A stretch of DNA of 64,000 nt from contig NZ_JAMBOO010000019.1 of assembly GCF_023715895.1 (NCBI RefSeq), forward strand, positions 1-64,000, in the 5' to 3' direction. The notes under the pieces were generated by a model. It was not told the DNA's origin and made no database searches. It saw only the letters and a list, made by a program, of their open reading frames with translations. A program made the position numbers and the translations under genes. How positions within the stretch are numbered: position 1 is the first letter of the stretch; the number at the start of each line of letters is the position of its first letter. Positions 1 through 64,000 of the stretch are shown here, piece after piece. The DNA is from Domibacillus indicus (GTDB taxonomy: Bacteria; Bacillota; Bacilli; Bacillales; Domibacillaceae).

Positions 1-1
1 C

Positions 2-109
2 GAATTTAGTGACTATGTCAACTGGTTTAACAAGCTACGAATTCACGGAACACTAGGCTATGTAAGCCCAATTGAATACAAGCAATCGTCCCTTAAAAAG
101 GCTGTCTGA
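2..109 (+). pseudogene. IS3-family transposase (OrfB), C-terminal tail
   Basis: The reading frame open at the left edge ends in the typical C-terminus of IS3/IS150-type DDE transposases: a WFN..R.HG.LGY.SP.EY pattern (residues about 8-26 of the 35 seen). The rest lies outside the window, so intactness cannot be judged. The family catalyses copy-and-paste transposition through a circular intermediate. The DNA directly after the stop should carry the right inverted repeat, but without the other end I cannot delimit it. Confidence 0.8.
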
Positions 110-450
110 TTTAGTGTTGACAATCCACACTTTGCAGAAATCGCCATGTATGAATTCTTTTAACCGAAAATAAACAGCCATATTCCTTAAAACGCTTAAG
201 TGAAGTTGAAAATATAATTCCTGATACGGATGTCTAAAGCTTCTTTATATTCATACATATTTAATTGGATACTTTACTATCTTTAGCTGATCTATACGAG
301 TTTCTAGTTTGCGGATTGTAATGAACATAACTAATCAGGATGATATAAACTTCTGTGTAAAGATCGAATTGGTGAGTTTTCGATATTTCCATTAAATCCA
401 ATTCCAGCTTCATTGTGGAAGGATCAATTACAATATCTTTTATAGTCGAG
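110..450. other. Gene-free stretch with decayed minus-strand frames
   Basis: No intact gene is visible. On the minus strand there are short open pieces in different frames between about 450 and 180 that read like coding sequence broken by frameshifts (one piece ends at 261, another uses an ATG near 325). A decayed Spo0E-like phosphatase is a possibility, but the SQELD signature is absent, so I do not name it. Confidence 0.3.
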
Positions 451-510
451 AAGCCCCCAGTCTGTTAAAATAGAAATGCGAATACTATTTAAAGACCCCG
501 GGGCTTTTTT
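451..510 (+). terminator. Long hairpin with T-tract, array element 1
   Basis: AAGCCCC at 451-457 pairs with GGGGCTT at 500-506. Inside it GTCT/AGAC and TTAAAATAG/CTATTTAA continue the stem, and a run of T follows. First of five such elements within 500 bp. Confidence 0.6.
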
Positions 511-579
511 GTTTACTACTTCTGAAAATGGGTACATGTTCATTAACCACTCATCTGAACTTGCCCATTCTCTCTTTTT

Positions 580-607
580 GCCGAGTTTATCTCGGCTTTT
601 TTATTTT
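580..607 (+). terminator. Intrinsic terminator, array element 2
   Basis: Perfect 6-bp stem GCCGAG/CTCGGC with a TTTAT loop followed by TTTTTTATTTT. No gene precedes it on the plus strand. Confidence 0.7.
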
Positions 608-693
608 GTCTGTATGAAAATTTTTAAACTTGCCCATAATAAATGGTATGAGAAGACCCCCCATTTTCTCATCCGATAACCCATAACACTGTG

Positions 694-721
694 CAGCTGG
701 AGCCTCCTCTGGCTGTTTTTT
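694..721 (+). terminator. Hairpin with T-tract, array element 3
   Basis: CAGC at 694 pairs with GCTG at 712-715, with further pairs GGAG/CTCT inside, then six T. An outer GTGCA/TGCAC pair (691-695, 721-725) flanks it. Confidence 0.5.
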
Positions 722-807
722 GCACATTTTTCTTGAAATGCTGGAAATAACCAGTATCAAGGCGTTAAGGAGATCCCCTCTAATTAGCGCTCTTGATGCT
801 CCTTATA

Positions 808-839
808 GCCTGGGAGCTTGAAAAGCTCCTTGGCTTTTT
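808..839 (+). terminator. Hairpin with T-tract, array element 4
   Basis: GCC plus GGAGCTT (813-819) pair with AAGCTCC (823-829) plus GGC, followed by five T. Confidence 0.6.
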
Positions 840-917
840 GTATAAATTTTTATTGAATAGCCCATAACAGTTGCTGTTAATTCCAAACCCAATTCCCATG
901 AAAGCAACCATTCCTTC

Positions 918-947
918 AGCCAGGTTCCTCACACCTGGCTCTTTTTT
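918..947 (+). terminator. Intrinsic terminator, array element 5
   Basis: Perfect 8-bp stem AGCCAGGT/ACCTGGCT with a 7-nt loop, followed by CTTTTTT. Last element of the array. Confidence 0.65.
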
Positions 948-1020
948 CTGTGACCAGGTCCTGCTTGTAATGCAATTATTTGTGATCCAATGAAAGGAAG
1001 AGGGATATGAAAAGATCATT

Positions 1021-1218
1021 TCATTTGATCAGCATAAGTCCGGGTTTCGCCTCTTGCAGCCATCCTGTTGGCAAATGCAGATAGCGATGAATAATGTTCT
1101 CACCGGCTAAACCTTGCTTCAAGTAACGCTCGTATTGCTCCTTGTTTGATCTTGTCAGATATAAATCATTTGTTTTTTGAAAAACAAAGAGTGTCATCCT
1201 GCTCAATGACTGCTCCAC
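1021..1218 (-). CDS. Small hypothetical protein (65 aa)
   Basis: Not recognised. The 65-residue product has a charged, tyrosine-rich core (YLTRSNKEQYERYL around residues 20-33) and no membrane segment or signal peptide. It begins with GTG at 1218, inside the last codons of the IDEAL-domain gene, overlapping it by 16 nt in another frame, which suggests translational coupling. Start GTG and length make it less certain than its neighbour; a shadow frame cannot be fully excluded, but the amino-acid composition looks like a real protein. Confidence 0.5.
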   Translation of the reverse strand: MEQSLSRMTLFVFQKTNDLYLTRSNKEQYERYLKQGLAGENIIHRYLHLPTGWLQEAKPGLMLIK

Positions 1219-1514
1219 GATACGCCACTTTTTAATCCTCCCGTCAATTCCTCAAACCATTCTTTGTCTTTCGTCATAAGGGCTAGATCAATGAGCGCTG
1301 TTTTATCCTGAATATCATCCAGTAGTGTGCCAATGGGTTTTAGACGATGCTCCTCAAATAGTAACTTCGTTGGCGTTCCCCATATCAATTCGTCTTTTAT
1401 GATTCTTCCTACTATCGCTAGCTCAATCTGACTGTGGTAACAACCAGTCCTGCTGACATAACCGATGACTGTAAGATCCCCGATTTCGGCTTTTTTCCAC
1501 TCTCCGATCTCCAA
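1203..1514 (-). CDS. IDEAL-domain protein
   Basis: A soluble protein of about 103 residues. Its C-terminal third carries the IDEAL signature (LIDLALMTKDKEWFEELT), a short helical domain found at the C-terminus of several Firmicutes proteins of mostly unknown role. The N-terminal part contains an IGDLTVIGYVSRTG stretch. I chose the TTG at 1514 because AAGGGGGA lies seven bases upstream of it; a longer frame can be read from 1541 but has no ribosome binding site. The gene is followed by, and overlaps, a 65-codon gene. Function unknown. Confidence 0.65.
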   Translation of the reverse strand: MEIGEWKKAEIGDLTVIGYVSRTGCYHSQIELAIVGRIIKDELIWGTPTKLLFEEHRLKPIGTLLDDIQDKTALIDLALMTKDKEWFEELTGGLKSGVSWSSH

Positions 1515-1541
1515 GGCTGTTTCCCCCTTTTTAATAAGCAA

Positions 1542-2545
1542 AAATACAAACTACATTAGGGGGTAAAAAGGCGGTAAATTCATAGATTTCCCTATAATAC
1601 ATGCAAAATTTTGGATTCTATTATATTTGTCTTAACTGAAAAAGTGAGACGTGAATAATACGCGCAACTTCATTATTCAAAACTACATTTCACTTCCTCT
1701 ATCGTTGCAACATATAATACATTTACCCAGATACCTTTTTGCACCTATCTAGAAACTTTTGAAATAACTATTCTTGGTTGAAATAGTTACTTTTTTCATC
1801 TATTCATGCTCCTCAAAATTCTATTCTTTCACCTTGCGAATGTTCACTGCTGTTCTTTTAAACTTAAGGTCAGCGCTTCCGCCTTCACTCCCCCTCTTTA
1901 TATTCTATTACCGCTGCTTCTTGCCCGCTCCTCTGCTCTAGAAGCTTTCTTCGGAGCAGGAAATCCCGGGAAGTTGGCTCACCTTCAACATCGAAAATGG
2001 CCTAATCTCTCTGAAAATCTCAAGGCTGCTAACTCTTTTATTCAATACTTGCTAACAAATACAACACGAAACAAAAGACCAACCTTTTTAAGCGAACAAT
2101 TTCTATAGTTAATGAACCTGCCGAAGATTAATTAAAAGATTTTGAAGAGACCTCTGTAAAACTGCCTCTTAATCAATGGCAGCGCTCTACTGCAAAATTT
2201 CGATTACCTCTCCTGAACAGCTGAATGTAGTGCCTATCGCCCGGAGGCTCAACTTAAAAGTAAGTATAGTCATAAGAAAAGCGAATGTGCAGAAATCGGC
2301 AGCATCTTGATGATCATGCTTCTTTTATTATCTTACCCTCCACTTAGTGCTTTTCTTTGCTAAAAACCCTCTTTCTTTTTTATACATTCCTCATTAATAA
2401 AAATAGCTTAGGAATGAGTATAATGCTATTTTATATGCCTTAAACTCCATCTGACTCCTTTGGCTTTCCCCATAACAGTTCCATTTGTGAGCTCCAAAAA
2501 CCTCCCGACAAAATTCGACACTTTTATTTTTTATCTTTTTTCCAT
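1542..2545. other. About 1 kb without a supportable gene
   Basis: Only short, composition-poor frames are present, such as a 100-codon plus-strand frame at 1806-2108 that lacks a ribosome binding site and resembles no protein family. AT-rich segments alternate with blocks that look like decayed coding DNA. A CCCATAACAGTT string at 2469-2480 also occurs at 859-870 within the hairpin array, so the two stretches may share an origin. Confidence 0.4.
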
Positions 2546-2551
2546 TATAAT
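2546..2551 (+). promoter_or_regulatory. -10 box of the riboswitch transcript
   Basis: TATAAT lies about 10 nt upstream of the aptamer start. No clear -35 hexamer is visible at the standard distance, so the promoter may be weak or use another sigma factor. Confidence 0.5.
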
Positions 2552-2559
2552 GAAAAATG

Positions 2560-2640
2560 ATAAAGGCAAACTTGCCGAAAGGTAAGGACGCAAAGCCACG
2601 GGTCTACCATTCTTTTGAATCATGACAGCCGGGCTGCCAA
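2560..2640 (+). ncRNA. Cyclic di-GMP-I riboswitch aptamer (GEMM-I)
   Basis: The stretch matches the GEMM-I consensus part by part: GGCAAAC, a stem capped by a GAAA tetraloop (CTTGCC GAAA GGTAAG), the near-invariant GGACGCAAAGCCACGGG, a variable arm, then AGCCGGGCTGCC closing the P1 stem with GGC. This aptamer binds the second messenger c-di-GMP. It lies 54 nt upstream of the GTG of the DegU-like regulator on the same strand, so that gene is the evident target. There is no clear T-tract terminator; a hairpin over the ribosome binding site suggests translational control. Confidence 0.93.
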
Positions 2641-2647
2641 ATAGGGA

Positions 2648-2687
2648 CTCCTTCCTTGTTTGGATCATTATTTAATAAAGGAAGGGA
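2648..2687 (+). promoter_or_regulatory. Hairpin covering the degU-like ribosome binding site
   Basis: TCCTTCCTT (2649-2657) is complementary to AAGGAAGGG (2678-2686), which is the Shine-Dalgarno sequence of the GTG start at 2694. Nine pairs with a 20-nt loop would hide the site. The left arm directly follows the aptamer, as expected for a riboswitch expression platform. Confidence 0.6.
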
Positions 2688-2693
2688 TTTAAC

Positions 2694-3395
2694 GTGCGGT
2701 CTATATCTAATGAATCAAAGACTAAAATCGTTCTTATTGACGATCAACAACTATTTCGAGAAGGGATAAAGCGCATTCTTAATTGTGAAGAAACCTTCGA
2801 AGTACTTGCTGAAGGAAAAGACGGTGTTGAAGCAATTGAATTAGCAGATCATTATAAGCCAGATGTTGTGATCATGGATATCAATATGCCAAAAACAAAT
2901 GGTGTTGAAGCAACTCGTAACTTAATCAGTAAATACCCGAATATAAAGGTTATTATTTTGTCGATCCATGATGATGAAACTTATGTTATACACGCGCTTC
3001 AATCAGGCGCTTTTGGCTATTTATTGAAAGAAATGGATACAAAAAAACTGATAGAAGCAGTAAAAGCTGTTGCAAAAGGCGAATCATACTTGCATCCACG
3101 TGTGACACACAAGCTAATTACTGCCTATCGCCGTTTATCAAGTGCGGCAGCTCGTAAAAAAGAGTTTCAACAGCCACCAGTCCGTCTGCCGCTGCATTTG
3201 CTCTCACGCCGTGAAAGTGAAGTGTTGCAGTTGTTAGCAGACGGAAAAAGTAACCGGAGTCTTGCAGAAACGCTTTATATCAGCGAAAAAACGGTCAAAG
3301 GCCACGTTTATAGCATTCTTCGAAAAATGGACGTCAATGACCGCACACAAGCTGTTATCAAAGCTATTAAAAATGGCTGGGTTGAAGTCAGATAG
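2694..3395 (+). CDS. degU: DegU-like NarL-family response regulator, orphan
   Basis: Two-domain regulator of 233 residues. The receiver domain (about 11-130) has the acidic pair D16/D17, phospho-acceptor D62 in VVIMDINMP, and a lysine near 112 in GYLLKEMD. The LuxR-type HTH spans about 170-228 ([26 protein letters not shown]). Similarity to B. subtilis DegU runs over the whole length, including IILSIHDDE and the C-terminal AIKNGWVE. In Bacillus DegU is phosphorylated by DegS and controls exoenzymes, motility and biofilm genes. Here no degS is adjacent and a c-di-GMP riboswitch precedes the gene. It may be the main DegU or a paralogue. The GTG start is supported by AAGGAAGGG 7 nt upstream. Confidence 0.88.
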
Positions 3396-3448
3396 ATACC
3401 TCTACTTCAAATCATCCTAAAAAAACAACTCATGTTAAAACAAACAGC

Positions 3449-3487
3449 AAAAACCACCTCGTTTTTTTAAAGCCGTGGTGGTTTTTT
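3449..3487 (+). terminator. Terminator of the degU-like gene
   Basis: AAAAACCACC and GGTGGTTTTTT form a 10-bp stem with T-tract. The A-rich left arm makes it usable in both directions. Confidence 0.8.
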
Positions 3488-3636
3488 ATCAAAAAGTCAT
3501 AAACGAGTTCACGCAGCGCTATTTTTTGTTCAAAAAAGATGCAAAAAACTCTATAATGCGGCGCAGATAACTTTGTGTTTTGTTAAAATTTAAACCGCCT
3601 GGACATATGCCCGGCGCTTTAAACCTAAATGGATAA

Positions 3637-4236
3637 TTATTCCGCGATCTTTTCCAGATTACCGTTCTTCTCCATTTTAAAAGCAGGAGACGGGTCATTA
3701 TCAGCTAATAGCACCGTTTGTCTGGCACGATTCATGATCCGCATTAAGGTTTCATAGTCCTCCTGTATCGTAATGTTTTCCTGCTGAGTTTGTTCTAATT
3801 TTTTCTCCAATTCAGCTTTTTCTTCTTTTATGATTACCAGCTCTTTTCGAAGCTGTTCAGCTTCTGCTGCGGAGGCCGCTTTACTCTCTAAATTAGTTAG
3901 AAAAGAGATCACCTGAGCTAAAGAAATACCAAGATTTGTGGAATCCCCTGCTGGTGTCTCAACTGTATGATCTGCCACTTCAATATTTTTCTCTCTTCTA
4001 GCGAGCATGTGGAAATAATCTTTTCTTTGTTTTTTAGCTGTGCCCATTTCCCTTACATACTGTTGTCTAACGACTGCATTCCATCGGAACCCGCAGGCTG
4101 CGGCCGTTCTGTTCAACCTGTCTCCTGCTTCTTCAAACGCTTTCAACTGGGTACTTCCCTCACGTACATATCGTAATACTGTTTCAGCAAGCAGCCAATC
4201 ATTTTCCTCTGACCAGGCATCTTGTCTTTCTTTCAT
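3637..4236 (-). CDS. rsfA: RsfA-family prespore-specific regulator
   Basis: A 199-residue protein whose N-terminal 80 residues match RsfA/YlbO: RQDAWSEENDWLLAETVLRYVREG, a Myb/SANT-like helix bundle, then RTAAACGFRWN and KKQRKDY. A long coiled coil (about 120-170, rich in E, K, Q) follows. In B. subtilis RsfA fine-tunes sigma-F-dependent genes in the forespore, so this gene marks a spore former. A GGGGGAGA ribosome binding site precedes ATG 4236. Homologous DNA including this upstream region recurs at 37.9-38.0 kb as a truncated copy. Confidence 0.88.
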   Translation of the reverse strand: MKERQDAWSEENDWLLAETVLRYVREGSTQLKAFEEAGDRLNRTAAACGFRWNAVVRQQYVREMGTAKKQRKDYFHMLARREKNIEVADHTVETPAGDSTNLGISLAQVISFLTNLESKAASAAEAEQLRKELVIIKEEKAELEKKLEQTQQENITIQEDYETLMRIMNRARQTVLLADNDPSPAFKMEKNGNLEKIAE

Positions 4237-4530
4237 CGGTTATCTCCCCCTTTTATTTAGATATCCTTTTCACGAAGATGGCCGCTTCTCTATAGAAAAG
4301 TACTTGAAAATGAAGTATTCCAAGTATATTCTGTTCAACTTTAAAATATTTGTGAAAATAAAGAAGATAGCCAAGTTTTGTTTTAGATTATTAATTTCGT
4401 GCAATCTGCTGATATCTTTATAAAACCTCAGACTGGTCCAAATCCCTCTAGATACAGGCGCGCAATATCAACCCTGTAGTAAATAACTAATCGTTTTTTT
4501 AAAAAATGGCCTTATACATAAATAAAAAAA

Positions 4531-4556
4531 CAAGAACAGTCTAGAGGCCGTTCTTG
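4531..4556 (-). terminator. Terminator facing left
   Basis: CAAGAAC/GTTCTTG inverted repeat. Read on the minus strand it is followed by TTTTTTTATTTATG. It sits just downstream of the stop of the remnant at 4565-4666. Confidence 0.6.
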
Positions 4557-4564
4557 CTTCTTGT

Positions 4565-4666
4565 TTACTTATTTTTTGATGTTTTCATTAATTTTTCTTT
4601 GCTCGAACTCTCACTCGTTTTCTTAATGTATTCCTCATTTGTAAGAATAGCTTGAGTAGTGGTATC
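4565..4666 (-). pseudogene. C-terminal remnant of an unidentified gene
   Basis: A minus-strand frame of about 33 codons with coding-like composition (QAILTNEEYIKKTSES, lysine- and serine-rich tail) ends at TAA 4565 directly before a good terminator. It has no start codon and an in-frame stop lies just upstream, so it looks like the end of a gene whose body has been lost. Family not recognised. Confidence 0.3.
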
Positions 4667-5048
4667 TCAAAATTTTAAAAACTTATTTTGTGATTGGGAA
4701 CTTAGAGATAGCGATAAACTATGGCCTGAAATAAAAAACTGGACCCGCTCTTGGGTTTGGTTTCACCTTTTCTATGCTATCTACTGTTCCCTTTTTCCTT
4801 TATTCAATTAGCTTTTTTATCATCAAGCCCTGGCTTCTCAATAATTTTACTGGAGCAACGTACACGCCGTCTCTTACTTCTTAATCCAGCCATCTTGTAG
4901 CTTATAGCTATTTATCTTCGTTTTAAATTATTATTTTCCCCCATTTTATATCAAATAATCAATTGTAACTTTTCTGTAATATCAAATTAATATGGCTGTG
5001 ATTTTCTTTTCATCATTTCCAAGTAAAATATAACTATTAAATACAAAC

Positions 5049-5084
5049 TTAGTTATCTAGTTAAATATTTAGTTATCTAGTTAA
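5049..5084 (+). repeat. Direct repeats upstream of the NlpC/P60 gene
   Basis: TTAGTTATCTAGTTAA occurs twice (5049-5064, 5069-5084), 20 bp apart. Within it AGTTA occurs four times (5051, 5059, 5071, 5079). The second copy ends 5 bp before the GGAGG ribosome binding site. Spacing of two helical turns fits a protein binding site or iteron; it does not match the 11-bp PhoP or WalR box period. Confidence 0.55.
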
Positions 5085-5101
5085 TATACGGAGGTTTCAT
5101 T

Positions 5102-5566
5102 TTGAAGAAAGTAATTGTCGGTTCTATGACAGCAATCACACTTTTGTTTGGCAGCATGACAACATCATTCGTTTCTCAACCACACGCGGTAGAAGCCGCT
5201 TCAAATTATAAACAAAAAGCAATTAGCGAGGGTAAAAAAGTAATCGGCACGCCATACAAATGGGGTGGAACAACAACAAAAGGTTTTGACTGCTCTGGCT
5301 TCGTTGGATACGCATTTAAGAAAGCAGGCAAAACGTTACCTAGAACAACTGCTGAAATATATAAAAAAGGAAAAGCTGTGTCTAAATCTAATCTTCAAAA
5401 AGGTGATTTAGTATACTTCCAAACCTATAAAAAAGGTCCCTCTCACATGGGAATTTATCTAGGCAATAATGAGTTTATTCACGCTTCTTCTTCGAAGGGT
5501 GTGTCCATTACCACCTTGAGCAACAGCTATTGGAAAAAAAGATACATCGGAGCAAAACGGTTATAA
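5102..5566 (+). CDS. Secreted NlpC/P60 cell-wall endopeptidase
   Basis: A 154-residue protein with a Sec signal peptide (KK near the N-terminus, hydrophobic 8-24, likely cleavage after VEA at 32) followed only by an NlpC/P60 domain. Catalytic Cys64 sits in FDCSGF, His115 in HMGIY and the third polar residue His127 in FIHAS. Such enzymes cut the D-Glu-diaminopimelate bond of peptidoglycan peptides. There are no LysM or SH3 repeats, so it may act diffusibly. Start is TTG with a strong GGAGG 7 nt before it. Confidence 0.88.
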   Translation: MKKVIVGSMTAITLLFGSMTTSFVSQPHAVEAASNYKQKAISEGKKVIGTPYKWGGTTTKGFDCSGFVGYAFKKAGKTLPRTTAEIYKKGKAVSKSNLQKGDLVYFQTYKKGPSHMGIYLGNNEFIHASSSKGVSITTLSNSYWKKRYIGAKRL

Positions 5567-5603
5567 ATTAGCTTTTCACAATTTATAGACAAAAAGAACA
5601 TAC

Positions 5604-5655
5604 AAAAAACGGTTTAAGCGGGGTATAGGATCTTCTACGCCCCGCTTGCCGTTTT
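5604..5655 (+). terminator. Terminator of the NlpC/P60 gene
   Basis: AAACGG and AAGCGGGG pair with CCCCGCTT and CCGTTTT around a loop of about 14 nt. Confidence 0.75.
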
Positions 5656-5746
5656 CTTAAGGTGTTGTAAGGATGGCCTCATAATCATTCCCTAATGCAA
5701 AATAAGTTATTTCCATTCAGACGACAGTTATGAATACTTAGAAACG

Positions 5747-5789
5747 AAAAAGGCTCATGATTACGCACGAAGTAATCATGAGCCTTTTT
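5747..5789 (-). terminator. Terminator downstream of the first corA
   Basis: A near-perfect 18-bp inverted repeat (AAAAAGGCTCATGATTAC / GTAATCATGAGCCTTTTT), T-rich on both strands. It lies 22 bp after the corA stop codon. Confidence 0.85.
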
Positions 5790-5810
5790 CTTCCTACATG
5801 TCTTGATTCG

Positions 5811-6782
5811 TTACAAAAGCTGCTTCTTTTTAAAATATCTCCACATTCCAAACGTTAAAAGGATAAGCGCCAAAAGAATAATAACAGTAGCGAAGGGAGA
5901 ATCCTGATAAGGCAGAGGCACATTCATCCCAAAAAAACCTGTCACAAAGGTTAAAGGCAGCATAATGGTTGAAATTAATGTAAGAACATTTAATTTTTCG
6001 GATGACTTTGCATTGATGATGGAATAATACGTATCCAATGCGCTGTTAACCAGATCCCTGAATGTTTCAGTCGCATCGACAATCCGCTCCAGATGATCAA
6101 GCAAATCCGTGTAAAATGGAACATTTTCTTCTCTAATATCGAACTTCCATTTACCATTAACCGTTAAAAAGATCCTGCGCTGCGGTAAGATTACCCGCCG
6201 GATCAATATAATTGTACGTTTTAGGGCTAAAAACTCTTCCGTGACACCCCTGATGGATTCATCATAAATCTCGTTTTCTAACTCATCGATACGAATACTA
6301 ATTCGGTCTAGAATAGGGAAATATTCATCTGTAATCCCATCAATTAAAGCGTATAAAAGAAAGTCCGCCCCTTTATCCATATACTTCGTACTTCTAGAAC
6401 AGATTGCATCCATTTGTCCAAGCCATCTTAACTTGTGCTTATGAATGGTTACCACATAATTCGGGCCAACGAAAACGTTAAGCTCAAGAGTTGTAATTTC
6501 ATTATCACTTTCCTCGTTATACCGCAGGGCATGGAGAACGAAAAACTGATAATCCTCATAGTTATCCATCTTTGCCCGCGGGCTGTCATGAAGGCAGTCC
6601 TCAATGGCCAAAGGATGAAAATCAAAAATCTTGGCTATTTCATACAATTCACGGCTTTGCACATCATAGATATCAATCCATAATAAACTATCGGCATGGC
6701 TTAAATGCCTATGAACATCCGATAAGTTGATATTGGAGACCATTTCTTGTTTATCATTTCGATAAAGATATGTTTTAATCAT
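5811..6782 (-). CDS. corA: CorA-family Mg2+ transporter, copy 1
   Basis: A 323-residue membrane protein of the CorA metal-ion transporter family. A long cytoplasmic N-terminal domain (1-260, including HPLAIEDCLHD near 55 and the YDESIRGVTEEFLALKR helix) is followed by two C-terminal membrane helices. The signature GMN ends the first of them (GFFGMNVP, near 285) and a basic tail follows. The family forms pentameric Mg2+ (sometimes Co2+/Ni2+) channels. ATG 6782 has GAGGTGA upstream. An M-box riboswitch with terminator lies upstream in the same transcript, which strongly supports Mg2+ as the substrate and induction under Mg2+ starvation. Confidence 0.92.
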   Translation of the reverse strand: MIKTYLYRNDKQEMVSNINLSDVHRHLSHADSLLWIDIYDVQSRELYEIAKIFDFHPLAIEDCLHDSPRAKMDNYEDYQFFVLHALRYNEESDNEITTLELNVFVGPNYVVTIHKHKLRWLGQMDAICSRSTKYMDKGADFLLYALIDGITDEYFPILDRISIRIDELENEIYDESIRGVTEEFLALKRTIILIRRVILPQRRIFLTVNGKWKFDIREENVPFYTDLLDHLERIVDATETFRDLVNSALDTYYSIINAKSSEKLNVLTLISTIMLPLTFVTGFFGMNVPLPYQDSPFATVIILLALILLTFGMWRYFKKKQLL

Positions 6783-6816
6783 TGATCATTCACCTCGTTT
6801 AATTTATCCGAGGCAT

Positions 6817-6930
6817 TTAAAAGCTGCTGGATTCCTCCTGGATGGTATATGAGGAATAGAAACACCTTGGATGCCTCACTTTGATGCTGTTCTTAAAATG
6901 GCTTATCGAATGCGGGTCGTCAGTGCCCAT
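6817..6930 (-). CDS. Candidate 37-aa leader ORF between M-box and corA
   Basis: ATG at 6930 is preceded by GGAGGTGAG at an ideal distance (6 nt), one of the strongest ribosome binding sites in the window. The frame runs 37 codons (starts MGTDDPHSISHF, ends QEESSSF) to TAA 6817, 34 nt before the corA start. It lies after the riboswitch terminator, so it is transcribed only on read-through. The peptide is hydrophilic, with no membrane helix and no known family. It could be a regulatory leader, a small partner of CorA, or a chance frame behind a decayed start site. Confidence 0.45.
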   Translation of the reverse strand: MGTDDPHSISHFKNSIKVRHPRCFYSSYTIQEESSSF

Positions 6931-6954
6931 TTCTTCCTCACCTCCAAGACAAAT

Positions 6955-6983
6955 AAAAGGCCCCTTTCCAACAGAAAGGGGCC
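6955..6983 (-). terminator. M-box riboswitch terminator
   Basis: Perfect 10-bp stem GGCCCCTTTC/GAAAGGGGCC with a 5-nt loop. On the minus strand it is followed by TTTTATTTG. It lies 25-50 nt after the M-box aptamer, as the transcriptional off switch at high Mg2+. Confidence 0.9.
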
Positions 6984-7011
6984 GTAAAAAGTCTATTTAC
7001 GTTTTACATGT

Positions 7012-7170
7012 CCCCCCTTGTTGAGTTTTAGCACTGTATAGCATAGGCATGAACCAGCTGCGTTAAGAAAAACCTTAATCCGATCTTTCCTGTTGACCCA
7101 TTGGCGTCTTTCGACATTTTTGGGCAGCAGCGTATCTCTATACAGGAGCCTCACCTAACAGAAGACGTAT
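7012..7170 (-). ncRNA. M-box (ykoK leader) magnesium riboswitch
   Basis: Read on the minus strand, conserved M-box blocks occur in order: TTAGGTGAGGCTCC, GAGATACGCTGCTGCCC, AAAAATGTCGAAAGACGCC, AATGGGTCAACAG, then GCAGCTGG...CATGCCTATG..ATACAGTGCTAAA. This is the Mg2+-sensing leader of B. subtilis ykoK (mgtE). Here it precedes a corA gene, with an intrinsic terminator following. The aptamer limits are approximate by about 10 nt. Confidence 0.95.
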
Positions 7171-7251
7171 TGAACTATTAATACTATATGCAACCAGCCA
7201 CTTTGCGTCAAATGATTTTGCAATCAAAATCCAAACTTTTTTATCATCTTC

Positions 7252-8712
7252 GGCGAGAACACCCCCACTTCAAGCTTGCTAAGAGGGGGATGAATCGTTG
7301 CTCTTTCAGTCATTCTTTTTCCTTGAACGCTCTATTGCTAAAATGGTATAATTAGGTACAGAACAAACGTTCAGGGGATGAGGAAAATGATAAAAACCAA
7401 AAAAGATGAAAAAAAGAACCTTCATTTTAAAGCCTTTCGGTTTAAAATCCATCCAAGTGACAAGCAAAAACAACTGATTAATCAAACGATCGGCTGCTGC
7501 CGGTTTGTCTACAATTATATATTAAATGAAAACATCAAGAGTTTTGAAAAAACAAAAAAACGGTATACAGAAACAGCTGCTAAAAAGCTCCTCCCTGGGC
7601 TAAAAGAAACATTTAAATGGTTGTCTAGTTCTGACAGTATTGCTCTTCAGGCAAGCATCGAATATCAGTACGAAGGATTCAAAAAATATAAGGAACAGCC
7701 GAAAAAAGAATTAAAAAAACGAGCCGCTAAAAAATGTGCAGAAGGCTATACGCCAACGGCGTATGACTTTAAGGGCCATCCGACATTCAAAAGCAAGAAA
7801 AACCCGGTCCAAAGCTACACAACCAAAATGACAAATAACAATATTAAAATCGTGGACAATCGCATTCAGCTGCCGAAACTCGGCTGGATTCGTTTTTCAA
7901 AGTCCCGAAACATTGAAGGTGACATTAAGCGTGTCACCGTGCGCCGAAGCAGCACCGGCCGGTATTCGATTTCGGTTATCTGTGAAATGCCATATTCCCC
8001 CTATAAGCCAAGCACTGACGATGCCGTTGGCATCGATGTCGGGCTGAAAGAATTTGCTGTACTCTCAAACGGCCAATTCATCGCCAACCCGAAATACTAC
8101 CAGAAATACGAAAAGCGGTTAGCCTTTCTTCAGCGTGCGTTTGCACGTAAAAAAGAAGGTTCGAAATCGTGAGGAAAAAATAAAGTCCAGATTGCTAAAC
8201 TGCACGAAAAAATCAAACACACAAGAGAAGATTTTCTTCACAAGCTGACGACCAGGCTCGTTCATGAAAACCAAGTGATCGCGGTGGAAAGTTTGTCAGT
8301 GAAGAATCTCGTCCAAAGTAAAAAGCGAAGCAAGGGGATTCACGATGCGTCATGGTCGAGGTTCAACGAAATGCTCGCCTACAAAGCGAAGTGGTACGGA
8401 CGGACGATCATAAAAGTCGATCCGTTCTTCCCATCAAGCCAGCTTTGTTCGGGGTGTGGCCACCAGCATAAGGATGTAAAAAATCTCGCTGTCCGGGTGT
8501 GGGAGTGTCCATCCTGCGGCGTATGTCACGACCGGGACTTGAATGCAAGCCTAAATATTGAAAAAGAAGCCCTTCGGCTTCTTTCACTTCTGTCTATTTA
8601 AACTTGGTCATAAAACCGTTGGAATACGGGGTTAGCCTGATTACTGGGGGTCGAAGATCCTCTTGCCCAGGAATCCCCCACTTCAACCGTCAGGTAGGTG
8701 GGCGGTAGTTCA
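7252..8712 (+). mobile_element. IS605/IS1341-type element, tnpB only
   Basis: The tnpB pseudogene is flanked by typical subterminal hairpins: left CCCCCACTTCAAGC...AGAGGGGG (7262-7289), right GAATCCCCCACTTCAACCGTCAGG...GGTGGGCGGTAGTT (8671-8710). There is no tnpA, so mobility would depend on a TnpA in trans. The right end abuts the last codon of the second corA gene. The 3-prime part of tnpB plus the tail to 8711 would encode the guide (omega) RNA, whose guide would be the host DNA beyond 8712. Exact ends are inferred. Confidence 0.8.
7378..8601 (+). pseudogene. tnpB: TnpB RNA-guided nuclease, split by one in-frame stop
   Basis: One frame of 407 codons interrupted only by TGA at 8170-8172. 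The N-terminal wedge/recognition part begins with the AFRFKIHPSDKQ pattern. RuvC residues are all present: Asp220 (VGIDVGLKEF), Glu304 (IAVESLSV) and Asp387 (HDRDLNAS). A zinc ribbon (CSGCG ... CPSCG) lies in between. In relatives the stop position holds a tryptophan or similar residue, so TGG to TGA is a plausible recent mutation. TnpB is a programmable dsDNA nuclease that helps retain its own transposon. Downstream GTG 8275 could start only the C-terminal fragment. ATG 7378 follows a GGGGATGAGG stretch. Confidence 0.88.
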
Positions 8713-9663
8713 ATCGCTGTCAAACCAGCCTTTAGACTTAAACCAAATAAACATTCCCAACCCAATAAAGAACATCACGCCTAAGATTATATAGTACCCA
8801 AAACGCCATTTTAATTCGGGCATATTTTCAAAATTCATTCCATAAATCCCGGCAATAAAGGTTAAAGGCATAAAAATCGTCGTAATCACGGTTAAGGTTT
8901 TCATAATATTGTTCATTCGAAAAGAGTTTAACGATATGTAATTATCTCTTATATCCGAGGTCAGTTCCCGGTTTGATTCAATCATTTCACTCAGCTTGAG
9001 GAGATGATCGTATATATCCTGAAAATAAGCCCGCTTTTGTTCCTGAATAATAAACCTTTTTGATTCTAGTATCCTGTATATTAACTCTCTCATTGGCATG
9101 ATGGTTCGCCTTAGTTTCAACAAATCCTTTCGAACTCCAAATACTTTGTTAATGAGCGTATCCGTCGCTTTTTTTGATCCGTAATAATTTTCAACGGAGA
9201 GTAGATAATCCTCCAATTCCTGAACCATCGGAAAAAAACTGTCTACAATTTTATCCATAATTTTGTAGCTTATTTCAACAGGTCTAAAACGATTAACATC
9301 TGTAACCTTCTCAAACATTTCCCATACAGCATTCATTTCTTTCAGGTCTTGAAAATGAAAAGAGACGATGAAGTTCTCTCCCATAAACAGGTCTACCTCA
9401 TGTGCTTCTAGTGTTTTTTTATTTAATGCATGAATAACAAGAAAGCTAAGGTTTTCATAGTACTCCAGCTTGGGACGCTGAAGAAAATGTACGCAGTCTT
9501 CAATCGCAAGTGGATGAAACTGAAAATGACTGCTAAGTAAGAGAATTTCCTCTTTAGTCGGCATGTTAAAGTCTACCCAATACCAATCCATTTCAACGAG
9601 AGTATCCAATGCTGGGTTAATGAGTAGCTGCTTTTCTTTGTCCACAGAAAGTATTCTAATCAT
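8710..9663 (-). CDS. corA: CorA-family metal-ion transporter, copy 2
   Basis: A 317-residue CorA family protein. It has the same layout as the first copy: cytoplasmic domain with HPLAIEDCVHF near 52, a long helix, and two C-terminal membrane helices with GMN (GIYGMNFEN near 282). It diverges clearly from copy 1 and has no M-box; only 470 nt of plain sequence lie upstream. Its stop codon TCA (8710-8712) touches the right end of the TnpB element, so the insertion may have supplied or trimmed the last residues. ATG 9663 has CAGGAGA upstream. Substrate (Mg2+, Co2+, Ni2+ or Zn2+) cannot be told from sequence. Confidence 0.9.
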   Translation of the reverse strand: MIRILSVDKEKQLLINPALDTLVEMDWYWVDFNMPTKEEILLLSSHFQFHPLAIEDCVHFLQRPKLEYYENLSFLVIHALNKKTLEAHEVDLFMGENFIVSFHFQDLKEMNAVWEMFEKVTDVNRFRPVEISYKIMDKIVDSFFPMVQELEDYLLSVENYYGSKKATDTLINKVFGVRKDLLKLRRTIMPMRELIYRILESKRFIIQEQKRAYFQDIYDHLLKLSEMIESNRELTSDIRDNYISLNSFRMNNIMKTLTVITTIFMPLTFIAGIYGMNFENMPELKWRFGYYIILGVMFFIGLGMFIWFKSKGWFDSD

Positions 9664-9851
9664 AAGATTCTCCTGACCTCTGGTTATTTATTCTTTCTAA
9701 CTCTCAATATCTTTATCTTATTATTCTTAGCTGCACTTTTTACACTCTTCCTCCGTGTGTTCAGTATGTATGAACAGATCGTTTAACTTCTTTGCCCTGG
9801 CTCTCGCTTGGCTCAAAATGCTTTTTCCTCAAACAGGTTAGTGATAAGGGC

Positions 9852-9907
9852 AAAAAGAAAAACTGAATTCCCTATATTGTACAACAGAGAGTTCAGTTTT
9901 TCTTTTT
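9852..9907 (-). terminator. Bidirectional terminator
   Basis: AAAAAGAAAAACTGAA pairs with TTCAGTTTTTCTTTTT around a loop of about 24 nt. It serves nupC from the right. Confidence 0.65.
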
Positions 9908-10135
9908 TATAAACAGCTTAACTTTATTTTAATCCATTTAAAAAACCGGATAACGGTCATCCTATACTTGAAAACCTGGTCAGGCTCGACTTTCCCTGTC
10001 CCCCATTACCACTAATAGATCTTCTTTATGAATAATTTTGGATACGATAAAATCGCGGCCACTTACAATGGCCACGACGCTGATGCTGTATACAGCACGG
10101 ATTTCAAGCTCCTGCAGCCTTTGCCTTTCTTTTTC

Positions 10136-11317
10136 TTAAAGAAACAGACCGACAATTGTTGCAGAAAGAACAGAAGCCATCGTTGCCACCAAAAGCATTT
10201 TTAAGCCAAAACCAGCTACTTTTGCCCCTTGCTCCTGGCTAAAGCTTTGCACGGTTCCCTGGATGATTCCAATTGAAGCGAAGTTTGCAAAACTGATCAG
10301 GAATACAGATACGATACCGACTGTTTTGGCAGTTAAGGTATCAAGTAACGGAGCAAAGCCCAGCATGGCAACGAATTCGTTTGCCAATATTTTTGTTGCC
10401 ATAACTGCTCCTGCTTGAACAGATTCCGCAATTGGAATTCCCATTACGATGGCAACCGGTGATAATACATAACCAAGGATGGTTTCAAGCTTCATGCCTG
10501 TGACCCCTTCAATGCCATAGTTAATCATTGCAAGCAATGATACATAAGCGATCAGCATAGCGGCAACAATCCCGGCTACTTTAATACCATCCACTGCGCC
10601 ATTTCCAATTGCCTCGAACAGAGACTGCTCTCTGACCATTTCACTAATATTCACATCTATATTCTCTTCTTTCACTGGTGCAACGATGGTTGCTAAAATC
10701 AAACCGCTCATAATGTTAAGCGGCAGTGCGACTAACACGTACTCTGCTGGAATCATTGTCATATAAGCAGCGACAATGGAAGCTGACACAGAAGTCATCG
10801 AGGCTGTCGTAGCAACAAATAACTGGTTTAAATTAAAACCAGGAAGCTGGTTTTTAATCGCCACAATGGCGCCGGTATCTCCAAAGATTGAAGATGTGAC
10901 GACAGAGAACGACTGAATGCGTGGAAGGCCTGTTAGTTTTGCAATCGCCCCACCCAGGTACTTAATGGTCAAAGGCAAAATGCGGATGTAGTTTAAGATC
11001 GACAGCAATGTAGATGTGAAAACGATCAGCAGCAGTACATTGATAAAGAATACAGTCTGACCTTCAGGAACTAGCCCACCAAGGACAAAGTTAATCCCTT
11101 CATTACCAAACATCATTATTTTTGCAAAACCTGCCGCAATGGCTTTGAGGATCTGTCCGCCGATGTTTGTATTAAGCATAAATGCTGCAACGGCCAACTG
11201 AAGTACGAATAAAATTCCGATTGCACGATAATTGATATTCTTCTTATCATTTGATAACAAGTAAGCTGTACCAAACGTAAGAATGATTCCGACGATACCC
11301 ACTAAAATACTTGTCAT
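10136..11317 (-). CDS. nupC: Concentrative nucleoside transporter NupC
   Basis: A 393-residue CNT-family symporter with about ten hydrophobic segments. The family core is present: the N-terminal CNT domain, a gate region (SSIFGDTGAIVAIKNQLPGF near 145), and the C-terminal region with ANFASIGI and GTVQ. It imports nucleosides with H+ or Na+ across the cytoplasmic membrane. ATG 11317 has a GGAGA upstream. No nucleoside catabolic genes are adjacent. A structured leader may lie upstream (11400-11560). Confidence 0.9.
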   Translation of the reverse strand: MTSILVGIVGIILTFGTAYLLSNDKKNINYRAIGILFVLQLAVAAFMLNTNIGGQILKAIAAGFAKIMMFGNEGINFVLGGLVPEGQTVFFINVLLLIVFTSTLLSILNYIRILPLTIKYLGGAIAKLTGLPRIQSFSVVTSSIFGDTGAIVAIKNQLPGFNLNQLFVATTASMTSVSASIVAAYMTMIPAEYVLVALPLNIMSGLILATIVAPVKEENIDVNISEMVREQSLFEAIGNGAVDGIKVAGIVAAMLIAYVSLLAMINYGIEGVTGMKLETILGYVLSPVAIVMGIPIAESVQAGAVMATKILANEFVAMLGFAPLLDTLTAKTVGIVSVFLISFANFASIGIIQGTVQSFSQEQGAKVAGFGLKMLLVATMASVLSATIVGLFL

Positions 11318-11399
11318 GTTAAGTCTCCATCTTATTGTTTTTGCCTTGTACGAAAAATACGAGCAGTCGAACGATGAAAGTCATTCACTGCTGTAGAAA

Positions 11400-11560
11400 A
11401 ACGAACTGTTTATCCTGCTGTTTTTCAGGCCTCTTCCGTATTATGGACAACAGCAGGAGTAACCATGCGTCCCAAGTGTCTGTTGGTTAAGGATCTTCTG
11501 CTTCTTAACACCAAAGGTAAGTCCTAAGGTCTGATTGTATAGCGAAAGAAATACCGAGGG
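11400..11560 (-). other. Possible structured leader of nupC
   Basis: The minus strand upstream of nupC contains nested inverted repeats: CCTGCTGTT/AACAGCAGG (9 bp) and GGTGTTAAG/CTTAACC, plus a run of CTTAGG/CCTAAG-like segments. It is GC-richer than the flanks. It does not match the purine riboswitch or another class I know. Confidence 0.3.
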
Positions 11561-11627
11561 TTAATAGTAAAATTCATCATACATAAAAAAACATATCTCA
11601 CTTTACTCGACCTCTTTATCATTTTTT

Positions 11628-11641
11628 ATTGCAAATGCAAC
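11628..11641 (+). promoter_or_regulatory. Putative MarR operator 1
   Basis: ATTGCAAATGCAAC, near-palindromic and closely similar to the palindrome at 11672-11693, 48 bp away. Confidence 0.5.
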
Positions 11642-11671
11642 AAAGTTAGGTTAAATTTGATATGTGGTTGT

Positions 11672-11693
11672 TTTTATTGCATTTGCAATAAAA
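11672..11693 (+). promoter_or_regulatory. Putative MarR operator 2 (perfect palindrome)
   Basis: TTTTATTGCATTTGCAATAAAA is a perfect 22-bp palindrome 21 bp upstream of the marR-like start. Its core ATTGCA-N2-TGCAAT is typical in size for MarR sites. Confidence 0.65.
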
Positions 11694-11714
11694 ATGCATA
11701 CTACGGAGTTCATT

Positions 11715-12558
<844 letters not shown>

Positions 12559-12619
12559 CTTTAGTAAAGGCGGGTTCTTAAAGTAACGGGTGCATTAGTT
12601 TAGGAAGAACTTTTCAAAA

Positions 12620-12664
12620 AAAGTCTGTATCAATGATTACTTGGTAATCTATGATACAGACTTT
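12620..12664 (+). terminator. Hairpin between paiA and the lipoprotein gene
   Basis: AAAGTCTGTATCA pairs with TGATACAGACTTT with a further ATTAC/GTAAT inner stem. It serves converging transcripts, although its T-tract is short. Confidence 0.6.
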
Positions 12665-12718
12665 GTCTACCGGTAACTAATTGTCCTTATATATTTAACT
12701 CTTAGCACTCTTTTTTTG

Positions 12719-13444
12719 TTACTCTTGTACGGTTCTTACTTTTAATGCATTTGCATTTAAAGGTGCAGACAAGTTGGCTTCATCGTATTCAACAATAACC
12801 TTTTGCCCGGCGTTTAAGGATGATTTTGTTTGCTCATCGATTTTATTTAAGTTAAATACATAGCCTTTACTCTCATATTTTTCTTTTATAAGAGAATCTA
12901 TTTGTTCCTGATTCCCCATTATTTCTTCTTTCCTTATTTCAGTAATTACCCGTATTTCATCCCCGGTTTTTTTCACGATATATCCTTCTGCCACATAGCT
13001 TTCTGGTGCCTGTGTACCTTCATTTTTAAAAAGCAGTTTTTTTAATTTTTCACTCTGTTCTTTGCTTAGCGTTCCATAGCCTTCTTCCTGCTTCTCGCTT
13101 TGAAAAGAGATGCGTCCATCTTTTAAATAGACTTGGTACTCAAATAACCGTTCAGGCATGTTTTTTTCATAGGTATAGAAAAAAGTAGCTTCTACCTTTC
13201 TATCCGGTCGAATATCTGCCATTGTACCTGGCTCCCATTGAACTTCCTTAAATGTTTCTCTTATGATATCTAGATCTTTCTCTTCCGTAATAGTGGCAAA
13301 GTCAGTCTCTGATTGCGTGATTGTTTCCCGTATATCTACTCTGGTGAGCTGGTCCAAATCAAATTCTTTTGGTACTTTATTGGAGCAGCCAATTATAAAG
13401 AGTGCATTAAGGCTGATAAAAAGGTAAATGAGTTTCTGATGCAA
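12719..13444 (-). CDS. DUF3221-type lipoprotein
   Basis: A 241-residue secreted lipoprotein. The signal peptide ends in a lipobox, FIIGC, with Cys20 as the lipidated residue. Residues 25-140 form a domain with an acidic ITEEKDLDIIRETF pattern. From about 150 (YVAEGYIVKK..DEIRVITEI) it resembles the DUF3221 beta-barrel seen in Bacillus lipoproteins. Function unknown. Start is TTG 13444 with GGGGGAA upstream. It stands alone, converging on paiA. Confidence 0.75.
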   Translation of the reverse strand: MHQKLIYLFISLNALFIIGCSNKVPKEFDLDQLTRVDIRETITQSETDFATITEEKDLDIIRETFKEVQWEPGTMADIRPDRKVEATFFYTYEKNMPERLFEYQVYLKDGRISFQSEKQEEGYGTLSKEQSEKLKKLLFKNEGTQAPESYVAEGYIVKKTGDEIRVITEIRKEEIMGNQEQIDSLIKEKYESKGYVFNLNKIDEQTKSSLNAGQKVIVEYDEANLSAPLNANALKVRTVQE

Positions 13445-13667
13445 TGATTGTTCCCCCTAAAGTTTCTGGAATAATAGTGCATTTAAGTTTAACACAGGAA
13501 GTTATCCACAGAAACTAGAGAGTGCTAATCTTTTGACTGCTCTCTTTTTATGCCCTAGATGCTCATAAGCTTATTATGTAAAATCATGAGGCCAGTTGAT
13601 CGTTGTCCATCACTGGTTAAATTCTTCTTTGTAGTAAAGTATTAGAAAAATAAACATCGATACTTGA

Positions 13668-14009
13668 TTATCTAACCGGCTTTTCGAAAATAAAAACCGA
13701 AATTGCCAGGTCCTCTTCTATTTTAATATCATTAAATAAATGCAGTAATTTAGATCCAACCAGCTCTTCTAAACCTTCAGGCATATTTTCTTTGTATAAT
13801 TCTTGTATCATAACCGTTCGTGCATTATGAATCATTTGCTGCCCTTCTGCTGTCTTCGAAATGAATTTTTCCGATACGGTCAAATTCCCATGCATTTTGG
13901 TGACAGCCATATTTTCAACGAAATAAGTGTAAATTTTTTCTGGTCCTTTTCCGAATAAATCTTTTCTTACTTTTCGAATAATCTCATTGAAAGCGGCTTC
14001 TTTTTTCAT
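13668..14009 (-). CDS. DUF2294 (YbcI-like) protein
   Basis: A 113-residue soluble protein with the DUF2294 pattern: GKGPEKIYTYFVENMAV, NARTVMIQEL, then LHLFNDIKIEEDLAISVFIFEKP. Members are often found beside formate dehydrogenase genes in Bacillaceae, and here it lies divergently next to fdhF, which supports a shared but undefined role. ATG 14009 has GATGAGGG upstream. Confidence 0.8.
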   Translation of the reverse strand: MKKEAAFNEIIRKVRKDLFGKGPEKIYTYFVENMAVTKMHGNLTVSEKFISKTAEGQQMIHNARTVMIQELYKENMPEGLEELVGSKLLHLFNDIKIEEDLAISVFIFEKPVR

Positions 14010-14081
14010 AATCCCTCATCCCTTCTACTAACTATTATACGGTGAAAAACAAAAAAAACGAAAAATAATTTCCTTTCCATC

Positions 14082-14109
14082 TTGTCTTTTCAAGCAAGAG
14101 GCGTATAAT
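14082..14109 (+). promoter_or_regulatory. fdhF: Candidate promoter of fdhF
   Basis: TTGTCT and TATAAT separated by 16 bp, pointing to fdhF about 190 nt downstream. Confidence 0.5.
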
Positions 14110-14220
14110 TATTTTTGAAATAATCAAGATATAAATGGAATTCTTAATAATTTTTTGTTAAGGCTCTATTACATAATTTTATGGTGGAATGGCACATTAG
14201 TAGGCATATGCTAATTGGTT

Positions 14221-14270
14221 AATCCAGCACAATAAACACCTTAGAGGTGTTTGCTGTGCTGGATTTTTTT
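14221..14270 (+). terminator. fdhF: Intrinsic terminator in the fdhF leader
   Basis: A 20-bp stem (AATCCAGCACAATAAACACC against GGTGTTTGCTGTGCTGGATT, two mismatches) with a TTAGA loop and eight T. It lies between the only good promoter and the fdhF ribosome binding site, 12 nt before the latter, so it can act as an attenuator. No upstream gene on this strand needs it. Confidence 0.8.
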
Positions 14271-14298
14271 ATTCCCTGATAAAAAGGAGAGCACTGCA

Positions 14299-17238
14299 AT
14301 GAATCAGGAATACATAAAAATTTATTTGGATCATCAAGAGTACCGCGTACAGCCTGGTACAAGTATTTTAGAAGCCGTTAACCAGGTCGGCCTTGCCCTT
14401 CCACAAGTGTGTTACGTGCCGGAAGTGGATCCTATCCAAACCTGTGATACATGTATTGTCGAAGCGGACGGGAAATTGGTACGTTCTTGTGCCACACCTG
14501 TATCTCAAGGGATGACTATCTCGCTTTCGTCTGACCGGGCGAAGGCTGCCCAGACAGAAGGAATGGACCGGCTGCTTGAAAACCATATGCTGTACTGTAC
14601 AGTGTGTGATAACAATAATGGAAACTGCACACTGCACAATACGGTCGAAATGATGGGCATTGAGCATCAAAAGTATCCCTTTACACCAAAAGCAGATCCA
14701 ACAGAAGTAGACATGACTCACCCCTTTTACCGCTATGACCCAAACCAGTGTATTGCCTGCGGCCAGTGCGTGGAAGTATGTCAAAACCTCCAAGTCAATG
14801 AAACTCTCTCAATCGACTGGGAAGCAGAACGTCCACGCGTGCTATGGGATAAGAAGGGTACGACTATTAATGATTCTTCCTGTGTAGGCTGCGGCCAATG
14901 CGTTACGGTCTGCCCTTGTAATGCGCTAATGGAAAAATCAATGCTCGGTGAAGCTGGATTTATGACAAAAATGGAACCTAATTTATTAAATCCGATGATT
15001 GATCTTGTCAAAGATGTGGAGCCTGGATACAGCGGCATTTTTGCTGTTTCTGAAATTGAAGCGGCAATGCGTGAAACAAGAACGAAAAAAACAAAAACCG
15101 TATGCACATTTTGCGGTGTCGGCTGCTCCTTTGAAGTATGGACAAAAGGCCGGAAAATTCTTAAAGTACAGCCAACGTCCAAAGCACCTGTTAATGCCAT
15201 TTCAACTTGTGTAAAAGGCAAATTCGGCTGGGATTTTGTAAACAGCGAAGAACGGATTACCACTCCTTTAATCCGCCAAGGCGACGAGTTTGTAGAAGCC
15301 ACATGGGAAGAAGCATTGGATCTGGTTGCAAGCAAGCTTGGAGGCATTAAAGAGCAGTACGGCAGCGATGCCCTCGGCTTTATCTCTTCTTCTAAAATGA
15401 CCAATGAAGAAAATTACTTGATGCAAAAAATGGCCCGCCAAGTATTTGAAACAAATAACGTCGATAACTGCTCACGCTATTGCCAGTCTCCTGCTTCCTG
15501 GGGATTGCAGCAAACGGGAGGCATTGGCGGTGACTCCGGCACCATTAAGGATATTGCGTCTGCAGGCCTTGTTATTTTAGTCGGCTGTGCGCCTGCTGAA
15601 GGCCACCCGGTGCTGGCGACACGCATTAAACGCGCACATAAACTGCATGGGCAAAAGTTAATTACGGTCGACCTGCGCAGACACGAAATGGCGGACCGCG
15701 CAGACCTGTTTGTCCGTCCAAAACAAGGAACGGATTATGTATGGCTTGCCGCTGTGGCGAAATATATGATCGACCAGGGCTGGCACGACCAGGCGTTTGT
15801 TAACGAAAAAGTAAACTTCTTTGGTGAGTACGTTAAAGGGCTGGAGCGCTTTACGCTTGAATTTGCCGAAAAAGAAACAAATATCTCGAAAGAAACATTG
15901 ATTCAAATCGCAGAAATGATCCGTGATGCAGACGGAACGGCTATTTGCTGGGGAATGGGTGTCACGCAAAATGTAGCTGGCTCTTACACATCTGCTGCTA
16001 TTGCAAACCTGCTTCTTGTTACCGGCAATATGGCGCGTCCGGGCGCAGGTGCGTATCCGCTTCGCGGCCATAATAATGTTCAGGGCGCAGCGGATATGGG
16101 TACGATGCCAAACATCTTCCCTGGATACCAGTCTGTAACAAACGATGAGATCCGCGCTAAATTTGAAAATGCATACGGTGTTGCCATTTCCCCAAAACCA
16201 GGCCTTGATAACATTGAAATGCTTGCCGCAATTGATAAAGGCGATTTAAAAGGCATGTATATTGCAGGCGAAGATATGGCATGGGTAGATGCGGACTCCA
16301 ACCATACGCAGGATATGCTGGCGAAATTAGATTTTCTCGTTGTGCAGGAGATTTTCTTCACGACAACCGCTCAATTTGCGGATGTGATTTTGCCAGGCGC
16401 GCCGTCCTTAGAAAAAGACGGAACCTTTACAAATACAGAACGCCGCGTGCAGCGTCTGTACCAATCGCTTGAGCCGCTTGGAGACAGTAAGCCGGACTGG
16501 TGGATTTTTATGCAGATAGCGAAGCGGTTTGGCTATGAATGGAACTATTCTCACCCGAGTGAAATTTTTGCGGAAATGGCGGGCTTAACACCGTTTTTCA
16601 GCGAGTGTAATTATGATGTATTGGAAGGGTGGAACAGCTTTAGCTGGGGTTCTCCGGACGGAACAGATACGCCGGTTCTCTTCTTAGACGGCTTTAATTT
16701 CCCGGACAAAAAAGCGCGTTTCGCCCTGTTTGATTATGTACCGCCAGTAGAATATCCGGCAGAATTTGATTTAACAATGAATAATGGCCGGCTGCTGGAA
16801 CAGTTCCATGAAGGAAATATGACCAACAAATCAAACGGCATGAACAAAAAGCTGCCAACCGTTTTCGTCGAAGTTTCACCGGAACTCGCAAAAGAGCGCG
16901 GTGTAGAAAGCGGCTCACTCGTCCGCCTTTTATCTCCTTACGGTTCGATTAAGCTGAATGTATTAGTGTCAGATCGTGTTTACGGGAAAGAAGTTTATGT
17001 GCCGATGCACTCGACCAGTCATGAAAATGCGGTCAACCTTCTGACCGGGAATGGTTTTGACGTGATTACCCATACACCGGCTTATAAACAAACAAAGGTG
17101 CGGATGGAAGTACTGAGCGTTAATGGGGAAAACCCACTGCCAAAAACAAGTCCAAGAACCAAAGAACGCCATCCTCAAAATGGAGTGGAAGTTGAACGCA
17201 AGTGGAAACGGCCAGGGTATGTTTCACTGGTTGACTAA
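14299..17238 (+). CDS. fdhF: Molybdenum formate dehydrogenase, large subunit FdhF
   Basis: A 979-residue molybdopterin oxidoreductase oxidising formate to CO2. An N-terminal [2Fe-2S] domain (Cys38, 49, 52, 64), a His/Cys3 [4Fe-4S] motif (His96, Cys100, 103, 110) and two ferredoxin-type clusters (CIACGQC at 151, CVGCGQC at 195) precede the bis-MGD catalytic part. That part begins with a [4Fe-4S] motif (Cys269, 272, 276, 304). Cys395 in RYCQSPAS is the expected Mo ligand (Sec in E. coli FdhH). This layout equals the YrhE/YjgC type, presumed NAD-linked or quinone-linked in Bacillus. ATG 14299 is chosen for AAAAGGAGA just upstream; a 16-codon extension lacks a site. Confidence 0.94.
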   Translation: MNQEYIKIYLDHQEYRVQPGTSILEAVNQVGLALPQVCYVPEVDPIQTCDTCIVEADGKLVRSCATPVSQGMTISLSSDRAKAAQTEGMDRLLENHMLYCTVCDNNNGNCTLHNTVEMMGIEHQKYPFTPKADPTEVDMTHPFYRYDPNQCIACGQCVEVCQNLQVNETLSIDWEAERPRVLWDKKGTTINDSSCVGCGQCVTVCPCNALMEKSMLGEAGFMTKMEPNLLNPMIDLVKDVEPGYSGIFAVSEIEAAMRETRTKKTKTVCTFCGVGCSFEVWTKGRKILKVQPTSKAPVNAISTCVKGKFGWDFVNSEERITTPLIRQGDEFVEATWEEALDLVASKLGGIKEQYGSDALGFISSSKMTNEENYLMQKMARQVFETNNVDNCSRYCQSPASWGLQQTGGIGGDSGTIKDIASAGLVILVGCAPAEGHPVLATRIKRAHKLHGQKLITVDLRRHEMADRADLFVRPKQGTDYVWLAAVAKYMIDQGWHDQAFVNEKVNFFGEYVKGLERFTLEFAEKETNISKETLIQIAEMIRDADGTAICWGMGVTQNVAGSYTSAAIANLLLVTGNMARPGAGAYPLRGHNNVQGAADMGTMPNIFPGYQSVTNDEIRAKFENAYGVAISPKPGLDNIEMLAAIDKGDLKGMYIAGEDMAWVDADSNHTQDMLAKLDFLVVQEIFFTTTAQFADVILPGAPSLEKDGTFTNTERRVQRLYQSLEPLGDSKPDWWIFMQIAKRFGYEWNYSHPSEIFAEMAGLTPFFSECNYDVLEGWNSFSWGSPDGTDTPVLFLDGFNFPDKKARFALFDYVPPVEYPAEFDLTMNNGRLLEQFHEGNMTNKSNGMNKKLPTVFVEVSPELAKERGVESGSLVRLLSPYGSIKLNVLVSDRVYGKEVYVPMHSTSHENAVNLLTGNGFDVITHTPAYKQTKVRMEVLSVNGENPLPKTSPRTKERHPQNGVEVERKWKRPGYVSLVD

Positions 17239-17256
17239 TGAGTAGGAGGTAAAAGA

Positions 17257-17730
17257 ATGGCAAGTCCAATCCGCACACTTAAAAAGCGCGAGTGGAGTGA
17301 AGAAGAAAAAAAGCAGCAGTCCCTCCACAAGCTGACAGACAGTTTAACAGAAAACGAAGAAGCACTTCAGAAAACAATGGCTGTTGTCCGCGAACTGCAT
17401 GACAGCGGCATTCTTGAAGCAGCAGAGTCTATGCTGAAAGCGAAAGAAAATATTGCAGAGGTGGCATTAGGCCAGGTAAGCCGGAAAGAAGTCACCTCCC
17501 TCATCAACAATGTAATGGCTGCGGCCGGCATTTTAACCGCCATTGATCCGGAACAAACGAAAAAGTTATTAGCCGGTGTCGCCAGCGGGCTGGAAGAAGC
17601 AAAAGAAAACAACGATCAAAAAGTCCGCCTGTTTGATTTAATGAAGGCATTGAAAGACCCGGATGTGAACCGGGCGATGAACTTCGGCCTTCACTTTTTA
17701 AAAGGTTTAGGAAAAGGCATAAAAGAATAA
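17257..17730 (+). CDS. DUF1641 protein (YrhD/YjgD-like)
   Basis: A 157-residue mostly helical protein with the DUF1641 C-terminus (LMKALKDPDVNRAMNFGLHFLKGLGK). It lies 18 nt after fdhF with a good TAGGAGGT site, exactly as yrhD follows yrhE in B. subtilis. It is thought to be a partner or maturation factor of the dehydrogenase, but its biochemical role is not established. Confidence 0.9.
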   Translation: MASPIRTLKKREWSEEEKKQQSLHKLTDSLTENEEALQKTMAVVRELHDSGILEAAESMLKAKENIAEVALGQVSRKEVTSLINNVMAAAGILTAIDPEQTKKLLAGVASGLEEAKENNDQKVRLFDLMKALKDPDVNRAMNFGLHFLKGLGKGIKE

Positions 17731-17836
17731 TTCATATAGGGGGAAGGGCATGCTCCCCCTTCCCCTCTCTATATAAGAGCTATAAATCCAGCAGAATGCT
17801 GGAGTGTTTCGAGCACATTATACATAAAGGGATGGA

Positions 17837-18637
17837 ATGACCGTGGCTCTAACTGAAACAAATCGGAAGATTCTCCGATTCAGCAGCGGAGAGGCCGAGT
17901 ATAAAGAGGATCGTATTGTCACTGAATACCCCGTAACTGTAAAAATTAATAATGAAGAATTTGTTACAATGGTCTGTACGCCAGAGCATATAGAAGATAT
18001 GGTGATTGGCTATCTAGCTTCTGAAGGGGTTATCCGCAAGTACGAGGATATTCAAGAGATATGGCTGCAGGAAGAAGAAGGATACGCCCATGTAAAAACG
18101 GCCAGAATCAATTCTTACTATCAGCAGTTTCATAATAAGCGCTATATTACCTCCTGCTGCGGCGCAAGCAGACAGGGGTTTGTTTTTGTAAATGATAAAT
18201 TCACCGCAAAGAAGATGAAGAATAGGAATGTCAAAATCTCAGTGGAAGATTGTTTCCGCTTAATGAACGAAATGCAAAGTTCTGCGCAAACGTTCCAGCA
18301 GACGGGCGGCGTCCATAATGCAGCTCTCTGCGACCGTAATGGAATTGTTTTAAGCAGAATGGACATAGGGCGTCATAATGCGCTTGATAAAATTTATGGA
18401 TATTGTTTAAAAAACCGAATTACGATGCTTGATAAAATTCTTGTTTTCAGCGGCCGCCTTTCATCAGAAATATTATTAAAGGCAGCTAAAATCGGCTGTG
18501 AAGTGGTACTCACTAAATCCGCTCCAACAGAATTAGCCCTAAACCTTGCAGAGGAGCTGCACATCACAACGGTAGGTTTTATCCGCAGCCAATCTTTAAA
18601 CATCTATACCTGTCCGGAACGGATTTATAATGGTTAA
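17837..18637 (+). CDS. fdhD: FdhD sulfurtransferase for formate dehydrogenase
   Basis: A 266-residue FdhD-family protein that passes sulfur to the molybdenum cofactor before its insertion in FdhF. Family marks: EYPVTVKINNEEF near the N-terminus, the cysteine motif TSCCGASRQG near 107, QTGGVHNAALC near 160, IGRHNALDKIYGY near 180 and VFSGRLSSEI near 210. It follows the DUF1641 gene by 106 nt containing a small CCAGCA/TGCTGG hairpin. The cluster thus holds catalytic subunit, partner and maturase, but no formate channel. Confidence 0.93.
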   Translation: MTVALTETNRKILRFSSGEAEYKEDRIVTEYPVTVKINNEEFVTMVCTPEHIEDMVIGYLASEGVIRKYEDIQEIWLQEEEGYAHVKTARINSYYQQFHNKRYITSCCGASRQGFVFVNDKFTAKKMKNRNVKISVEDCFRLMNEMQSSAQTFQQTGGVHNAALCDRNGIVLSRMDIGRHNALDKIYGYCLKNRITMLDKILVFSGRLSSEILLKAAKIGCEVVLTKSAPTELALNLAEELHITTVGFIRSQSLNIYTCPERIYNG

Positions 18638-18645
18638 AGCTTGAT

Positions 18646-18786
18646 TTAAAGGTGCCCTATTCCTTCAATGCTAAAAACCGATGGGCCGTTTGATGCCTGA
18701 TTAAATGATGCGTCGGCTGAATTAGCGGGCTTCATCAAATACTCGGCGCGCGGGTGACATGTTCCAGAATAGGACACGCTCAGCAT
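18646..18786 (-). repeat. Dispersed repeat with a 46-codon frame, copy A
   Basis: A minus-strand frame starting ATG 18786 (MLSVSYSGTCHPRAEYL..., ending SIEGIGHL) converges on fdhD with an 8-nt gap. Its first 55 bp recur at 23343-23425 (MLSTPYSGTYHAH...). Both copies share ATGCTGAG, CCTATTC.GGAACAT.TCA and CGCGC/GCGCA. There is no ribosome binding site. The piece is probably part of a decayed repeat family rather than a functional gene. Confidence 0.4.
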
Positions 18787-18866
18787 TGAATCTCAAGGAG
18801 AGCTGCTGTTCGTTTTGCTCTCGCCCAAACGAAAATACTGTCAATTAACCGTATAGCTTTTCTTTT

Positions 18867-18913
18867 AAATAAACGGCTCTGTTTAATTCTCATTTAACAG
18901 AGCCGTTTATTTT
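18867..18913 (+). terminator. Terminator after fdhD region
   Basis: AAATAAACGGCTCTGTTAA pairs with TTAACAGAGCCGTTTATTT (about 17 bp), T-rich on the 3-prime side. Confidence 0.85.
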
Positions 18914-19068
18914 GTGTTCTTTCGTATTAAACATAAAAAGAAGGACATAACCTTCCCTTCTTCTGTATTTCATTGTATAAACATCGCATTTATAATGCTT
19001 AATCACTAATGATATTCGCTATTTATGGTAAGCTTTAATAGGAAAAAATATTTGAAGAGAGGAATTAT

Positions 19069-19941
19069 ATGAGTAAAATCAAAAAGCATAAGCCCAGTAA
19101 ACTTAAAATGATAATGCGAGGATTATTAGTCATCCTCGGGGGATTTATCGCTGCATACGGACTAGAAACCGTATTGATCCCAAACAACGTGTCAGATGGA
19201 GGTGTGACAGGCCTTAGTATCGTCGGCTCACAATTATTTGGCTTGCCCTTAGGCATACTTATTGCGGTTTTGAACCTTCCTTTTATCTGGTTAGGATATA
19301 AACAAATTGGAAAAAGCTTTGCCATTTTTTCGGTTATCGGCATCGCTTCACTCGCGATTGGCACAATTCTCATGCACCATACACCCGCTATTATTGAAGG
19401 CGATACATTGTTAGTGACAGTCGTTGGTGGTATTATCCTTGGTTTCGGGATGGGGTTGGCCTTGCGTAATGGCGGCGCATTGGATGGAATTGATATGCTT
19501 GCCGTACTGCTTTCTCGAAAATTACCGTTTGGGACCAGTGATCTTATCCTTTTCTTAAACATCTTTGTATTTATTATCGTTTCCACTGTATTCGGCCTGC
19601 AAGGAGCTATTCTTTCGGCCATTGCTTACTTTATTGCTTCTAAAGTCATACATATTGTGGAAGAAGGTTTAAGCGGCTCTAAAACCTTCCAAATTATCAC
19701 CACTGAATCTGAAATAATGGTAGAAACCATACGTGACCGCTTAGGCCGCAGTGCCACGTATAAAGAAGCGTACGGCGGTTTTTCCCATGAAAAATTCAAA
19801 GAAATCACATGTGTCATTAACCGCTTAGAGGAAACCAAACTAAAGGAAATCATTAATGAAATTGACCCAGGAGCTTTTGTTACTGTGTATGACGTGGCAG
19901 AAGTAAAAGGCGGCAATTTCAAAAAGAACGATATCCATTAA
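19069..19941 (+). CDS. YitT-family membrane protein (DUF161/DUF2179)
   Basis: A 290-residue protein with five to six membrane segments in the first 190 residues (IMRGLLVILGGFIAAYGLE, the VSDGGVTGLSI loop, NGGALDGIDMLA) and a C-terminal cytosolic DUF2179 domain (from about 205, TFQIITTE ... GAFVTVYDVAEVKGG). This is the YitT/YvjA/YqfU architecture, widespread and multicopy in Bacillus; its transport substrate is unknown. GAGAGGAAT precedes ATG 19069. It has its own terminator. Confidence 0.88.
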   Translation: MSKIKKHKPSKLKMIMRGLLVILGGFIAAYGLETVLIPNNVSDGGVTGLSIVGSQLFGLPLGILIAVLNLPFIWLGYKQIGKSFAIFSVIGIASLAIGTILMHHTPAIIEGDTLLVTVVGGIILGFGMGLALRNGGALDGIDMLAVLLSRKLPFGTSDLILFLNIFVFIIVSTVFGLQGAILSAIAYFIASKVIHIVEEGLSGSKTFQIITTESEIMVETIRDRLGRSATYKEAYGGFSHEKFKEITCVINRLEETKLKEIINEIDPGAFVTVYDVAEVKGGNFKKNDIH

Positions 19942-20000
19942 ATACAAACGGCACTATTTGTATAGGAACAATCAACAATAAAACTCAGCAGAATCAAATA

Positions 20001-20032
20001 AAAAGAATAGCCATTGATGGCTATTCTTTTTT
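20001..20032 (+). terminator. Terminator of the YitT-family gene
   Basis: AAAGAATAGCCAT/ATGGCTATTCTTT perfect stem with TT tail. Confidence 0.85.
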
Positions 20033-20158
20033 CTACCCTTGCATTTTTTCTTTTCGTTTAGCCTAAATACACTATCCAATTAAATAGGTTACTCAAAAAG
20101 AGACAATCACCATTGGAGCAATCCATTGTCTTATAAATGATTCAAGCGGCAGCTCTTC

Positions 20159-20385
20159 CTATAGAAATCGCTCTGAACATTCTTCTTTGACTACGCACTC
20201 CGTTACTTGAACAATTAAACCTTATTTTTCAAATTTCACTAACGTTTTTTCAGGTATTTCAATTTGGCCAACGTCAAAACTGTTGATTTGAAGAGTAAAC
20301 TCACCTTCTCGCCTGTCAGTTTCTTCCCACCCAACAAACTATACAGTTCAAAAAAATCACCTTTTTCAAGGTAACCATCCATCAT
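20159..20385 (-). pseudogene. Decayed gene of unknown family
   Basis: Minus-strand coding-like sequence starts at ATG 20385 (MMDGYLEKGDFFELYSLL). It needs a frameshift near 20320 to continue as WEETDRREGEFTLQINSFDVGQI..., and then an in-frame TAA before GLIVQVTECVVKEEC. At least two lesions. Family not recognised. Confidence 0.4.
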
Positions 20386-20650
20386 CTTACAAAGCAAGGT
20401 TAGTTTTTTTCAACTCGGCACAAATTTCTGGAGTTGTATAGTCAGAGATCTTAATACCTCAGTGAATAAATACTTCATAAACCAAAAGAAAATTTGGGAA
20501 GCCCGGCGCTCTGGCAATACCACAATAAAAAGCCGAAGAAGCTGTGTACCAGTGCTTTTCTTCTCCCGTGCTAGAAACGCGGCTTATACATAAAGGTTTA
20601 AGGGAATGGTACTTTATGGTACCGGGAACCGACCATACTTCAAAGAACTG

Positions 20651-20772
20651 CTTCGGTTTCCCTCTCAGCCGATATGAATGACTGGCTGCGAAAAAAGGCG
20701 AACAGACCGGAAAAGTATCCAGGATATAATTTTTGGGATTCCCGAAAAAGTGTATCCGCGAGAAAAAAGTTG
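20651..20772 (+). repeat. Diverged repeat, copy 1, upstream of the SDR gene
   Basis: GGTTTCCCT...GGCTGCGAAAAAAGG...GTATCCGCGAGA aligns with 21891-22002. One frame reads as protein-like (MNDWLRKKANRPEKYPGYNF), suggesting an old coding origin. Confidence 0.35.
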
Positions 20773-20848
20773 AACTCCCTATGTTAAGTATTTTTATACC
20801 AAGTCATATCAGGAATTTATGAACTATAACACTGAAAGGAGACATTAG

Positions 20849-21691
20849 ATGATTGAAGATAATAAAGTGGCACTGATAACAGGGGCTAACTCTGGAGTTG
20901 GGTTGGAACTGACAAAAAAAATATTATCAAAAGGCTGGGAAGTAGCTGCCTTGATTCGATCTGACTTTCCAAGCCATGATCCACTTATCCTACAAGCACT
21001 TAAAACGCGGCATTTAAGAATATATAAAGCTGATTTAGCTGACTTTTCCAGCCTTAGGAACGCACTTGGCCACATCAAAGCCCATGAATCCCATATTGAT
21101 TTACTTTTCAACAATGCAGGGGTTTATTTCAATGAATACCAATATTCCAAACAAAAACGTGAGATGCATTTCGAGTTGAATACATTGGTGCCTTATATTA
21201 TATTGATGGAACTTAAAGAGCTGTTATTAAAGGGCAAGATGAAAACGGTGATCAACACTTCTTCAAATACTTTTTTGGTTTTAAAGAAATTGAACTTAGA
21301 TACATTAATGAAGCCTGGGAGAACTCGTTTTAGAAAAATTATTGGTCCTTACGCACACAGCAAGCTGGCTCTCTCTCTTTGGACAAAAAGAATTGCTTCA
21401 GACCTATGGACGGAAGGGATAAAGATTCGCAGTGTGTGCCCTGGCCCGAGCAGAACGAAATTGACTAAAGCTAAAGGGCTGCCCATCTTTATGAAGCCCA
21501 TCCGGAATTTGATTTTTGCGCCTACCAGCAAAGGGGCTTCCCGCTTATACAATGCTGCCTTTAACTTTGGAGACGAAGCAACTGGGATTTTTATAAACAA
21601 GGGCAAAGAAACGAAAATAAAGTTTTCAGGGCATGAAGAATTGGTGCTCACTAAACTACATGATATTTACAGAAATGAATTTGTTGTTTAG
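20849..21691 (+). CDS. Short-chain dehydrogenase/reductase
   Basis: A 280-residue SDR protein. The Rossmann motif is TGANSGVGLEL (residues 11-21), the NNAG element is at about 89, a Ser doublet sits in NTSSNTF near 135, and the catalytic pair YxxxK is Y168AHSK. The substrate region CPGPSRTKL follows. It uses NAD(P)H; the substrate is unknown. AAAGGAGAC precedes ATG. It stands alone, flanked by related decayed repeats on both sides, which may mark its insertion as a unit. Confidence 0.85.
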   Translation: MIEDNKVALITGANSGVGLELTKKILSKGWEVAALIRSDFPSHDPLILQALKTRHLRIYKADLADFSSLRNALGHIKAHESHIDLLFNNAGVYFNEYQYSKQKREMHFELNTLVPYIILMELKELLLKGKMKTVINTSSNTFLVLKKLNLDTLMKPGRTRFRKIIGPYAHSKLALSLWTKRIASDLWTEGIKIRSVCPGPSRTKLTKAKGLPIFMKPIRNLIFAPTSKGASRLYNAAFNFGDEATGIFINKGKETKIKFSGHEELVLTKLHDIYRNEFVV

Positions 21692-21890
21692 TTTTTCACT
21701 GCATTAGTGTGACTGTTTTTGGCTGCGGCTCCGTACTGCTAAACTAGCCGCTGTAAACAATGAAAATCATGAAAATTTGACTCTTCAAGGGTGAAAAATA
21801 AAATGAAAATAATATCCACTACAGATTCCATTTGAACAGTCTGGAATTGGTTTCGGGAGAATACTGAATATTGAATTCGAAGAAGAGATG

Positions 21891-22002
21891 CTCTTGGTTT
21901 CCCTGCCCATGAATATTAAGGGTGGGCTGTGAAAAAAGTAAAAGCATGCAGAATATTGCCGCGGAGATCCTTGAGGAAGTATATCAGCGAGAGAGAAACT
22001 AA
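21891..22002 (+). repeat. Diverged repeat, copy 2, downstream of the SDR gene
   Basis: Aligns with 20651-20772 (GGTTTCCCTG, GGCTGTGAAAAAAG, GTATATCAGCGAGA) with several indels. Frames are broken. Confidence 0.35.
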
Positions 22003-22144
22003 AGTGGAAATCAACTAATTTACAATAATACTCTTAGCAAAAAGGAGTTGACTTGGGAAGATCAGCTTCTTTTTGCTGTAAGTCCATTATTAAAAAGAAT
22101 GCTTTTTTCAGCTCCTATTGCCAAAAGAATGGGCAAACGGCATG

Positions 22145-23245
22145 TTATTTATTCAATCGGTGGCGGATAAAAGCAATCAGCAGCATTACGACAGGCAAAA
22201 TAATAAGGAGCGGGATTGCAGCATACAAGATATATACGGTAGCACCCTCTTCTGTGTGTTCAGCCATATCCTCTGCCATCATCACAGAAAGAAATGCGAG
22301 AATAAGGCCTGCCGGAAAAATCATTTGCTGATGATTTTTTAAGCGGAACAAATCCACCATTCCAATGACCGAACAGTATAAGTAAATGCCTGCTTTAAAG
22401 AAAACGGTAATTAATAACGTGACGACCACGAGTGCATCCAAACGCTGGATAAATTCTAAAAAGTTAATCTTTCCTACTGTAGCCAGTAAAGGAAAAGGAG
22501 ATCTTAGTACCTCACTGACACCCAGTACCGCAACGTTTAAAGCGGCGTTATAACTCAAAATAAGGCCGCTGATAATTAATGAAGCTACTCCAATTTTTTT
22601 TACTGCATCTGCACGATTCAAATAAGGAAAAAGCATGGCGAAAACGAATGCTTCTCCGAACGGAAAAATTAAAAACGCCGGAGAATAAAAAGCCGTTTCC
22701 AATATAGGCTTCCATCCATATTCTAAAACAGGCTTCAAGTTGTTAGGATCTACGGTGCCGGTTACATAAACAAAAAGATTTCCGATGATTCCGATAAAAA
22801 TCAAAAAGACTCCTAGTATTTCAGCTGTCCTTGCAAATACTTCAATTCCAAGGTAAAGCACATAACATATGGTGAATACAAAAAGCATGGCCACAACAAG
22901 TAAAGGAATCTCCGGCATCGTTGCCGTAATCAATACTTCACTGAATTCACGCACATTTCTGGCAGAGACATATAAAAAAAAGATCGTATACAGCAATCCA
23001 ACAATCCACCCTATATATGGGCCAAATATTTTTCTAGCGTATGCTGTAAGCGGTAAGGAAGGGTAATAGCGGAACAGCCCATAGGAAACCAAAAATAAAA
23101 CCAGTCCCCCGCCCATGCCTAATAGAAGGGATAGCCAGGCATCCTTTTTTGCTGCTATCATATGGCCTACCACTACCGCAGTCCCCATTTCGAACATAAA
23201 GAGTAAGAGAAAAAATTGAATACCGCTTATTTTCGCTCTTTCCAT
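22145..23245 (-). CDS. GerAB/GerKB-type spore germination permease
   Basis: A 366-residue membrane protein of the endospore germination permease family (APC superfold) with ten hydrophobic helices. It begins ERAKISGIQFFLLLFMFEMGTA, then YPSLPLTAYARKIFG and an FPFGEAFVF segment near 220. B subunits of GerA-type receptors sense small germinants in the spore inner membrane together with A and C subunits. Here no A or C gene is adjacent. I chose ATG 23245 (GGGGAGGGGG upstream) rather than a 70-codon extension that runs into a dispersed repeat. Confidence 0.88.
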   Translation of the reverse strand: MERAKISGIQFFLLLFMFEMGTAVVVGHMIAAKKDAWLSLLLGMGGGLVLFLVSYGLFRYYPSLPLTAYARKIFGPYIGWIVGLLYTIFFLYVSARNVREFSEVLITATMPEIPLLVVAMLFVFTICYVLYLGIEVFARTAEILGVFLIFIGIIGNLFVYVTGTVDPNNLKPVLEYGWKPILETAFYSPAFLIFPFGEAFVFAMLFPYLNRADAVKKIGVASLIISGLILSYNAALNVAVLGVSEVLRSPFPLLATVGKINFLEFIQRLDALVVVTLLITVFFKAGIYLYCSVIGMVDLFRLKNHQQMIFPAGLILAFLSVMMAEDMAEHTEEGATVYILYAAIPLLIILPVVMLLIAFIRHRLNK

Positions 23246-23342
23246 GAAAAAAGCCCCCTCCCCTCGCCAAAATCTTTCTTTACTCTGAGCAGTGATTTGT
23301 TCGCAGTATTCCAACATTCTTAAATTATTATTCGTACGGTTG

Positions 23343-23425
23343 TTGGACTTCATCATATCTATTATTAAATGTTTGGCTAAATAAGTGTGCGCATGATATG
23401 TTCCGGAATAGGGGGTACTCAGCAT
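23343..23425 (-). repeat. Dispersed repeat, copy B
   Basis: Matches the start of copy A at 18786: ATGCTGAGTACCCCCTATTC, GGAACATATCA and so on, then diverges. It is fused in frame to the upstream region of the germination permease gene, creating a spurious N-terminal extension. Confidence 0.45.
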
Positions 23426-23773
23426 TGGAGGGGTAAAAATTTGAAAGTGGCGCATCAGCTGCTGGGTTGCTCAGCACGAGGTATTTACAAAGCATGTACA
23501 GCGTTTCAATATCACGCGGCTGAATACTCTTCACTATCTGTTTTTCGCTCACTTTCTTCACTTCTTTCCTGTGGTTGGCCGGGATTGTTTAGTTGAAACA
23601 TTCCTCCATACTTCCGGATTGCTTCAACTAAACCTTTCCTTCTGCATCAATCCGGTGGCAGCTAATCAAAACGAGATCATATCTACCTTTTTCTATTCTT
23701 TTTGGGTAAGAACGTGGCTTTTCTGTTATAAATTGCTTGGTTGCACGAATGGCTGGGGGCAACAGGCTTTTTT

Positions 23774-23868
23774 CAGGTAAGAATGGGCAGGTAAGATCCG
23801 GTCCCGCCTTTTTACCCCAGCGGTTCTTACCTGGAAAAACTCAAGTTTCCCGAAACAGTTCTTACCTG
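23774..23868. repeat. Cluster of direct and inverted CAGGTAAGA repeats
   Basis: CAGGTAAGAA (23774), CAGGTAAGAT (23788), and the inverse TTCTTACCTG twice (23824, 23859). The outer pair with TTTTTT/AAAAA can form a hairpin of about 15 bp. Purpose unknown. Confidence 0.4.
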
Positions 23869-23872
23869 TTGT

Positions 23873-24190
23873 TCAGCTCCAAATCTGCCGGTATTCTTTT
23901 GTCATTTCATAAGGAATTTGCCCAGCTTCCTCCTCTTTATTGCTCTGTTGTTTCTGGCATCCATTCTCTTCAAAAACAGCCCTTTTTAATAAATAATCCT
24001 GCTTGATGATTTCGTAACGGTGATGAGTCTTCATATACATAAGAAAATCTGCAAAGTTTTCCCGGTTTAACACATACAGCTGCACATGATTTCCGTACAG
24101 ATTGTGAAAACCTTCCTCCATTACAGCCAGATTCCGCCAGCTGGCATCCTGAAAAAAACTTACGGTTATGATAATCAAGATCACGCACAA
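23873..24190 (-). CDS. Small membrane-anchored hypothetical protein
   Basis: Not recognised. About 105 residues: one N-terminal hydrophobic helix (VILIIITVSFF), a globular part (NLYGNHVQLYVLNRENFADFLMYM) and a polar tail. Start is uncertain: TTG 24190 is the first usable codon and no ribosome binding site is clear. It is on the same strand as, and upstream of, the germination permease gene, but 600 bp apart. It may be a remnant. Confidence 0.4.
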   Translation of the reverse strand: MCVILIIITVSFFQDASWRNLAVMEEGFHNLYGNHVQLYVLNRENFADFLMYMKTHHRYEIIKQDYLLKRAVFEENGCQKQQSNKEEEAGQIPYEMTKEYRQIWS

Positions 24191-24511
24191 ACTTGTCTTT
24201 AGAATAGTAAGTAAGCCGTACTGCGGCTCTGTATCGCTATCTTGTTGATAAAGCAGTAATGTTCCCTCGTATGCGAAATGAAAGGCCAGATAGCCACGGC
24301 TGCTACCTTTGCATCCGGATGAGCGGACCTGACCGGCTGTTTTGAAAATTAGTCTTCTAATTCATGAATTCTTCTCGTTACATCGCTTTTTTAAATCTCC
24401 ATGTTTCTGAGCAATTTCTTTAAGCCTTCTGCTTTCCCCCCTCATCACACCCACCTTCTTTCATGACGTTATAGGGCTCTTTGCAGTTGAAAGAACAAAG
24501 GATCAAAAATT

Positions 24512-24643
24512 AAGCGTCAGACATCTAGTTTGCCGACATGTGAAAAGCTGCTTATGTCTGACGCTTGTAGGTCGAGATATTTCCTAATAAAGATTTACTG
24601 TGTTAAATGCGTCGGACGTTCAAAAGTTCCACGTCGGACGTTC
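24512..24643. repeat. GTCAGAC/GTCGGAC repeat cluster
   Basis: AAGCGTCAGACAT (24512-24524) is inverted at 24554-24566 (13 bp perfect). CGTCGGACGTTC then occurs twice in direct orientation (24610-24621, 24632-24643), 22 bp apart. No gene is close enough to assign a role. Confidence 0.45.
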
Positions 24644-24742
24644 TCGGTGCGATATCATTGCTACAGCGGCTTTTGTTAAACATTCAGCGTCATGAGTCGG
24701 TTATTAATTTACTTTTGGTTCAAAACCTTTTATATATTTTAT

Positions 24743-24950
24743 TTAATCTACAGCTTTTCCGTTTATCCTTACTTCAAAATGAAAGTGCACCCCATGCGAA
24801 TGGTCGGTGTCGCCCATCGCCTCAATCTGCTCACTGGCTCCACTTATAGTACCGGTTGGAATGCTTTTTTGCTTAATTGACCATAGCGGGGTGTGATTTC
24901 ATTTCCATAATCGATGATGACTAAGTAGCCGTATCTTATTTCTTTCAGTT
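24743..24950 (-). pseudogene. Degenerate M23 (LytM-type) peptidase, C-terminal part
   Basis: On the minus strand, pieces of a gluzincin-like M23 domain follow each other in two frames: GYLVIIDYGNEITPRYGQLSK, then after a frameshift GASEQIEAMG, the metal-site segment HGVHFHFEVRINGKAVD and a stop at 24743. The HxH motif is preserved but the domain is truncated and frameshifted. The intact family cleaves peptidoglycan cross-bridges or acts in sporulation. Confidence 0.7.
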
Positions 24951-25373
24951 CACCTATTTAATTTACTGGCATTCACTTTGCCACATATAAAAAAATAAGT
25001 GATGGAGAAAACTTTACAATTATGAAGAGCTATATGCTTAACGATAAAAAGCCTACCTTAAGGCGGGGGATATCGCTTAACACTTACTAATTTCCGGCAA
25101 TTGTATTGAATGCTAGATTCGGTTTCACTATATTTATACGGGCGAATTTCTTTAGTATGTTCTTCAATTAAAGGAGACTCCGTTTAGCAAATGTCTTCTC
25201 TATTCGATTTTGAAATTCCTCATACGTACAAAGTATTTTGGCTTTATTTCTGTTTCACAGTACTCGTATCCCATTTAGTAAATCTTAATGCAGGCCTGTT
25301 AGGTTAAGAAACAAACACTATATACGTTGCACCCGAAACCCTAAGCTTCTAAATGATAGGATGCTCTCAACAA

Positions 25374-26252
25374 TTAGTTCACAAAATAATCTTTAATGAA
25401 TTGATAAAACCGCTTGGCTGCTGGTGATATATATCTGCCCTCTACCCGGGCGAGCCCTATCACCCGATAGGACTTAGATGAGCGTATGCGTATTCTTGAA
25501 ACCCGGCTCCAGTCGATTCCTTTAAAATCCGGGATAAGCGTAACGCCCAGTCCAGCTGTCACAAAAGCCACGATCGTGTGCACCTCTTCGCCTTCAAAAG
25601 TGATTTCCGGACTTATCCCCGCTTCTTGAAACAATCTGTCTGTAATTCCCCGAATGCCGTTTCCTTTTTCTAAAAGCACAAACGTTTCATCAGCAATCTC
25701 CCGTAACGTTACGCTTTCGTAATGGGCGAGGCGGTGATCGGCGGGTACAATCAAAAACAATTCTTCCTTCCACAATTCGGTCCAATGGATTTGTTTAGTG
25801 TCCGGTGTTGAGGATACGAGACAAAAATCAATTTCGCCTGCTTCCAGCTGTTTAAGAAGCGAGTCGTTTCCATTTTGTTTAAAGCGGAATTTAACATTCG
25901 GGTATTCCGCCTGAAAAGACCTGACTAAGCTTGGAATCAGATACGTGCCCAGGGTAGGCATAAAGCCTAACGATATTTCTCCAAAGTCAGGGTCAAGCAA
26001 GTCCTGAATCTCCTGCTTTACCTCTTGAAATTCCTTCATAATCCGGTCCGCCCGCTCCAGAAACAGCTGCCCATACTGATTTAGTTTAATGGTGCGTCCC
26101 TGCCGCTCAAATAACGGAACACCGAGTTCTTCCTCAAGCTTCGCCATGGACCGGCTTAGGGCAGGCTGAGAAAGAGATAAAACCTCGGCTGCATTGGTGA
26201 TGTGCTGCAAGCGTGCCACAACCCGAAAATATTCAATTTGCTGCCATTCCAT
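25374..26252 (-). CDS. LysR-family regulator divergent from sdhCAB
   Basis: A 292-residue LysR protein. The N-terminal winged HTH (3-62) contains NAAEVLSLSQPALSRSMAKLEEELGVPLFER. The effector domain (about 90-290) contains GEISLGFMPTLGTYLIP and FVTAGLGVTLIPDF. It is of the GltC/YwbI-like type. It lies 186 bp from sdhC, transcribed the other way, so it may control that operon, though in Bacillus sdhCAB is not normally LysR-controlled. GGTGAGAC precedes the start. Confidence 0.87.
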   Translation of the reverse strand: MEWQQIEYFRVVARLQHITNAAEVLSLSQPALSRSMAKLEEELGVPLFERQGRTIKLNQYGQLFLERADRIMKEFQEVKQEIQDLLDPDFGEISLGFMPTLGTYLIPSLVRSFQAEYPNVKFRFKQNGNDSLLKQLEAGEIDFCLVSSTPDTKQIHWTELWKEELFLIVPADHRLAHYESVTLREIADETFVLLEKGNGIRGITDRLFQEAGISPEITFEGEEVHTIVAFVTAGLGVTLIPDFKGIDWSRVSRIRIRSSKSYRVIGLARVEGRYISPAAKRFYQFIKDYFVN

Positions 26253-26438
26253 CCATGTCTCACCTCTTTATTGGAGTAACAATAGTATATACCTTTTTTG
26301 CATGAATAACATGCAATTAATAAATTAGACATTATTATTCATCAGTCATATCATAAAACCTATAGAGACCGTTTAAACAAAGAAAAGGTTTTCTATTTTG
26401 CTCAATTCATGAGGCATTTTATTTGAGGGGGATCATGT

Positions 26439-27047
26439 ATGGCAACAAGCAAGGAATTTTTCTACCGGCGGCTGCATTCATTGTTGGGCGTCATTCCGGT
26501 CGGTGTTTTTTTAATTCAGCATTTAGTGGTCAATCACTTTGCGACAAAGGGACCGGAAGCATTTAATCAGGCGTCGCATTTTATGGAGAACCTGCCATTC
26601 CGTTATGCACTTGAGGTATTTATTATTTTTCTTCCTATTTTATTTCATGCGATTTATGGACTGTATATTGCTTTTACAGCGAAGAACAATGTAAACCGGT
26701 ACGGTTATTTCCGGAACTGGATGTTTACGCTTCAGCGTGTATCAGGCGTTGTTACGCTCGTTTTTATCGCCTGGCATGTATGGGAAACAAGAATTCAAGC
26801 TTTCTTTGGGGCAGAAGTAAACTATGACATGATGGCCAATATTTTAGATCATCCAGCTATGCTTGCATTCTATATTGTCGGGGTTCTTTCCACAGTCTTT
26901 CATTTCGCAAATGGCTTGTGGACATTCGGCGTAAGCTGGGGCTTGACTGTTACCCCTCGTTCTCAAAGAATTTCAACATATGTCACATTGGGTATTTTTA
27001 TCGCATTATCATTGATTAGCATTCGTACCATTTTCGCTTTTGTTTAA
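26439..27047 (+). CDS. sdhC: Succinate dehydrogenase cytochrome b558 subunit
   Basis: A 202-residue membrane anchor with five helices, the Bacillus type that carries two haems b and reduces menaquinone. It begins with EFFYRRLHSLLGVIPVG and has conserved histidines in IQHLVVNHF (near 27), LFHAIYGLY (near 70), WHVWETR (near 113) and FHFANGLW (near 155). First gene of sdhCAB; a GAGGGGG site precedes ATG. Confidence 0.94.
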   Translation: MATSKEFFYRRLHSLLGVIPVGVFLIQHLVVNHFATKGPEAFNQASHFMENLPFRYALEVFIIFLPILFHAIYGLYIAFTAKNNVNRYGYFRNWMFTLQRVSGVVTLVFIAWHVWETRIQAFFGAEVNYDMMANILDHPAMLAFYIVGVLSTVFHFANGLWTFGVSWGLTVTPRSQRISTYVTLGIFIALSLISIRTIFAFV

Positions 27048-27077
27048 TTTGAATGCGTTAAATAAGGTGGGGTTTAG

Positions 27078-28844
27078 ATGAATAAAGGAAAAATTATCGT
27101 CGTGGGCGGCGGTTTAGCCGGATTAATGGCGACCATTAAAATTGCAGAAGCAGGAAAACAAGTAGACTTATTTTCACTCGTTCCGGTAAAGCGCTCTCAT
27201 TCTGTTTGTGCCCAGGGCGGCATTAATGGAGCAGTCAATACAAAAGGAGAAGGAGATTCTCCCTGGGAGCATTTTGACGATACAGTATACGGCGGGGACT
27301 TTCTTGCCAACCAGCCTCCGGTCAAAGCGATGACTGAAGCGGCACCAGGTATTATCCACCTACTGGACCGGATGGGTGTTATGTTTAACCGTACGCCGGA
27401 AGGGCTGCTGGATTTCCGCCGCTTCGGCGGCACCCAGCATCACCGTACCGCTTTTGCCGGTGCGACTACCGGCCAGCAGCTGCTTTATGCACTCGATGAA
27501 CAGGTGCGCCGTTTTGAAGTACAGGGGCTTGTGACCAAATTTGAAGGCTGGGAATTCCTTGGTGCAGTTGTAGACGAAGAACAGATCTGCCGGGGAATTG
27601 TCGCTCAAAACTTAATGAGTATGGATATTCAAGCTTTCCCGGGTGATGCGGTGATTATGGCAACAGGCGGTCCCGGGATTATCTTTGGTAAATCTACAAA
27701 CTCGATTATCAACACAGGCTCAGCGGCCTCTATTGTGTATCAACAGGGCGTTCATTATGCGAATGGTGAGTTTATTCAAATTCATCCGACGGCGATTCCC
27801 GGCGATGACAAACTCCGCTTAATGAGTGAATCGGCGCGCGGTGAAGGCGGACGTGTTTGGACATACAAAGATGGAAAGCCATGGTATTTCCTTGAAGAAA
27901 AGTATCCGGCCTACGGAAACCTGGTACCGCGGGATATTGCCACTCGTGAAATTTTCGATGTATGTGTCAGCCAGAAGCTGGGCATTAACGGCGAAAACAT
28001 GGTGTATTTAGATCTCTCTCATAAAGACCCGCATGAATTGGATATAAAGCTTGGCGGTATCATTGAAATTTATGAAAAATTCATGGGTGATGACCCGCGT
28101 AAAGTGCCAATGAAAATCTTCCCTGCCGTTCATTACTCTATGGGCGGATTATGGGTGGATTACGACCAGCAAACCAATATTCCAGGTCTTTTTGCGGCCG
28201 GCGAATGCGAATATTCACAGCACGGGGCCAACCGCCTGGGAGCCAACTCCCTTCTTTCCGCTATTTACGGCGGCATGGTGGCCGGCCCGAATGCAGTCCG
28301 CTATATTAACGGCCTCGAGAAAAGTGCCGATGCGGTTTCTTCCACTGTTTTCGATCAGCATGTGAAACAGGAACAAACAAAATGGAACGATATTTTATCT
28401 ATGGGTAAAGGAACAGAAAACGCCTATATTCTGCACAAAGAGCTTGGCGAGTGGATGACAGCCAATGTAACGGTCGTCCGTTATAACGATAAATTAAAAG
28501 AAACAGACAATAAAATTGTAGAGCTTCTAGAACGTTATCAACACATCGATATTAATGATACAGCCAAATGGAGCAACCAGGGAGCGGCCTTTACCCGCCA
28601 GCTTAAAAACATGCTGCACTTGGCCCGCGTAATGACGATCGGTGCACTCAACCGGAATGAAAGCCGCGGCGCTCACTATAAACCTGAGTTCCCAGAAAGA
28701 AACGATGAGGAGTTTTTGAAAACAACCATGGCGGCCTTTACCGGTGAAAAATCGGCGCCAGCCTTCCATTATGAAGATGTGGATGTATCATTAATTGCTC
28801 CCCGCAAACGCGATTACTCGAAGAAAAAGGAGGAGAAGGCATGA
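27078..28844 (+). CDS. sdhA: Succinate dehydrogenase flavoprotein subunit
   Basis: A 588-residue flavoprotein oxidising succinate to fumarate. FAD-binding GGGLAGLMATIKIAE starts at residue 9, the covalent-FAD histidine region is HSVCAQGGINGA near 41, HRTAFAGATTGQQL near 117, the active-site Arg region SARGEGGRVW near 252, and HYSMGGLWVD near 354. It follows sdhC by 30 nt with AAGGTGGGG and overlaps sdhB by four bases (ATGA). Confidence 0.95.
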   Translation: MNKGKIIVVGGGLAGLMATIKIAEAGKQVDLFSLVPVKRSHSVCAQGGINGAVNTKGEGDSPWEHFDDTVYGGDFLANQPPVKAMTEAAPGIIHLLDRMGVMFNRTPEGLLDFRRFGGTQHHRTAFAGATTGQQLLYALDEQVRRFEVQGLVTKFEGWEFLGAVVDEEQICRGIVAQNLMSMDIQAFPGDAVIMATGGPGIIFGKSTNSIINTGSAASIVYQQGVHYANGEFIQIHPTAIPGDDKLRLMSESARGEGGRVWTYKDGKPWYFLEEKYPAYGNLVPRDIATREIFDVCVSQKLGINGENMVYLDLSHKDPHELDIKLGGIIEIYEKFMGDDPRKVPMKIFPAVHYSMGGLWVDYDQQTNIPGLFAAGECEYSQHGANRLGANSLLSAIYGGMVAGPNAVRYINGLEKSADAVSSTVFDQHVKQEQTKWNDILSMGKGTENAYILHKELGEWMTANVTVVRYNDKLKETDNKIVELLERYQHIDINDTAKWSNQGAAFTRQLKNMLHLARVMTIGALNRNESRGAHYKPEFPERNDEEFLKTTMAAFTGEKSAPAFHYEDVDVSLIAPRKRDYSKKKEEKA

Positions 28845-29602
28845 GCGAACACAAAATGGTTTCTTTTATTATTACACGTCAAGATACCGCTGATTCCACT
28901 CCCTATGAAGAAGAATTTGAAGTTCCGTACCGTCCAAATATGAACGTGATTTCCGCGTTGATGGAAATTCGGCGGAACCCTGTCAATAAAAAAGGAGAAA
29001 AAACAACACCTATTGCATGGGATATGAACTGTTTAGAGGAAGTGTGCGGGGCTTGTTCTATGTATATTAACGGCAAGCCGCGGCAGTCCTGCACAGCGCT
29101 TGTGGACAAGCTTGAGCAGCCGATTCGCCTGGCTCCGATGAGCACCTTCCCGGTTGTCCGCGACCTTCAGGTCAACCGGAACCGTATGTTTGATTCACTC
29201 AAACGGGTAAAAGCATGGGTCCCAATTGACGGCACGTATGATCTTGGTCCGGGACCGCGTATGCCTGAGAGAAAACGCCAGTGGGCTTATGAATTATCCA
29301 AATGCATGACCTGCGGCGTTTGTTTAGAGGCCTGCCCGAATGTAAACAGCAAATCTGATTTTATCGGGCCAGCCCCTCTCTCCCAGGTGCGTTTATTTAA
29401 TGCCCATCCAACAGGAGCGATGCATAAAGCAGAGCGCCTTGACACCATCATGAGCGATGGCGGACTGACAAATTGCGGGAATTCGCAAAACTGTGTGCAG
29501 TCCTGTCCGAAAGGCATTCCGTTAACAACATCGATTGCCGCCTTAAACCGGGAAGCAACATTCCAGTCGTTCCGTAATTTCTTCGGCAGTGATCAAGCAT
29601 AG
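28841..29602 (+). CDS. sdhB: Succinate dehydrogenase iron-sulfur subunit
   Basis: A 253-residue subunit moving electrons from FAD to haem b. Plant-type [2Fe-2S] cysteines are in CLEEVCGACSMY and QSC (65-90). The C-terminal [4Fe-4S] and [3Fe-4S] motifs are CMTCGVCLEACPN (near 156) and CGNSQNCVQSCPKGIP (near 207). It overlaps sdhA. A strong terminator follows. Confidence 0.95.
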   Translation: MSEHKMVSFIITRQDTADSTPYEEEFEVPYRPNMNVISALMEIRRNPVNKKGEKTTPIAWDMNCLEEVCGACSMYINGKPRQSCTALVDKLEQPIRLAPMSTFPVVRDLQVNRNRMFDSLKRVKAWVPIDGTYDLGPGPRMPERKRQWAYELSKCMTCGVCLEACPNVNSKSDFIGPAPLSQVRLFNAHPTGAMHKAERLDTIMSDGGLTNCGNSQNCVQSCPKGIPLTTSIAALNREATFQSFRNFFGSDQA

Positions 29603-29654
29603 TAAGAAGGAATCCGACTACGTACCTCTGTCGAGTTAACCTACTTCATTAATC

Positions 29655-29697
29655 AAAAAACCACCTCTTACCGTACAACCGGTAAGGGGTGGTTTTT
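29655..29697. terminator. Bidirectional terminator of sdhCAB and the mdc operon
   Basis: AAAAAACCACCTCTTACCG pairs with CCGGTAAGGGGTGGTTTTT. The minus-strand gene mdcG ends inside it (stop at 29668). Confidence 0.88.
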
Positions 29698-30297
29698 AAT
29701 TTTTTTTAGGAGCGGACCGTCTACCGTTCGGATTAAAATTGCTTTTTCTTCTGATATCGCATATTCACTTAATGAAAAAGCACCTTCTGGCATGTCTACT
29801 TGAGCATCAATTCGAAAAGGATTTTTCTTCAATTCATCATCTATCTTTTTGGCGGCATTTAAAGTGAGATTTTTTGAAAAACGAACCACGATATCAATAT
29901 CACTTTTTTCTGTAACTGTTTCATTTCCGCTGGCCAGCTCAAATCCAAGGCTTCCAACAGGACCCCATTTAAGAGAAGTGCAGTTCATTACTTGACTGAT
30001 TTGTTCTAAAGACTGAAAAATTTCCTTCGAACGAGTCTTCCACCCTTTTTCTTCCGTCAGCTGTTCAGGTGAAACTCGGCTTACAATAAGATCAACAGGT
30101 AAAAAAGCGCCAAACCGTTCACTTCTTACGGAACCGCGTACGCCGACAGCCACCAATCCCTGGGCGGCACGGGCCCGACGCACGACCACAAAAGGTGCTT
30201 TAGCAAGGGCTGCTTCCACCCACTCTGGTACAGATGTGTAGCTGATCAAATCTTCGGCTTTTTTAATCTTTAACAAATCATGTGGCTTTAACTCCAT
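29668..30297 (-). CDS. mdcG: Malonate decarboxylase holo-ACP synthase MdcG
   Basis: A 209-residue nucleotidyltransferase-fold protein. It transfers the phosphoribosyl-dephospho-CoA precursor to the ACP subunit (MdcC). Marks: the N-terminal HDLLKIK, VVRRARA and VGVRG stretch, and GPVGSLGFELASG followed by KSDIDIVVRF, the metal-binding SDxD pair typical of the fold. It overlaps the mdcDE gene by 10 nt and ends the operon within the terminator. Confidence 0.88.
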   Translation of the reverse strand: MELKPHDLLKIKKAEDLISYTSVPEWVEAALAKAPFVVVRRARAAQGLVAVGVRGSVRSERFGAFLPVDLIVSRVSPEQLTEEKGWKTRSKEIFQSLEQISQVMNCTSLKWGPVGSLGFELASGNETVTEKSDIDIVVRFSKNLTLNAAKKIDDELKKNPFRIDAQVDMPEGAFSLSEYAISEEKAILIRTVDGPLLKKIKNHPLPVVR

Positions 30298-31976
30298 TGT
30301 TCATTCAACTTTTTTCTTACTAAAATGGATGCAGCGCGGCCTCCGCCTTGTGCAAGAGGAGATGTGAGCCGAACTTCTAAACCCGTTGAGCCAATCATTT
30401 TAATATCTTCAATCGCTTCTTTTACTTCTTTATAAATCATATCGCGATCCTTTAGCTCTGGGCTGTCCGCCTCTGCTCCATCGACCAGCGAATGCAAAGC
30501 ACCAAGCTTTTCGAATGATTCAATGTCGTATGCCATAGCTGTCACCTTTTTTGTTGCCACTTCTAACTCCTCTAAACTTCTATGTGTGATACGGGCTGCC
30601 GATTTTTTTGACATAACGTGTACCGTTACACCAGGATCACGCAGGGCAATTAACCGATGGGCCTGCATGCCATGCGATAGAAAAGCACCGGAAATAGCAT
30701 TACCGGGTATAAATGAAACGACCGGATGACCGTTTAAACGTGCAGAAGCATAAGCATCTACAGCTGCTGCGCAGGCTTGATGAATGCCAAGCAGTTCTTC
30801 GTGATAACCATACGCCTGGCTCGGAACATCGACGATCGCCACGATTGCTCGTTTTTCTCCGTTTTGATCTTCTTGAATGGCCTCCCGAACGTATTTTGCA
30901 ATTGTCCAGCCTTCCCGCAAACCTACTTCTCCGTTTCGTGCTCTTGAAAAGCGGCTTTGCACATCCGGCACAACCGCAATATATCGCACTTTGGTTTCTC
31001 CAATTAAAGCATCTGCCACCCGTACAGAAGGAACATTACTTATCTCGGGAGCTCCATCTCGCAGCAGGTCAAACCAAATTTGTCCCCGTCCTTTGGATTT
31101 TATGTTTTCTGAAAGGGATTGATTTTCTTCAACTGTTTTTTGACTAGGTTCACCCCACAGCCTCCTTACATCTTCAGGCGTTAACCGCTGTGACAGATCT
31201 AATTGATTTAAAAATGCTTCGTATCGTTCCACCTGTTCGGTTCTCGGTGCAAACATGGCACCGCTTTTTATCATACAAAAAACAGCTTCTTTAATAGACT
31301 CTGTATCATCTTCAATTAATAAGTCTGCAAAGCCGGCCGCAGTTCGCTGCTCCCCGCCAATGACAGCCCAAATTAATGGCCGGTCTTTGGAATCAAACTC
31401 ACGAATACCCGCTTCCTGTTCAATTACTTCTGGTCCATTTAATCCAAGGCGGCCTTCTTTCGTCATAATAATAGCGCTGCAAAGACCTGCTGTAATTGAC
31501 ATTCCGCCAAATGCACCAATTTTCCCTGGAATCACTGCAATCACAGGAACATAACGACGAAGCGCTACAATGGCTGCGCCAATTTCAGCAATGGAAAGCA
31601 GCCCATAATTGGCTTCTTGAAGTCTCACCCCGCCTGTATCAAACACTAAAACAGGGATCACTTTAGTTCCACTTTCACACTGTTTTAATGCTATTTCCAA
31701 TGCACCAGCAATTTTTGCACCGGATACCTCGCCTATACCGCCGCCTTGAAAACTTCCCTCGATTGAAATAACCACAGCTTGCTGTTCATTAATAGTTCCT
31801 TTTGCTACAATAACGCCATCATCACTTTGAGGCACAATTCCTTGAGGTTCCAGGTGAGGAGACTCCACTCCGTCAAATGGGCTGAGCAGTTCTTTATACG
31901 TTCCATCATCCAGCAGTTTTACGGCTCTTTCCCGTCCGCTGCATTCTACAAAACTAGCTCTTAATGTTTGTGTCAA
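30288..31976 (-). CDS. mdcDE: Fused malonate decarboxylase beta-gamma subunit (MdcD-MdcE)
   Basis: A 562-residue protein covering two subunits that are separate in Acinetobacter and Klebsiella. Residues 1 to about 285 match MdcD (beta: GGGIGEVSGAKIAGALE, KIGAFGGMSITAGLC, GRLGLNGPEVIEQEAG). About 290-562 match MdcE (gamma: SRARNGEVGLREGW, VPSQAYGYHEELLGIHQA, FIPGNAISGAFLSHGMQAHRL). Both halves have the crotonase-like carboxyltransferase fold and decarboxylate malonyl-S-ACP without biotin. No stop or frameshift is visible at the joint. Start is TTG 31976 with GGAGGTGAG upstream, inside the end of mdcC. Confidence 0.92.
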   Translation of the reverse strand: MTQTLRASFVECSGRERAVKLLDDGTYKELLSPFDGVESPHLEPQGIVPQSDDGVIVAKGTINEQQAVVISIEGSFQGGGIGEVSGAKIAGALEIALKQCESGTKVIPVLVFDTGGVRLQEANYGLLSIAEIGAAIVALRRYVPVIAVIPGKIGAFGGMSITAGLCSAIIMTKEGRLGLNGPEVIEQEAGIREFDSKDRPLIWAVIGGEQRTAAGFADLLIEDDTESIKEAVFCMIKSGAMFAPRTEQVERYEAFLNQLDLSQRLTPEDVRRLWGEPSQKTVEENQSLSENIKSKGRGQIWFDLLRDGAPEISNVPSVRVADALIGETKVRYIAVVPDVQSRFSRARNGEVGLREGWTIAKYVREAIQEDQNGEKRAIVAIVDVPSQAYGYHEELLGIHQACAAAVDAYASARLNGHPVVSFIPGNAISGAFLSHGMQAHRLIALRDPGVTVHVMSKKSAARITHRSLEELEVATKKVTAMAYDIESFEKLGALHSLVDGAEADSPELKDRDMIYKEVKEAIEDIKMIGSTGLEVRLTSPLAQGGGRAASILVRKKLNEQWS

Positions 31977-32265
31977 GAGAGCTCACCTCCAATGCCTGAG
32001 CAAGGCGTATAGTGACAACACCCGGTGTAGCGCCAAAATCATTGATTTTTACTTTTGCGGCAATATCATGTTGTGCAAAAAAGCGATCAATGACAGCTTC
32101 CCATGTTTTTTTAAATCCGGTGACTCCTGTTCGAACGGTGACTTCCGTTTCTGCTCCATCATACGGTTCTACTATCACTTCCATATCGCCTGAACCTACA
32201 ACCCCAACATGTGCACGCTGGCTGATTTTTTTTGATGCAGGAAATGTATACTTGAGTGTTTCCAC
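31954..32265 (-). CDS. mdcC: Malonate decarboxylase acyl-carrier protein MdcC
   Basis: A 103-residue delta subunit carrying the 2-(triphosphoribosyl)-3-dephospho-CoA arm on a serine of VGVVGSGDMEV (near 23-33), the family attachment site. The remainder (VRTGVTGFKKTWEAVIDRF) is typical. I chose GTG 32265, because a GTG nine bases further upstream overlaps the GGAGGTG ribosome binding site and cannot be the start. It overlaps mdcDE by 23 nt and lies 15 nt after mdcB. Confidence 0.88.
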   Translation of the reverse strand: METLKYTFPASKKISQRAHVGVVGSGDMEVIVEPYDGAETEVTVRTGVTGFKKTWEAVIDRFFAQHDIAAKVKINDFGATPGVVTIRLAQALEVSSLDTNIKS

Positions 32266-32280
32266 GTAAAGCACCTCCGT

Positions 32281-33138
32281 TTACTGTGTGTATTGCAATT
32301 CTTTTAACATGTTATTGTCCATCCTATTTGGCTGCATTTTATCCAAAAAAATTGTAGCAGCAAGCAGGTCCGCGCTGCCGCCTGGAGAAATATTGCGTTT
32401 TGTAAATTCTTCGTCCAGTGTCTGTATATAAGAAAGATTGCCAGCCTCCAGCGCTGCGGCTGCTTGCTTTTTTGCAAATCCAAGAGCTTCAGGACCGCCG
32501 CGATGCAAAATACATGTATCATTTAAATGGATAATTAAAGCCAGCAGCGCATTCAGCAGAGCGCTGCTTTCTGGCAGCCCAACTGCCCGCGACTTTTCCA
32601 GGGTGGGAAGCGCAACATTCATAATATGTGGAAAACCCTGCTGTGCTTCTCCCCTGGCTCCGCTTACACCATATTTTTCAGAAACACGCTTTCCATTTGT
32701 AGCCGTAATAGGACAATGCCGATCCGAGTATCGAGCGGTTTCCCCGGCCAGCGAAACCATTTCTTCTATTGAATAGCAGCCTTTTCCCATCGCTGCAGCT
32801 GAAACGAGCAGGCCAATCGCCCAGATGGCTCCTTTATGTGTATTGACGCCGCCTGTTGTTTCCAGCATTCTTTGTTCCCCTTGCCGGCCGATTGCGCTAA
32901 TTTCTTCCCTTAGCAAAATGGACGAGCTCCTCCCATAGCTAATGTACGCTATACCTTCAAACGTTTCTTTTAGTGATACAGCGGACTTTCTCATGAGATC
33001 AATGGTCAGGTCCTGGTGAGCGCCATTGTTATTTTTGTCCACCAATCCTGGCTTTGGTGTTAGTTCAACTTCTTCTATTAATGAGAGAACGGCTGCCGAG
33101 GCTGCGTAGCGGCTGAATGTCTTTTTTGCACGGCTCAT
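32281..33138 (-). CDS. mdcB: Triphosphoribosyl-dephospho-CoA synthase MdcB
   Basis: A 285-residue CitG/MdcB-family enzyme making the prosthetic-group precursor from ATP and dephospho-CoA. Marks: EVELTPKPGLVDKNNNGAH near 24 and GGVNTHKGAIWAIGLL near 96 (nucleotide/metal site), and a C-terminal SPGGSADLLAATIFL. It works with MdcG on MdcC. GGAGGGATAAAA precedes ATG; it lies 15 nt after mdcA. Confidence 0.9.
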   Translation of the reverse strand: MSRAKKTFSRYAASAAVLSLIEEVELTPKPGLVDKNNNGAHQDLTIDLMRKSAVSLKETFEGIAYISYGRSSSILLREEISAIGRQGEQRMLETTGGVNTHKGAIWAIGLLVSAAAMGKGCYSIEEMVSLAGETARYSDRHCPITATNGKRVSEKYGVSGARGEAQQGFPHIMNVALPTLEKSRAVGLPESSALLNALLALIIHLNDTCILHRGGPEALGFAKKQAAAALEAGNLSYIQTLDEEFTKRNISPGGSADLLAATIFLDKMQPNRMDNNMLKELQYTQ

Positions 33139-33153
33139 TTTTATCCCTCCTGT

Positions 33154-34815
33154 TTACCAGCTTCTAAACTTAGCTGGCGGTTCGTACAGCCCATCCGACC
33201 ATTGAACGATTTCTTCTACACTTTTGGCCGCCAGCAGTGAGCGCTTGGCATCAGTCCGCCGGATATTTAAGTCTTCCGGAAGTGCGATCAATCCTTCGCG
33301 CCGCAGGCTTTCTGTTTTCTTTGAATCATGCCCAAGACCAACCGGTGTAACCCCGGCAACTGCCGCAACCGCTTCTCTTCGCTTTTCCATACTGTCTGTT
33401 TTGTATAAATAAGCAATACCTTCTTCTGTAACAATATGTGTAACATCATCCCCGTAAATCATAACGGGCACTGTCGCAAGGCCGGTATCTTTCTTGACAT
33501 CAATCGCATCCAGTGATTCAACAAAAACAGGCTTGTTCCCAGCCTGAAACGTCTCAACAACTTGAACAACCAGCTTTTTCCCGCGGGCCAATGAATCATT
33601 GGACGACATCATATTTAACCAGGCCGGTGTTGAATGGCGTCTTCCTCCTGGATTATGTCCCATATTGGGCGCTCCTCCGTAGCCTGCGAGTCTGCCGCGT
33701 GTCACAGTAGAAGAGTTTCCATCTCGGTCCATTTGCAGCGTTGACCCGATAAATAAATCGACTGCATATTGCCCTGCCATTTGACAGAGGGTCCGGTTTG
33801 AACGCAGACTGCCGTCGTGTCCTGTGAAAAAAACATCCCGGCGGGCTGCCACATACTTTTCCATTCCGACTTCCCCGCCAAAGCAGTGAACGCTGTCAAC
33901 CCAGCCGCTCTCAATAGCGGGAATCAAGGTCGGATGAGGATTTAGCGCCCAATGCTTGCAAATTTTCCCCTTCAGTCCAAGCGACTCACCGTACGTAGGA
34001 AGCAGTAATTCAATGGCCGCTGTATTATATCCAATCCCATGATTCAACGACTGTACTTCGTGTTTTGCATATATACCTTGGATGACCATCATAGCCTGCA
34101 AAATTTGAATATCGGTAATATGACGGGGATCGCGTGTAAATAACGCTTCGAGTTCATATGGTTCATCTGCAACCACAATATAATCGATCCAAGAACCCGG
34201 AATATCCACCCGGGGCAGTTCATCAGCCAGTTCATTCACCTGGGCGATCACAATACCGTCCCGGAATGCGGCCGCTTCAACAAGCGTTGGCGTTTCTTCG
34301 GTGTTTGGGCCGGTATACAGATTTCCCTGCCTGTCTGCTTTATCTGCAGCCACGAGAGCAACAGAAGGGATGAGGTCAACGAAAAGACGGCCGTACAATT
34401 CAACATACGTATGAATTTCACCCATTGTCAGTTTCCCGTCTTCAAGCATTTGAGCTATCCGAAGACTTTGCGGTCCTGCATATGCAAAATCAACTTTGTT
34501 TGCAATGCCACGTTCAAACAGGTCTAAGTGTTCCGGTCTTGAAATGCTAGACATAATCATATGCAAATCAAACAAATTTTTAGGGTTCGTCTGCGCGAGT
34601 GCTCTTGAAAGGAAGGAAGCCTGCTTTTGATTGTTTCCTTCCAGAACAACCCGGTCGCCCGGCCTAATCAATTTTTCCAGTACTTCTACAATTCGATCAG
34701 TCGGAATAACTCTTCCGTTAACAAGACCTTTCACACTGTCTATACGCTTTTTTTTCGCATCAAGCCTTGTTGTCCATGAACGTTTTTGAGTTACGGCCTG
34801 TTCCATCGTTTCCAT
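33154..34815 (-). CDS. mdcA: Malonate decarboxylase alpha subunit MdcA
   Basis: A 553-residue CoA-transferase-type subunit that exchanges acetyl-S-ACP for malonyl-S-ACP (acetyl-S-ACP:malonate ACP transferase). Recognisable by VLEGNNQKQASFLSRAL near 58, GPNTEETPTLVEAAAFRDG near 170, SLNHGIGYNTAAIELLLPTYGE near 258 and GGAPNMGHNPGGRRHSTPAW near 378. AGGGGG precedes ATG 34815. It follows mdcH by 15 nt. Confidence 0.93.
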   Translation of the reverse strand: METMEQAVTQKRSWTTRLDAKKKRIDSVKGLVNGRVIPTDRIVEVLEKLIRPGDRVVLEGNNQKQASFLSRALAQTNPKNLFDLHMIMSSISRPEHLDLFERGIANKVDFAYAGPQSLRIAQMLEDGKLTMGEIHTYVELYGRLFVDLIPSVALVAADKADRQGNLYTGPNTEETPTLVEAAAFRDGIVIAQVNELADELPRVDIPGSWIDYIVVADEPYELEALFTRDPRHITDIQILQAMMVIQGIYAKHEVQSLNHGIGYNTAAIELLLPTYGESLGLKGKICKHWALNPHPTLIPAIESGWVDSVHCFGGEVGMEKYVAARRDVFFTGHDGSLRSNRTLCQMAGQYAVDLFIGSTLQMDRDGNSSTVTRGRLAGYGGAPNMGHNPGGRRHSTPAWLNMMSSNDSLARGKKLVVQVVETFQAGNKPVFVESLDAIDVKKDTGLATVPVMIYGDDVTHIVTEEGIAYLYKTDSMEKRREAVAAVAGVTPVGLGHDSKKTESLRREGLIALPEDLNIRRTDAKRSLLAAKSVEEIVQWSDGLYEPPAKFRSW

Positions 34816-34830
34816 CCTTGCAGTCCCCCT

Positions 34831-35763
34831 TCATGATTTCGATCGTTCGCGTTTTGCTATAAAAGCACAATCATCAAGTCCATTTTCTGCTACTGACATT
34901 ACCCTAGCCTCGGGAAATGCCTTTGCCGCTAAACGGGAAAGGATATTTCCTGGTGGCATTTCAATAAATAGTCTTGTGCCATTTTCATATAAAACCGTTG
35001 ACGCATCATGCCATTGAACAGCGGAAGAAACACTTTCAGCAAGGTCTTGTCGAATGTCGACTGGATCAAACAAAAGTCGAGCCCCTCTATTGCCCGCATA
35101 TGGGATCAAAGGTTTGTAAAACGGGATGTTGTTAAGCATTTCGAACAGTTTTTCTGATACCGATAAGAGAAGCGGACAGTGAGAGGGCGTGCTGACATTC
35201 AGGAAGGAAGCACAGCGCGCCTCATTTTGTCTGGCGACATCTAAAATTCTTTGTATCCCGGGCAATGCTCCTGACAGCGTGATTTGATCTGGTGCATTTT
35301 TATTTGAAATAAACACAGGGCTCATTTCTTCATAGTACCGGCTGACAATAGACTTCAGCACCTCCTCAGTCATGCCCAGTACAACACCCATACCATATCC
35401 CTTTGGGTAGGCTCGTTCCATTAGCTCACCCCGATAACTCACAACTTTTAAGGCATCTTGATAGTCAATAACACCGGCGGCAACAGCCGCGCTAAATGCA
35501 CCGACGGAATGTCCTGCCACAAAGTCCGGTTTAACACCTGCTGCTTCAAACGCTTTAAAAGCTCCAACGCCAGCAGTTAAAAGAGATATCTGTACAGACT
35601 TGGTTGAATAGAGTGCTTCTTTTGAATGATGATTGTATACGCTTTCATTTAGCGTTTTATTTGCGGAAGCTATCACGTCCTGAACTGGAGTTCCTGCTGG
35701 CAGGTCATTTAACAGCCCTGGCTTTTGGGAACCTTGTCCGGGAAACAAAAAAGAAATTTTCAT
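34831..35763 (-). CDS. mdcH: Malonyl-CoA:ACP transacylase MdcH (epsilon subunit)
   Basis: A 310-residue FabD-type acyltransferase that charges the decarboxylase ACP with malonyl groups during activation. The N-terminus FLFPGQGSQKPG, the catalytic serine in AGHSVGAFSA (near 87), an Arg at 114 (RGELM) and the histidine in STPSHCPLL (near 197) are all present. The start ATG 35763 is chosen (GGGGGG eight bases upstream) over a GTG three codons earlier. Its position first in the structural series is unusual, since mdcH usually ends the operon. Confidence 0.9.
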   Translation of the reverse strand: MKISFLFPGQGSQKPGLLNDLPAGTPVQDVIASANKTLNESVYNHHSKEALYSTKSVQISLLTAGVGAFKAFEAAGVKPDFVAGHSVGAFSAAVAAGVIDYQDALKVVSYRGELMERAYPKGYGMGVVLGMTEEVLKSIVSRYYEEMSPVFISNKNAPDQITLSGALPGIQRILDVARQNEARCASFLNVSTPSHCPLLLSVSEKLFEMLNNIPFYKPLIPYAGNRGARLLFDPVDIRQDLAESVSSAVQWHDASTVLYENGTRLFIEMPPGNILSRLAAKAFPEARVMSVAENGLDDCAFIAKRERSKS

Positions 35764-35792
35764 ATCCTTCACCCCCCTTCTTTACTAGGCAT

Positions 35793-36443
35793 TTACGATT
35801 CAAACTTTTGTTGGAGGCTGGAAATCACATCTTCATTATGCTTCACTAGGATGTCAGCTAACTCGGTCATATTTTTTTCTGTTAGTAATTGTATAATCAG
35901 TTCATGCTCTGCAATAGATTTTTGAACATTTCCCTCTCTCGCAAAAGAAAGACTTTGAACTCTTAACAGCGGCCATCCAAGGCGTGAATAAACGTTTCGG
36001 ATTGTTTCGCTTTTGCTCATCTTAATCAGACACATATGAAAAGAGTGGTTCAATTGTGTATAAGAATGAACATCTTCTGCTTTTTTCATTTCCTTAAGAA
36101 GTTGATTCATTTCTTTTAGCACTTCTGGGTCTGTTCCGTACTTTTTGATCCGGTCCATTGCCATATTCTCTAACGTATTTCGAATTTCCAGCAAGTCATA
36201 GATCTCATTTTCTGTATATTCCTTTACAACTGCACCCTTTCGCGGAATTCTTTCAACGAGTCCTTCGATTGCCAGCAAATAAATAGCCTCACGCACAGGC
36301 GCTCTACTCGTTCCATATTCTTCTGCATAGTTTTGTTCTATTAATTTTTCTCCCGGCTGCAAATCGCCTGCAATAATTTGTTCTGTAATATGTTCTGCAA
36401 TGGAGTTAGATAACGCATTATTTTTAAAATTATGTGGTGCCAT
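35793..36443 (-). CDS. GntR/FCD-family regulator of malonate genes (MdcY-like)
   Basis: A 216-residue regulator with a GntR winged HTH (residues 10-75: EHITEQIIAGDLQPGEKLIEQNYAEEYGTSRAPVREAI) and an FCD ligand-binding domain (about 85-210, ENEIYDLLEIRNTLENMA and metal-site histidines in NHSFH and EH). As first gene of the mdc operon and divergent to madLM it is the obvious malonate- or malonyl-CoA-responsive repressor, like Acinetobacter MdcY. Palindromic sites with a GTCGAC core lie in the intergenic region. Confidence 0.85.
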   Translation of the reverse strand: MAPHNFKNNALSNSIAEHITEQIIAGDLQPGEKLIEQNYAEEYGTSRAPVREAIYLLAIEGLVERIPRKGAVVKEYTENEIYDLLEIRNTLENMAMDRIKKYGTDPEVLKEMNQLLKEMKKAEDVHSYTQLNHSFHMCLIKMSKSETIRNVYSRLGWPLLRVQSLSFAREGNVQKSIAEHELIIQLLTEKNMTELADILVKHNEDVISSLQQKFES

Positions 36444-36469
36444 CTTGTCACCCCTTCACATTTTTGCAA

Positions 36470-36484
36470 ATTGTCGACTGTCGA
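36470..36484 (-). promoter_or_regulatory. Putative GntR operator, mdc side
   Basis: ATTGTCGACTGTCGA agrees in 10 of 12 positions with the core ACAGTCGACTGT of the perfect palindrome at 36584. It lies 27 bp upstream of the regulator start. Confidence 0.55.
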
Positions 36485-36544
36485 TTTTCATTATACAAAT
36501 GTTTTGTAAATAATTCAATATTTAGAAAAAACAAAAAATAAAGT

Positions 36545-36573
36545 TTGCATTTTTATTTTGTGGCGTTTATGAT
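36545..36573 (+). promoter_or_regulatory. madL: Promoter of madLM
   Basis: TTGCAT and TATGAT separated by 17 bp. The palindromic operator lies just after the expected start point. Confidence 0.6.
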
Positions 36574-36583
36574 ATTCCCTAGA

Positions 36584-36599
36584 ATACAGTCGACTGTAT
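36584..36599 (+). promoter_or_regulatory. Putative GntR operator, mad side (perfect palindrome)
   Basis: ATACAGTCGACTGTAT, 16 bp perfect, directly downstream of the madLM -10 box, a position suited to repression. Confidence 0.7.
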
Positions 36600-36678
36600 G
36601 CATATCTATTTTGTAACCGCTTACTTTAGCCGATGTTTTCCGATGGCCGCCCTATTATTAAAACAGTGAGGTGGAATA

Positions 36679-37104
36679 ATGGTTATTTTTGGCGTAGCGT
36701 TACTGGCAATTTGTATGTTAACCGGTCTCTTTTTCGGTGAAATGCTTGGTGTTTTATTGGGTATTGACGCAAATGTAGGCGGTGTTGGCCTTGCGATGCT
36801 TATGCTTGTTTTAATCGTCGATTACTTGAAAAAACGTGGAAAGCTCAGCCAGCCCGCGCAAGAAGGACTTGGTTTCTGGAGTGCTATGTACATCCCAATC
36901 GTCATCGCTATGTCGGCAAACCAAAACGTGGCAGCAGCTTTAGATGGAGGCCCTCTTGCTGTTGTGGCAGGTGTTGCAGCTGTGGTAATCAGCTGGATGC
37001 TTGTTCCCCTTTTAAGTAAAGGTGCTCACCAAGTTCCGGTTGAGGAAGGCAAGGAAAATCAAATGCTAGCGGGAGGGGAATCAAATGTTTCAAATGTTAA
37101 GTGA
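36679..37104 (+). CDS. madL: Malonate transporter subunit MadL
   Basis: A 141-residue membrane protein with four helices and the MadL pattern (GFWSAMYIPIVIAMSANQNV near 75). With MadM it forms the two-component Na+- or H+-coupled malonate carrier known from Malonomonas rubra. GAGGTGGAA precedes ATG. It overlaps madM by 20 nt. Confidence 0.92.
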   Translation: MVIFGVALLAICMLTGLFFGEMLGVLLGIDANVGGVGLAMLMLVLIVDYLKKRGKLSQPAQEGLGFWSAMYIPIVIAMSANQNVAAALDGGPLAVVAGVAAVVISWMLVPLLSKGAHQVPVEEGKENQMLAGGESNVSNVK

Positions 37105-37849
37105 CGTATTTGTAGACAACCCTTTGATTGTTTCTTTTGCCCTTGTCGGTATTACCATGTATATTGCTTATTTCCTGTCTGATAAATTAACGAAAGGCCG
37201 TGTTCATGGCTCAGCCATTGCCATCATTTTAGGATTACTTCTTGCTTATGTTGGCGGTGTAACGACTGGGGGCGAAAAGGGCTTATCCGATGTCAGTATC
37301 TTCGCTGGCATTGGCTTAATGGGCGGGGGCATGCTTCGCGATTTTGCCATTGTTTCGACTGCATTTGGTGCTAATTTCGATGAAATCAAAAAAGCTGGAT
37401 TTAGTGGTGTTGCTTCATTATTTATTGGTGTGGTTCTTTCTTTTGTTGTTGGGGTTGCGATTGCTTTTGCTTTTGGTTATACAGATGCTGTCAGCCTTAC
37501 CACAATTGGTGCCGGTACAGCGACGTACATTGTAGGCCCTGTCACTGGCGCAGCCATTGGGGCAAGCTCTACAGTCATTACCATCAGCATTGCTGCCGGG
37601 CTCGTAAAATCTATTTTAACGATGGTAGGCACTCCGTTTATCGCTAAATACATCGGTTTAAACAATCCACGCTCAGCCATGGTATACGGGGGACTCCTGG
37701 GAACAACGAGCGGCGTTGCCGGCGGATTGGCGGCTACTAATCCCAAATTGGTCCCATACGGAGCAGTGACAGCTACCTTTTACACGGGACTCGGCTGTTT
37801 AATGGGACCCTCTGTGCTTTTTCTACTGACAAAAGCCCTTGTGGGATAA
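37085..37849 (+). CDS. madM: Malonate transporter subunit MadM
   Basis: A 254-residue membrane protein with about seven helices. The MadM marks are FGANFDEIKKAGFSG near 94 and GAGTATYIVGPVTGAAIGASS near 140. It is translated from an AUG inside the end of madL behind GGGAGGGG, suggesting coupling. It supplies malonate to the divergently encoded decarboxylase. Confidence 0.92.
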   Translation: MFQMLSDVFVDNPLIVSFALVGITMYIAYFLSDKLTKGRVHGSAIAIILGLLLAYVGGVTTGGEKGLSDVSIFAGIGLMGGGMLRDFAIVSTAFGANFDEIKKAGFSGVASLFIGVVLSFVVGVAIAFAFGYTDAVSLTTIGAGTATYIVGPVTGAAIGASSTVITISIAAGLVKSILTMVGTPFIAKYIGLNNPRSAMVYGGLLGTTSGVAGGLAATNPKLVPYGAVTATFYTGLGCLMGPSVLFLLTKALVG

Positions 37850-37855
37850 CAAGTC

Positions 37856-37888
37856 TGTTCCATGCCAGCTATATACTGGCATGGAACA
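37856..37888 (+). terminator. Terminator of madLM
   Basis: TGTTCCATGCCAG/CTGGCATGGAACA 13-bp perfect stem, then ATTCTTTTATTT. Confidence 0.82.
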
Positions 37889-37906
37889 ATTCTTTTATTT
37901 AATCTG

Positions 37907-38003
37907 CTATCTAGACCTGTTCACCATATCTCCTGCTTCTTCAAACGATTTCAGCAGACAACAAATTATTTTCTTCTGACCATGTATCTTGTTTCCTCTT
38001 CAT
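37907..38003 (-). pseudogene. rsfA: Truncated second copy of rsfA
   Basis: ATG 38003 begins MKRKQDTWSEENNLLSA, matching the RsfA N-terminus at 4236. About 14 codons are then missing and the text resumes as KSFEEAGDMVNR before a stop. The upstream GGTTATCTCC.CCTTTATTTAGAT is also shared with the intact gene, so the duplication included promoter and ribosome binding site. Confidence 0.8.
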
Positions 38004-38059
38004 TGGTTATCTCCTCCTTTATTTAGATTGCATTTTTTAAAACGCAGATATCTAACAGA

Positions 38060-39352
38060 TTAAGACATTCCCTTATGCCCTCCTACATGCCTGGCTCTCT
38101 GTAGATACGTCCCTCCCCTCATTAAGCTGTACGCATAAAAAACCGCTTTTTTCCCAAAACGATCCCGCAGCTGGTCAATGGTTTCATCTAAAATATGCCG
38201 CCGTTTGTCCAGCTTCACCGGTGTAAATAAGTCGAGCTGCTCGTGCCCTGCCGCCTCCAGCCGGCTGCACACGATATGAATCTGGCGCACTGGCTGCCCG
38301 TGCCAATGCTTTTTAAACAGCCGCACAAAATGACTGGACAGCTCTGCCGTTTGATTCGTGCTTCTTGGCAGCAGCACCTGGTGCCTGAAACCGCGGTCTT
38401 CAATATCCCGTGTGTAGGAAATGCCAAGTGCAATCCCTGCTGCCGACACTCCATGCTGGCGCAGGCGCATCGCTACATCCTCTGTCATTTCCTTAATGAC
38501 AATGATGATTTCATCTGCCCGGTAATAATCACGCATTAAAATCTGCCCTTTAGAAAAAGATTTCTCCCGCGGTCCTGCTTTCTCAGAAAGAATACTATAG
38601 TCTATTCCCCATGCATGATAGTAAAGCTGCAATCCTAAAATGCCGAATTTCTTTTTCAGCTTCCACTTATCTGCATGGGCAAGATCCTTTACAGATTCAA
38701 CGCCCAGGTTATGAAGTGATTTTGCATATCCTGCTGAAATCCCCCACATATTTGTGATCGGATGAATCGCCCAGACCTTTTCCGGCACATCCTCATATGC
38801 CCAGTGGGCAATCCCGTCAGCGGTATCCTTCCCTTCATTATCAAGTGACAATTTGGCAAGCAGTGGATTATCCCCAATGCCGATCGTTACCACCAGACGA
38901 AGCTCCTGCCAAATCGTGCGCTGTATCGTGCGCGCAATCGTAATTTTATCGCCGAACAGCCGTCTGGATGCTGTTACATCCAGAAAGACTTCATCAATCG
39001 AATAAATATGCAAATCTTCATCCGGCACAAACCGCCGGTAAATATCAAGGATCATTTTATTTACCTGTAAATAAAGAGACATGGAAGGCTCCACAATCAC
39101 CAGGCGCGGATCTTTCGGAATTTCGTAATTTCGTGACCCTGTCCGGATGCCAAATTCTTTTTTTACCCGTGGCGAGGCAGCCAGTACGACAGAACCGGAC
39201 CTGTCTTTATTGGCAATCACAATCACATACGCATAAAGCGGATGGATTCTGCGCCGCACGGCCTCCACACTGGCAAAAAAAGACTTCACATCAATGCAAA
39301 GAATGTCTCTGCGCGGCAAGTCGTCATCTTCAATTGGTATCCCCATCGCCAT
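38060..39352 (-). CDS. uvrX: Y-family DNA polymerase UvrX/YqjW-type
   Basis: A 430-residue translesion polymerase of the UvrX/UmuC branch. The catalytic acids are in ILCIDVKSFFASVEAV (near 18) and IYSIDEVFLDVT (near 113); the IGIGDNPLLAKLSLD helix-hairpin segment is at about 148; the little-finger domain follows from about 250. Such enzymes copy past damaged bases during the SOS response. The start at 39352 (AGGGG upstream) makes it overlap yolD by 23 nt, the usual arrangement. SOS boxes lie before yolD. Confidence 0.9.
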   Translation of the reverse strand: MAMGIPIEDDDLPRRDILCIDVKSFFASVEAVRRRIHPLYAYVIVIANKDRSGSVVLAASPRVKKEFGIRTGSRNYEIPKDPRLVIVEPSMSLYLQVNKMILDIYRRFVPDEDLHIYSIDEVFLDVTASRRLFGDKITIARTIQRTIWQELRLVVTIGIGDNPLLAKLSLDNEGKDTADGIAHWAYEDVPEKVWAIHPITNMWGISAGYAKSLHNLGVESVKDLAHADKWKLKKKFGILGLQLYYHAWGIDYSILSEKAGPREKSFSKGQILMRDYYRADEIIIVIKEMTEDVAMRLRQHGVSAAGIALGISYTRDIEDRGFRHQVLLPRSTNQTAELSSHFVRLFKKHWHGQPVRQIHIVCSRLEAAGHEQLDLFTPVKLDKRRHILDETIDQLRDRFGKKAVFYAYSLMRGGTYLQRARHVGGHKGMS

Positions 39353-39701
39353 CGACCCCTGCAGCAAAAGAAATAGACACGATTTCATCCAATCGAAATG
39401 TCGAGTTATATCCTTTTAGTTTAAAGTAAGGCTGCTGTCCTGGAAGCTGGCTGCACTCTGACACGCCCCCGCTCACTTTGAGCAGGCTGTCATCGCCAAA
39501 TGTATTCAGTTCAAACACAATTTCTTTTTCTAAATGAATGGAGGAATGAATGAGCTGGTCAAATTCCTCGAGCTGCTGCTCATCAAATAAAAGCTCCCTT
39601 TTAACAGGTTTGTTTTTTTCCCGGCTGATCATTTCCGCGTGTTCAGAGAGGATCAGCCCCTGCCATTTCATCATTCCGCGATCCTGGTATAATTTCTTCA
39701 T
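39330..39701 (-). CDS. yolD: YolD-like protein, partner gene of uvrX
   Basis: A 123-residue YolD-family protein: DRGMMKWQGLILSEHAEMI at the start and a beta-rich C-terminal part (IVFELNTFGDDSLLKVSGGVSE). YolD proteins are almost always encoded directly before UvrX/YqjW and are proposed to act like UmuD. AAAGGAGTTATG precedes ATG. Two LexA boxes lie 20-75 bp upstream. Confidence 0.9.
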   Translation of the reverse strand: MKKLYQDRGMMKWQGLILSEHAEMISREKNKPVKRELLFDEQQLEEFDQLIHSSIHLEKEIVFELNTFGDDSLLKVSGGVSECSQLPGQQPYFKLKGYNSTFRLDEIVSISFAAGVDGDGDTN

Positions 39702-39722
39702 CCAACATAACTCCTTTCTATG

Positions 39723-39734
39723 AGAACATTTGTT
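39723..39734 (-). promoter_or_regulatory. LexA (SOS) box 1
   Basis: GAACATTTGTTC, fitting the Bacillus consensus GAAC-N4-GTTC, 22 bp before yolD. Confidence 0.8.
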
Positions 39735-39761
39735 CCTAACCTACATATATAGTTCCTCATC

Positions 39762-39773
39762 AGAACAAATATT
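39762..39773 (-). promoter_or_regulatory. LexA (SOS) box 2
   Basis: GAACAAATATTC, one base off the GAAC-N4-GTTC consensus, 39 bp from box 1. Confidence 0.6.
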
Positions 39774-39920
39774 CCTGCTGGAAAATGAAGTTTTTATTCA
39801 TGGATCGCCGATGTTGATTAAATTCTCTTATTTGTTTAGCTTGGCGGATATTAGCTTTATCCGCACCGCAACTTCCATTGCTCTTTTATTACTTTCGGTT
39901 CCCTGCTCTTTTCTGCAAAT

Positions 39921-39967
39921 AAAAAGGCACGAACCAAACGTCAATCATGGGTTTGGTTCGTGCCTTT
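39921..39967 (-). terminator. Terminator of the MscS-like gene
   Basis: AAAGGCACGAACCAAAC/GTTTGGTTCGTGCCTTT 17-bp perfect stem, T-rich on the minus strand. Confidence 0.88.
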
Positions 39968-40025
39968 AAAGTGTTTAATTGTCTTTGTTGTTTAAAAAAA
40001 CTGCCTAGTATAAAGTTTTCTTGTT

Positions 40026-41291
40026 TTACTCATTATTCGGGTTTTTGTTTTCTGCCTCTGCTCTTGCTTCAAACTTTTCCAGCTGGCGCTTCGCAAATTC
40101 GCGTCCTCCAAGACCGAATGAAAGAGCAAATGCAACGGCAAGACCGGCTACAACAAACAAGAAGGCAAAATTGACAATGCTTGTCGCGAAGTTAAGCTGT
40201 GCCAGTGCCATAAAGATCGCCATAATGATAATCGAATATTTCACAATACTGCCAAATAAACGGTTACCTGTTGCTCTTTGGATATAGTTCCCAAGAAGAG
40301 AGGATCCAACAAAACCAAGGCCTAGAATAATTAACGCACTTAAAACAAGCGGCAAATAACTGATCACAGCTGCGCCGATATTATGCAGCACTTCAAGGCG
40401 GAGCACATTGAGTGCTTCGACTGTGAAAAAGATAATGATGAGAACTTGAACCGTTTTTCCAATAATGGCTGCAAGATCAAAGGAAGGCATACCAGCTTTA
40501 GGATTAGTATTTAAATACTTTGAAACATTGTCAATTCCTGTGCCCTTTAACAGACCGCTAAGCAAGTCTCCTATGAATCTTGCAATCACAACTCCGACCG
40601 TAATCAAGATAACTGCCACAAAGATGTTAGGAATCATATTAAGTACTTGATTCAGCATAGCTGTAACAGGGCGCGTGATCGAGTCAATTCCCAGCGTTTC
40701 CAGTGCCACGGTAATAATCGGAATCAAAATTAAAATAAACACAACATTGGCTAATACGTTCGCAAGGGTGTTTTTGTTTTCCGTAGAAACCGCTGTTGCA
40801 CCTTGGGATTTATTTGTTAATTTATTAAACCACTTATCAATATTAAATGTACCTAAAATCATAGCCACTAAGTTTTTCACAAACTTGGCGACAAAGTAAC
40901 CGAGCAGCAAAATAACAGCCGCCATCAGCAGGTTCGGCAGGAACGCCAGCATTTTGTCCATCATGTTCGAAATAGGTGCTGCTACTGCGTTCATATTAAG
41001 CTGGTCCAGGACACTTGGCAGGAACAAAATAAAAACTAGATAATAAAAAATCTTCCCTATTGAATTTAGCTTGCTGTCTGCGTCCACTGCATTTTGCGCC
41101 ATATGGCCTTTTACCATGGCACGCGGAACACCGACCTTTTTAAGCCCTTTCGTGAAAATGGCTTTGACGATTGTAGCGACCAGCCAGGCAACAACCAGCA
41201 AAAGAAGTGCACCCAGCACATTTGGTAGATAGTTGACAATCGTATACCACATGTCGCGAAAAGCAGCTGTTAGTTGATCTGTCCTCATCAT
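40026..41291 (-). CDS. Mechanosensitive-channel-like protein with repeated TM helices
   Basis: A 421-residue membrane protein with four repeats of the MscS-related conserved TM helix (LPNVLGALLLLVVAWLVA near 20; FLPNLLMAAVILLLGYFVAKFV near 117; MIPNIFVAVILITVGVVIARFI near 217; YLPLVLSALIILGLGFVG near 303), each followed by an amphipathic segment. A C-terminal basic/acidic tail (REFAKRQLEKFEARAEAE) follows. The MscS beta domain is missing, so gating function is inferred only from family. GGAGG precedes two adjacent ATGs (41291, 41288). Confidence 0.82.
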   Translation of the reverse strand: MMRTDQLTAAFRDMWYTIVNYLPNVLGALLLLVVAWLVATIVKAIFTKGLKKVGVPRAMVKGHMAQNAVDADSKLNSIGKIFYYLVFILFLPSVLDQLNMNAVAAPISNMMDKMLAFLPNLLMAAVILLLGYFVAKFVKNLVAMILGTFNIDKWFNKLTNKSQGATAVSTENKNTLANVLANVVFILILIPIITVALETLGIDSITRPVTAMLNQVLNMIPNIFVAVILITVGVVIARFIGDLLSGLLKGTGIDNVSKYLNTNPKAGMPSFDLAAIIGKTVQVLIIIFFTVEALNVLRLEVLHNIGAAVISYLPLVLSALIILGLGFVGSSLLGNYIQRATGNRLFGSIVKYSIIIMAIFMALAQLNFATSIVNFAFLFVVAGLAVAFALSFGLGGREFAKRQLEKFEARAEAENKNPNNE

Positions 41292-41802
41292 TTTTCCTCC
41301 ATGACATATGAGATTTAGTAAAGCACTCTTTCTATTCCCCTGTTTTATATGGGTAAACACTTGTTATTCATTTTGTTTTGTCCCGTAATACGCTGGTTTT
41401 GAGAAGATATTAACTTTTAAGTAAATTAATAGATTTTCTGTAGTTATACGGTAATAGCTTATGATCATTTGGAACGATCAAAAGTGCCATGACAAAATCA
41501 AGGAATCTGTTTCATTGAAAAGTGATCAAGCGCAAAGACGCGCTTACCCGAACCAGGAAACAGCTGCCCATTGAAGAAAAGATCCGCAAACGTTTCATTT
41601 GACTTTGATACAAAATGGGCTTTTGATAGAAATGAGAAAACCTTTTCTTCCCCGCCAAAAGCCGCGTGTTATGGATGAATGAAAAAAGAGGAAAATGGAG
41701 CTTAAAGGTGAATAATCATAAAGGCGGAAGCCGATGGGAAGCCGGATAAAGCAGCGAAACTCCGAAAACCGAAGAGATAGTGCTTAATGAGGAGGCAAGA
41801 TC
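41292..41802. other. 500-bp intergenic stretch
   Basis: No intact gene. Plus-strand text around 41490-41640 (KESVSLKSDQAQRRAYPNQE, then a stop, then EEKIRKRF in frame) reads like a decayed coding region of unknown family. Confidence 0.35.
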
Positions 41803-42240
41803 TTGAGTAGATATAAAAAACTAAGTCTGTCCGAATTTGAACAAATGGTCCATTATCCTGCGTATACACACGACCCGAAGCAGCTAAATCAATTAAAAAG
41901 AGAGTTTTTACATGCATCGGTCAAAGCTTTTGGGGAAGATAAGTTTGGCCGTTTAAAAGAAGGCACACGCAAAGTGATAGAAAGAGTTTGTATGACTTCA
42001 GCTGACCGCGGTTTTTTCTATATGAAGAGAAAAGACTTTTTAAGCAGAAATCACATTTCAGACAAAACGTTTCGAAATATGATGGGCGTTCTTCGTGAAT
42101 CCGGTGTAATTGTCACCATCTATCAAGGTGCAGCTGCTCATAATGGCCGTGGTGAGCCTGTTCACCTTTTTGTCGACCACCCTTATTTCCCGCACTGGCG
42201 GGATTCACTCGAGCTGACCAAGTATTTACCCGATAAATAA
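41803..42240 (+). CDS. Hypothetical protein with possible winged helix
   Basis: A 145-residue soluble protein that I do not recognise. Its centre (KTFRNMMGVLRESGVIVTIYQG, about 85-107) looks like a winged-helix recognition segment preceded by FLSRNHISDKTF, as in replication-initiator or replisome-type HTH proteins. The C-terminus has HLFVDHPYFPHW. Start TTG 41803 has GAGGAGGCAAG at good distance. It stands alone between a membrane protein gene and a terminator. Confidence 0.7.
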   Translation: MSRYKKLSLSEFEQMVHYPAYTHDPKQLNQLKREFLHASVKAFGEDKFGRLKEGTRKVIERVCMTSADRGFFYMKRKDFLSRNHISDKTFRNMMGVLRESGVIVTIYQGAAAHNGRGEPVHLFVDHPYFPHWRDSLELTKYLPDK

Positions 42241-42301
42241 GAAGATATCTATGGAAAAGTGAAGGAAGAAAAACAGTTGAGTGCACATGTTTTTATAGGT
42301 C

Positions 42302-42334
42302 CAAGACTGTCGAGAAAATCCCGGCAGTCTTTTT
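42302..42334. terminator. Terminator between converging genes
   Basis: AAGACTG/CAGTCTT stem with TTTTT. It serves the plus-strand hypothetical gene. Confidence 0.75.
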
Positions 42335-42337
42335 GTT

Positions 42338-43045
42338 CTAACTTTCATGCCGTGTATCGTTTTTTCGGTCTATATACAGCGTTTGGTCTGGCTGCACTTC
42401 AGCATATAAAACATCTGAAAGAGAGACAATTCCGGCTTGTGTTAATTGTTTATGAAGCCATTCCTTGTTAAGGTTCAGCTTTTCTAAATTCGTTGTATTT
42501 ACAACGCCGTCTGATACCACTTCCGTTATAGTGGGCAGCAGTTTCTTTTGCGGATTAATCAGATTCATGTCACCTTTGGTCACGGGTTGTTTACTGTCTT
42601 TCTTCATCACAGAAAGCTCTCCTGTCGTTTCAAAAATGGCATACTCCACTTCAGTGATGGAAAAAATATTTTTTTGTCTCAGTAATGCATGCAGCGCATC
42701 TATATCTAAACTCACCTTGCGAAGCGGCTTTTCCATAATCTTGCCGTTTTTGATCAGAATAAGGGGTTCTCCATTCATGAGTTTTCTTGCTTTTTTTGAT
42801 TTCATCACGATCCATCCCAATAAAACCGTCAATACACTCCATCCAATTAAGGAAATAACACCGTTCAAAATGGTTAAATCCTTATTGAAAGCAAGATTCC
42901 CCGCTACAGAGCCCATCGCAACAGCCGAAGCAAAATTAAAAAAGGTGATCTCTGAAAGTTCTTTTCTTTCCATCACCCTCATGAGAATGGATAAAGTAAG
43001 AAATGCCACTAATGTTCTAATAATTGTTTCCGTAACGCTCAACAA
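42338..43045 (-). CDS. DUF421 membrane protein (YetF family)
   Basis: A 235-residue protein with three N-terminal membrane helices (IIRTLVAFLTLSILMRVM, FNFASAVAMGSVAGNLA, ISLIGWSVLTVLLGWIV) and a cytosolic C-terminal pair of DUF421 domains (ILIKNGKIMEKPLRKVSLDIDALHALLR near 95). B. subtilis has several such proteins (YetF, YrbG, YkjA), and a YetF-type protein has been linked to spore membrane and heat-resistance traits. Role here unknown. CAAAAAGGGGGAG lies before ATG. Confidence 0.87.
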   Translation of the reverse strand: MLSVTETIIRTLVAFLTLSILMRVMERKELSEITFFNFASAVAMGSVAGNLAFNKDLTILNGVISLIGWSVLTVLLGWIVMKSKKARKLMNGEPLILIKNGKIMEKPLRKVSLDIDALHALLRQKNIFSITEVEYAIFETTGELSVMKKDSKQPVTKGDMNLINPQKKLLPTITEVVSDGVVNTTNLEKLNLNKEWLHKQLTQAGIVSLSDVLYAEVQPDQTLYIDRKNDTRHES

Positions 43046-43231
43046 TTCTCCCCCTTTTTGACGGTATTATTTCCTGAAGCGGAAGAAATATTTATTTAAA
43101 AAAGTTCAGTTATCCAAATAACTGGGTTTATTATGAATCATATGAGCCAGTATACAACTTTCCTATGGCAGCCTATTGGCCAGAATAATTTTGTATAATG
43201 GAAACGATACAAACTAAAGGAGGCGTGCTCA

Positions 43232-44224
43232 ATGAAAGAGGTATTTAAGGCTTTAGTGGTAGACAAACAAGACGATCAATTTTCAATCGGAATGAAAGAC
43301 ATTTCTTTAGAGGCTTTACCTGAAAGCGGTGTTTTGATTAAAGTCCATTACTCGGGAATCAATTATAAAGATGGGTTAGCGGCTGCGCCTGACGGAAAAA
43401 TTGTAAAAAATTATCCGTTTGTACCGGGCATCGACTTGGCGGGGACAGTGGTTTCTTCCGAAGATCCTCGCTTTCAAGAGGGGGATGAGGTTATTGCAAC
43501 AAGTTATGAAATAGGTGTTTCTCACTTTGGCGGTTACAGTGAGTATGCCCGAATTCCTGGAGATTGGATTTTGCCCCTCCCCCAAAACTTAACATTAAAA
43601 GAAGCGATCGTATTAGGAACAGCAGGCTTTACAGCTGCATTGTCGATACAAAGGCTAGAAGAAAACGGGGTTTCGTCGGATAAAGGAAAAATACTTGTAA
43701 CCGGTGCCACTGGTGGAGTAGGAAGTCTTGCTGTTTCCATGCTCGCTGCAAAAGGATACGAGGTGACAGCAAGCACTGGAAAATCTTCAGAACACGGCTA
43801 TTTACACGAGCTCGGTGCTAAAGAAGTGATCTCCCGGGAAGACGTATATAACGGAGACATTAAGCCGTTAGCTAAACAAAAATGGGCAGGTGCAATTGAT
43901 CCGGTCGGAGGACCTTCACTGGCCGCCATCTTAAGCCAGATTCATTACGGTGGTTCTGCAGCTGTAAGCGGATTAACGGGCGGAGGCAGCGTACCGACAA
44001 GTGTATTTCCTTTTATTCTTCGCGGGGTGAACTTGCTTGGTATTGATTCGGTGTATTGTCCAATGGATATTAGAAGAAAAGTTTGGGATCGCATGGCTGC
44101 AGACTTAAAGACCGATAAACTATTGGATTTTGTCCAACAAGAAATTTCAATGGAGCAATTGCCTGATTATCTACCTACTATTTTACAAGGGAAAGTCCGC
44201 GGCAGAATTATTGTACGTATCTAG
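43232..44224 (+). CDS. YhdH/YhfP-family NADPH-dependent reductase
   Basis: A 330-residue zinc-free medium-chain dehydrogenase/reductase of the YhdH/YhfP (AcuI-like) family. The substrate side carries YSGINYKDGLAA near 40 and PGIDLAGTV near 66. The NADP fold carries VTGATGGVGSLAVSMLAAKG near 155 and STGKSSEHGYLHELGAKEVI. Members reduce acryloyl-CoA or quinones. AAAGGAGGCG precedes ATG 43232. It is monocistronic. Confidence 0.88.
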   Translation: MKEVFKALVVDKQDDQFSIGMKDISLEALPESGVLIKVHYSGINYKDGLAAAPDGKIVKNYPFVPGIDLAGTVVSSEDPRFQEGDEVIATSYEIGVSHFGGYSEYARIPGDWILPLPQNLTLKEAIVLGTAGFTAALSIQRLEENGVSSDKGKILVTGATGGVGSLAVSMLAAKGYEVTASTGKSSEHGYLHELGAKEVISREDVYNGDIKPLAKQKWAGAIDPVGGPSLAAILSQIHYGGSAAVSGLTGGGSVPTSVFPFILRGVNLLGIDSVYCPMDIRRKVWDRMAADLKTDKLLDFVQQEISMEQLPDYLPTILQGKVRGRIIVRI

Positions 44225-44400
44225 ATGAGCTCGAATGGAGAATAGAGCATTACCGCTATATATGGAAACGGTAACAATGAAGGATTAATGGCGGGTACAA
44301 AACAAACCAAATTACCCGTAGCTTTGGCCTATATACCTAAATTACACACTTCCCAAAAGGAAAGCCTGCTCCTTCATAATATAGGATGCAAGCGAGGTCG

Positions 44401-44443
44401 AACCTTTAGCATACATTTAAATATGCTAAAGGTTCAATTTTTT
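44401..44443. terminator. Terminator between converging genes
   Basis: AACCTTTAGCATA/TATGCTAAAGGTT 13-bp perfect stem, then TCAATTTTTT. Confidence 0.85.
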
Positions 44444-44479
44444 AAAAAGTGATTAGTATATAAATGTAACTCCCCAAAC

Positions 44480-45367
44480 CTAACTCTTGCTGTTTAGCAA
44501 GCCCTTTTCATCACTTAACATATTTATAAATTTTTTTAAAGACGCAGGTACATACTTATCTCTTCGATGAATGAATACGGTTTTGACTTTTCCATATGGA
44601 TCCGGAATTGGATGCTGTCTAAGAGTGCCATCTTGTACATACTTGGAAACGACACTATGTGGAAGCATACTTGCGCCCAGACCAGCAGCCACACAGCCGA
44701 CGATTGCATCAAGAGTGCCAAATTCCATCGTCTTATTGGGCACTATTCCTTCCCAGTGCAACAGCTGTTCAAGCTTTGCTCGATACGAACATCCAGAACG
44801 AAATACAAGCAGCGTCTTAGTTTGAATAGCTTTAATAGAAGATAAAGGAGGATGATGTGAATCTGTAATAAGCACCAATTCTTCTTCAATCACTTCTCTT
44901 TGAATAAGATCACGATGCTCAACGGGTTCAGCTACAAACGCTCCATCCAGTTCATACTGAAGAACTCCTTGAATATGTTGGTCGGTAGGCCCTGTTTTTA
45001 AAGTGAAATCAACGTCTGGGTAGTCTTTATGGTATTTTGAAATGAGGGCTGGTAATCGGACGGCAGCCGTTGTTTCCATCGAGCCGATAACTAAAGGACC
45101 CTTTGGTATGTGATCATCATTGATTACACTTTTTGTTTCTTCTATGAGATTAAATATTTTTTCTGTATACGCTAATAACATACTTCCTTTAGCCGTTAAG
45201 GTCGTGCCGCGATTATGTCTATAAAATAAAGTTGTTTGAAGATCCGTTTCCAGCTGCTGAATTTTCATGGTGATATTAGGCTGTGCATATTGGAGTTCCC
45301 TTGCTGCCTGAGAAATACTACCTAACTTTGCGACAGTCTGGAAAATTTTTAACGCATGCAAATCCAT
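44480..45367 (-). CDS. LysR-family regulator next to nitronate monooxygenase
   Basis: A 295-residue LysR protein of the CzcR/YofA-like type. The HTH is LKIFQTVAKLGSISQAARELQYAQPNITMKIQQLE (residues 5-40). The effector domain contains GPLVIGSMETTAAVRLP (near 90) and DAIVGCVAAGLGASMLP (near 222). It is divergent from the nitronate monooxygenase gene, so that gene is its likely target. GGAGGAGAGG precedes ATG 45367. The intergenic region is internally duplicated. Confidence 0.88.
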   Translation of the reverse strand: MDLHALKIFQTVAKLGSISQAARELQYAQPNITMKIQQLETDLQTTLFYRHNRGTTLTAKGSMLLAYTEKIFNLIEETKSVINDDHIPKGPLVIGSMETTAAVRLPALISKYHKDYPDVDFTLKTGPTDQHIQGVLQYELDGAFVAEPVEHRDLIQREVIEEELVLITDSHHPPLSSIKAIQTKTLLVFRSGCSYRAKLEQLLHWEGIVPNKTMEFGTLDAIVGCVAAGLGASMLPHSVVSKYVQDGTLRQHPIPDPYGKVKTVFIHRRDKYVPASLKKFINMLSDEKGLLNSKS

Positions 45368-45480
45368 AAAACCTCTCCTCCAGATACGTCCTTTTATCTA
45401 TATATCTTATTGATAACAAATAACTTTTATATACATTACATTATATATCAAAATAAGAGCATGCTCAAAATTCAATCGAG
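45368..45480. repeat. Duplicated intergenic segment, copy 1
   Basis: Aligns with 45549-45660, offset about 180 bp: CCTCTCCTCCAGATACGTCC, TTATTGATA, TTTTATATA and TATATATCAAAATAA-(G/A)-(A/G)-GCATGCT are shared. It carries the LysR gene start region and probably its binding site. Confidence 0.65.
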
Positions 45481-45548
45481 CTTAACTGGAGACAAGCCGT
45501 TTAAAGAAGCAGCCGTTTAGAAATTTTATGATGTATATAGATTCATAG

Positions 45549-45660
45549 ATCCTCTTCTTTCAAGGTACTCTTCTACATATATATTTTATTGATATCTATA
45601 ATCATTTTTATATATTATGCTATATATCAAAATAAAGGTATGCTTGAAATATAATAGATG
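45549..45660. repeat. Duplicated intergenic segment, copy 2
   Basis: Second copy, ending just before the nitronate monooxygenase ribosome binding site. TATATATCAAAATAA is identical in both copies (45442 and 45621). Confidence 0.65.
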
Positions 45661-45688
45661 GACAAATAAAAACCATGAGGTGGAACTT

Positions 45689-46768
45689 ATGTTACAGAAT
45701 GAAATGACAAAACGTTTCAACATTCAGTATCCAATTATACAAGCCCCTATGGCTGGCGGAATCACGACTTCGAAATTAGTGGCTGAGGTTTCTAATACTG
45801 GCGGTTTAGGAATGATTGGCGCAGGTTATATGACTCCTGTTCAAACGAGAGAACAGATCAGGGAAATCAAACAGTTAACCCCCAATCCTTTTGGCGTTAA
45901 CTTATTTGTACCCAATGAATTTCACGTGACAGAAGACCAAGTGCAGTCAGCTAACGAGCTTTTACACCCGGTTCGTGCGCAATTGAATGTTGGGCCAGCC
46001 GATCACCCTGATATTCCGGAATTCAGCAGCATTTTCCAAAGCTTTACGGAACAAATTAGCGTGATTATTGAAGAAAAGGTCCCTGTTTGTTCCTTTACGT
46101 TTGGTATTCCTTCCAAGGAAGTAATAGCTGAATTAAAGCAGCATAACATCATCCTTATCGGAACAGCTACCACGGTTAGAGAAGCTATTGAAAATGAAAA
46201 ATTGGGAATGGATATGGTGGTCGTGCAGGGCAGTGAAGCGGGCGGGCACCGCGGGAACTTTATCGATGGGCATCAGGAAAGTTTAGTTGGCTTGATGTCA
46301 CTTATTCCGCAGGCTGTGGACCATTTAAGCATTCCTGTTATTGCTGCTGGAGGCATTATGGATGGAAGAGGATTAATGGCTTCTATCTGCTTAGGAGCAA
46401 AAGGCGTACAGATGGGGACAGCTTTCTTAACCTGTATAGAAAGCGGCGCACATACCGTACACAAACAAGCCATTTTACATGCAAATGAAGATCAAACGGT
46501 TTTTACCCGTTCTTTTTCTGGCAAATGGGCAAGAGGCCTTAAAAACAAATTTATTGCAGATATGCAGGAGCACGAAATGCTTGTGCCTGATTTTCCTGTT
46601 CAAAATCAACTCACGCAAATGATTAGAAAAACGAGCAGTGTACAAAACAATCAAGACTTTATGTCTCTTTGGTCTGGCCAGAGCCCGAGATTAGCCAAAA
46701 ATCAAACCGTTAAAGCATTAATGAAAGAGATAATAGAAGAAGTGAACAAAATGAGTGTACATATATAA
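45689..46768 (+). CDS. Nitronate monooxygenase
   Basis: A 359-residue FMN-dependent TIM-barrel enzyme of the 2-nitropropane dioxygenase family, oxidising alkyl nitronates such as propionate-3-nitronate. Marks: IQYPIIQAPMAGG near 12, NTGGLGMIGAGYM near 36, NPFGVNLFVP near 66, the catalytic-histidine region GSEAGGHRGNF near 185, IPVIAAGGIMDGRG near 220, and GAKGVQMGTAFL. The start at 45689 is chosen for GAGGTGG upstream; an in-frame extension to 45617 lies within the duplicated regulatory segment. Confidence 0.9.
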   Translation: MLQNEMTKRFNIQYPIIQAPMAGGITTSKLVAEVSNTGGLGMIGAGYMTPVQTREQIREIKQLTPNPFGVNLFVPNEFHVTEDQVQSANELLHPVRAQLNVGPADHPDIPEFSSIFQSFTEQISVIIEEKVPVCSFTFGIPSKEVIAELKQHNIILIGTATTVREAIENEKLGMDMVVVQGSEAGGHRGNFIDGHQESLVGLMSLIPQAVDHLSIPVIAAGGIMDGRGLMASICLGAKGVQMGTAFLTCIESGAHTVHKQAILHANEDQTVFTRSFSGKWARGLKNKFIADMQEHEMLVPDFPVQNQLTQMIRKTSSVQNNQDFMSLWSGQSPRLAKNQTVKALMKEIIEEVNKMSVHI

Positions 46769-46828
46769 TAGTTCCTTGCTCTCCTTCGCTTCTTATTTAA
46801 CTCAGCTGCTTCCACCAGAGCAGCATAA

Positions 46829-46860
46829 AAAGCCGAAATACTTTTCGTATTTCGGCTTCT
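46829..46860. terminator. Terminator between converging genes
   Basis: AAGCCGAAATAC/GTATTTCGGCTT 12-bp perfect stem. Confidence 0.82.
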
Positions 46861-46930
46861 GTTTATTATGCCCGGCGAGAACAGTGGGCGTTCGTTTACA
46901 AAAGCGTGACTTGCTCGCCATAGGTTGGGC

Positions 46931-47740
46931 TTAAAGCTCAAGAGACGGCTGCTCTCTTACCAGTTTAGAAGGATTGTTGATTTTATACGGCACCGGAACA
47001 TCTACCATAAACTTTTCTTCAACGTCTTTTCCTTTTGGGAAGCTCTTTTTGACAATCTTCCCGTCAAATTGGAGGTTTTCTCCCGGCTGCAGCTCCAGCT
47101 TTTTAAGCGTCTTGCTGTGGCTGCACCATGCAAAGCCAACATTCACGAGTTCTTCCTGTTCCTGTACAATCCGAACATTTTCCAGTACAACTACTTCATC
47201 GTTTTCTTCACTGAAATGATTCCAGCTTAGGGCAAACTGCTTCACTGTGGCGGTAAAATGAACTTTTTCTGCCGGCAGTTCAAGAGCAGGCTGCTTCGCC
47301 TTTTTGGCTTTAGATGCTGGCTGAGGGGCGCTCTCTTCTGTACTTTTAGCCTTTTCTTTTTTGGCAGGAGGCGCAGCATCGGCAGGAGGTTCTCCCCCTT
47401 CTGCCACGTTCACTCTGCTTTCTTTCCCGAAATTAGAAGACTGCATATCCTTTAAATAGTCTGGATAAATACAGCTTAAATGGCCGTCTTGAAATTCAAT
47501 GACCAGAATGTTAACGGCGTTTTCAGTGCCGTATTCCTCATAGCCTTTTATTGTCACGAGCCGCTTATACGTTTTTCCTTTGTACCAAAATTCTTTTTTC
47601 GCTTCTTTTGCAGAAGAAAGCCCCCACCCTCTTACCTTTGTGGCATAGTCTTCTTCATTTTCAAACACCTTGTATTCCCCTTTTGGCGGAATATAGGATG
47701 TTAAATTTGAATCTTCAATATGGGGATATGTAATAGCCAT
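46931..47740 (-). CDS. Hypothetical protein with Lys/Ala-rich linker
   Basis: A 269-residue protein that I do not recognise. Residues 1-105 form one globular unit (SYIPPKGEYKVFENEEDYATKVRG; FWYKGKTYKRLVTIKGYEEYG). Residues 115-160 are a low-complexity linker rich in A, P, E and K. Residues 165-269 form a beta-rich unit (EKVHFTATVKQFALSW, VEEKFMVDVPVPYKI) that could bind nucleic acid or a partner. No signal peptide. The start at 47740 (MAITYPHIED) is preferred to a 32-codon extension with no site. Confidence 0.7.
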   Translation of the reverse strand: MAITYPHIEDSNLTSYIPPKGEYKVFENEEDYATKVRGWGLSSAKEAKKEFWYKGKTYKRLVTIKGYEEYGTENAVNILVIEFQDGHLSCIYPDYLKDMQSSNFGKESRVNVAEGGEPPADAAPPAKKEKAKSTEESAPQPASKAKKAKQPALELPAEKVHFTATVKQFALSWNHFSEENDEVVVLENVRIVQEQEELVNVGFAWCSHSKTLKKLELQPGENLQFDGKIVKKSFPKGKDVEEKFMVDVPVPYKINNPSKLVREQPSLEL

Positions 47741-47955
47741 ACATGATACGTCCTCTCTGTTGGTTCTCTCCAAGATATTGTTTATTTTAACAGAAAGTCT
47801 ACTCTTTTTATCGAGTTTCTTGTATAGGATCATCATCAGCTCTACACTAACCTCATTCCGTCTTCCGGTAACTGCTTTTTCTTCTTTAATGAACCTGCCC
47901 TGCTAGTTTCATAAGCAAGGCAGCCATATTTTCAAGTAACATAGCCTTACACCTG

Positions 47956-48282
47956 CTAATCATTATCACTCTCTACGAATTGTTTTAAAGCGGACAGCTT
48001 TTCATCCCAATATTGTTCAAAAAAGGAAAGCCATTCTTTTAATTCGATCAGTGGTTCCGAGTGAAGCCTGTACCGGGTTTCCCGTCCAATTTTTTGGCTG
48101 GTCACAAGGTTCGCATCGGCAAGCACTTGCAGATGCTTGTTCACAGCAGTGCGGCTTATAGGGAAATATTCTGTTATGGCGGCAATAGACATTTCCTTGT
48201 CAGCAAGTAATTGTAACAGACTGCGACGAGTAGGGTCTGCAATGGCTTGAAATACATCATGCTTAGGCGAAGAGGCGGCCAT
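47956..48282 (-). CDS. ArsR-family repressor
   Basis: A 108-residue winged-helix protein of the ArsR superfamily: FQAIADPTRRSLLQLLADKEMSI, then TEYFPISRTAVNKHLQVLADANLV. It has no metal-binding cysteines. It follows the SRPBCC gene after 2 nt, the common pair in which the repressor controls an AHSA1-type protein, although here the repressor comes second. Twin palindromes upstream of the operon are the probable operators. Confidence 0.88.
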   Translation of the reverse strand: MAASSPKHDVFQAIADPTRRSLLQLLADKEMSIAAITEYFPISRTAVNKHLQVLADANLVTSQKIGRETRYRLHSEPLIELKEWLSFFEQYWDEKLSALKQFVESDND

Positions 48283-48284
48283 GT

Positions 48285-48710
48285 TTAAGCCTCGATATAT
48301 GTTGGAAGCTTTTCTTTAATAATGCTCTCCCAGCCGCCGTCCATAATTCCACGAACGACTGAGTGCGGCTGTCCAAACTCCGTGACTTTTTCTGCATCCC
48401 ATCCAGAATGAATGAGCGTGAATTCCGTTTTGTTCTCTTCCAGCTTTTTTAATTCAAAAGCAAGATGCCAATCCTTACCCCAGTCAAATCCAAGGCGATG
48501 AGGAGGATCGAGTTCTGTTACTGTACAAGGTGAATCACCGAATGGACCTGCATGAAGAATAAATTCATGTCCTAAAACAGGTTCAAAGGTGTTTGGCATC
48601 CACCAGGCCGCAATCCCTTCTGATGTAGAAACGGCTTTCCATGCCTTTTCAATCGGAGCATTCAGTACAATTGTTTTACGGATTTCTGTTACATTTTCAT
48701 TTTTATGCAT
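48285..48710 (-). CDS. SRPBCC/AHSA1-type domain protein
   Basis: A 141-residue START-like (Bet v 1 fold) protein: IRKTIVLNAPIEKAWKAVSTSEGIAAWWMP at the N-terminus, FTLIHSGWD and a C-terminal helix MDGGWESIIKEKLPTYIEA. Members bind hydrophobic ligands; substrate unknown. TTGGAGGTTTATC precedes ATG 48710. First gene of a two-gene operon with arsR. Confidence 0.88.
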   Translation of the reverse strand: MHKNENVTEIRKTIVLNAPIEKAWKAVSTSEGIAAWWMPNTFEPVLGHEFILHAGPFGDSPCTVTELDPPHRLGFDWGKDWHLAFELKKLEENKTEFTLIHSGWDAEKVTEFGQPHSVVRGIMDGGWESIIKEKLPTYIEA

Positions 48711-48732
48711 GATAAACCTCCAAGGTTAAAAG

Positions 48733-48750
48733 TAACACCAAATGGTGTCA
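48733..48750 (-). promoter_or_regulatory. ArsR operator 1
   Basis: TAACACC-AAAT-GGTGTCA, near-perfect palindrome between the promoter and the SRPBCC start. Confidence 0.6.
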
Positions 48751-48758
48751 ATTTATTA

Positions 48759-48776
48759 TAACACCTTTTAGTGTTA
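48759..48776 (-). promoter_or_regulatory. ArsR operator 2
   Basis: TAACACC-TTTT-AGTGTTA, same half-sites as operator 1, 26 bp away. The -10-like TTATAAT on the minus strand overlaps its edge. Confidence 0.6.
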
Positions 48777-48923
48777 CTTTATAGTCTCTAGTTGAATACA
48801 ATTAAAAGCCATTACTTCCCGAAGAAATGACTTCTCAAGCACGAAGCTCAAGAGTTACACATGTTTAAAACAACTGAAGCATACTTTTGAAGTGGAATTC
48901 ATTTAGCATTTTAAGGGGGTCAA

Positions 48924-49730
48924 ATGATGGCGGAACTTTTTGTGAGCCGTTCTCTAGACGAAATACGATTCTGGTCCAGAATCATGAAAGAACATGCTTT
49001 ATTTTTAAGTTTGGGTTTTACCTATGAAGATAAACAATTGATTGAGGAAGCAAAACAGTTTATTGGTGTATTTGAACGGATTGAACAAGAACTAAGCACA
49101 TACACCGTTGATGCTGATCCCCAGCTCATTAAACAGTTTAACAGCAAAGTGTATCAGGCCACTGCCTCTATATGGGCTTATAAACGTAAAGTGTTAGGCT
49201 TAATTTTACGCTGTCAAATTAGGTCAAATAATTATGCACTATTAGTGGATCATGTAAGCCGTGAAGCCGCTTATTTTGCTAAGCGTTTAAAAGAATTAAA
49301 CGAGGGAAAATTAAAGCCTTTGCCAGAAGCGATTATTAAAGAAAATGTATTTTTCCTTAAAATCATGGCCGATCATGCGAAGTTTATTGGTCATTTACTG
49401 GACCCATCTGAGAGAAAACTGGTGGAGCAGGCACGAGAGTTCAGCCATGACTTTGACCAGCTGCTCTATCAAGCAATTGATTTGGATTCCATGCGCCCAC
49501 AATCTGAAACAGCCCCTCTTTTAGATCAATTTTTAGATCAAAATCGGGTTTCGGTCGTTTCGCTGCGAAACTTTAAAAAGACAGCAAGAGACTTGATTGA
49601 AGAATGTAGAATTAAAAGTAACATCCATCCTCTCCTGGCCGATCACGTTTTTCGTGAAGCGGAAAGATTTTTACACATCATTGATATGTTTGAAGTTAGC
49701 TTAACGAAAGAAAATGAACAGAAAAAATAA
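48924..49730 (+). CDS. DUF2935 protein, two tandem helical repeats
   Basis: A 268-residue helical protein with two similar halves (about 8-130 and 145-260): RFWSRIMKEHALFLSLGF against FFLKIMADHAKFIGHLL, and LLVDHVSREAAYFAKRL against LLADHVFREAERFLHII. Conserved His and Glu in each half suggest a metal-binding four-helix bundle, but the function of DUF2935 is not established; some Bacillus members are spore-associated. AAGGGGGTC precedes ATG. Confidence 0.85.
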   Translation: MMAELFVSRSLDEIRFWSRIMKEHALFLSLGFTYEDKQLIEEAKQFIGVFERIEQELSTYTVDADPQLIKQFNSKVYQATASIWAYKRKVLGLILRCQIRSNNYALLVDHVSREAAYFAKRLKELNEGKLKPLPEAIIKENVFFLKIMADHAKFIGHLLDPSERKLVEQAREFSHDFDQLLYQAIDLDSMRPQSETAPLLDQFLDQNRVSVVSLRNFKKTARDLIEECRIKSNIHPLLADHVFREAERFLHIIDMFEVSLTKENEQKK

Positions 49731-49892
49731 CAATAATGGACAAGGATTCTGTACCATATGAAGCCCCCATCTTTATCCTAATACACACTCGTACTATAAA
49801 TGCTGGCCGTATTGCATGATGTATAACTATTTTGATCATCGAATCAATCGTTTTGATAAATGAAATGTCAAAGCCTGTCACGTAAGACAAAT

Positions 49893-49921
49893 AAAAAGAG
49901 GGAGAATACCTCTCCCTCTTT
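49893..49921 (-). terminator. Terminator of treP
   Basis: AAAGAGGGAGA/TCTCCCTCTTT 11-bp perfect stem, with T on the minus strand (TTTTTATTTG), 6 bp after the treP stop. Confidence 0.85.
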
Positions 49922-49926
49922 GCTGC

Positions 49927-51366
49927 TTAAGCTGCTTTTTTAGTAAACGTCACTTGTGATACTTTCGTTTTCGCAAAAATAATGGTTAAGATAAGCGGTA
50001 CCACAATCGCTACAGCCATCGCCACTGCAAACATGATCATGTGCTGAGGCTGGATCGACAGAATACCAGGCAGGCCGCCTACCCCGATGGAGTTTGCCAT
50101 TACACCGCTTCCTACAGAGATAATCGCAGCAGTCAAAGATCCAATCATGGCTGCTAGGAATGGGAAGCCATATTTAAGGTTAATACCGAAGATAGCCGGT
50201 TCTGTTACCCCCAGGTAGCAGGAAATAGCCGCTGGAATCGATACCTGCTTTTCTTCTTCATTTTTTCTATTAATATAAATCATAGCCAAAACAGCAGAAC
50301 CTTGTGCAATATTAGACAAAGCGATCATCGGCCATAGGTTTGTGCCGCCAAGTTCACTCATAAGCTGAAGGTCAATTGCATTTGTCATGTGGTGCAATCC
50401 GGTAATGACGAGCGGTGCATAAGCAAACCCAAAGATAGCCGCAAACAACCAGCCAAATGATGAAGTTAAACCTGAATACACAACGTCAGAAACAAATGAG
50501 CCAATGCTCCATCCGATAGGACCCAGCACCGTGTGCGCAATTAAAACGGTTGGAAGTAAAGCGAAAAACGGTACGACAATCATAGAAATAGCATTTGGAA
50601 CGATATCACGTAATTTACGCTCTAAGAACGCCAATACAAGACCGGCAAGAATCGCAGGAATCACTTGTGCCTGGTAACCGATCATTTCAATCTGCGCGAA
50701 GCCAAAATCCCATACAGGTATATCGCCGGCTTTGGCGCCTGCTACTCCATATGCGTTAAGAAGCTGAGGAGAAACAAGGGTAATACCAAGAACGATACCG
50801 AGAATTTGTGACGTTCCCATTTTCTTTGTAATCGCCCATGTGATCCCTACAGGCAGGAAGTGGAATACCGCTTCACCAATTAACCATAAAAACGCATGTA
50901 CACCAGCCCAAAACTGAGAAACCTCTATCAGTGACTTTGTTCCGTCTTCGAGCATTTTTATGTCACCGATTACATTTCTGAAACCTAAAATTAAACCGCC
51001 GACTACAAGTGCCGGAATCAGCGGCGTAAAGATGTCGGCAAGATGAGCGATCATTCGCTGAAGAAAATTCATATTTTGCTTCGCAGCCACTTTTGCTTCT
51101 TCTTTGGAAGCGCTGTCTATATCGGCATATTTAACAAACTCATTAAAGAAGGAAGAAACCTCGTTTCCAATGATAACCTGGAACTGGCCCGCTTGTGTAA
51201 AGGTGCCCTTTACAAGCTTAATCGCCTCTATTTCTTTCACATTTGCTTGTTTTGGATCTTTTAGAACGAAACGCATTCTCGTTGCGCAATGTGTAACAGC
51301 AACGACGTTCTCTTTTCCCCCAATGCGTTCCAGCAGTTGTTTCGCTGGATCTGTATACTTACTCAT
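49927..51366 (-). CDS. treP: Trehalose-type PTS transporter EIIBC
   Basis: A 479-residue phosphotransferase permease. The EIIB domain (1-90) has phospho-Cys27 in VTHCATRMRF. The EIIC domain (about 105-470, ten hydrophobic segments) has the conserved VITGLHHMTNAID near 315 and CYLGVTEPAIFGINLKYGFPF near 385. It imports and phosphorylates trehalose, taking phosphate from a separate EIIA. Closest in layout to B. subtilis TreP (470 aa). treA and treR do not follow. TreR-type operators and a cre site lie upstream. Confidence 0.88.
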   Translation of the reverse strand: MSKYTDPAKQLLERIGGKENVVAVTHCATRMRFVLKDPKQANVKEIEAIKLVKGTFTQAGQFQVIIGNEVSSFFNEFVKYADIDSASKEEAKVAAKQNMNFLQRMIAHLADIFTPLIPALVVGGLILGFRNVIGDIKMLEDGTKSLIEVSQFWAGVHAFLWLIGEAVFHFLPVGITWAITKKMGTSQILGIVLGITLVSPQLLNAYGVAGAKAGDIPVWDFGFAQIEMIGYQAQVIPAILAGLVLAFLERKLRDIVPNAISMIVVPFFALLPTVLIAHTVLGPIGWSIGSFVSDVVYSGLTSSFGWLFAAIFGFAYAPLVITGLHHMTNAIDLQLMSELGGTNLWPMIALSNIAQGSAVLAMIYINRKNEEEKQVSIPAAISCYLGVTEPAIFGINLKYGFPFLAAMIGSLTAAIISVGSGVMANSIGVGGLPGILSIQPQHMIMFAVAMAVAIVVPLILTIIFAKTKVSQVTFTKKAA

Positions 51367-51430
51367 TCCCTTATCCCCCTGATGAATTGGAGTAACTCCA
51401 ATCCTTTCTTAATTGTATAATAATCAAACC

Positions 51431-51444
51431 TTTGTATATAGATG
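51431..51444 (-). promoter_or_regulatory. Partial TreR-type half-operator
   Basis: TTTGTATATAGATG, sharing TTGTATATA with the two full sites. Confidence 0.4.
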
Positions 51445-51473
51445 ATGTTGACGGTTTCAAACTAACTCTTTCC

Positions 51474-51486
51474 CTGTATATACAAG
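51474..51486 (-). promoter_or_regulatory. TreR-type operator 1
   Basis: CTGTATATACAAG, one base from the B. subtilis TreR palindrome TTGTATATACAA. Confidence 0.75.
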
Positions 51487-51490
51487 CATC

Positions 51491-51504
51491 TGTTTACGCT
51501 TTCA
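51491..51504 (-). promoter_or_regulatory. CcpA cre site
   Basis: Minus-strand TGAAAGCGTAAACA fits the catabolite-repression consensus TGNAANCGNWWNCA without mismatch. It lies between the two TreR-type operators. Confidence 0.75.
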
Positions 51505-51510
51505 TTTTAT

Positions 51511-51524
51511 CTTGTATATACAGG
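51511..51524 (-). promoter_or_regulatory. TreR-type operator 2
   Basis: CTTGTATATACAGG, near-palindromic, 37 bp from operator 1. Confidence 0.75.
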
Positions 51525-51539
51525 GTTGTCAACAAGGAT

Positions 51540-52240
51540 TTTTAAAATTATTTTCAAAAAATGAATGCTTATAAATAAGGATCCGGATATTTTTTAACAG
51601 CCACTCATATCTTCAATACCTTTGCTTTCACATTGGTCGCATCGCTTAACTGGCGCGAATAGAAAAACACCTCTAAGTTCTGTTTAGCCATTTCATACCG
51701 GCTTCTCAGCTTAAAGGTGTTTTTATTTGGCTCACTGTATGCGGTCAACTGATTTCTAATCCACAATCAGTAAAGCTTGCATGTATGAACAAACTGTTTA
51801 GTGAAATTTGACTTCCTATATTTTAAACGGTGAAATTCATATTTTATAAAAAGAAACAGAAGGCCGTTTTGGGTTTCTCTGTTTTATTCAATAAAAATAT
51901 CTATGGTTTACGTACCATTCTCATGAAGCTTAATCTAAGAAAGAATGGTTCTTAAAGAAATAAATATAAGGCTTACTTGTGTTTTTCACTTTCTCTCCAT
52001 CACTTCCGCCATTTGCTGAGAATGTCAGTCCTTTTCGAATATGCAGCTGATTCCGCAACAGCTTCAATTTCCTACATAACTCATTTTTAGTTAATAGCTA
52101 TCCTTCAATAAGATCTTCAATGTTTGCCGATCATGACGACCTTATATACCGGTTTGTTAAAAATAGTTAACCCAACTAAGTAGATAAATAACAGCATTGC
52201 ATCATTCTTATCGTAATGGGATAAATTGATTGTTGGTTGA
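51540..52240. other. 700-bp intergenic stretch
   Basis: No gene visible. It contains a terminator-like inverted repeat AAAAACACCT...AGGTGTTTTT (51663-51724) that ends no recognised gene, and AT-rich sequence otherwise. Confidence 0.45.
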
Positions 52241-52303
52241 CTTCTAGATTTGTGTTTAAATGGAAAAGTCTTATTCAGTCAATCAGGAATTTTAGGAGGA
52301 AAC

Positions 52304-52903
52304 ATGAAGAAAATTATTGCCGCAACACTGCTTACCGTCTCTCTAATGCCATCTCTTGCCTCAGCAGCCACCACGTATACAGTTCAATCTGGAGATACAA
52401 TGTGGAAGATTGCCAGTAAATATAAGGTTGGAACCTCAGAAATTATTACAGCAAATCCATCTGTAAAGAACCCAAACATGATTTATCCGGGCCAAACGCT
52501 AAACATTCCGACGGTTTCCACAAACATAACAAATGCGGAAGCAGAAGTCATCCGTTTAGTGAATATTGAGCGTAAAAACGCAGGCCTTAAGCCGTTAACA
52601 CAAAACTGGGAGCTTTCTCGTGTCGCTCGAATCAAATCACAAGACATGATGAAAAATAATTATTTCGCCCATAATTCACCTACATATGGTACTCCATTTA
52701 ACATGATGAAAAATTTCGGTATTACATATAAATCAGCAGGAGAAAATATCGCCAAAGGGCAGACAACACCTGCAACAGTCATGAAGGCTTGGATGAATTC
52801 GCCTGGTCATAGAGCAAACATCTTAAACAATAACTTCACTCAAATTGGTGTAGGCTACGAGCCAAACGGAAATTACTGGACACAGCAATTTATCCAGAAA
52901 TAA
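52304..52903 (+). CDS. Secreted LysM plus CAP-domain protein
   Basis: A 199-residue exported protein with a signal peptide (1-21, cleavage after ASA), one LysM peptidoglycan-binding domain (about 23-67, YTVQSGDTMWKIASKY, NPNMIYPGQTLNIP) and a C-terminal CAP/SCP domain (about 75-198: LVNIERKNAGLKPL, YFAHNSPTYGTP, AGENIAKGQ, WMNSPGHRANIL). Similar to YkwD and spore-coat-associated CAP proteins of Bacillus; role unclear. ATG 52304 follows AGGAGGAAAC. Confidence 0.9.
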   Translation: MKKIIAATLLTVSLMPSLASAATTYTVQSGDTMWKIASKYKVGTSEIITANPSVKNPNMIYPGQTLNIPTVSTNITNAEAEVIRLVNIERKNAGLKPLTQNWELSRVARIKSQDMMKNNYFAHNSPTYGTPFNMMKNFGITYKSAGENIAKGQTTPATVMKAWMNSPGHRANILNNNFTQIGVGYEPNGNYWTQQFIQK

Positions 52904-52906
52904 GGT

Positions 52907-52939
52907 AAAAAGGGCAAGCTAATGAGCTTGCCCTTTTTT
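52907..52939 (+). terminator. Terminator of the LysM-CAP gene
   Basis: AAAAAGGGCAAGCT/AGCTTGCCCTTTTTT, nearly perfect. Confidence 0.88.
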
Positions 52940-52973
52940 GTCTTTGTAACAAAAACCACACAAATACTTGTTC

Positions 52974-53286
52974 TTAAGGTGCGTATCGATCGTATTTTAC
53001 GCATAGTTTAAAACGAAGACAGAAAAAAGAGCGGTTAAACAAAGCCGCTCTCTTCTCTAATTCCCCTTGAAAAACAAAGCGTTTTATAGGAAAGTTTACA
53101 GTCTCTACATAGCGGCCTGTTACATCTGTAAATTTGGTTGATGTGCTATTTTCAGAAACGCCATCAAGTGGCTCAGCTTCAAATACGTTCATAAAAATAA
53201 TAACAGCTTCATCTCGTGTAATGTTGTCCGCAGCTCCAAAGTACACATCCGCCCCACCAATGTTCCCATTAATTTTAGTGGCTGTC
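52974..53286 (-). pseudogene. S-layer-homology (SLH) domain remnant
   Basis: A minus-strand frame contains part of an SLH module (GGADVYFGAADNITRDEAVIIFMNVFEA, then FTDVTGRY) with no start codon and an unrelated C-terminal tail. SLH domains anchor secreted proteins to cell-wall polymers; this is a leftover of such a protein. Confidence 0.6.
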
Positions 53287-53400
53287 TTTGAAAGTTTACC
53301 TATTTATTTCATATCTCTTATTAATAAATTCGATTTGATTTTAGATTTCATCTTTTTTCGTCCTAACTTTTTTATTCTTAACTCCATTTTGGGCATAAAA

Positions 53401-53464
53401 AATACCTAAACCGCATCTGGATAAAAGAACACAAAGATTCCTACTAGAATGTGGTTTAGGTATT
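53401..53464. repeat. Inverted repeat
   Basis: AATACCTAAACCGCAT and ATGTGGTTTAGGTATT are inverted copies (15 of 16) around a 32-nt loop. No T-tract. A possible terminator or the remnant ends of a small mobile element. Confidence 0.45.
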
Positions 53465-53717
53465 GCCTGCCGAATGGTCACAATCCTAAAATTGCGTTTA
53501 ATTTGTATTAGATATAACACGATTCCATAGAAAGTCAGCGCTTACAAAGAAAATAAAATATATACGATTAATCTTAAATATAGTCTTCTGCCGCCGTCTA
53601 GCACATTTGAGCACAATTTAATATGCCATCCAAATTCCTGGTATGCTTTGTTTTCCTGACTAAAAAACGGAGCGAGGTGCTTTAAGGTCCGTAATTTATC
53701 TATTCTTAGATGACCCT

Positions 53718-53954
53718 TTACGATCTTTCATTAACTGTTTGAATTATTTTTTTAACAAGTGCATTCACATTCTTTGCTTCAATTGTCGTTAACTGAATTC
53801 GACAGAATGGAGTCACCCGACATTCTAAACACCGTTTAAAACAACCAACTGTTTTGGGTTCTACTATACCTTGATAATCACGTCGCAAAATATTTATCAC
53901 TTTTCCAGCTTCGGTTGCTTCAATATTGCGCTTACAAAACTTAGCCACCCGCAT
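53718..53954 (-). CDS. DUF1450-like small cysteine protein
   Basis: A 78-residue protein resembling the YuzB/DUF1450 family: VAKFCKRNIE at the start, a CFKRCLEC motif near 38 in the place of the family CLxxCGxC, and a terminal helix NALVKKIIQTVNE. The family has a thioredoxin-like fold with unknown role; the extra cysteine at 51 is unusual. AGGACG lies before ATG. Divergent sequence makes the family call moderate. Confidence 0.6.
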   Translation of the reverse strand: MRVAKFCKRNIEATEAGKVINILRRDYQGIVEPKTVGCFKRCLECRVTPFCRIQLTTIEAKNVNALVKKIIQTVNERS

Positions 53955-54001
53955 TCTTTAACGTCCTTCCATAATATGCAACCAAATACTAGCTTTACTT
54001 A

Positions 54002-54967
54002 TTACTGATCGTAATGAGTAAATTGAATATCCAAAGTACGCAGATACGTTTGAAGCCCCGCATCCTGAATCGGTATAATGTATGCAGCTTCTCCAGACTC
54101 ATTGTGGTGAGAATGCCACAGTCCAGGAGGTGTAACAAAAGCCTTTCCTGTCACCCAATCGATGCGGATAGGATCAATGATTTTCTGAGTTTCTGGGTCT
54201 ATCTGATCCCCAACCAGTGTGTACGTGCCAGGGGCTGCATAAGCAACAAAGTCAAGAGCAACTGATTTATGGCTGTGAGGAGCTTGATTTGATCCTACTG
54301 GAACAATCCCAAACATTGCCCACAATACATGTGTAATCGTTAATGTTTGATCGAATTTTTGGTTGTTTAGCAAGATAGAGATACGGTTTTTCAAATGGGC
54401 ATCCGGTGCATTTGCTACTTCATCCAAATGTGCTTTAGCTTGCTCAGCTGTATAAAGCGTCGGAGCAAAACGAGCTTCTGTCGCTTTTACACCTAGATAA
54501 TCTAAAAGCGGAGTATCCAAGATATAGTAGATTGTTGTATCTTCTGTTGCAGTATGGGTGCTTACGGATCCTGATGGAAGCGTTAAAAAATCTCCTTTTT
54601 TCCAATTGATCTCCTGTCCATTTGTGTCAGTACTGCCAGCGCCTGAAATAATATAATATAACTCACTCGTCGCGTTCGGTTCAGTTTTAATCGAATCTCC
54701 TGCTTTTATGCGAATGAAGTTTGCAAGAAGTGAAGGGCTAGTTGCTGGATATTCTGTTCTTAATTCTTTGCTTAGATCCAGCGTTTCAATGCGGGTTTCT
54801 CCAGAATTGTATAATTCCGGTCCAAATTCTTTAGCAGGAATCGGGCTGATGATACCGCTTCCAATCGGATCAGCAGCATTCGTATATTCGTAAAAACGGG
54901 CATCTCCTGTCCAATCTTCTTTCACGTTTCCAACAGATAATTGACCTGGTTGTGCATTTGTAGTCAT
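54002..54967 (-). CDS. Bicupin protein, gentisate-dioxygenase-like
   Basis: A 321-residue protein with two cupin barrels. The first (about 90-150) has GAGSTDTNGQEINWKKGDF but lacks metal-binding histidines. The second (about 210-310) has the candidate Fe(II) ligands in NQAPHSHKSVALDF and PPGLWHSHHNESG. The arrangement is like gentisate 1,2-dioxygenase and related ring-cleavage enzymes, so oxidation of an aromatic or diketone substrate is plausible but not shown. AGGAGGC precedes ATG 54967. It is divergent from a LysR gene 120 bp away, its probable activator. Confidence 0.75.
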   Translation of the reverse strand: MTTNAQPGQLSVGNVKEDWTGDARFYEYTNAADPIGSGIISPIPAKEFGPELYNSGETRIETLDLSKELRTEYPATSPSLLANFIRIKAGDSIKTEPNATSELYYIISGAGSTDTNGQEINWKKGDFLTLPSGSVSTHTATEDTTIYYILDTPLLDYLGVKATEARFAPTLYTAEQAKAHLDEVANAPDAHLKNRISILLNNQKFDQTLTITHVLWAMFGIVPVGSNQAPHSHKSVALDFVAYAAPGTYTLVGDQIDPETQKIIDPIRIDWVTGKAFVTPPGLWHSHHNESGEAAYIIPIQDAGLQTYLRTLDIQFTHYDQ

Positions 54968-55087
54968 GTGTAAGCCTCCTGTCATATTTTATACCGTTAG
55001 TTTACCTTGTAAAGGTGTGTGAGTAAAATATATAATTTATATGACTATTATATATTTTTTAAATAACTGAACATTAGGTGACGGAAA

Positions 55088-55951
55088 ATGGAACTTAGAC
55101 AACTAAAATATTTTATGGTTGTAGCCGAAGAGCTAAATTTTAGCCGTGCGGCGAAACGTCTTCGAATTACGCAGCCCCCATTAAGCTTACAAATTCAGAA
55201 TTTAGAGAAAGAGTTAGGAATCACTCTTTTTTACCGCAATAATCGGCATGTGGAATTAACGGAAGCAGGAAAAGCATTTTATAAGGATATTTCGAAACTA
55301 TTCGATCACCTTCAATGTGCTGTCGAGAATGCGCAACGCAGCCACGAAGGAAAGCTTGGAAACCTTCGAGTAGGTTTTGTTGGTTCAGCAACCTATGATA
55401 TTCTTCCTTCTGTTCTGAGAGAATTTCGTTGTCTATTTCCGGATGTTCAAGTACACCTTCATGAACTATCGACCCCGCTGCAAGTGGAAGCATTACGTCA
55501 AAATGAAATTGATATAGGCGTTTTAAGACCACCTGTGCTGGATCATTCTTTATGTACTGAAATTGTGTCCATTGCTCCTTGTGTACTAGCTGTTCCAAAA
55601 CAGCATCCATTACTGAAAAAACAAAATGTTTCTCTTGCAGATCTTAAGCCTTATCCATTTGTGATGTTATCGCCAAAAACGTGGGCAGGTCTGTATAATG
55701 AAATTTTGGGTTTGTGTAACCCTATTATTCAACAAGAAGCTCTCGAGTTCCAAACCGTTATTGGATTGGTTGCTGCTGGAATGGGAATAGCAGTCGTACC
55801 TCAATCAGCTACAAATCTGCATACTCAAGAAGTGGTCTACAAAGATATAAACAATCAGTTACCTCTTGCTTCCATGGGGGTGTCTTATCGACGAAACGAT
55901 CAGTCTCCTCTTGTTAGGGCTTTTGTCAAGATAGCACAAGAAAAGGGCTAA
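55088..55951 (+). CDS. LysR-family regulator (BenM/CatM-like) of the cupin gene
   Basis: A 287-residue LysR protein starting with the classic MELRQLKYFMVVAEELNFSRAAKRL and PPLSLQIQNLEKELGITLF. The effector part has GNLRVGFVGSATYDILP (near 90), IGVLRPPV and VAAGMGIAVVPQSA (near 235). Its closest style is regulators of aromatic degradation. It reads away from the cupin gene, and the 120-bp gap is AT-rich with room for one operator. Confidence 0.87.
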   Translation: MELRQLKYFMVVAEELNFSRAAKRLRITQPPLSLQIQNLEKELGITLFYRNNRHVELTEAGKAFYKDISKLFDHLQCAVENAQRSHEGKLGNLRVGFVGSATYDILPSVLREFRCLFPDVQVHLHELSTPLQVEALRQNEIDIGVLRPPVLDHSLCTEIVSIAPCVLAVPKQHPLLKKQNVSLADLKPYPFVMLSPKTWAGLYNEILGLCNPIIQQEALEFQTVIGLVAAGMGIAVVPQSATNLHTQEVVYKDINNQLPLASMGVSYRRNDQSPLVRAFVKIAQEKG

Positions 55952-55967
55952 TATCAAATCAATTAGC

Positions 55968-56013
55968 AGTGAACCTATCCACCTAAATCAAAGATTTTGA
56001 TGGATAGGTTCAC
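55968..56013 (+). terminator. Hairpin after the LysR gene
   Basis: AGTGAACCTATCCA/TGGATAGGTTCAC, 13 bp, without a T-tract. Confidence 0.5.
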
Positions 56014-56132
56014 CCCACCCGCGCTAGATTAAAGACACTTGTTTACCATTACGCTAACTTATTTCTATAATAAAAAGAGCCGCCCGCAGGCAGCTATATA
56101 TATCAATTATGAATACAGATTAATAATCTGAT

Positions 56133-56474
56133 CTACTTTGTCGCTATGGCAAAAGCAGCTTCGGGTCTTGCTACCTTTTCGTAAAAATCTACAAATCTAT
56201 CCCGGTCTGTACTATCCCGGTAAGCCATAGCGACACGCGGATGCTCATTGAGCACACCAGAGATCATATAAGGGATAATATAGCCCCATTCCTACTTTTG
56301 TCGCATATCCAGCATGTACTTTTCAATTACGCCAAGAACCGGCTTAAGCTCATAGCTTGGTTTTGGAATGTGGCTAATGAGGAGCTCTGTGTTGCAATTC
56401 CCAGCTGCACGACCCATGCCGTAAACAGATGAGTCAAGAAACGTAACCCCATTTTGAAATTCTTTCATACCCAT
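56133..56474 (-). pseudogene. C-terminal remnant of a DRE-TIM-type aldolase
   Basis: The first 60 codons (GMKEFQNGVTFLDSSVYGMGRAAGNCNTELLI) match the C-terminal region of the aldolase/HMGL-like family. After TAA near 56292 the neighbouring frame continues with the expected text (EWGYIIPYMISGVLNEHPRVAMAYR..., ending AFAIATK and stop at 56133). So a frameshift breaks it, and the catalytic N-terminal part is absent. It sits directly after the dctP gene, as if once part of the same operon. Confidence 0.75.
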
Positions 56475-56504
56475 GAAAATGTGAATCGAAATAGGTGATT
56501 TTTA

Positions 56505-57554
56505 TTATTGCCGCATTTTTTCTATCTCTGCATACATTTCATCGACAAGCTCCTGACCGATTTGGGCCGAATGCTTTTCAATAACAGGGGCAATGGCTTC
56601 TTTTACTTTTTCTTTTTCTTCATCTGAAAACTCATTTACCTTCATACCAAGTTCTTTTAACTTTTCCAATGATGCTTTATTTTGTTCAAGATTTTGTTCA
56701 CGTTGATATTTACCTGATTCAATGACAGCTTCCTGAATAATTGTTCTCTCATCTTCGGAAAGTTCGTTCCAGAATTTTTCGCTTGCCATAAAGATGAATG
56801 GAGTATACACATGATTTGTCATGCTTAAATACGTTTGAACTTCATTAAATTTATTCAATTCAATTGTTGGAAGAGGATTTTCCTGTCCATCGATTGTTTT
56901 TGTTTCCATTGCTGTAAAAACCTCTGAAAACGCCATCGGTAATGGATTTGACCCTAGTTTATTAAAAACATCCAAATGAACCTCGTTCGGCATCGTCCGA
57001 ATTTTCAAGCCTTTAAAGTCTTCTAACGTTTCAATAGGATGCTTGCTGTTCGTCATATTCCGAAAACCATTCTCCCAGTATCCAAGCCCAATAAGCTTCT
57101 GATCCGGTAATTTTTCTAACAACTGCGTCCCAACTGAGCCATCTAGCACAGCATACGCCTCTTCTTCAGTGTTGAAAGCGAAAGGAAGATCAAACACCCC
57201 AAATTCTTTAACCATAGACGTTAACGGAGAAGTTGAAATAACCCCAAGTTCCTGCGTGCCCGCTTTAAGGTTATTCACTGTTTGCAAATCATCTCCCAAC
57301 TGGTTGTTAAAATACAAACTTACGTCAAATTTCCCTTCACTCTTTTCTTCAACAATCTCTTTAAATTTCTTAGCGCCGAGTCCTTCTGAATGATTTTCAT
57401 TCAAACCGACTCCAAGTTTAAACTTTCTTTCTTGTATTTCTCCTGTGCTTTCTGTTGTAGAAGAGACTTCTTCAGCCTTATTACTTCCGCAACCTGCAAG
57501 TAAAAGACTAGAGATGAGAACAATATACATCCGTTTATTAAATGCGTTTTTCAT
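56505..57554 (-). CDS. TRAP transporter solute-binding lipoprotein DctP
   Basis: A 349-residue DctP-family periplasmic-type binding protein. A lipobox signal peptide (LLLAGC, Cys22) is followed by the mature domain with KFKEIVEEKSEGKFDVSLYFNNQLGDD (near 65), the substrate-carboxylate region GLKIRTMPNEVHLD (near 185) and FSEVFTAMETKTIDGQENPLPTI (near 214). It captures acidic sugars or organic acids for a DctQ/DctM pump, but neither permease gene is in the window; an aldolase remnant follows instead. GGAGGGAATTT precedes ATG. Confidence 0.9.
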   Translation of the reverse strand: MKNAFNKRMYIVLISSLLLAGCGSNKAEEVSSTTESTGEIQERKFKLGVGLNENHSEGLGAKKFKEIVEEKSEGKFDVSLYFNNQLGDDLQTVNNLKAGTQELGVISTSPLTSMVKEFGVFDLPFAFNTEEEAYAVLDGSVGTQLLEKLPDQKLIGLGYWENGFRNMTNSKHPIETLEDFKGLKIRTMPNEVHLDVFNKLGSNPLPMAFSEVFTAMETKTIDGQENPLPTIELNKFNEVQTYLSMTNHVYTPFIFMASEKFWNELSEDERTIIQEAVIESGKYQREQNLEQNKASLEKLKELGMKVNEFSDEEKEKVKEAIAPVIEKHSAQIGQELVDEMYAEIEKMRQ

Positions 57555-57856
57555 AAATTCCCTCCAATATAATAGTTTAATTAAAGCCGGATCTATTGGA
57601 AAAGACCATCAACCGCTTAGTGAAAACCTTTCAACCTTTTTCGTTAAAACTAAATATTCAGTCATCATTAAGCTGAACAAGAGTAAAGCGATCATCATCA
57701 AAATGTATACGTTATCAAAAATTTTATTTCATCATCAATATTTGAAATTAAAATTATTTATTTCGTTATTTTTATATTTTTTAGTTAGGTAATTTAAAAA
57801 ATATCACTTCACATTGAAAGAATAAAATTACTAGAAAGAAGTAGTATTTTAAATTA

Positions 57857-58870
57857 TTAAAGTTCTACAATAGCTTTTATTACTTTTTCTTTCGGATCCA
57901 GCCATTTTTCGAATTGCTCAACCACTTCATCGAATTGGGCGCGGTGCGTAATGTAGGCATCCAAGTTCATTTTACCTTCCGTAATAGCATCAATAACATT
58001 TTGAAAATCTTCCCTTGTCGCATTCCTGCTGCCCATTAATGTTAATTCTTTTTTATGGAAATCGGGATGAGAAAACGAAATTTCCGACTTTACCAGGCCG
58101 ACATAAATGAGTTTTCCGGCATGAGAAGTAAATTGAAAAGCATTCATCATCGATGTTGCACTGCCGGTAGCGTCAAAAACAGCGATCGGCATTTCCCCGC
58201 AAGTAATCTCAGAAATTTTGTCGATGGCATTATCCATTGCATTTACGATCTCGTCCACGTTTGCCCATTGCCGGCAAAACTGCAGTCGCTCTTCATTCAC
58301 ATCCATTGCGGTTACATGCGCCCCTTCTTTTTTAGCGAATGCCATGACACCTAATCCGATTGGACCTGCGCCAATAACAAGAACATTTTCCCCTTTTTGT
58401 ATACCAGAACGCCTAATTGCGTGAGCCCCAATGCTCAATGGTTCAATGACAGCAGATTGATCTAATGTAAGACTATCTGTTTTTATCAAATTTTCGAACC
58501 TGACTGAAATAAGTTCGCTCATTCCACCATCTATATGAACGCCAAGCACATTTATATCAGTACAACAGTTCGTTCTGCCTTTTTTACAGGCGACACATTT
58601 CCCGCACGCCAAATACGGAATAATGGATACCTGATCTCCCTCTTTGAATGCGCTTTCATTTTTGCCAGCTGATTCAATAATGCCCGAAAGTTCATGACCG
58701 AGAATGCGAGGATAGGTGAAGTATGGCTGATTTCCCTTAAAAGCATGCAAATCTGTGCCGCAAATACCTATCCGTCGAATACGGACAATGGCTTCCCCCT
58801 CTTTCGCTACAGGCGGATAAACATCAGACATTTTAAGGTGATTCGGCTCTTTACATACAATCGTTTTCAT
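57857..58870 (-). CDS. Zinc-dependent alcohol dehydrogenase
   Basis: A 337-residue medium-chain dehydrogenase: catalytic zinc ligands Cys37 (GICGTDLHAF) and His58-Glu (GHELSG), structural zinc cysteines CGKCVACKKGRTNCC near 90-104, and the NAD motif GAGPIGLGVMAFA near 165. It is closest in pattern to L-galactonate/L-iditol/threonine-type dehydrogenases. Together with DctP and an AraC regulator this suggests sugar-acid or polyol catabolism. AGGAGATAGG precedes ATG. Confidence 0.87.
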   Translation of the reverse strand: MKTIVCKEPNHLKMSDVYPPVAKEGEAIVRIRRIGICGTDLHAFKGNQPYFTYPRILGHELSGIIESAGKNESAFKEGDQVSIIPYLACGKCVACKKGRTNCCTDINVLGVHIDGGMSELISVRFENLIKTDSLTLDQSAVIEPLSIGAHAIRRSGIQKGENVLVIGAGPIGLGVMAFAKKEGAHVTAMDVNEERLQFCRQWANVDEIVNAMDNAIDKISEITCGEMPIAVFDATGSATSMMNAFQFTSHAGKLIYVGLVKSEISFSHPDFHKKELTLMGSRNATREDFQNVIDAITEGKMNLDAYITHRAQFDEVVEQFEKWLDPKEKVIKAIVEL

Positions 58871-59020
58871 CTGCCCTATCTCCTCCTGTTAACCGTATTA
58901 TGTAAAGCAGTAAGATTATCTTTATTATATCATCAATATTTAGGATGAAAATTGCTAATATTGACTTAATTATACCTTTTAATGATAAAATTAAAATAAC
59001 TAGTAAAAGGCGGTGATAAA

Positions 59021-59902
59021 ATGAAAGCAATTCGTAAAGATTTTAATTCTGAATATCTTTTTCCCATACAAATGGTATATAAAGATACAAAACTGCCGCA
59101 AAAAGAACTTCCGAACCATTTTCATGAATGGTATGAAATTGTGTACGTATATAGTGGAAAAGGCACGTTCTTTATCGATCATACTTTTCAAGATATGGGG
59201 CAGGGAGATATTTTTTTTCTACCTGGTAATACGATTCACCATGCGATCCCAGATAATGAATTACCTGTGACCTCCACTGCACTTTTCTTTGATCCACTGC
59301 TCCTACATAACCGCTTTTCAGATAGCACTTTTTCTTATTTACAGCTTTTTGATGAAAGCGCGCGGCTTCAGCAATACCGCTATTCCTTATCACCGGAACA
59401 AAGGAACCAAGTAAATTTGTTTCTTGACTACATTTACAAAGAACTCATCTCAGACAGAAATGAAGTCGATTATAAGCAGGCCACTCTCTTGCAACTTCAA
59501 ATGATGCTTCTTCAATTAAACCGATCTATTATTCAACAGCAGGAAAAGCAATCAACGAGGAAAGCTATTCCTTCCTGGCTAAATGATGTGCTGGGGTACA
59601 TTGAAGAACACTATACAAGCGAACTTTCTCTTAATTCACTTTCAGAATACGGAAATGTGAGCCCTGCTCATTTTAGTCGGGTGTTTAAACAAAAGACAGG
59701 ATTAAACATTTCTGAATACATTACAACAAAGCGCATTTTACTGGCAAAAAATTTGTTGCTGCAAACAAATTTGAACGTTAGCTTAATCGCGGAAAAATGT
59801 GCTTTTGAGAGTATGCCACACTTTTACCGGACATTTAAAAAATACATTGGTGTGACTCCTTCTGAATATCGGAAACAGGGTTACCTGTCCCAATCGCATT
59901 AA
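59021..59902 (+). CDS. AraC-family regulator with cupin sensor domain
   Basis: A 293-residue activator. The N-terminal cupin (about 20-110, NHFHEWYEIVYVYSGKGTFFID, GDIFFLPGNTIHHA) binds the inducer. The C-terminal double HTH (about 190-288) has LSLNSLSEYGNVSPAHFSRVFKQKTG and CAFESMPHFYRTFKKYIGVTPSEYRK. It is divergent from the dehydrogenase gene by 150 bp, its likely target along with dctP. AAAGGCGGTG precedes ATG. Confidence 0.9.
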   Translation: MKAIRKDFNSEYLFPIQMVYKDTKLPQKELPNHFHEWYEIVYVYSGKGTFFIDHTFQDMGQGDIFFLPGNTIHHAIPDNELPVTSTALFFDPLLLHNRFSDSTFSYLQLFDESARLQQYRYSLSPEQRNQVNLFLDYIYKELISDRNEVDYKQATLLQLQMMLLQLNRSIIQQQEKQSTRKAIPSWLNDVLGYIEEHYTSELSLNSLSEYGNVSPAHFSRVFKQKTGLNISEYITTKRILLAKNLLLQTNLNVSLIAEKCAFESMPHFYRTFKKYIGVTPSEYRKQGYLSQSH

Positions 59903-60090
59903 CCGGCACCAATTCTCATCTTCTTACTGATAAATTGGGCCTTTTTATGATAGCAAGCACACTGTCGGAGAAAGCAACCGGCAATAAACTTCCCGAAATA
60001 TGGCTTTGCTAGTGTAACTGAACGAAATATGAGTTCCGCTTTGAAAAGTCATTGGGAGCGTAAAATATCGAAAGATAATATTCCATGAAA

Positions 60091-60132
60091 AATAGAGCAG
60101 GGTAGCCTCGAAAAAGGTAACCCTGCTCTATT
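60091..60132. terminator. Bidirectional terminator
   Basis: AATAGAGCAGGGTTA-type stem (AATAGAGCAGGGTA against TAACCCTGCTCTATT), T-rich after it. It ends the TAXI/MHS operon. Confidence 0.82.
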
Positions 60133-60161
60133 CTTTTGCTTTTATTTATTTTTTAAATGCG

Positions 60162-61493
60162 TTAGAGTGCCTTATTTTGGCTAGGAGGTTCGTCGTTGCG
60201 TTCAGCTTCGATATGGGAGACCTTCGAAGACTCACCCATACGCCAGTAAACCAAGAGGCTCACGGCAATGCAGGCAGTTACGTAAAAGTAGAACAGCGAC
60301 TCGGCTCCCATTCCTTTAAACCATAACGCAATGAATTCTGTTGTACCGCCGAACACTGCAACGGTGACAGCGTAAGGGAATCCTACACCAAGAGCACGGA
60401 TTGAGGTCGGGAAGAGCTCAGCTTTCACGACCGCATTGATGGAAGTGTAACCAGTGATAATAATGAGACCCGCCATCATGAGCAAGAAAGCTACGACAGG
60501 ACTCTTTGCCTGCTCCATGAGCAGAAACAATGGCACTGTCAGCAACGTTCCGAAAATACCGAAACTCATTAATAGAGGGCGGCGTCCGATTCGGTCAGAC
60601 AGCATGCCGGCGAGCGGCTGAAGTACGACAAATACCAGCAGGGCAATAAAGTTAATCCAGCTGACGACCTCTTTTGGGAGGCCTACAGTATTTACCATGA
60701 ACTTCTGTAAATACGTCGTGTAAGTGTAAAAGGCAACCGTTCCGCCGAGCGTTAGCCCGACTACTGTCAGCACCGCCTTAGGATGTTGCATCAGAGTCCG
60801 AAAAGTCCCGGCGCTCTCCCGGCTTTCAGAGTCCATTTTTGAGAACTGCTCCGATTCGTCCATCGTGCGGCGCAGCCATAATACCGCTAATGCGCCCAAT
60901 GCCCCTATAACGAAAGGAACGCGCCATCCCCAAGACATCATGGCGGATTCACTGAGCAATTGCTGGAGAACAATCTGGACACCAAGTGCTATCAGCTGTC
61001 CTCCAATAAGTGTAACGTACTGGAAGCTTGAGTAGAATCCGCGGCGACCGCTGCTGGCCATCTCAGATAAGTACGTTGCCGAGGTTCCATACTCCCCACC
61101 TAGTGACAGCCCTTGAAGCAAGCGTGCAAGAACTAGAATAATGGGAGCCAAAATGCCAATTGTATCATACCCTGGAATGAATGCGATGATCAGAGAGCCA
61201 CTGGCCATAATAGAGATGGAAAGCGTCAGCGCGGCACGGCGGCCATGACGGTCAGCGTATCGGCCCAGCAGCACGCTCCCTATTGGGCGCATCAGGAAGC
61301 CGACGGCGAAGATTGCTGCTGTGTTGAGCAGTTGGCTGGTCGGGTCTCCCTCAGGGAAGAACTCGGACGAGAAGTACACTGCGAAAGCAGCATATACATA
61401 CCAATCGTAATATTCGATCAGATTTCCAACAGAACCTTTGAAGATATTGCCTGTGATGCGTCGCGTCTCTGCGCGATTATTGGAGTGAGCCAT
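60162..61493 (-). CDS. MFS transporter of the metabolite:H+ symporter (KgtP-like) family
   Basis: A 443-residue twelve-helix transporter. MHS marks: GNLIEYYDWYVYAAFAVYF (near 20), RPIGSVLLGRYADRHGRR (near 73), LARLLQGLSLGGEYG (near 120) and a second DRIGRRPLLM loop (near 300). Family members import alpha-ketoglutarate, citrate, proline/betaine or shikimate. Its codon use is visibly GC-richer than the flanks, hinting at transfer. It follows the TAXI gene by 43 nt, AGGGGGATTTAAC before ATG, in one sigma-54-driven operon. Confidence 0.88.
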   Translation of the reverse strand: MAHSNNRAETRRITGNIFKGSVGNLIEYYDWYVYAAFAVYFSSEFFPEGDPTSQLLNTAAIFAVGFLMRPIGSVLLGRYADRHGRRAALTLSISIMASGSLIIAFIPGYDTIGILAPIILVLARLLQGLSLGGEYGTSATYLSEMASSGRRGFYSSFQYVTLIGGQLIALGVQIVLQQLLSESAMMSWGWRVPFVIGALGALAVLWLRRTMDESEQFSKMDSESRESAGTFRTLMQHPKAVLTVVGLTLGGTVAFYTYTTYLQKFMVNTVGLPKEVVSWINFIALLVFVVLQPLAGMLSDRIGRRPLLMSFGIFGTLLTVPLFLLMEQAKSPVVAFLLMMAGLIIITGYTSINAVVKAELFPTSIRALGVGFPYAVTVAVFGGTTEFIALWFKGMGAESLFYFYVTACIAVSLLVYWRMGESSKVSHIEAERNDEPPSQNKAL

Positions 61494-61536
61494 TTGTTAA
61501 ATCCCCCTCTTGAAATGCTGATGTTAGACGCTCTTT

Positions 61537-62562
61537 TTATTTGAGAATGCCTTTTTCTTTGTAATATTTTTCAGCTCCAGGATGCAATGGCAGCGGCAGT
61601 TTTTGTACGGCTTTTTCCAGTTCAATTTTCTCAGCTGAGCTATGTGCATGACGGAGATCTTCCAGATTATCAAATAATGCTTTCGTCAGCTCGTATACTT
61701 CTTCTTCCTGCATATCTTTATTTGTTATCAGAAGGCTATTAACCATTAACGTTTCTCTGTCCTCGTTAACACCTTTATAAGTGCTGGCTGGAATGATTCC
61801 AATATCAAAAGCCGGATACTTTTTCTTTAATTCCTCTGTAAGTTCTTTTGGGACCGGAATAATTACAACCTCGTCGGTTGCTGCTAATTCCATAATCCCT
61901 AAGTTTGGATAACCGGAAGAAAGAAAGGCCGCGTCTATTGTACCGTTTTTAATACCTTCAATCCCTTCTGAAAAAGACAGGTAATTCGCATTAATACCAT
62001 CATATCTGATGCCGGCCGCAGTTAGGATATGCCTGGCCATAATTTCCGTACCGCTGCCCAGCTCTCCGACAGCAATGTCTTTTCCCTTCAAGTCCTGTAA
62101 TGTGCGAACTTTTGCTGACTTAGGGGCTACAATCTGCATATAGTTTGGATATAGCGAAGCAACCGCTCTTATGTTGGATATCACTCCATCTTTAGCAAAG
62201 TTTCCTTCTCCCCTGTAAGCGTCTGTAACTGTATCAGCTGTCGCAAACCCGAGCTCCGCTTTCTTTTGTGAAATTTTAGTGATGTTTTCTGCAGAAGCCT
62301 TCGTTGTCTGCACACTTGCCCGCGCATCCAGCTCCTCTCCATACATTTTAGCCATGGCATTACCAAGCTGAAAGTAAACACCGGGTGTTCCGCCAGTCAA
62401 AATAGTTACAGTTCTTCCAGTAAGTTTTCCAGCAGCGTGTCCTTCCGATTGGGAAGCATTTTCACTTACTCTATTTTCGCCAGAAAAATTTTGATTTCCG
62501 CAAGCCGCGGTTATGATGACTACGAAAGATAAAACAAGCGCCCATCCTATGTGTTTTTTCAT
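61537..62562 (-). CDS. TAXI-family TRAP solute-binding lipoprotein
   Basis: A 341-residue binding protein. The lipobox is IITAACG (Cys21). The mature part has the TAXI pattern: TILTGGTPGVYFQLGNAMAKMY (near 52), VQTTKASAENI, DLKGKDIAVGELGSGTEIMAR (near 150), and GIKNGTIDAAFLSSGYPN. TAXI proteins usually pair with a fused TRAP permease and bind glutamate or similar carboxylates; here an MHS symporter follows instead. The start at 62562 (AGGGAGGAATAT) is preferred to a 15-codon extension that would run into the sigma-54 promoter region. Confidence 0.88.
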   Translation of the reverse strand: MKKHIGWALVLSFVVIITAACGNQNFSGENRVSENASQSEGHAAGKLTGRTVTILTGGTPGVYFQLGNAMAKMYGEELDARASVQTTKASAENITKISQKKAELGFATADTVTDAYRGEGNFAKDGVISNIRAVASLYPNYMQIVAPKSAKVRTLQDLKGKDIAVGELGSGTEIMARHILTAAGIRYDGINANYLSFSEGIEGIKNGTIDAAFLSSGYPNLGIMELAATDEVVIIPVPKELTEELKKKYPAFDIGIIPASTYKGVNEDRETLMVNSLLITNKDMQEEEVYELTKALFDNLEDLRHAHSSAEKIELEKAVQKLPLPLHPGAEKYYKEKGILK

Positions 62563-62584
62563 ATATTCCTCCCTATTTTTATTT

Positions 62585-62600
62585 TTACAAGCGCTTACAT
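62585..62600 (-). promoter_or_regulatory. cre-like site at the start of the TAXI operon
   Basis: ATGTAAGCGCTTGTAA on the minus strand is one base away from the CcpA cre consensus and overlaps the expected transcription start. Confidence 0.55.
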
Positions 62601-62607
62601 TACACAA

Positions 62608-62623
62608 TGCAAGTTTAATGCCA
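62608..62623 (-). promoter_or_regulatory. Sigma-54 promoter (-24/-12)
   Basis: TGGCATTAAACTTGCA matches the consensus TGGCAyrN4TTGCw at every fixed position except one (T for R), 46 nt upstream of the TAXI gene. An NtrC-type activator gene lies directly upstream. Confidence 0.85.
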
Positions 62624-62667
62624 ACTAAAAAAACCTAAAAATCAAGAGAAACAGAGAGAAAAGCGGC

Positions 62668-62716
62668 AAAAAATGCCGGGTAAGAACGGCAAAATGTTCC
62701 TACCCGGCATTTTTTG
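62668..62716 (-). terminator. Terminator of the NtrC-type gene
   Basis: AAAAAATGCCGGGTA..AA pairs with TT..TACCCGGCATTTTTT, directly after the stop at 62718. Confidence 0.85.
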
Positions 62717-62717
62717 C

Positions 62718-64000
62718 CTACTTCAGTTGACCTTGACGGTATAAATGAAGTTTATTACGGAGGTTTCGTTCACTAATACCAAGCACATTGGCGGTTTTTC
62801 TTCGATTTCCTTCACAATGTTCAAGCACAGACTCAATAATCAGCTGCTCTGCTTCCCTCATGGTAGAATGGATTGGAATTTCAATGATATTCTTTTTCAG
62901 CACGAAATCAGCAAGTATTACCGGCTGATCTCTATACTCATTTTGCATGGCGATCGGTAAATCAGTTTCTGAGATTATACTGTCTTTAGCCATGGCAACA
63001 GCATATTCAAGGATATTGCCAAGTTGTCTTATATTTCCCGGATAGTCGTAATTCAGCAGTTTATTGTACGCTTCCGGCGAAAGAGAAAGAAGCGGCCGCT
63101 GCATTTCTTCCGAATATTTTTTTAGAAAATATGGGATGAGAAGTGCTATATCTTCTTTTCGTTCACGCAGCGGAGGTAATTCAATCGGAATGACATTCAA
63201 TCGAAAATATAAGTCTTCGCGGAAAGAGCCTTCTTCCACCATGCGCAGCAACTCTTTATTCGTGGCGCTGATAATACGGACATCCACCTTTTTCGCTTCT
63301 GTTGAACCAAGAGGCGTTATTTCTTTTTCCTGCAAAACGCGAAGTATTTTTGCCTGCAGAGAAGGAGGCATTTCTCCAATTTCGTCAAGAAACAGTGTGC
63401 CTCCGTCAGCAGCCGCCACTTTGCCGCTTTGGCTGTGCACTGCTCCCGTAAAAGCACCTTTCACAAAGCCGAACAGCTCACTTTCAAGAAGGGCTTCTGG
63501 AATGGCAGCGCAATTAACAGAGATAAATGGCCCGTTTGATCTTTTTCCCTGCCGGTGGATGCCTCGTGCTACCAGCTCCTTTCCTGTTCCGCTTTCACCG
63601 AAAACAAGTACGCTTGAATCAATATCTTTGACTTTATCAATGATTGAAAAGACTTGCCTCATGACGAGGCTCTTGCCAATCATTTGGTCATATCCTTTTA
63701 TTTTATCAATCGTTTCATTCAATTCACGAATTTTGTTATGAAGCTCCTGATGCTCCAGCGATTTTTCAATTAATATATGCAGTTCCTCAATATCAAGCGG
63801 TTTTGTAATGTAATGGTAGGCACCCCGCTTCATCGCCTCAACAGAAGACTCGATCGTACCATAGGCAGTCATCATAATAATCGACGTTTGCGGCTGAATC
63901 TCTTTCATTTTTGCCAGTACTTCCAGTCCGTTATATTCACCAAGCCGCCAGTCCAGCAAAACAACATGTACTTGCTGTCTGCCTAAAAATTCATAGGCTT
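62718..64000 (-). CDS. NtrC-family sigma-54-dependent response regulator (5-prime end off window)
   Basis: The frame is open to the right edge; 427 codons are visible. A receiver domain contains the phospho-Asp in VVLLDWRL and the conserved T/K (MMTAYG, ITKPLD). The AAA+ domain has Walker A GESGTGKE, the sigma-54 contact loop GAFTGA intact, Walker B GGTLFLDEIGE and the R-finger region FREDLYFRLNVIP. A Fis-type HTH ends it (NRRKTANVLGISERNLRNKL). It should activate the sigma-54 promoter of the TAXI/MHS operon. Its sensor kinase is presumably just outside the window. Confidence 0.93.
   Translation of the reverse strand, partial: AYEFLGRQQVHVVLLDWRLGEYNGLEVLAKMKEIQPQTSIIMMTAYGTIESSVEAMKRGAYHYITKPLDIEELHILIEKSLEHQELHNKIRELNETIDKIKGYDQMIGKSLVMRQVFSIIDKVKDIDSSVLVFGESGTGKELVARGIHRQGKRSNGPFISVNCAAIPEALLESELFGFVKGAFTGAVHSQSGKVAAADGGTLFLDEIGEMPPSLQAKILRVLQEKEITPLGSTEAKKVDVRIISATNKELLRMVEEGSFREDLYFRLNVIPIELPPLRERKEDIALLIPYFLKKYSEEMQRPLLSLSPEAYNKLLNYDYPGNIRQLGNILEYAVAMAKDSIISETDLPIAMQNEYRDQPVILADFVLKKNIIEIPIHSTMREAEQLIIESVLEHCEGNRRKTANVLGISERNLRNKLHLYRQGQLK

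Follow-up and report, generated by a model that had tools for sequence, protein, structure and literature searches.

A putative c-di-GMP-I riboswitch in the leader of an orphan DegU paralog in Domibacillus

In the 64-kb stretch of Domibacillus DNA analysed here (the window), we found a c-di-GMP-I aptamer directly in front of a gene for a second copy of the response regulator DegU, which we call DegU2. Our main reading, to which we give a probability of about 0.62, is that the region is a c-di-GMP-I riboswitch setting the translation of this orphan DegU paralog. We regard it as very probable that the leader of degU2 responds to c-di-GMP and, on the modelled folds, as probable on balance that this response is a translational OFF. 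The placement is real and conserved: a riboswitch of an established class precedes a DegU duplicate that is itself rare. The arrangement is of a known kind, and its target is apparently new. The parts of the region, all on the forward strand, are the following:

2546–2551, +: perfect TATAAT, a possible −10 box by its sequence, kept in five aligned leaders (two of them from the same genome)
2555–2641, +: c-di-GMP-I (GEMM-I) aptamer with the pocket bases G2565, A2592 and C2637
2637–2663, +: hairpin A, 11 bp with a 5-nt loop, −12.5 kcal/mol, a candidate anti-sequestor
2649–2686, +: hairpin B, which in the predicted folds hides the Shine-Dalgarno sequence by pairing UCCUUCCUU (2649–2657) with AAGGAAGGG (2678–2686)
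2677–2687, +: Shine-Dalgarno region AAAGGAAGGGA, recognised by sequence and identical in all four degU2 leaders
2694–3395, +: degU2, an orphan DegU-like response regulator of 233 aa with a GTG start, assigned by its ORF, domains and relatives

The aptamer and its pocket

The window was scanned against all Rfam families with covariance models (cmscan), and clan competition removed a single overlapping, lower-scoring match from the same clan. Two matches over the cut-off remained, an M-box at 7007–7169 (−) and the c-di-GMP-I aptamer at 2556–2642 (+), the latter assigned over its full length (1–80 of 80) to the c-di-GMP-I-GGC model RF03167 with 79.8 bits (gathering score 59, E 2.5e-17). In the whole-genome search, the c-di-GMP-I model RF01051 matched positions 2555–2641 (+) with 91.1 bits against a cut-off of 35 (E 1.5e-18). 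This is the covariance search that a preliminary description of the region had proposed as a check, and it bears out the claim made there of a full c-di-GMP-I aptamer directly before a degU-like gene, the GTG of which follows after 52 nt. Only the aptamer start, which had been put at 2560, was about five bases late; the model starts at 2555.

The GGC variant of this class was reportedly separated by Weinberg et al. in 2017 for an altered pocket and possibly a different ligand. That the window aptamer belongs to it and responds to another ligand would fit the clan competition, in which RF03167 ranks best with 79.8 bits over its cut-off of 59, and also the 20 places in the genome that RF03167 matches, 13 of them over its cut-off. 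These are, however, the same 20 places that RF01051 matches, all 20 over the cut-off of that model, and RF01051 also gives the window aptamer the higher score, in a genome that is rich in GGDEF domains. The consensus lines of both models differ at one pocket-region base, reading ACGCGAAG in RF03167 and ACGCAAAG in RF01051, and it is from these lines that we take the discriminating base (ACGC(G/A)AAG, with G for RF03167 and A for RF01051). The window aptamer passes the RF03167 score cut-off but carries the A of the parent class at this base, as do all 149 aptamers collected from 13 Domibacillus genomes (147 over the RF01051 cut-off; 150 first-look candidates scored per genome). On this base we rejected a GGC-variant ligand for the window aptamer, and we consider such a ligand very improbable.

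At the three pocket positions the window aptamer has G2565, A2592 and C2637, which we take to be G20, A47 and C92 of Vc2. Together with the score over the curated RF01051 cut-off, this G, A, C set places the aptamer in RF01051, and its pocket reads, as far as the bases tell, as the canonical c-di-GMP type; the ligand signature given in the preliminary description is thereby upheld. Among the 149 genus aptamers, 136 have G and 13 have A at the presumed G20 position, and at the presumed C92 position 144 have C and 5 have T. The 3',3'-cGAMP variant of GEMM-I has A in place of G20, and the window aptamer, with its G, falls outside it. In excerpts of one paper, the G20A change is tied to 3',3'-cGAMP binding (PMC6274999), and the ligand of the 13 genus aptamers with A at the position taken as G20, for example G000:C126:408480–408566, may differ.

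A second DegU without a neighbouring DegS

DegU2 combines a Response_reg receiver (Pfam, E 9.5e-31) with a GerE/LuxR helix-turn-helix domain (E 6e-20) and has DegU as its closest relative, which makes it a DegU-type response regulator. A search of solved structures gave VraR and NarL as the best relatives, and among the NCBIfam matches listed (25 of 114) none, equivalogs included, was over its cut-off. The best named relative is from Domibacillus sp. PGB-M46 (96%); outside Domibacillus, the best named relatives are degS-linked and at most 69% identical, with others reaching up to 72%.

The preliminary description had also stated that no degS adjoins the gene, and this holds for the ORFs on both sides: those upstream of degU2 are of at most 112 aa, and the one downstream (3637–4236, on the other strand) has only Pfam matches below the cut-off and looks RsfA-like by reading of its sequence. 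The genome search for another degU/degS pair, likewise proposed there, found exactly one. The only DegS of the genome (PF05384, C121:12419–12895) lies directly before an ordinary DegU (C121:13569–14243), which is 73% identical to DegU2. The designation as an orphan is thus right in that there is no neighbouring degS, but it has to be qualified, since DegU2 is a paralog beside a degS–degU pair; that it might be the only DegU of the genome we rejected because of the pair at C121. Judged by its sequence, the window gene is a second, diverged DegU copy without degS, alongside an intact degS–degU pair.

A second DegU is rare in the order. In an order sample of 199 genomes (without G006, G009 and G010; 14 candidates scored per genome), 192 had a DegU-level match, and two copies were present in one of these 192, the window genome. 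Within the genus, a DegU match at E 1e-60 or better was found in 12 of 13 genomes, the exception (G011) being 77% complete, and a second copy in four of the 13, namely the window genome G000, G006, G009 and G010. The same four are the only ones among 24 genomes of the family with two DegU-level proteins, other second matches being 39–45% identical. At the named loci of DegU relatives, DegS lies just upstream in 79 of 80 cases, and the exception (L031) is Domibacillus degU2. In a tree of 41 rows (four DegU2, 12 of the ordinary Domibacillus DegU, here DegU1, and 25 of the 79 others), DegU2 forms a single group with 100/99 support on a long stem.

The linkage of aptamer and gene is conserved. In all four genus genomes with degU2, the aptamer lies 51–52 nt before the GTG, so that the placement seen in the window held in each of them. 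An aptamer model built from the aptamers of this genome (R1) gave matches in all four degU2 loci searched and found no aptamer in the 79 other named DegU loci or in four Domibacillus degU1 loci, a negative that is mostly sequence-based, R1 having 8 base pairs.

Exclusive hairpins, proposed direction of switching and selection

At the upstream end of the leader, the TATAAT at 2546–2551 has no good −35 box, and a consensus scan gave neither a sigma-70 match nor a promoter hexamer pair at the leader. P1 of the aptamer is short, with two or three base pairs, and might be trimmed if transcription began immediately downstream of the TATAAT. The leader folds with a z-score of −3.58, none of 200 shuffles being equally stable, and an inverted-repeat scan found one 12-nt palindrome only.

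Hairpins A and B are mutually exclusive. C2637 takes part in the first pair of hairpin A, the 5' arm of which shares bases with the 3' strand of P1. Because it starts at C2637, taken as the ligand-contacting C, hairpin A should not coexist with bound ligand. At low c-di-GMP, hairpin A would form and capture C2637, the ribosome site would stay open and DegU2 would be made. With c-di-GMP bound, C2637 and the 3' strand of P1 would be held by the aptamer, hairpin A would not form, and the freed UCCUUCCUU would pair with the Shine-Dalgarno sequence as hairpin B, so that DegU2 would not be made. DegU2 would then tune DegU-type promoters, competing or forming mixed dimers with ordinary DegU, and would, if at all, be phosphorylated by the DegS of the other locus. 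Its targets may differ from those of DegU1, since residues of the HTH recognition region are changed, DegU2 having KTVKSHVNNIL or another 11-residue version (not shown) versus KTVKNHVSNIL in DegU1.

Folding of the four degU2 leaders (given in the order window genome, G006, G010, G009) is consistent with this scheme in part. Under a bound-like constraint, with the pocket bases unpaired and two P1 pairs, the mean probability of an unpaired Shine-Dalgarno sequence was 0.07, 0.00, 0.01 and 0.01, and with hairpin A forced it was 0.54, 0.74, 0.27 and 0.28. The unconstrained full leader gave 0.04, 0.00, 0.08 and 0.14 and prefers the fold in which the Shine-Dalgarno sequence is hidden, so that an open ribosome site would have to be trapped kinetically as the RNA is transcribed. 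Hairpin A is complete at 2663, ahead of Shine-Dalgarno synthesis, and in growing transcripts folded at equilibrium its pair probability was at least 0.998 for ends from 2663 to 2678, 0.36 at 2686 and 0.09 at 2696.

The lower stem of hairpin A is conserved, with seven of seven pairs kept in all 17 leaders compared (four of degU2 and 13 of a family of 107-aa genes). Variation is confined to one-sided changes at two of the seven pairs, which argues for conservation more than for covariation, the covariation support being weak. A generic 65-nt fold, in which the three bases that begin at the C2637 position paired downstream in 8 of 17 of these leaders versus 47 of 132 leaders of other aptamers, does not set these leaders apart.

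The same riboswitch could work with the opposite sign: if hairpin A were a weak intrinsic terminator, c-di-GMP would prevent its formation by claiming C2637 and would switch degU2 on. A scan lists 2637–2663 as terminator-like with the tail ATCATTATTT, and U occupies 4, 5, 4 and 4 of the eight bases after hairpin A in the four degU2 leaders; excerpts of a study in C. difficile describe a c-di-GMP riboswitch that activates cmrRST (PMC6837544). The U run is broken, however, and does not start at the stem, and shuffled sequences give 1.1 (sd 1.1) terminator-like sites where the region has 2. In the 13 sister leaders that share the hairpin, 1–4 of these eight bases are U, and the hairpin is therefore no terminator in general. 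As an intrinsic terminator in general we rejected it for this reason, and for degU2 itself, where we keep the idea, we believe it to be unlikely. For Cd1, the part of the text available describes a c-di-GMP OFF-switch in which the ligand promotes the terminator fold (PMC9262584).

Whatever its sign, the switch may matter little: the leader could bind c-di-GMP and barely regulate, as is described in excerpts on Bc1 of B. thuringiensis, which binds c-di-GMP with hardly any regulation (PMC11218506), or degU2 could be a decaying duplicate. DegU2 evolves faster than DegU1 (dN 0.158 versus 0.008 between G000 and G009, with dS 0.66 and 0.68), and the copy of G006, from the same species as the window (L125 7633–8331), has a D-to-G change in the acidic pair of the receiver that may weaken phosphorylation. 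All four DegU2 retain the aspartate of the DINMP motif, which in G009 reads DLNMR; given these two changes, phosphorylation may differ among the copies. Decay is countered by the fact that all four degU2 ORFs are open and by the omega values of the four pairwise comparisons, 0.02 and 0.08 among close copies and 0.24 and 0.22 in the two with G009, which indicate that DegU2 is under purifying selection. The leader is even better conserved than the gene. Between the window and G009, the most distant copy, 131 of 139 aligned leader columns are identical (94%), and the coding sequence is 79% identical with a synonymous difference of 0.44 (synonymous sites about 56% identical). Further upstream (−300 to −40) the same comparison gave 140 of 274 identical columns, close to unrelated, and against the window G006 had 149 of 275 (replaced) and G010 237 of 266 (kept). 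With the upstream DNA of G009 and G006 drifted or replaced, the leader was kept while its surroundings drifted or moved. We hold a leader of little effect to be quite unlikely. Outside the degU2 group, the leader most like that of degU2 belongs to a 107-aa gene (C169, 85% over query 4–120), a likeness which suggests that degU2 gained its switch by capturing a leader from the ~107-aa gene family.

Other aptamers of Domibacillus and comparison with known systems

The genome is equipped for c-di-GMP signalling, with 20 c-di-GMP-I aptamers (RF01051) and 30 rows of GGDEF matches, of which 23 exceed 100 bits. Besides degU2, the aptamers precede GGDEF and GGDEF/EAL genes and genes for a subtilase, an L,D-transpeptidase-like protein, S-layer-type proteins and the ~107-aa family, functions without a Pfam row being readings of the sequence. 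One aptamer (L023, G000:C158:10665–10758) lies directly before a SinI-type gene (Pfam E 5.2e-12) and another (L020, G000:C11:53281–53365) directly before an Sda-type gene (E 7.4e-12). Of three frames with a SinI domain in the genome, two read as SinR-like with an HTH, and the only stand-alone SinI is the one behind the riboswitch; one of five Sda frames follows an aptamer. Across the genus, custom profiles at E 1e-3 found SinI-like ORFs after 20 of the 149 aptamers in 11 of 13 genomes and Sda-like ORFs after 8 of 149 in 6 of 13 genomes. Among the loci used to build the SinI profile, one has an aptamer that scores under the Rfam cut-off and another an aptamer that only just passes it. One may speculate that core decision regulators (the second DegU, the stand-alone SinI and one Sda) are under c-di-GMP through RNA, with the degU2 leader captured from the ~107-aa family; this broader view is tentative and falls a little short of even odds. 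If true, one second messenger would address the motility/exoenzyme, biofilm and sporulation decisions together. For B. subtilis, the excerpted text of one report has c-di-GMP not controlling biofilm formation (PMC4879592).

The RNA class is known, and published cases already include riboswitches in front of response regulators (CmrRST) and in front of sinI. With the RF01051 riboswitches the window element shares aptamer sequence, structure, pocket bases and the position just 5' of an ORF; it differs in its target, a DegU paralog, and in its platform, a hairpin starting at the base taken as C92 and then a hairpin hiding the Shine-Dalgarno sequence. The Cdi-2-2 element of C. difficile is a class II c-di-GMP riboswitch. 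According to excerpts, it precedes cmrRST (PMC6837544), the regulators of which are OmpR-family proteins (PMC12548384), and it is alike in standing before genes for response regulators that govern motility and colony form, but it activates and lies beside an invertible element. Excerpts on Bacillus methanolicus report a putative c-di-GMP riboswitch before sinI (PMC4342826), again a classic Bacillus biofilm-decision gene, although the target there is not degU; in Domibacillus the sinI arrangement recurs, joined by those of DegU2 and Sda-type genes. Compared with the DegS–DegU system, DegU2 has the DegU domain layout and is 73% identical to the DegU encoded next to degS, but it is a second copy with changed HTH residues, no adjoining DegS and a position behind an RNA sensor.

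In the full-text literature searched, which includes few subscription papers and was available partly as excerpts, we found no c-di-GMP riboswitch before degU, and no paper in it pairs Domibacillus with a riboswitch or with c-di-GMP. Within this literature, DegU appears to be a new target of a c-di-GMP riboswitch. The arrangement would link c-di-GMP with the DegU circuit and need no protein receptor. It would also offer a clean test case for the rewiring of a duplicated response regulator, the duplicate being separated from the kinase gene and preceded by an RNA sensor. Given the SinI- and Sda-type genes that also follow aptamers of this class, Domibacillus would lend itself well to studies of how a second messenger controls the choice of Bacillus lifestyle at the RNA level.

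Some minor observations concern other genes behind these aptamers. The ~107-aa proteins (L015, L016, L021 and orthologs) stand behind 13 of the 149 genus aptamers and share the degU2 leader design; a sister genus (L270) seems to have such proteins too, two in a row. One representative each of the 107-aa, fam7 and fam9 small proteins gave no Pfam family over the cut-off. Genes that read as folE-like (GTP cyclohydrolase I) follow c-di-GMP-I aptamers in G002:C7, G003:C2, G004:C44 and G010:C40 (loci L170, L142, L153, L165 and L146), and in G002, G003 and G004 such aptamer genes lie in tandem. Elsewhere in the window, the M-box magnesium riboswitch at 7007–7169 (−, 147.5 bits) precedes a corA-type magnesium transporter gene at 5811–6782 (−) and is ordinary; a second ORF, at 8710–9663 (−), reads as CorA-like, and the ORFs at 7378–8172 and 8275–8601 (+) look, by reading, like parts of a transposon-associated OrfB/TnpB gene.
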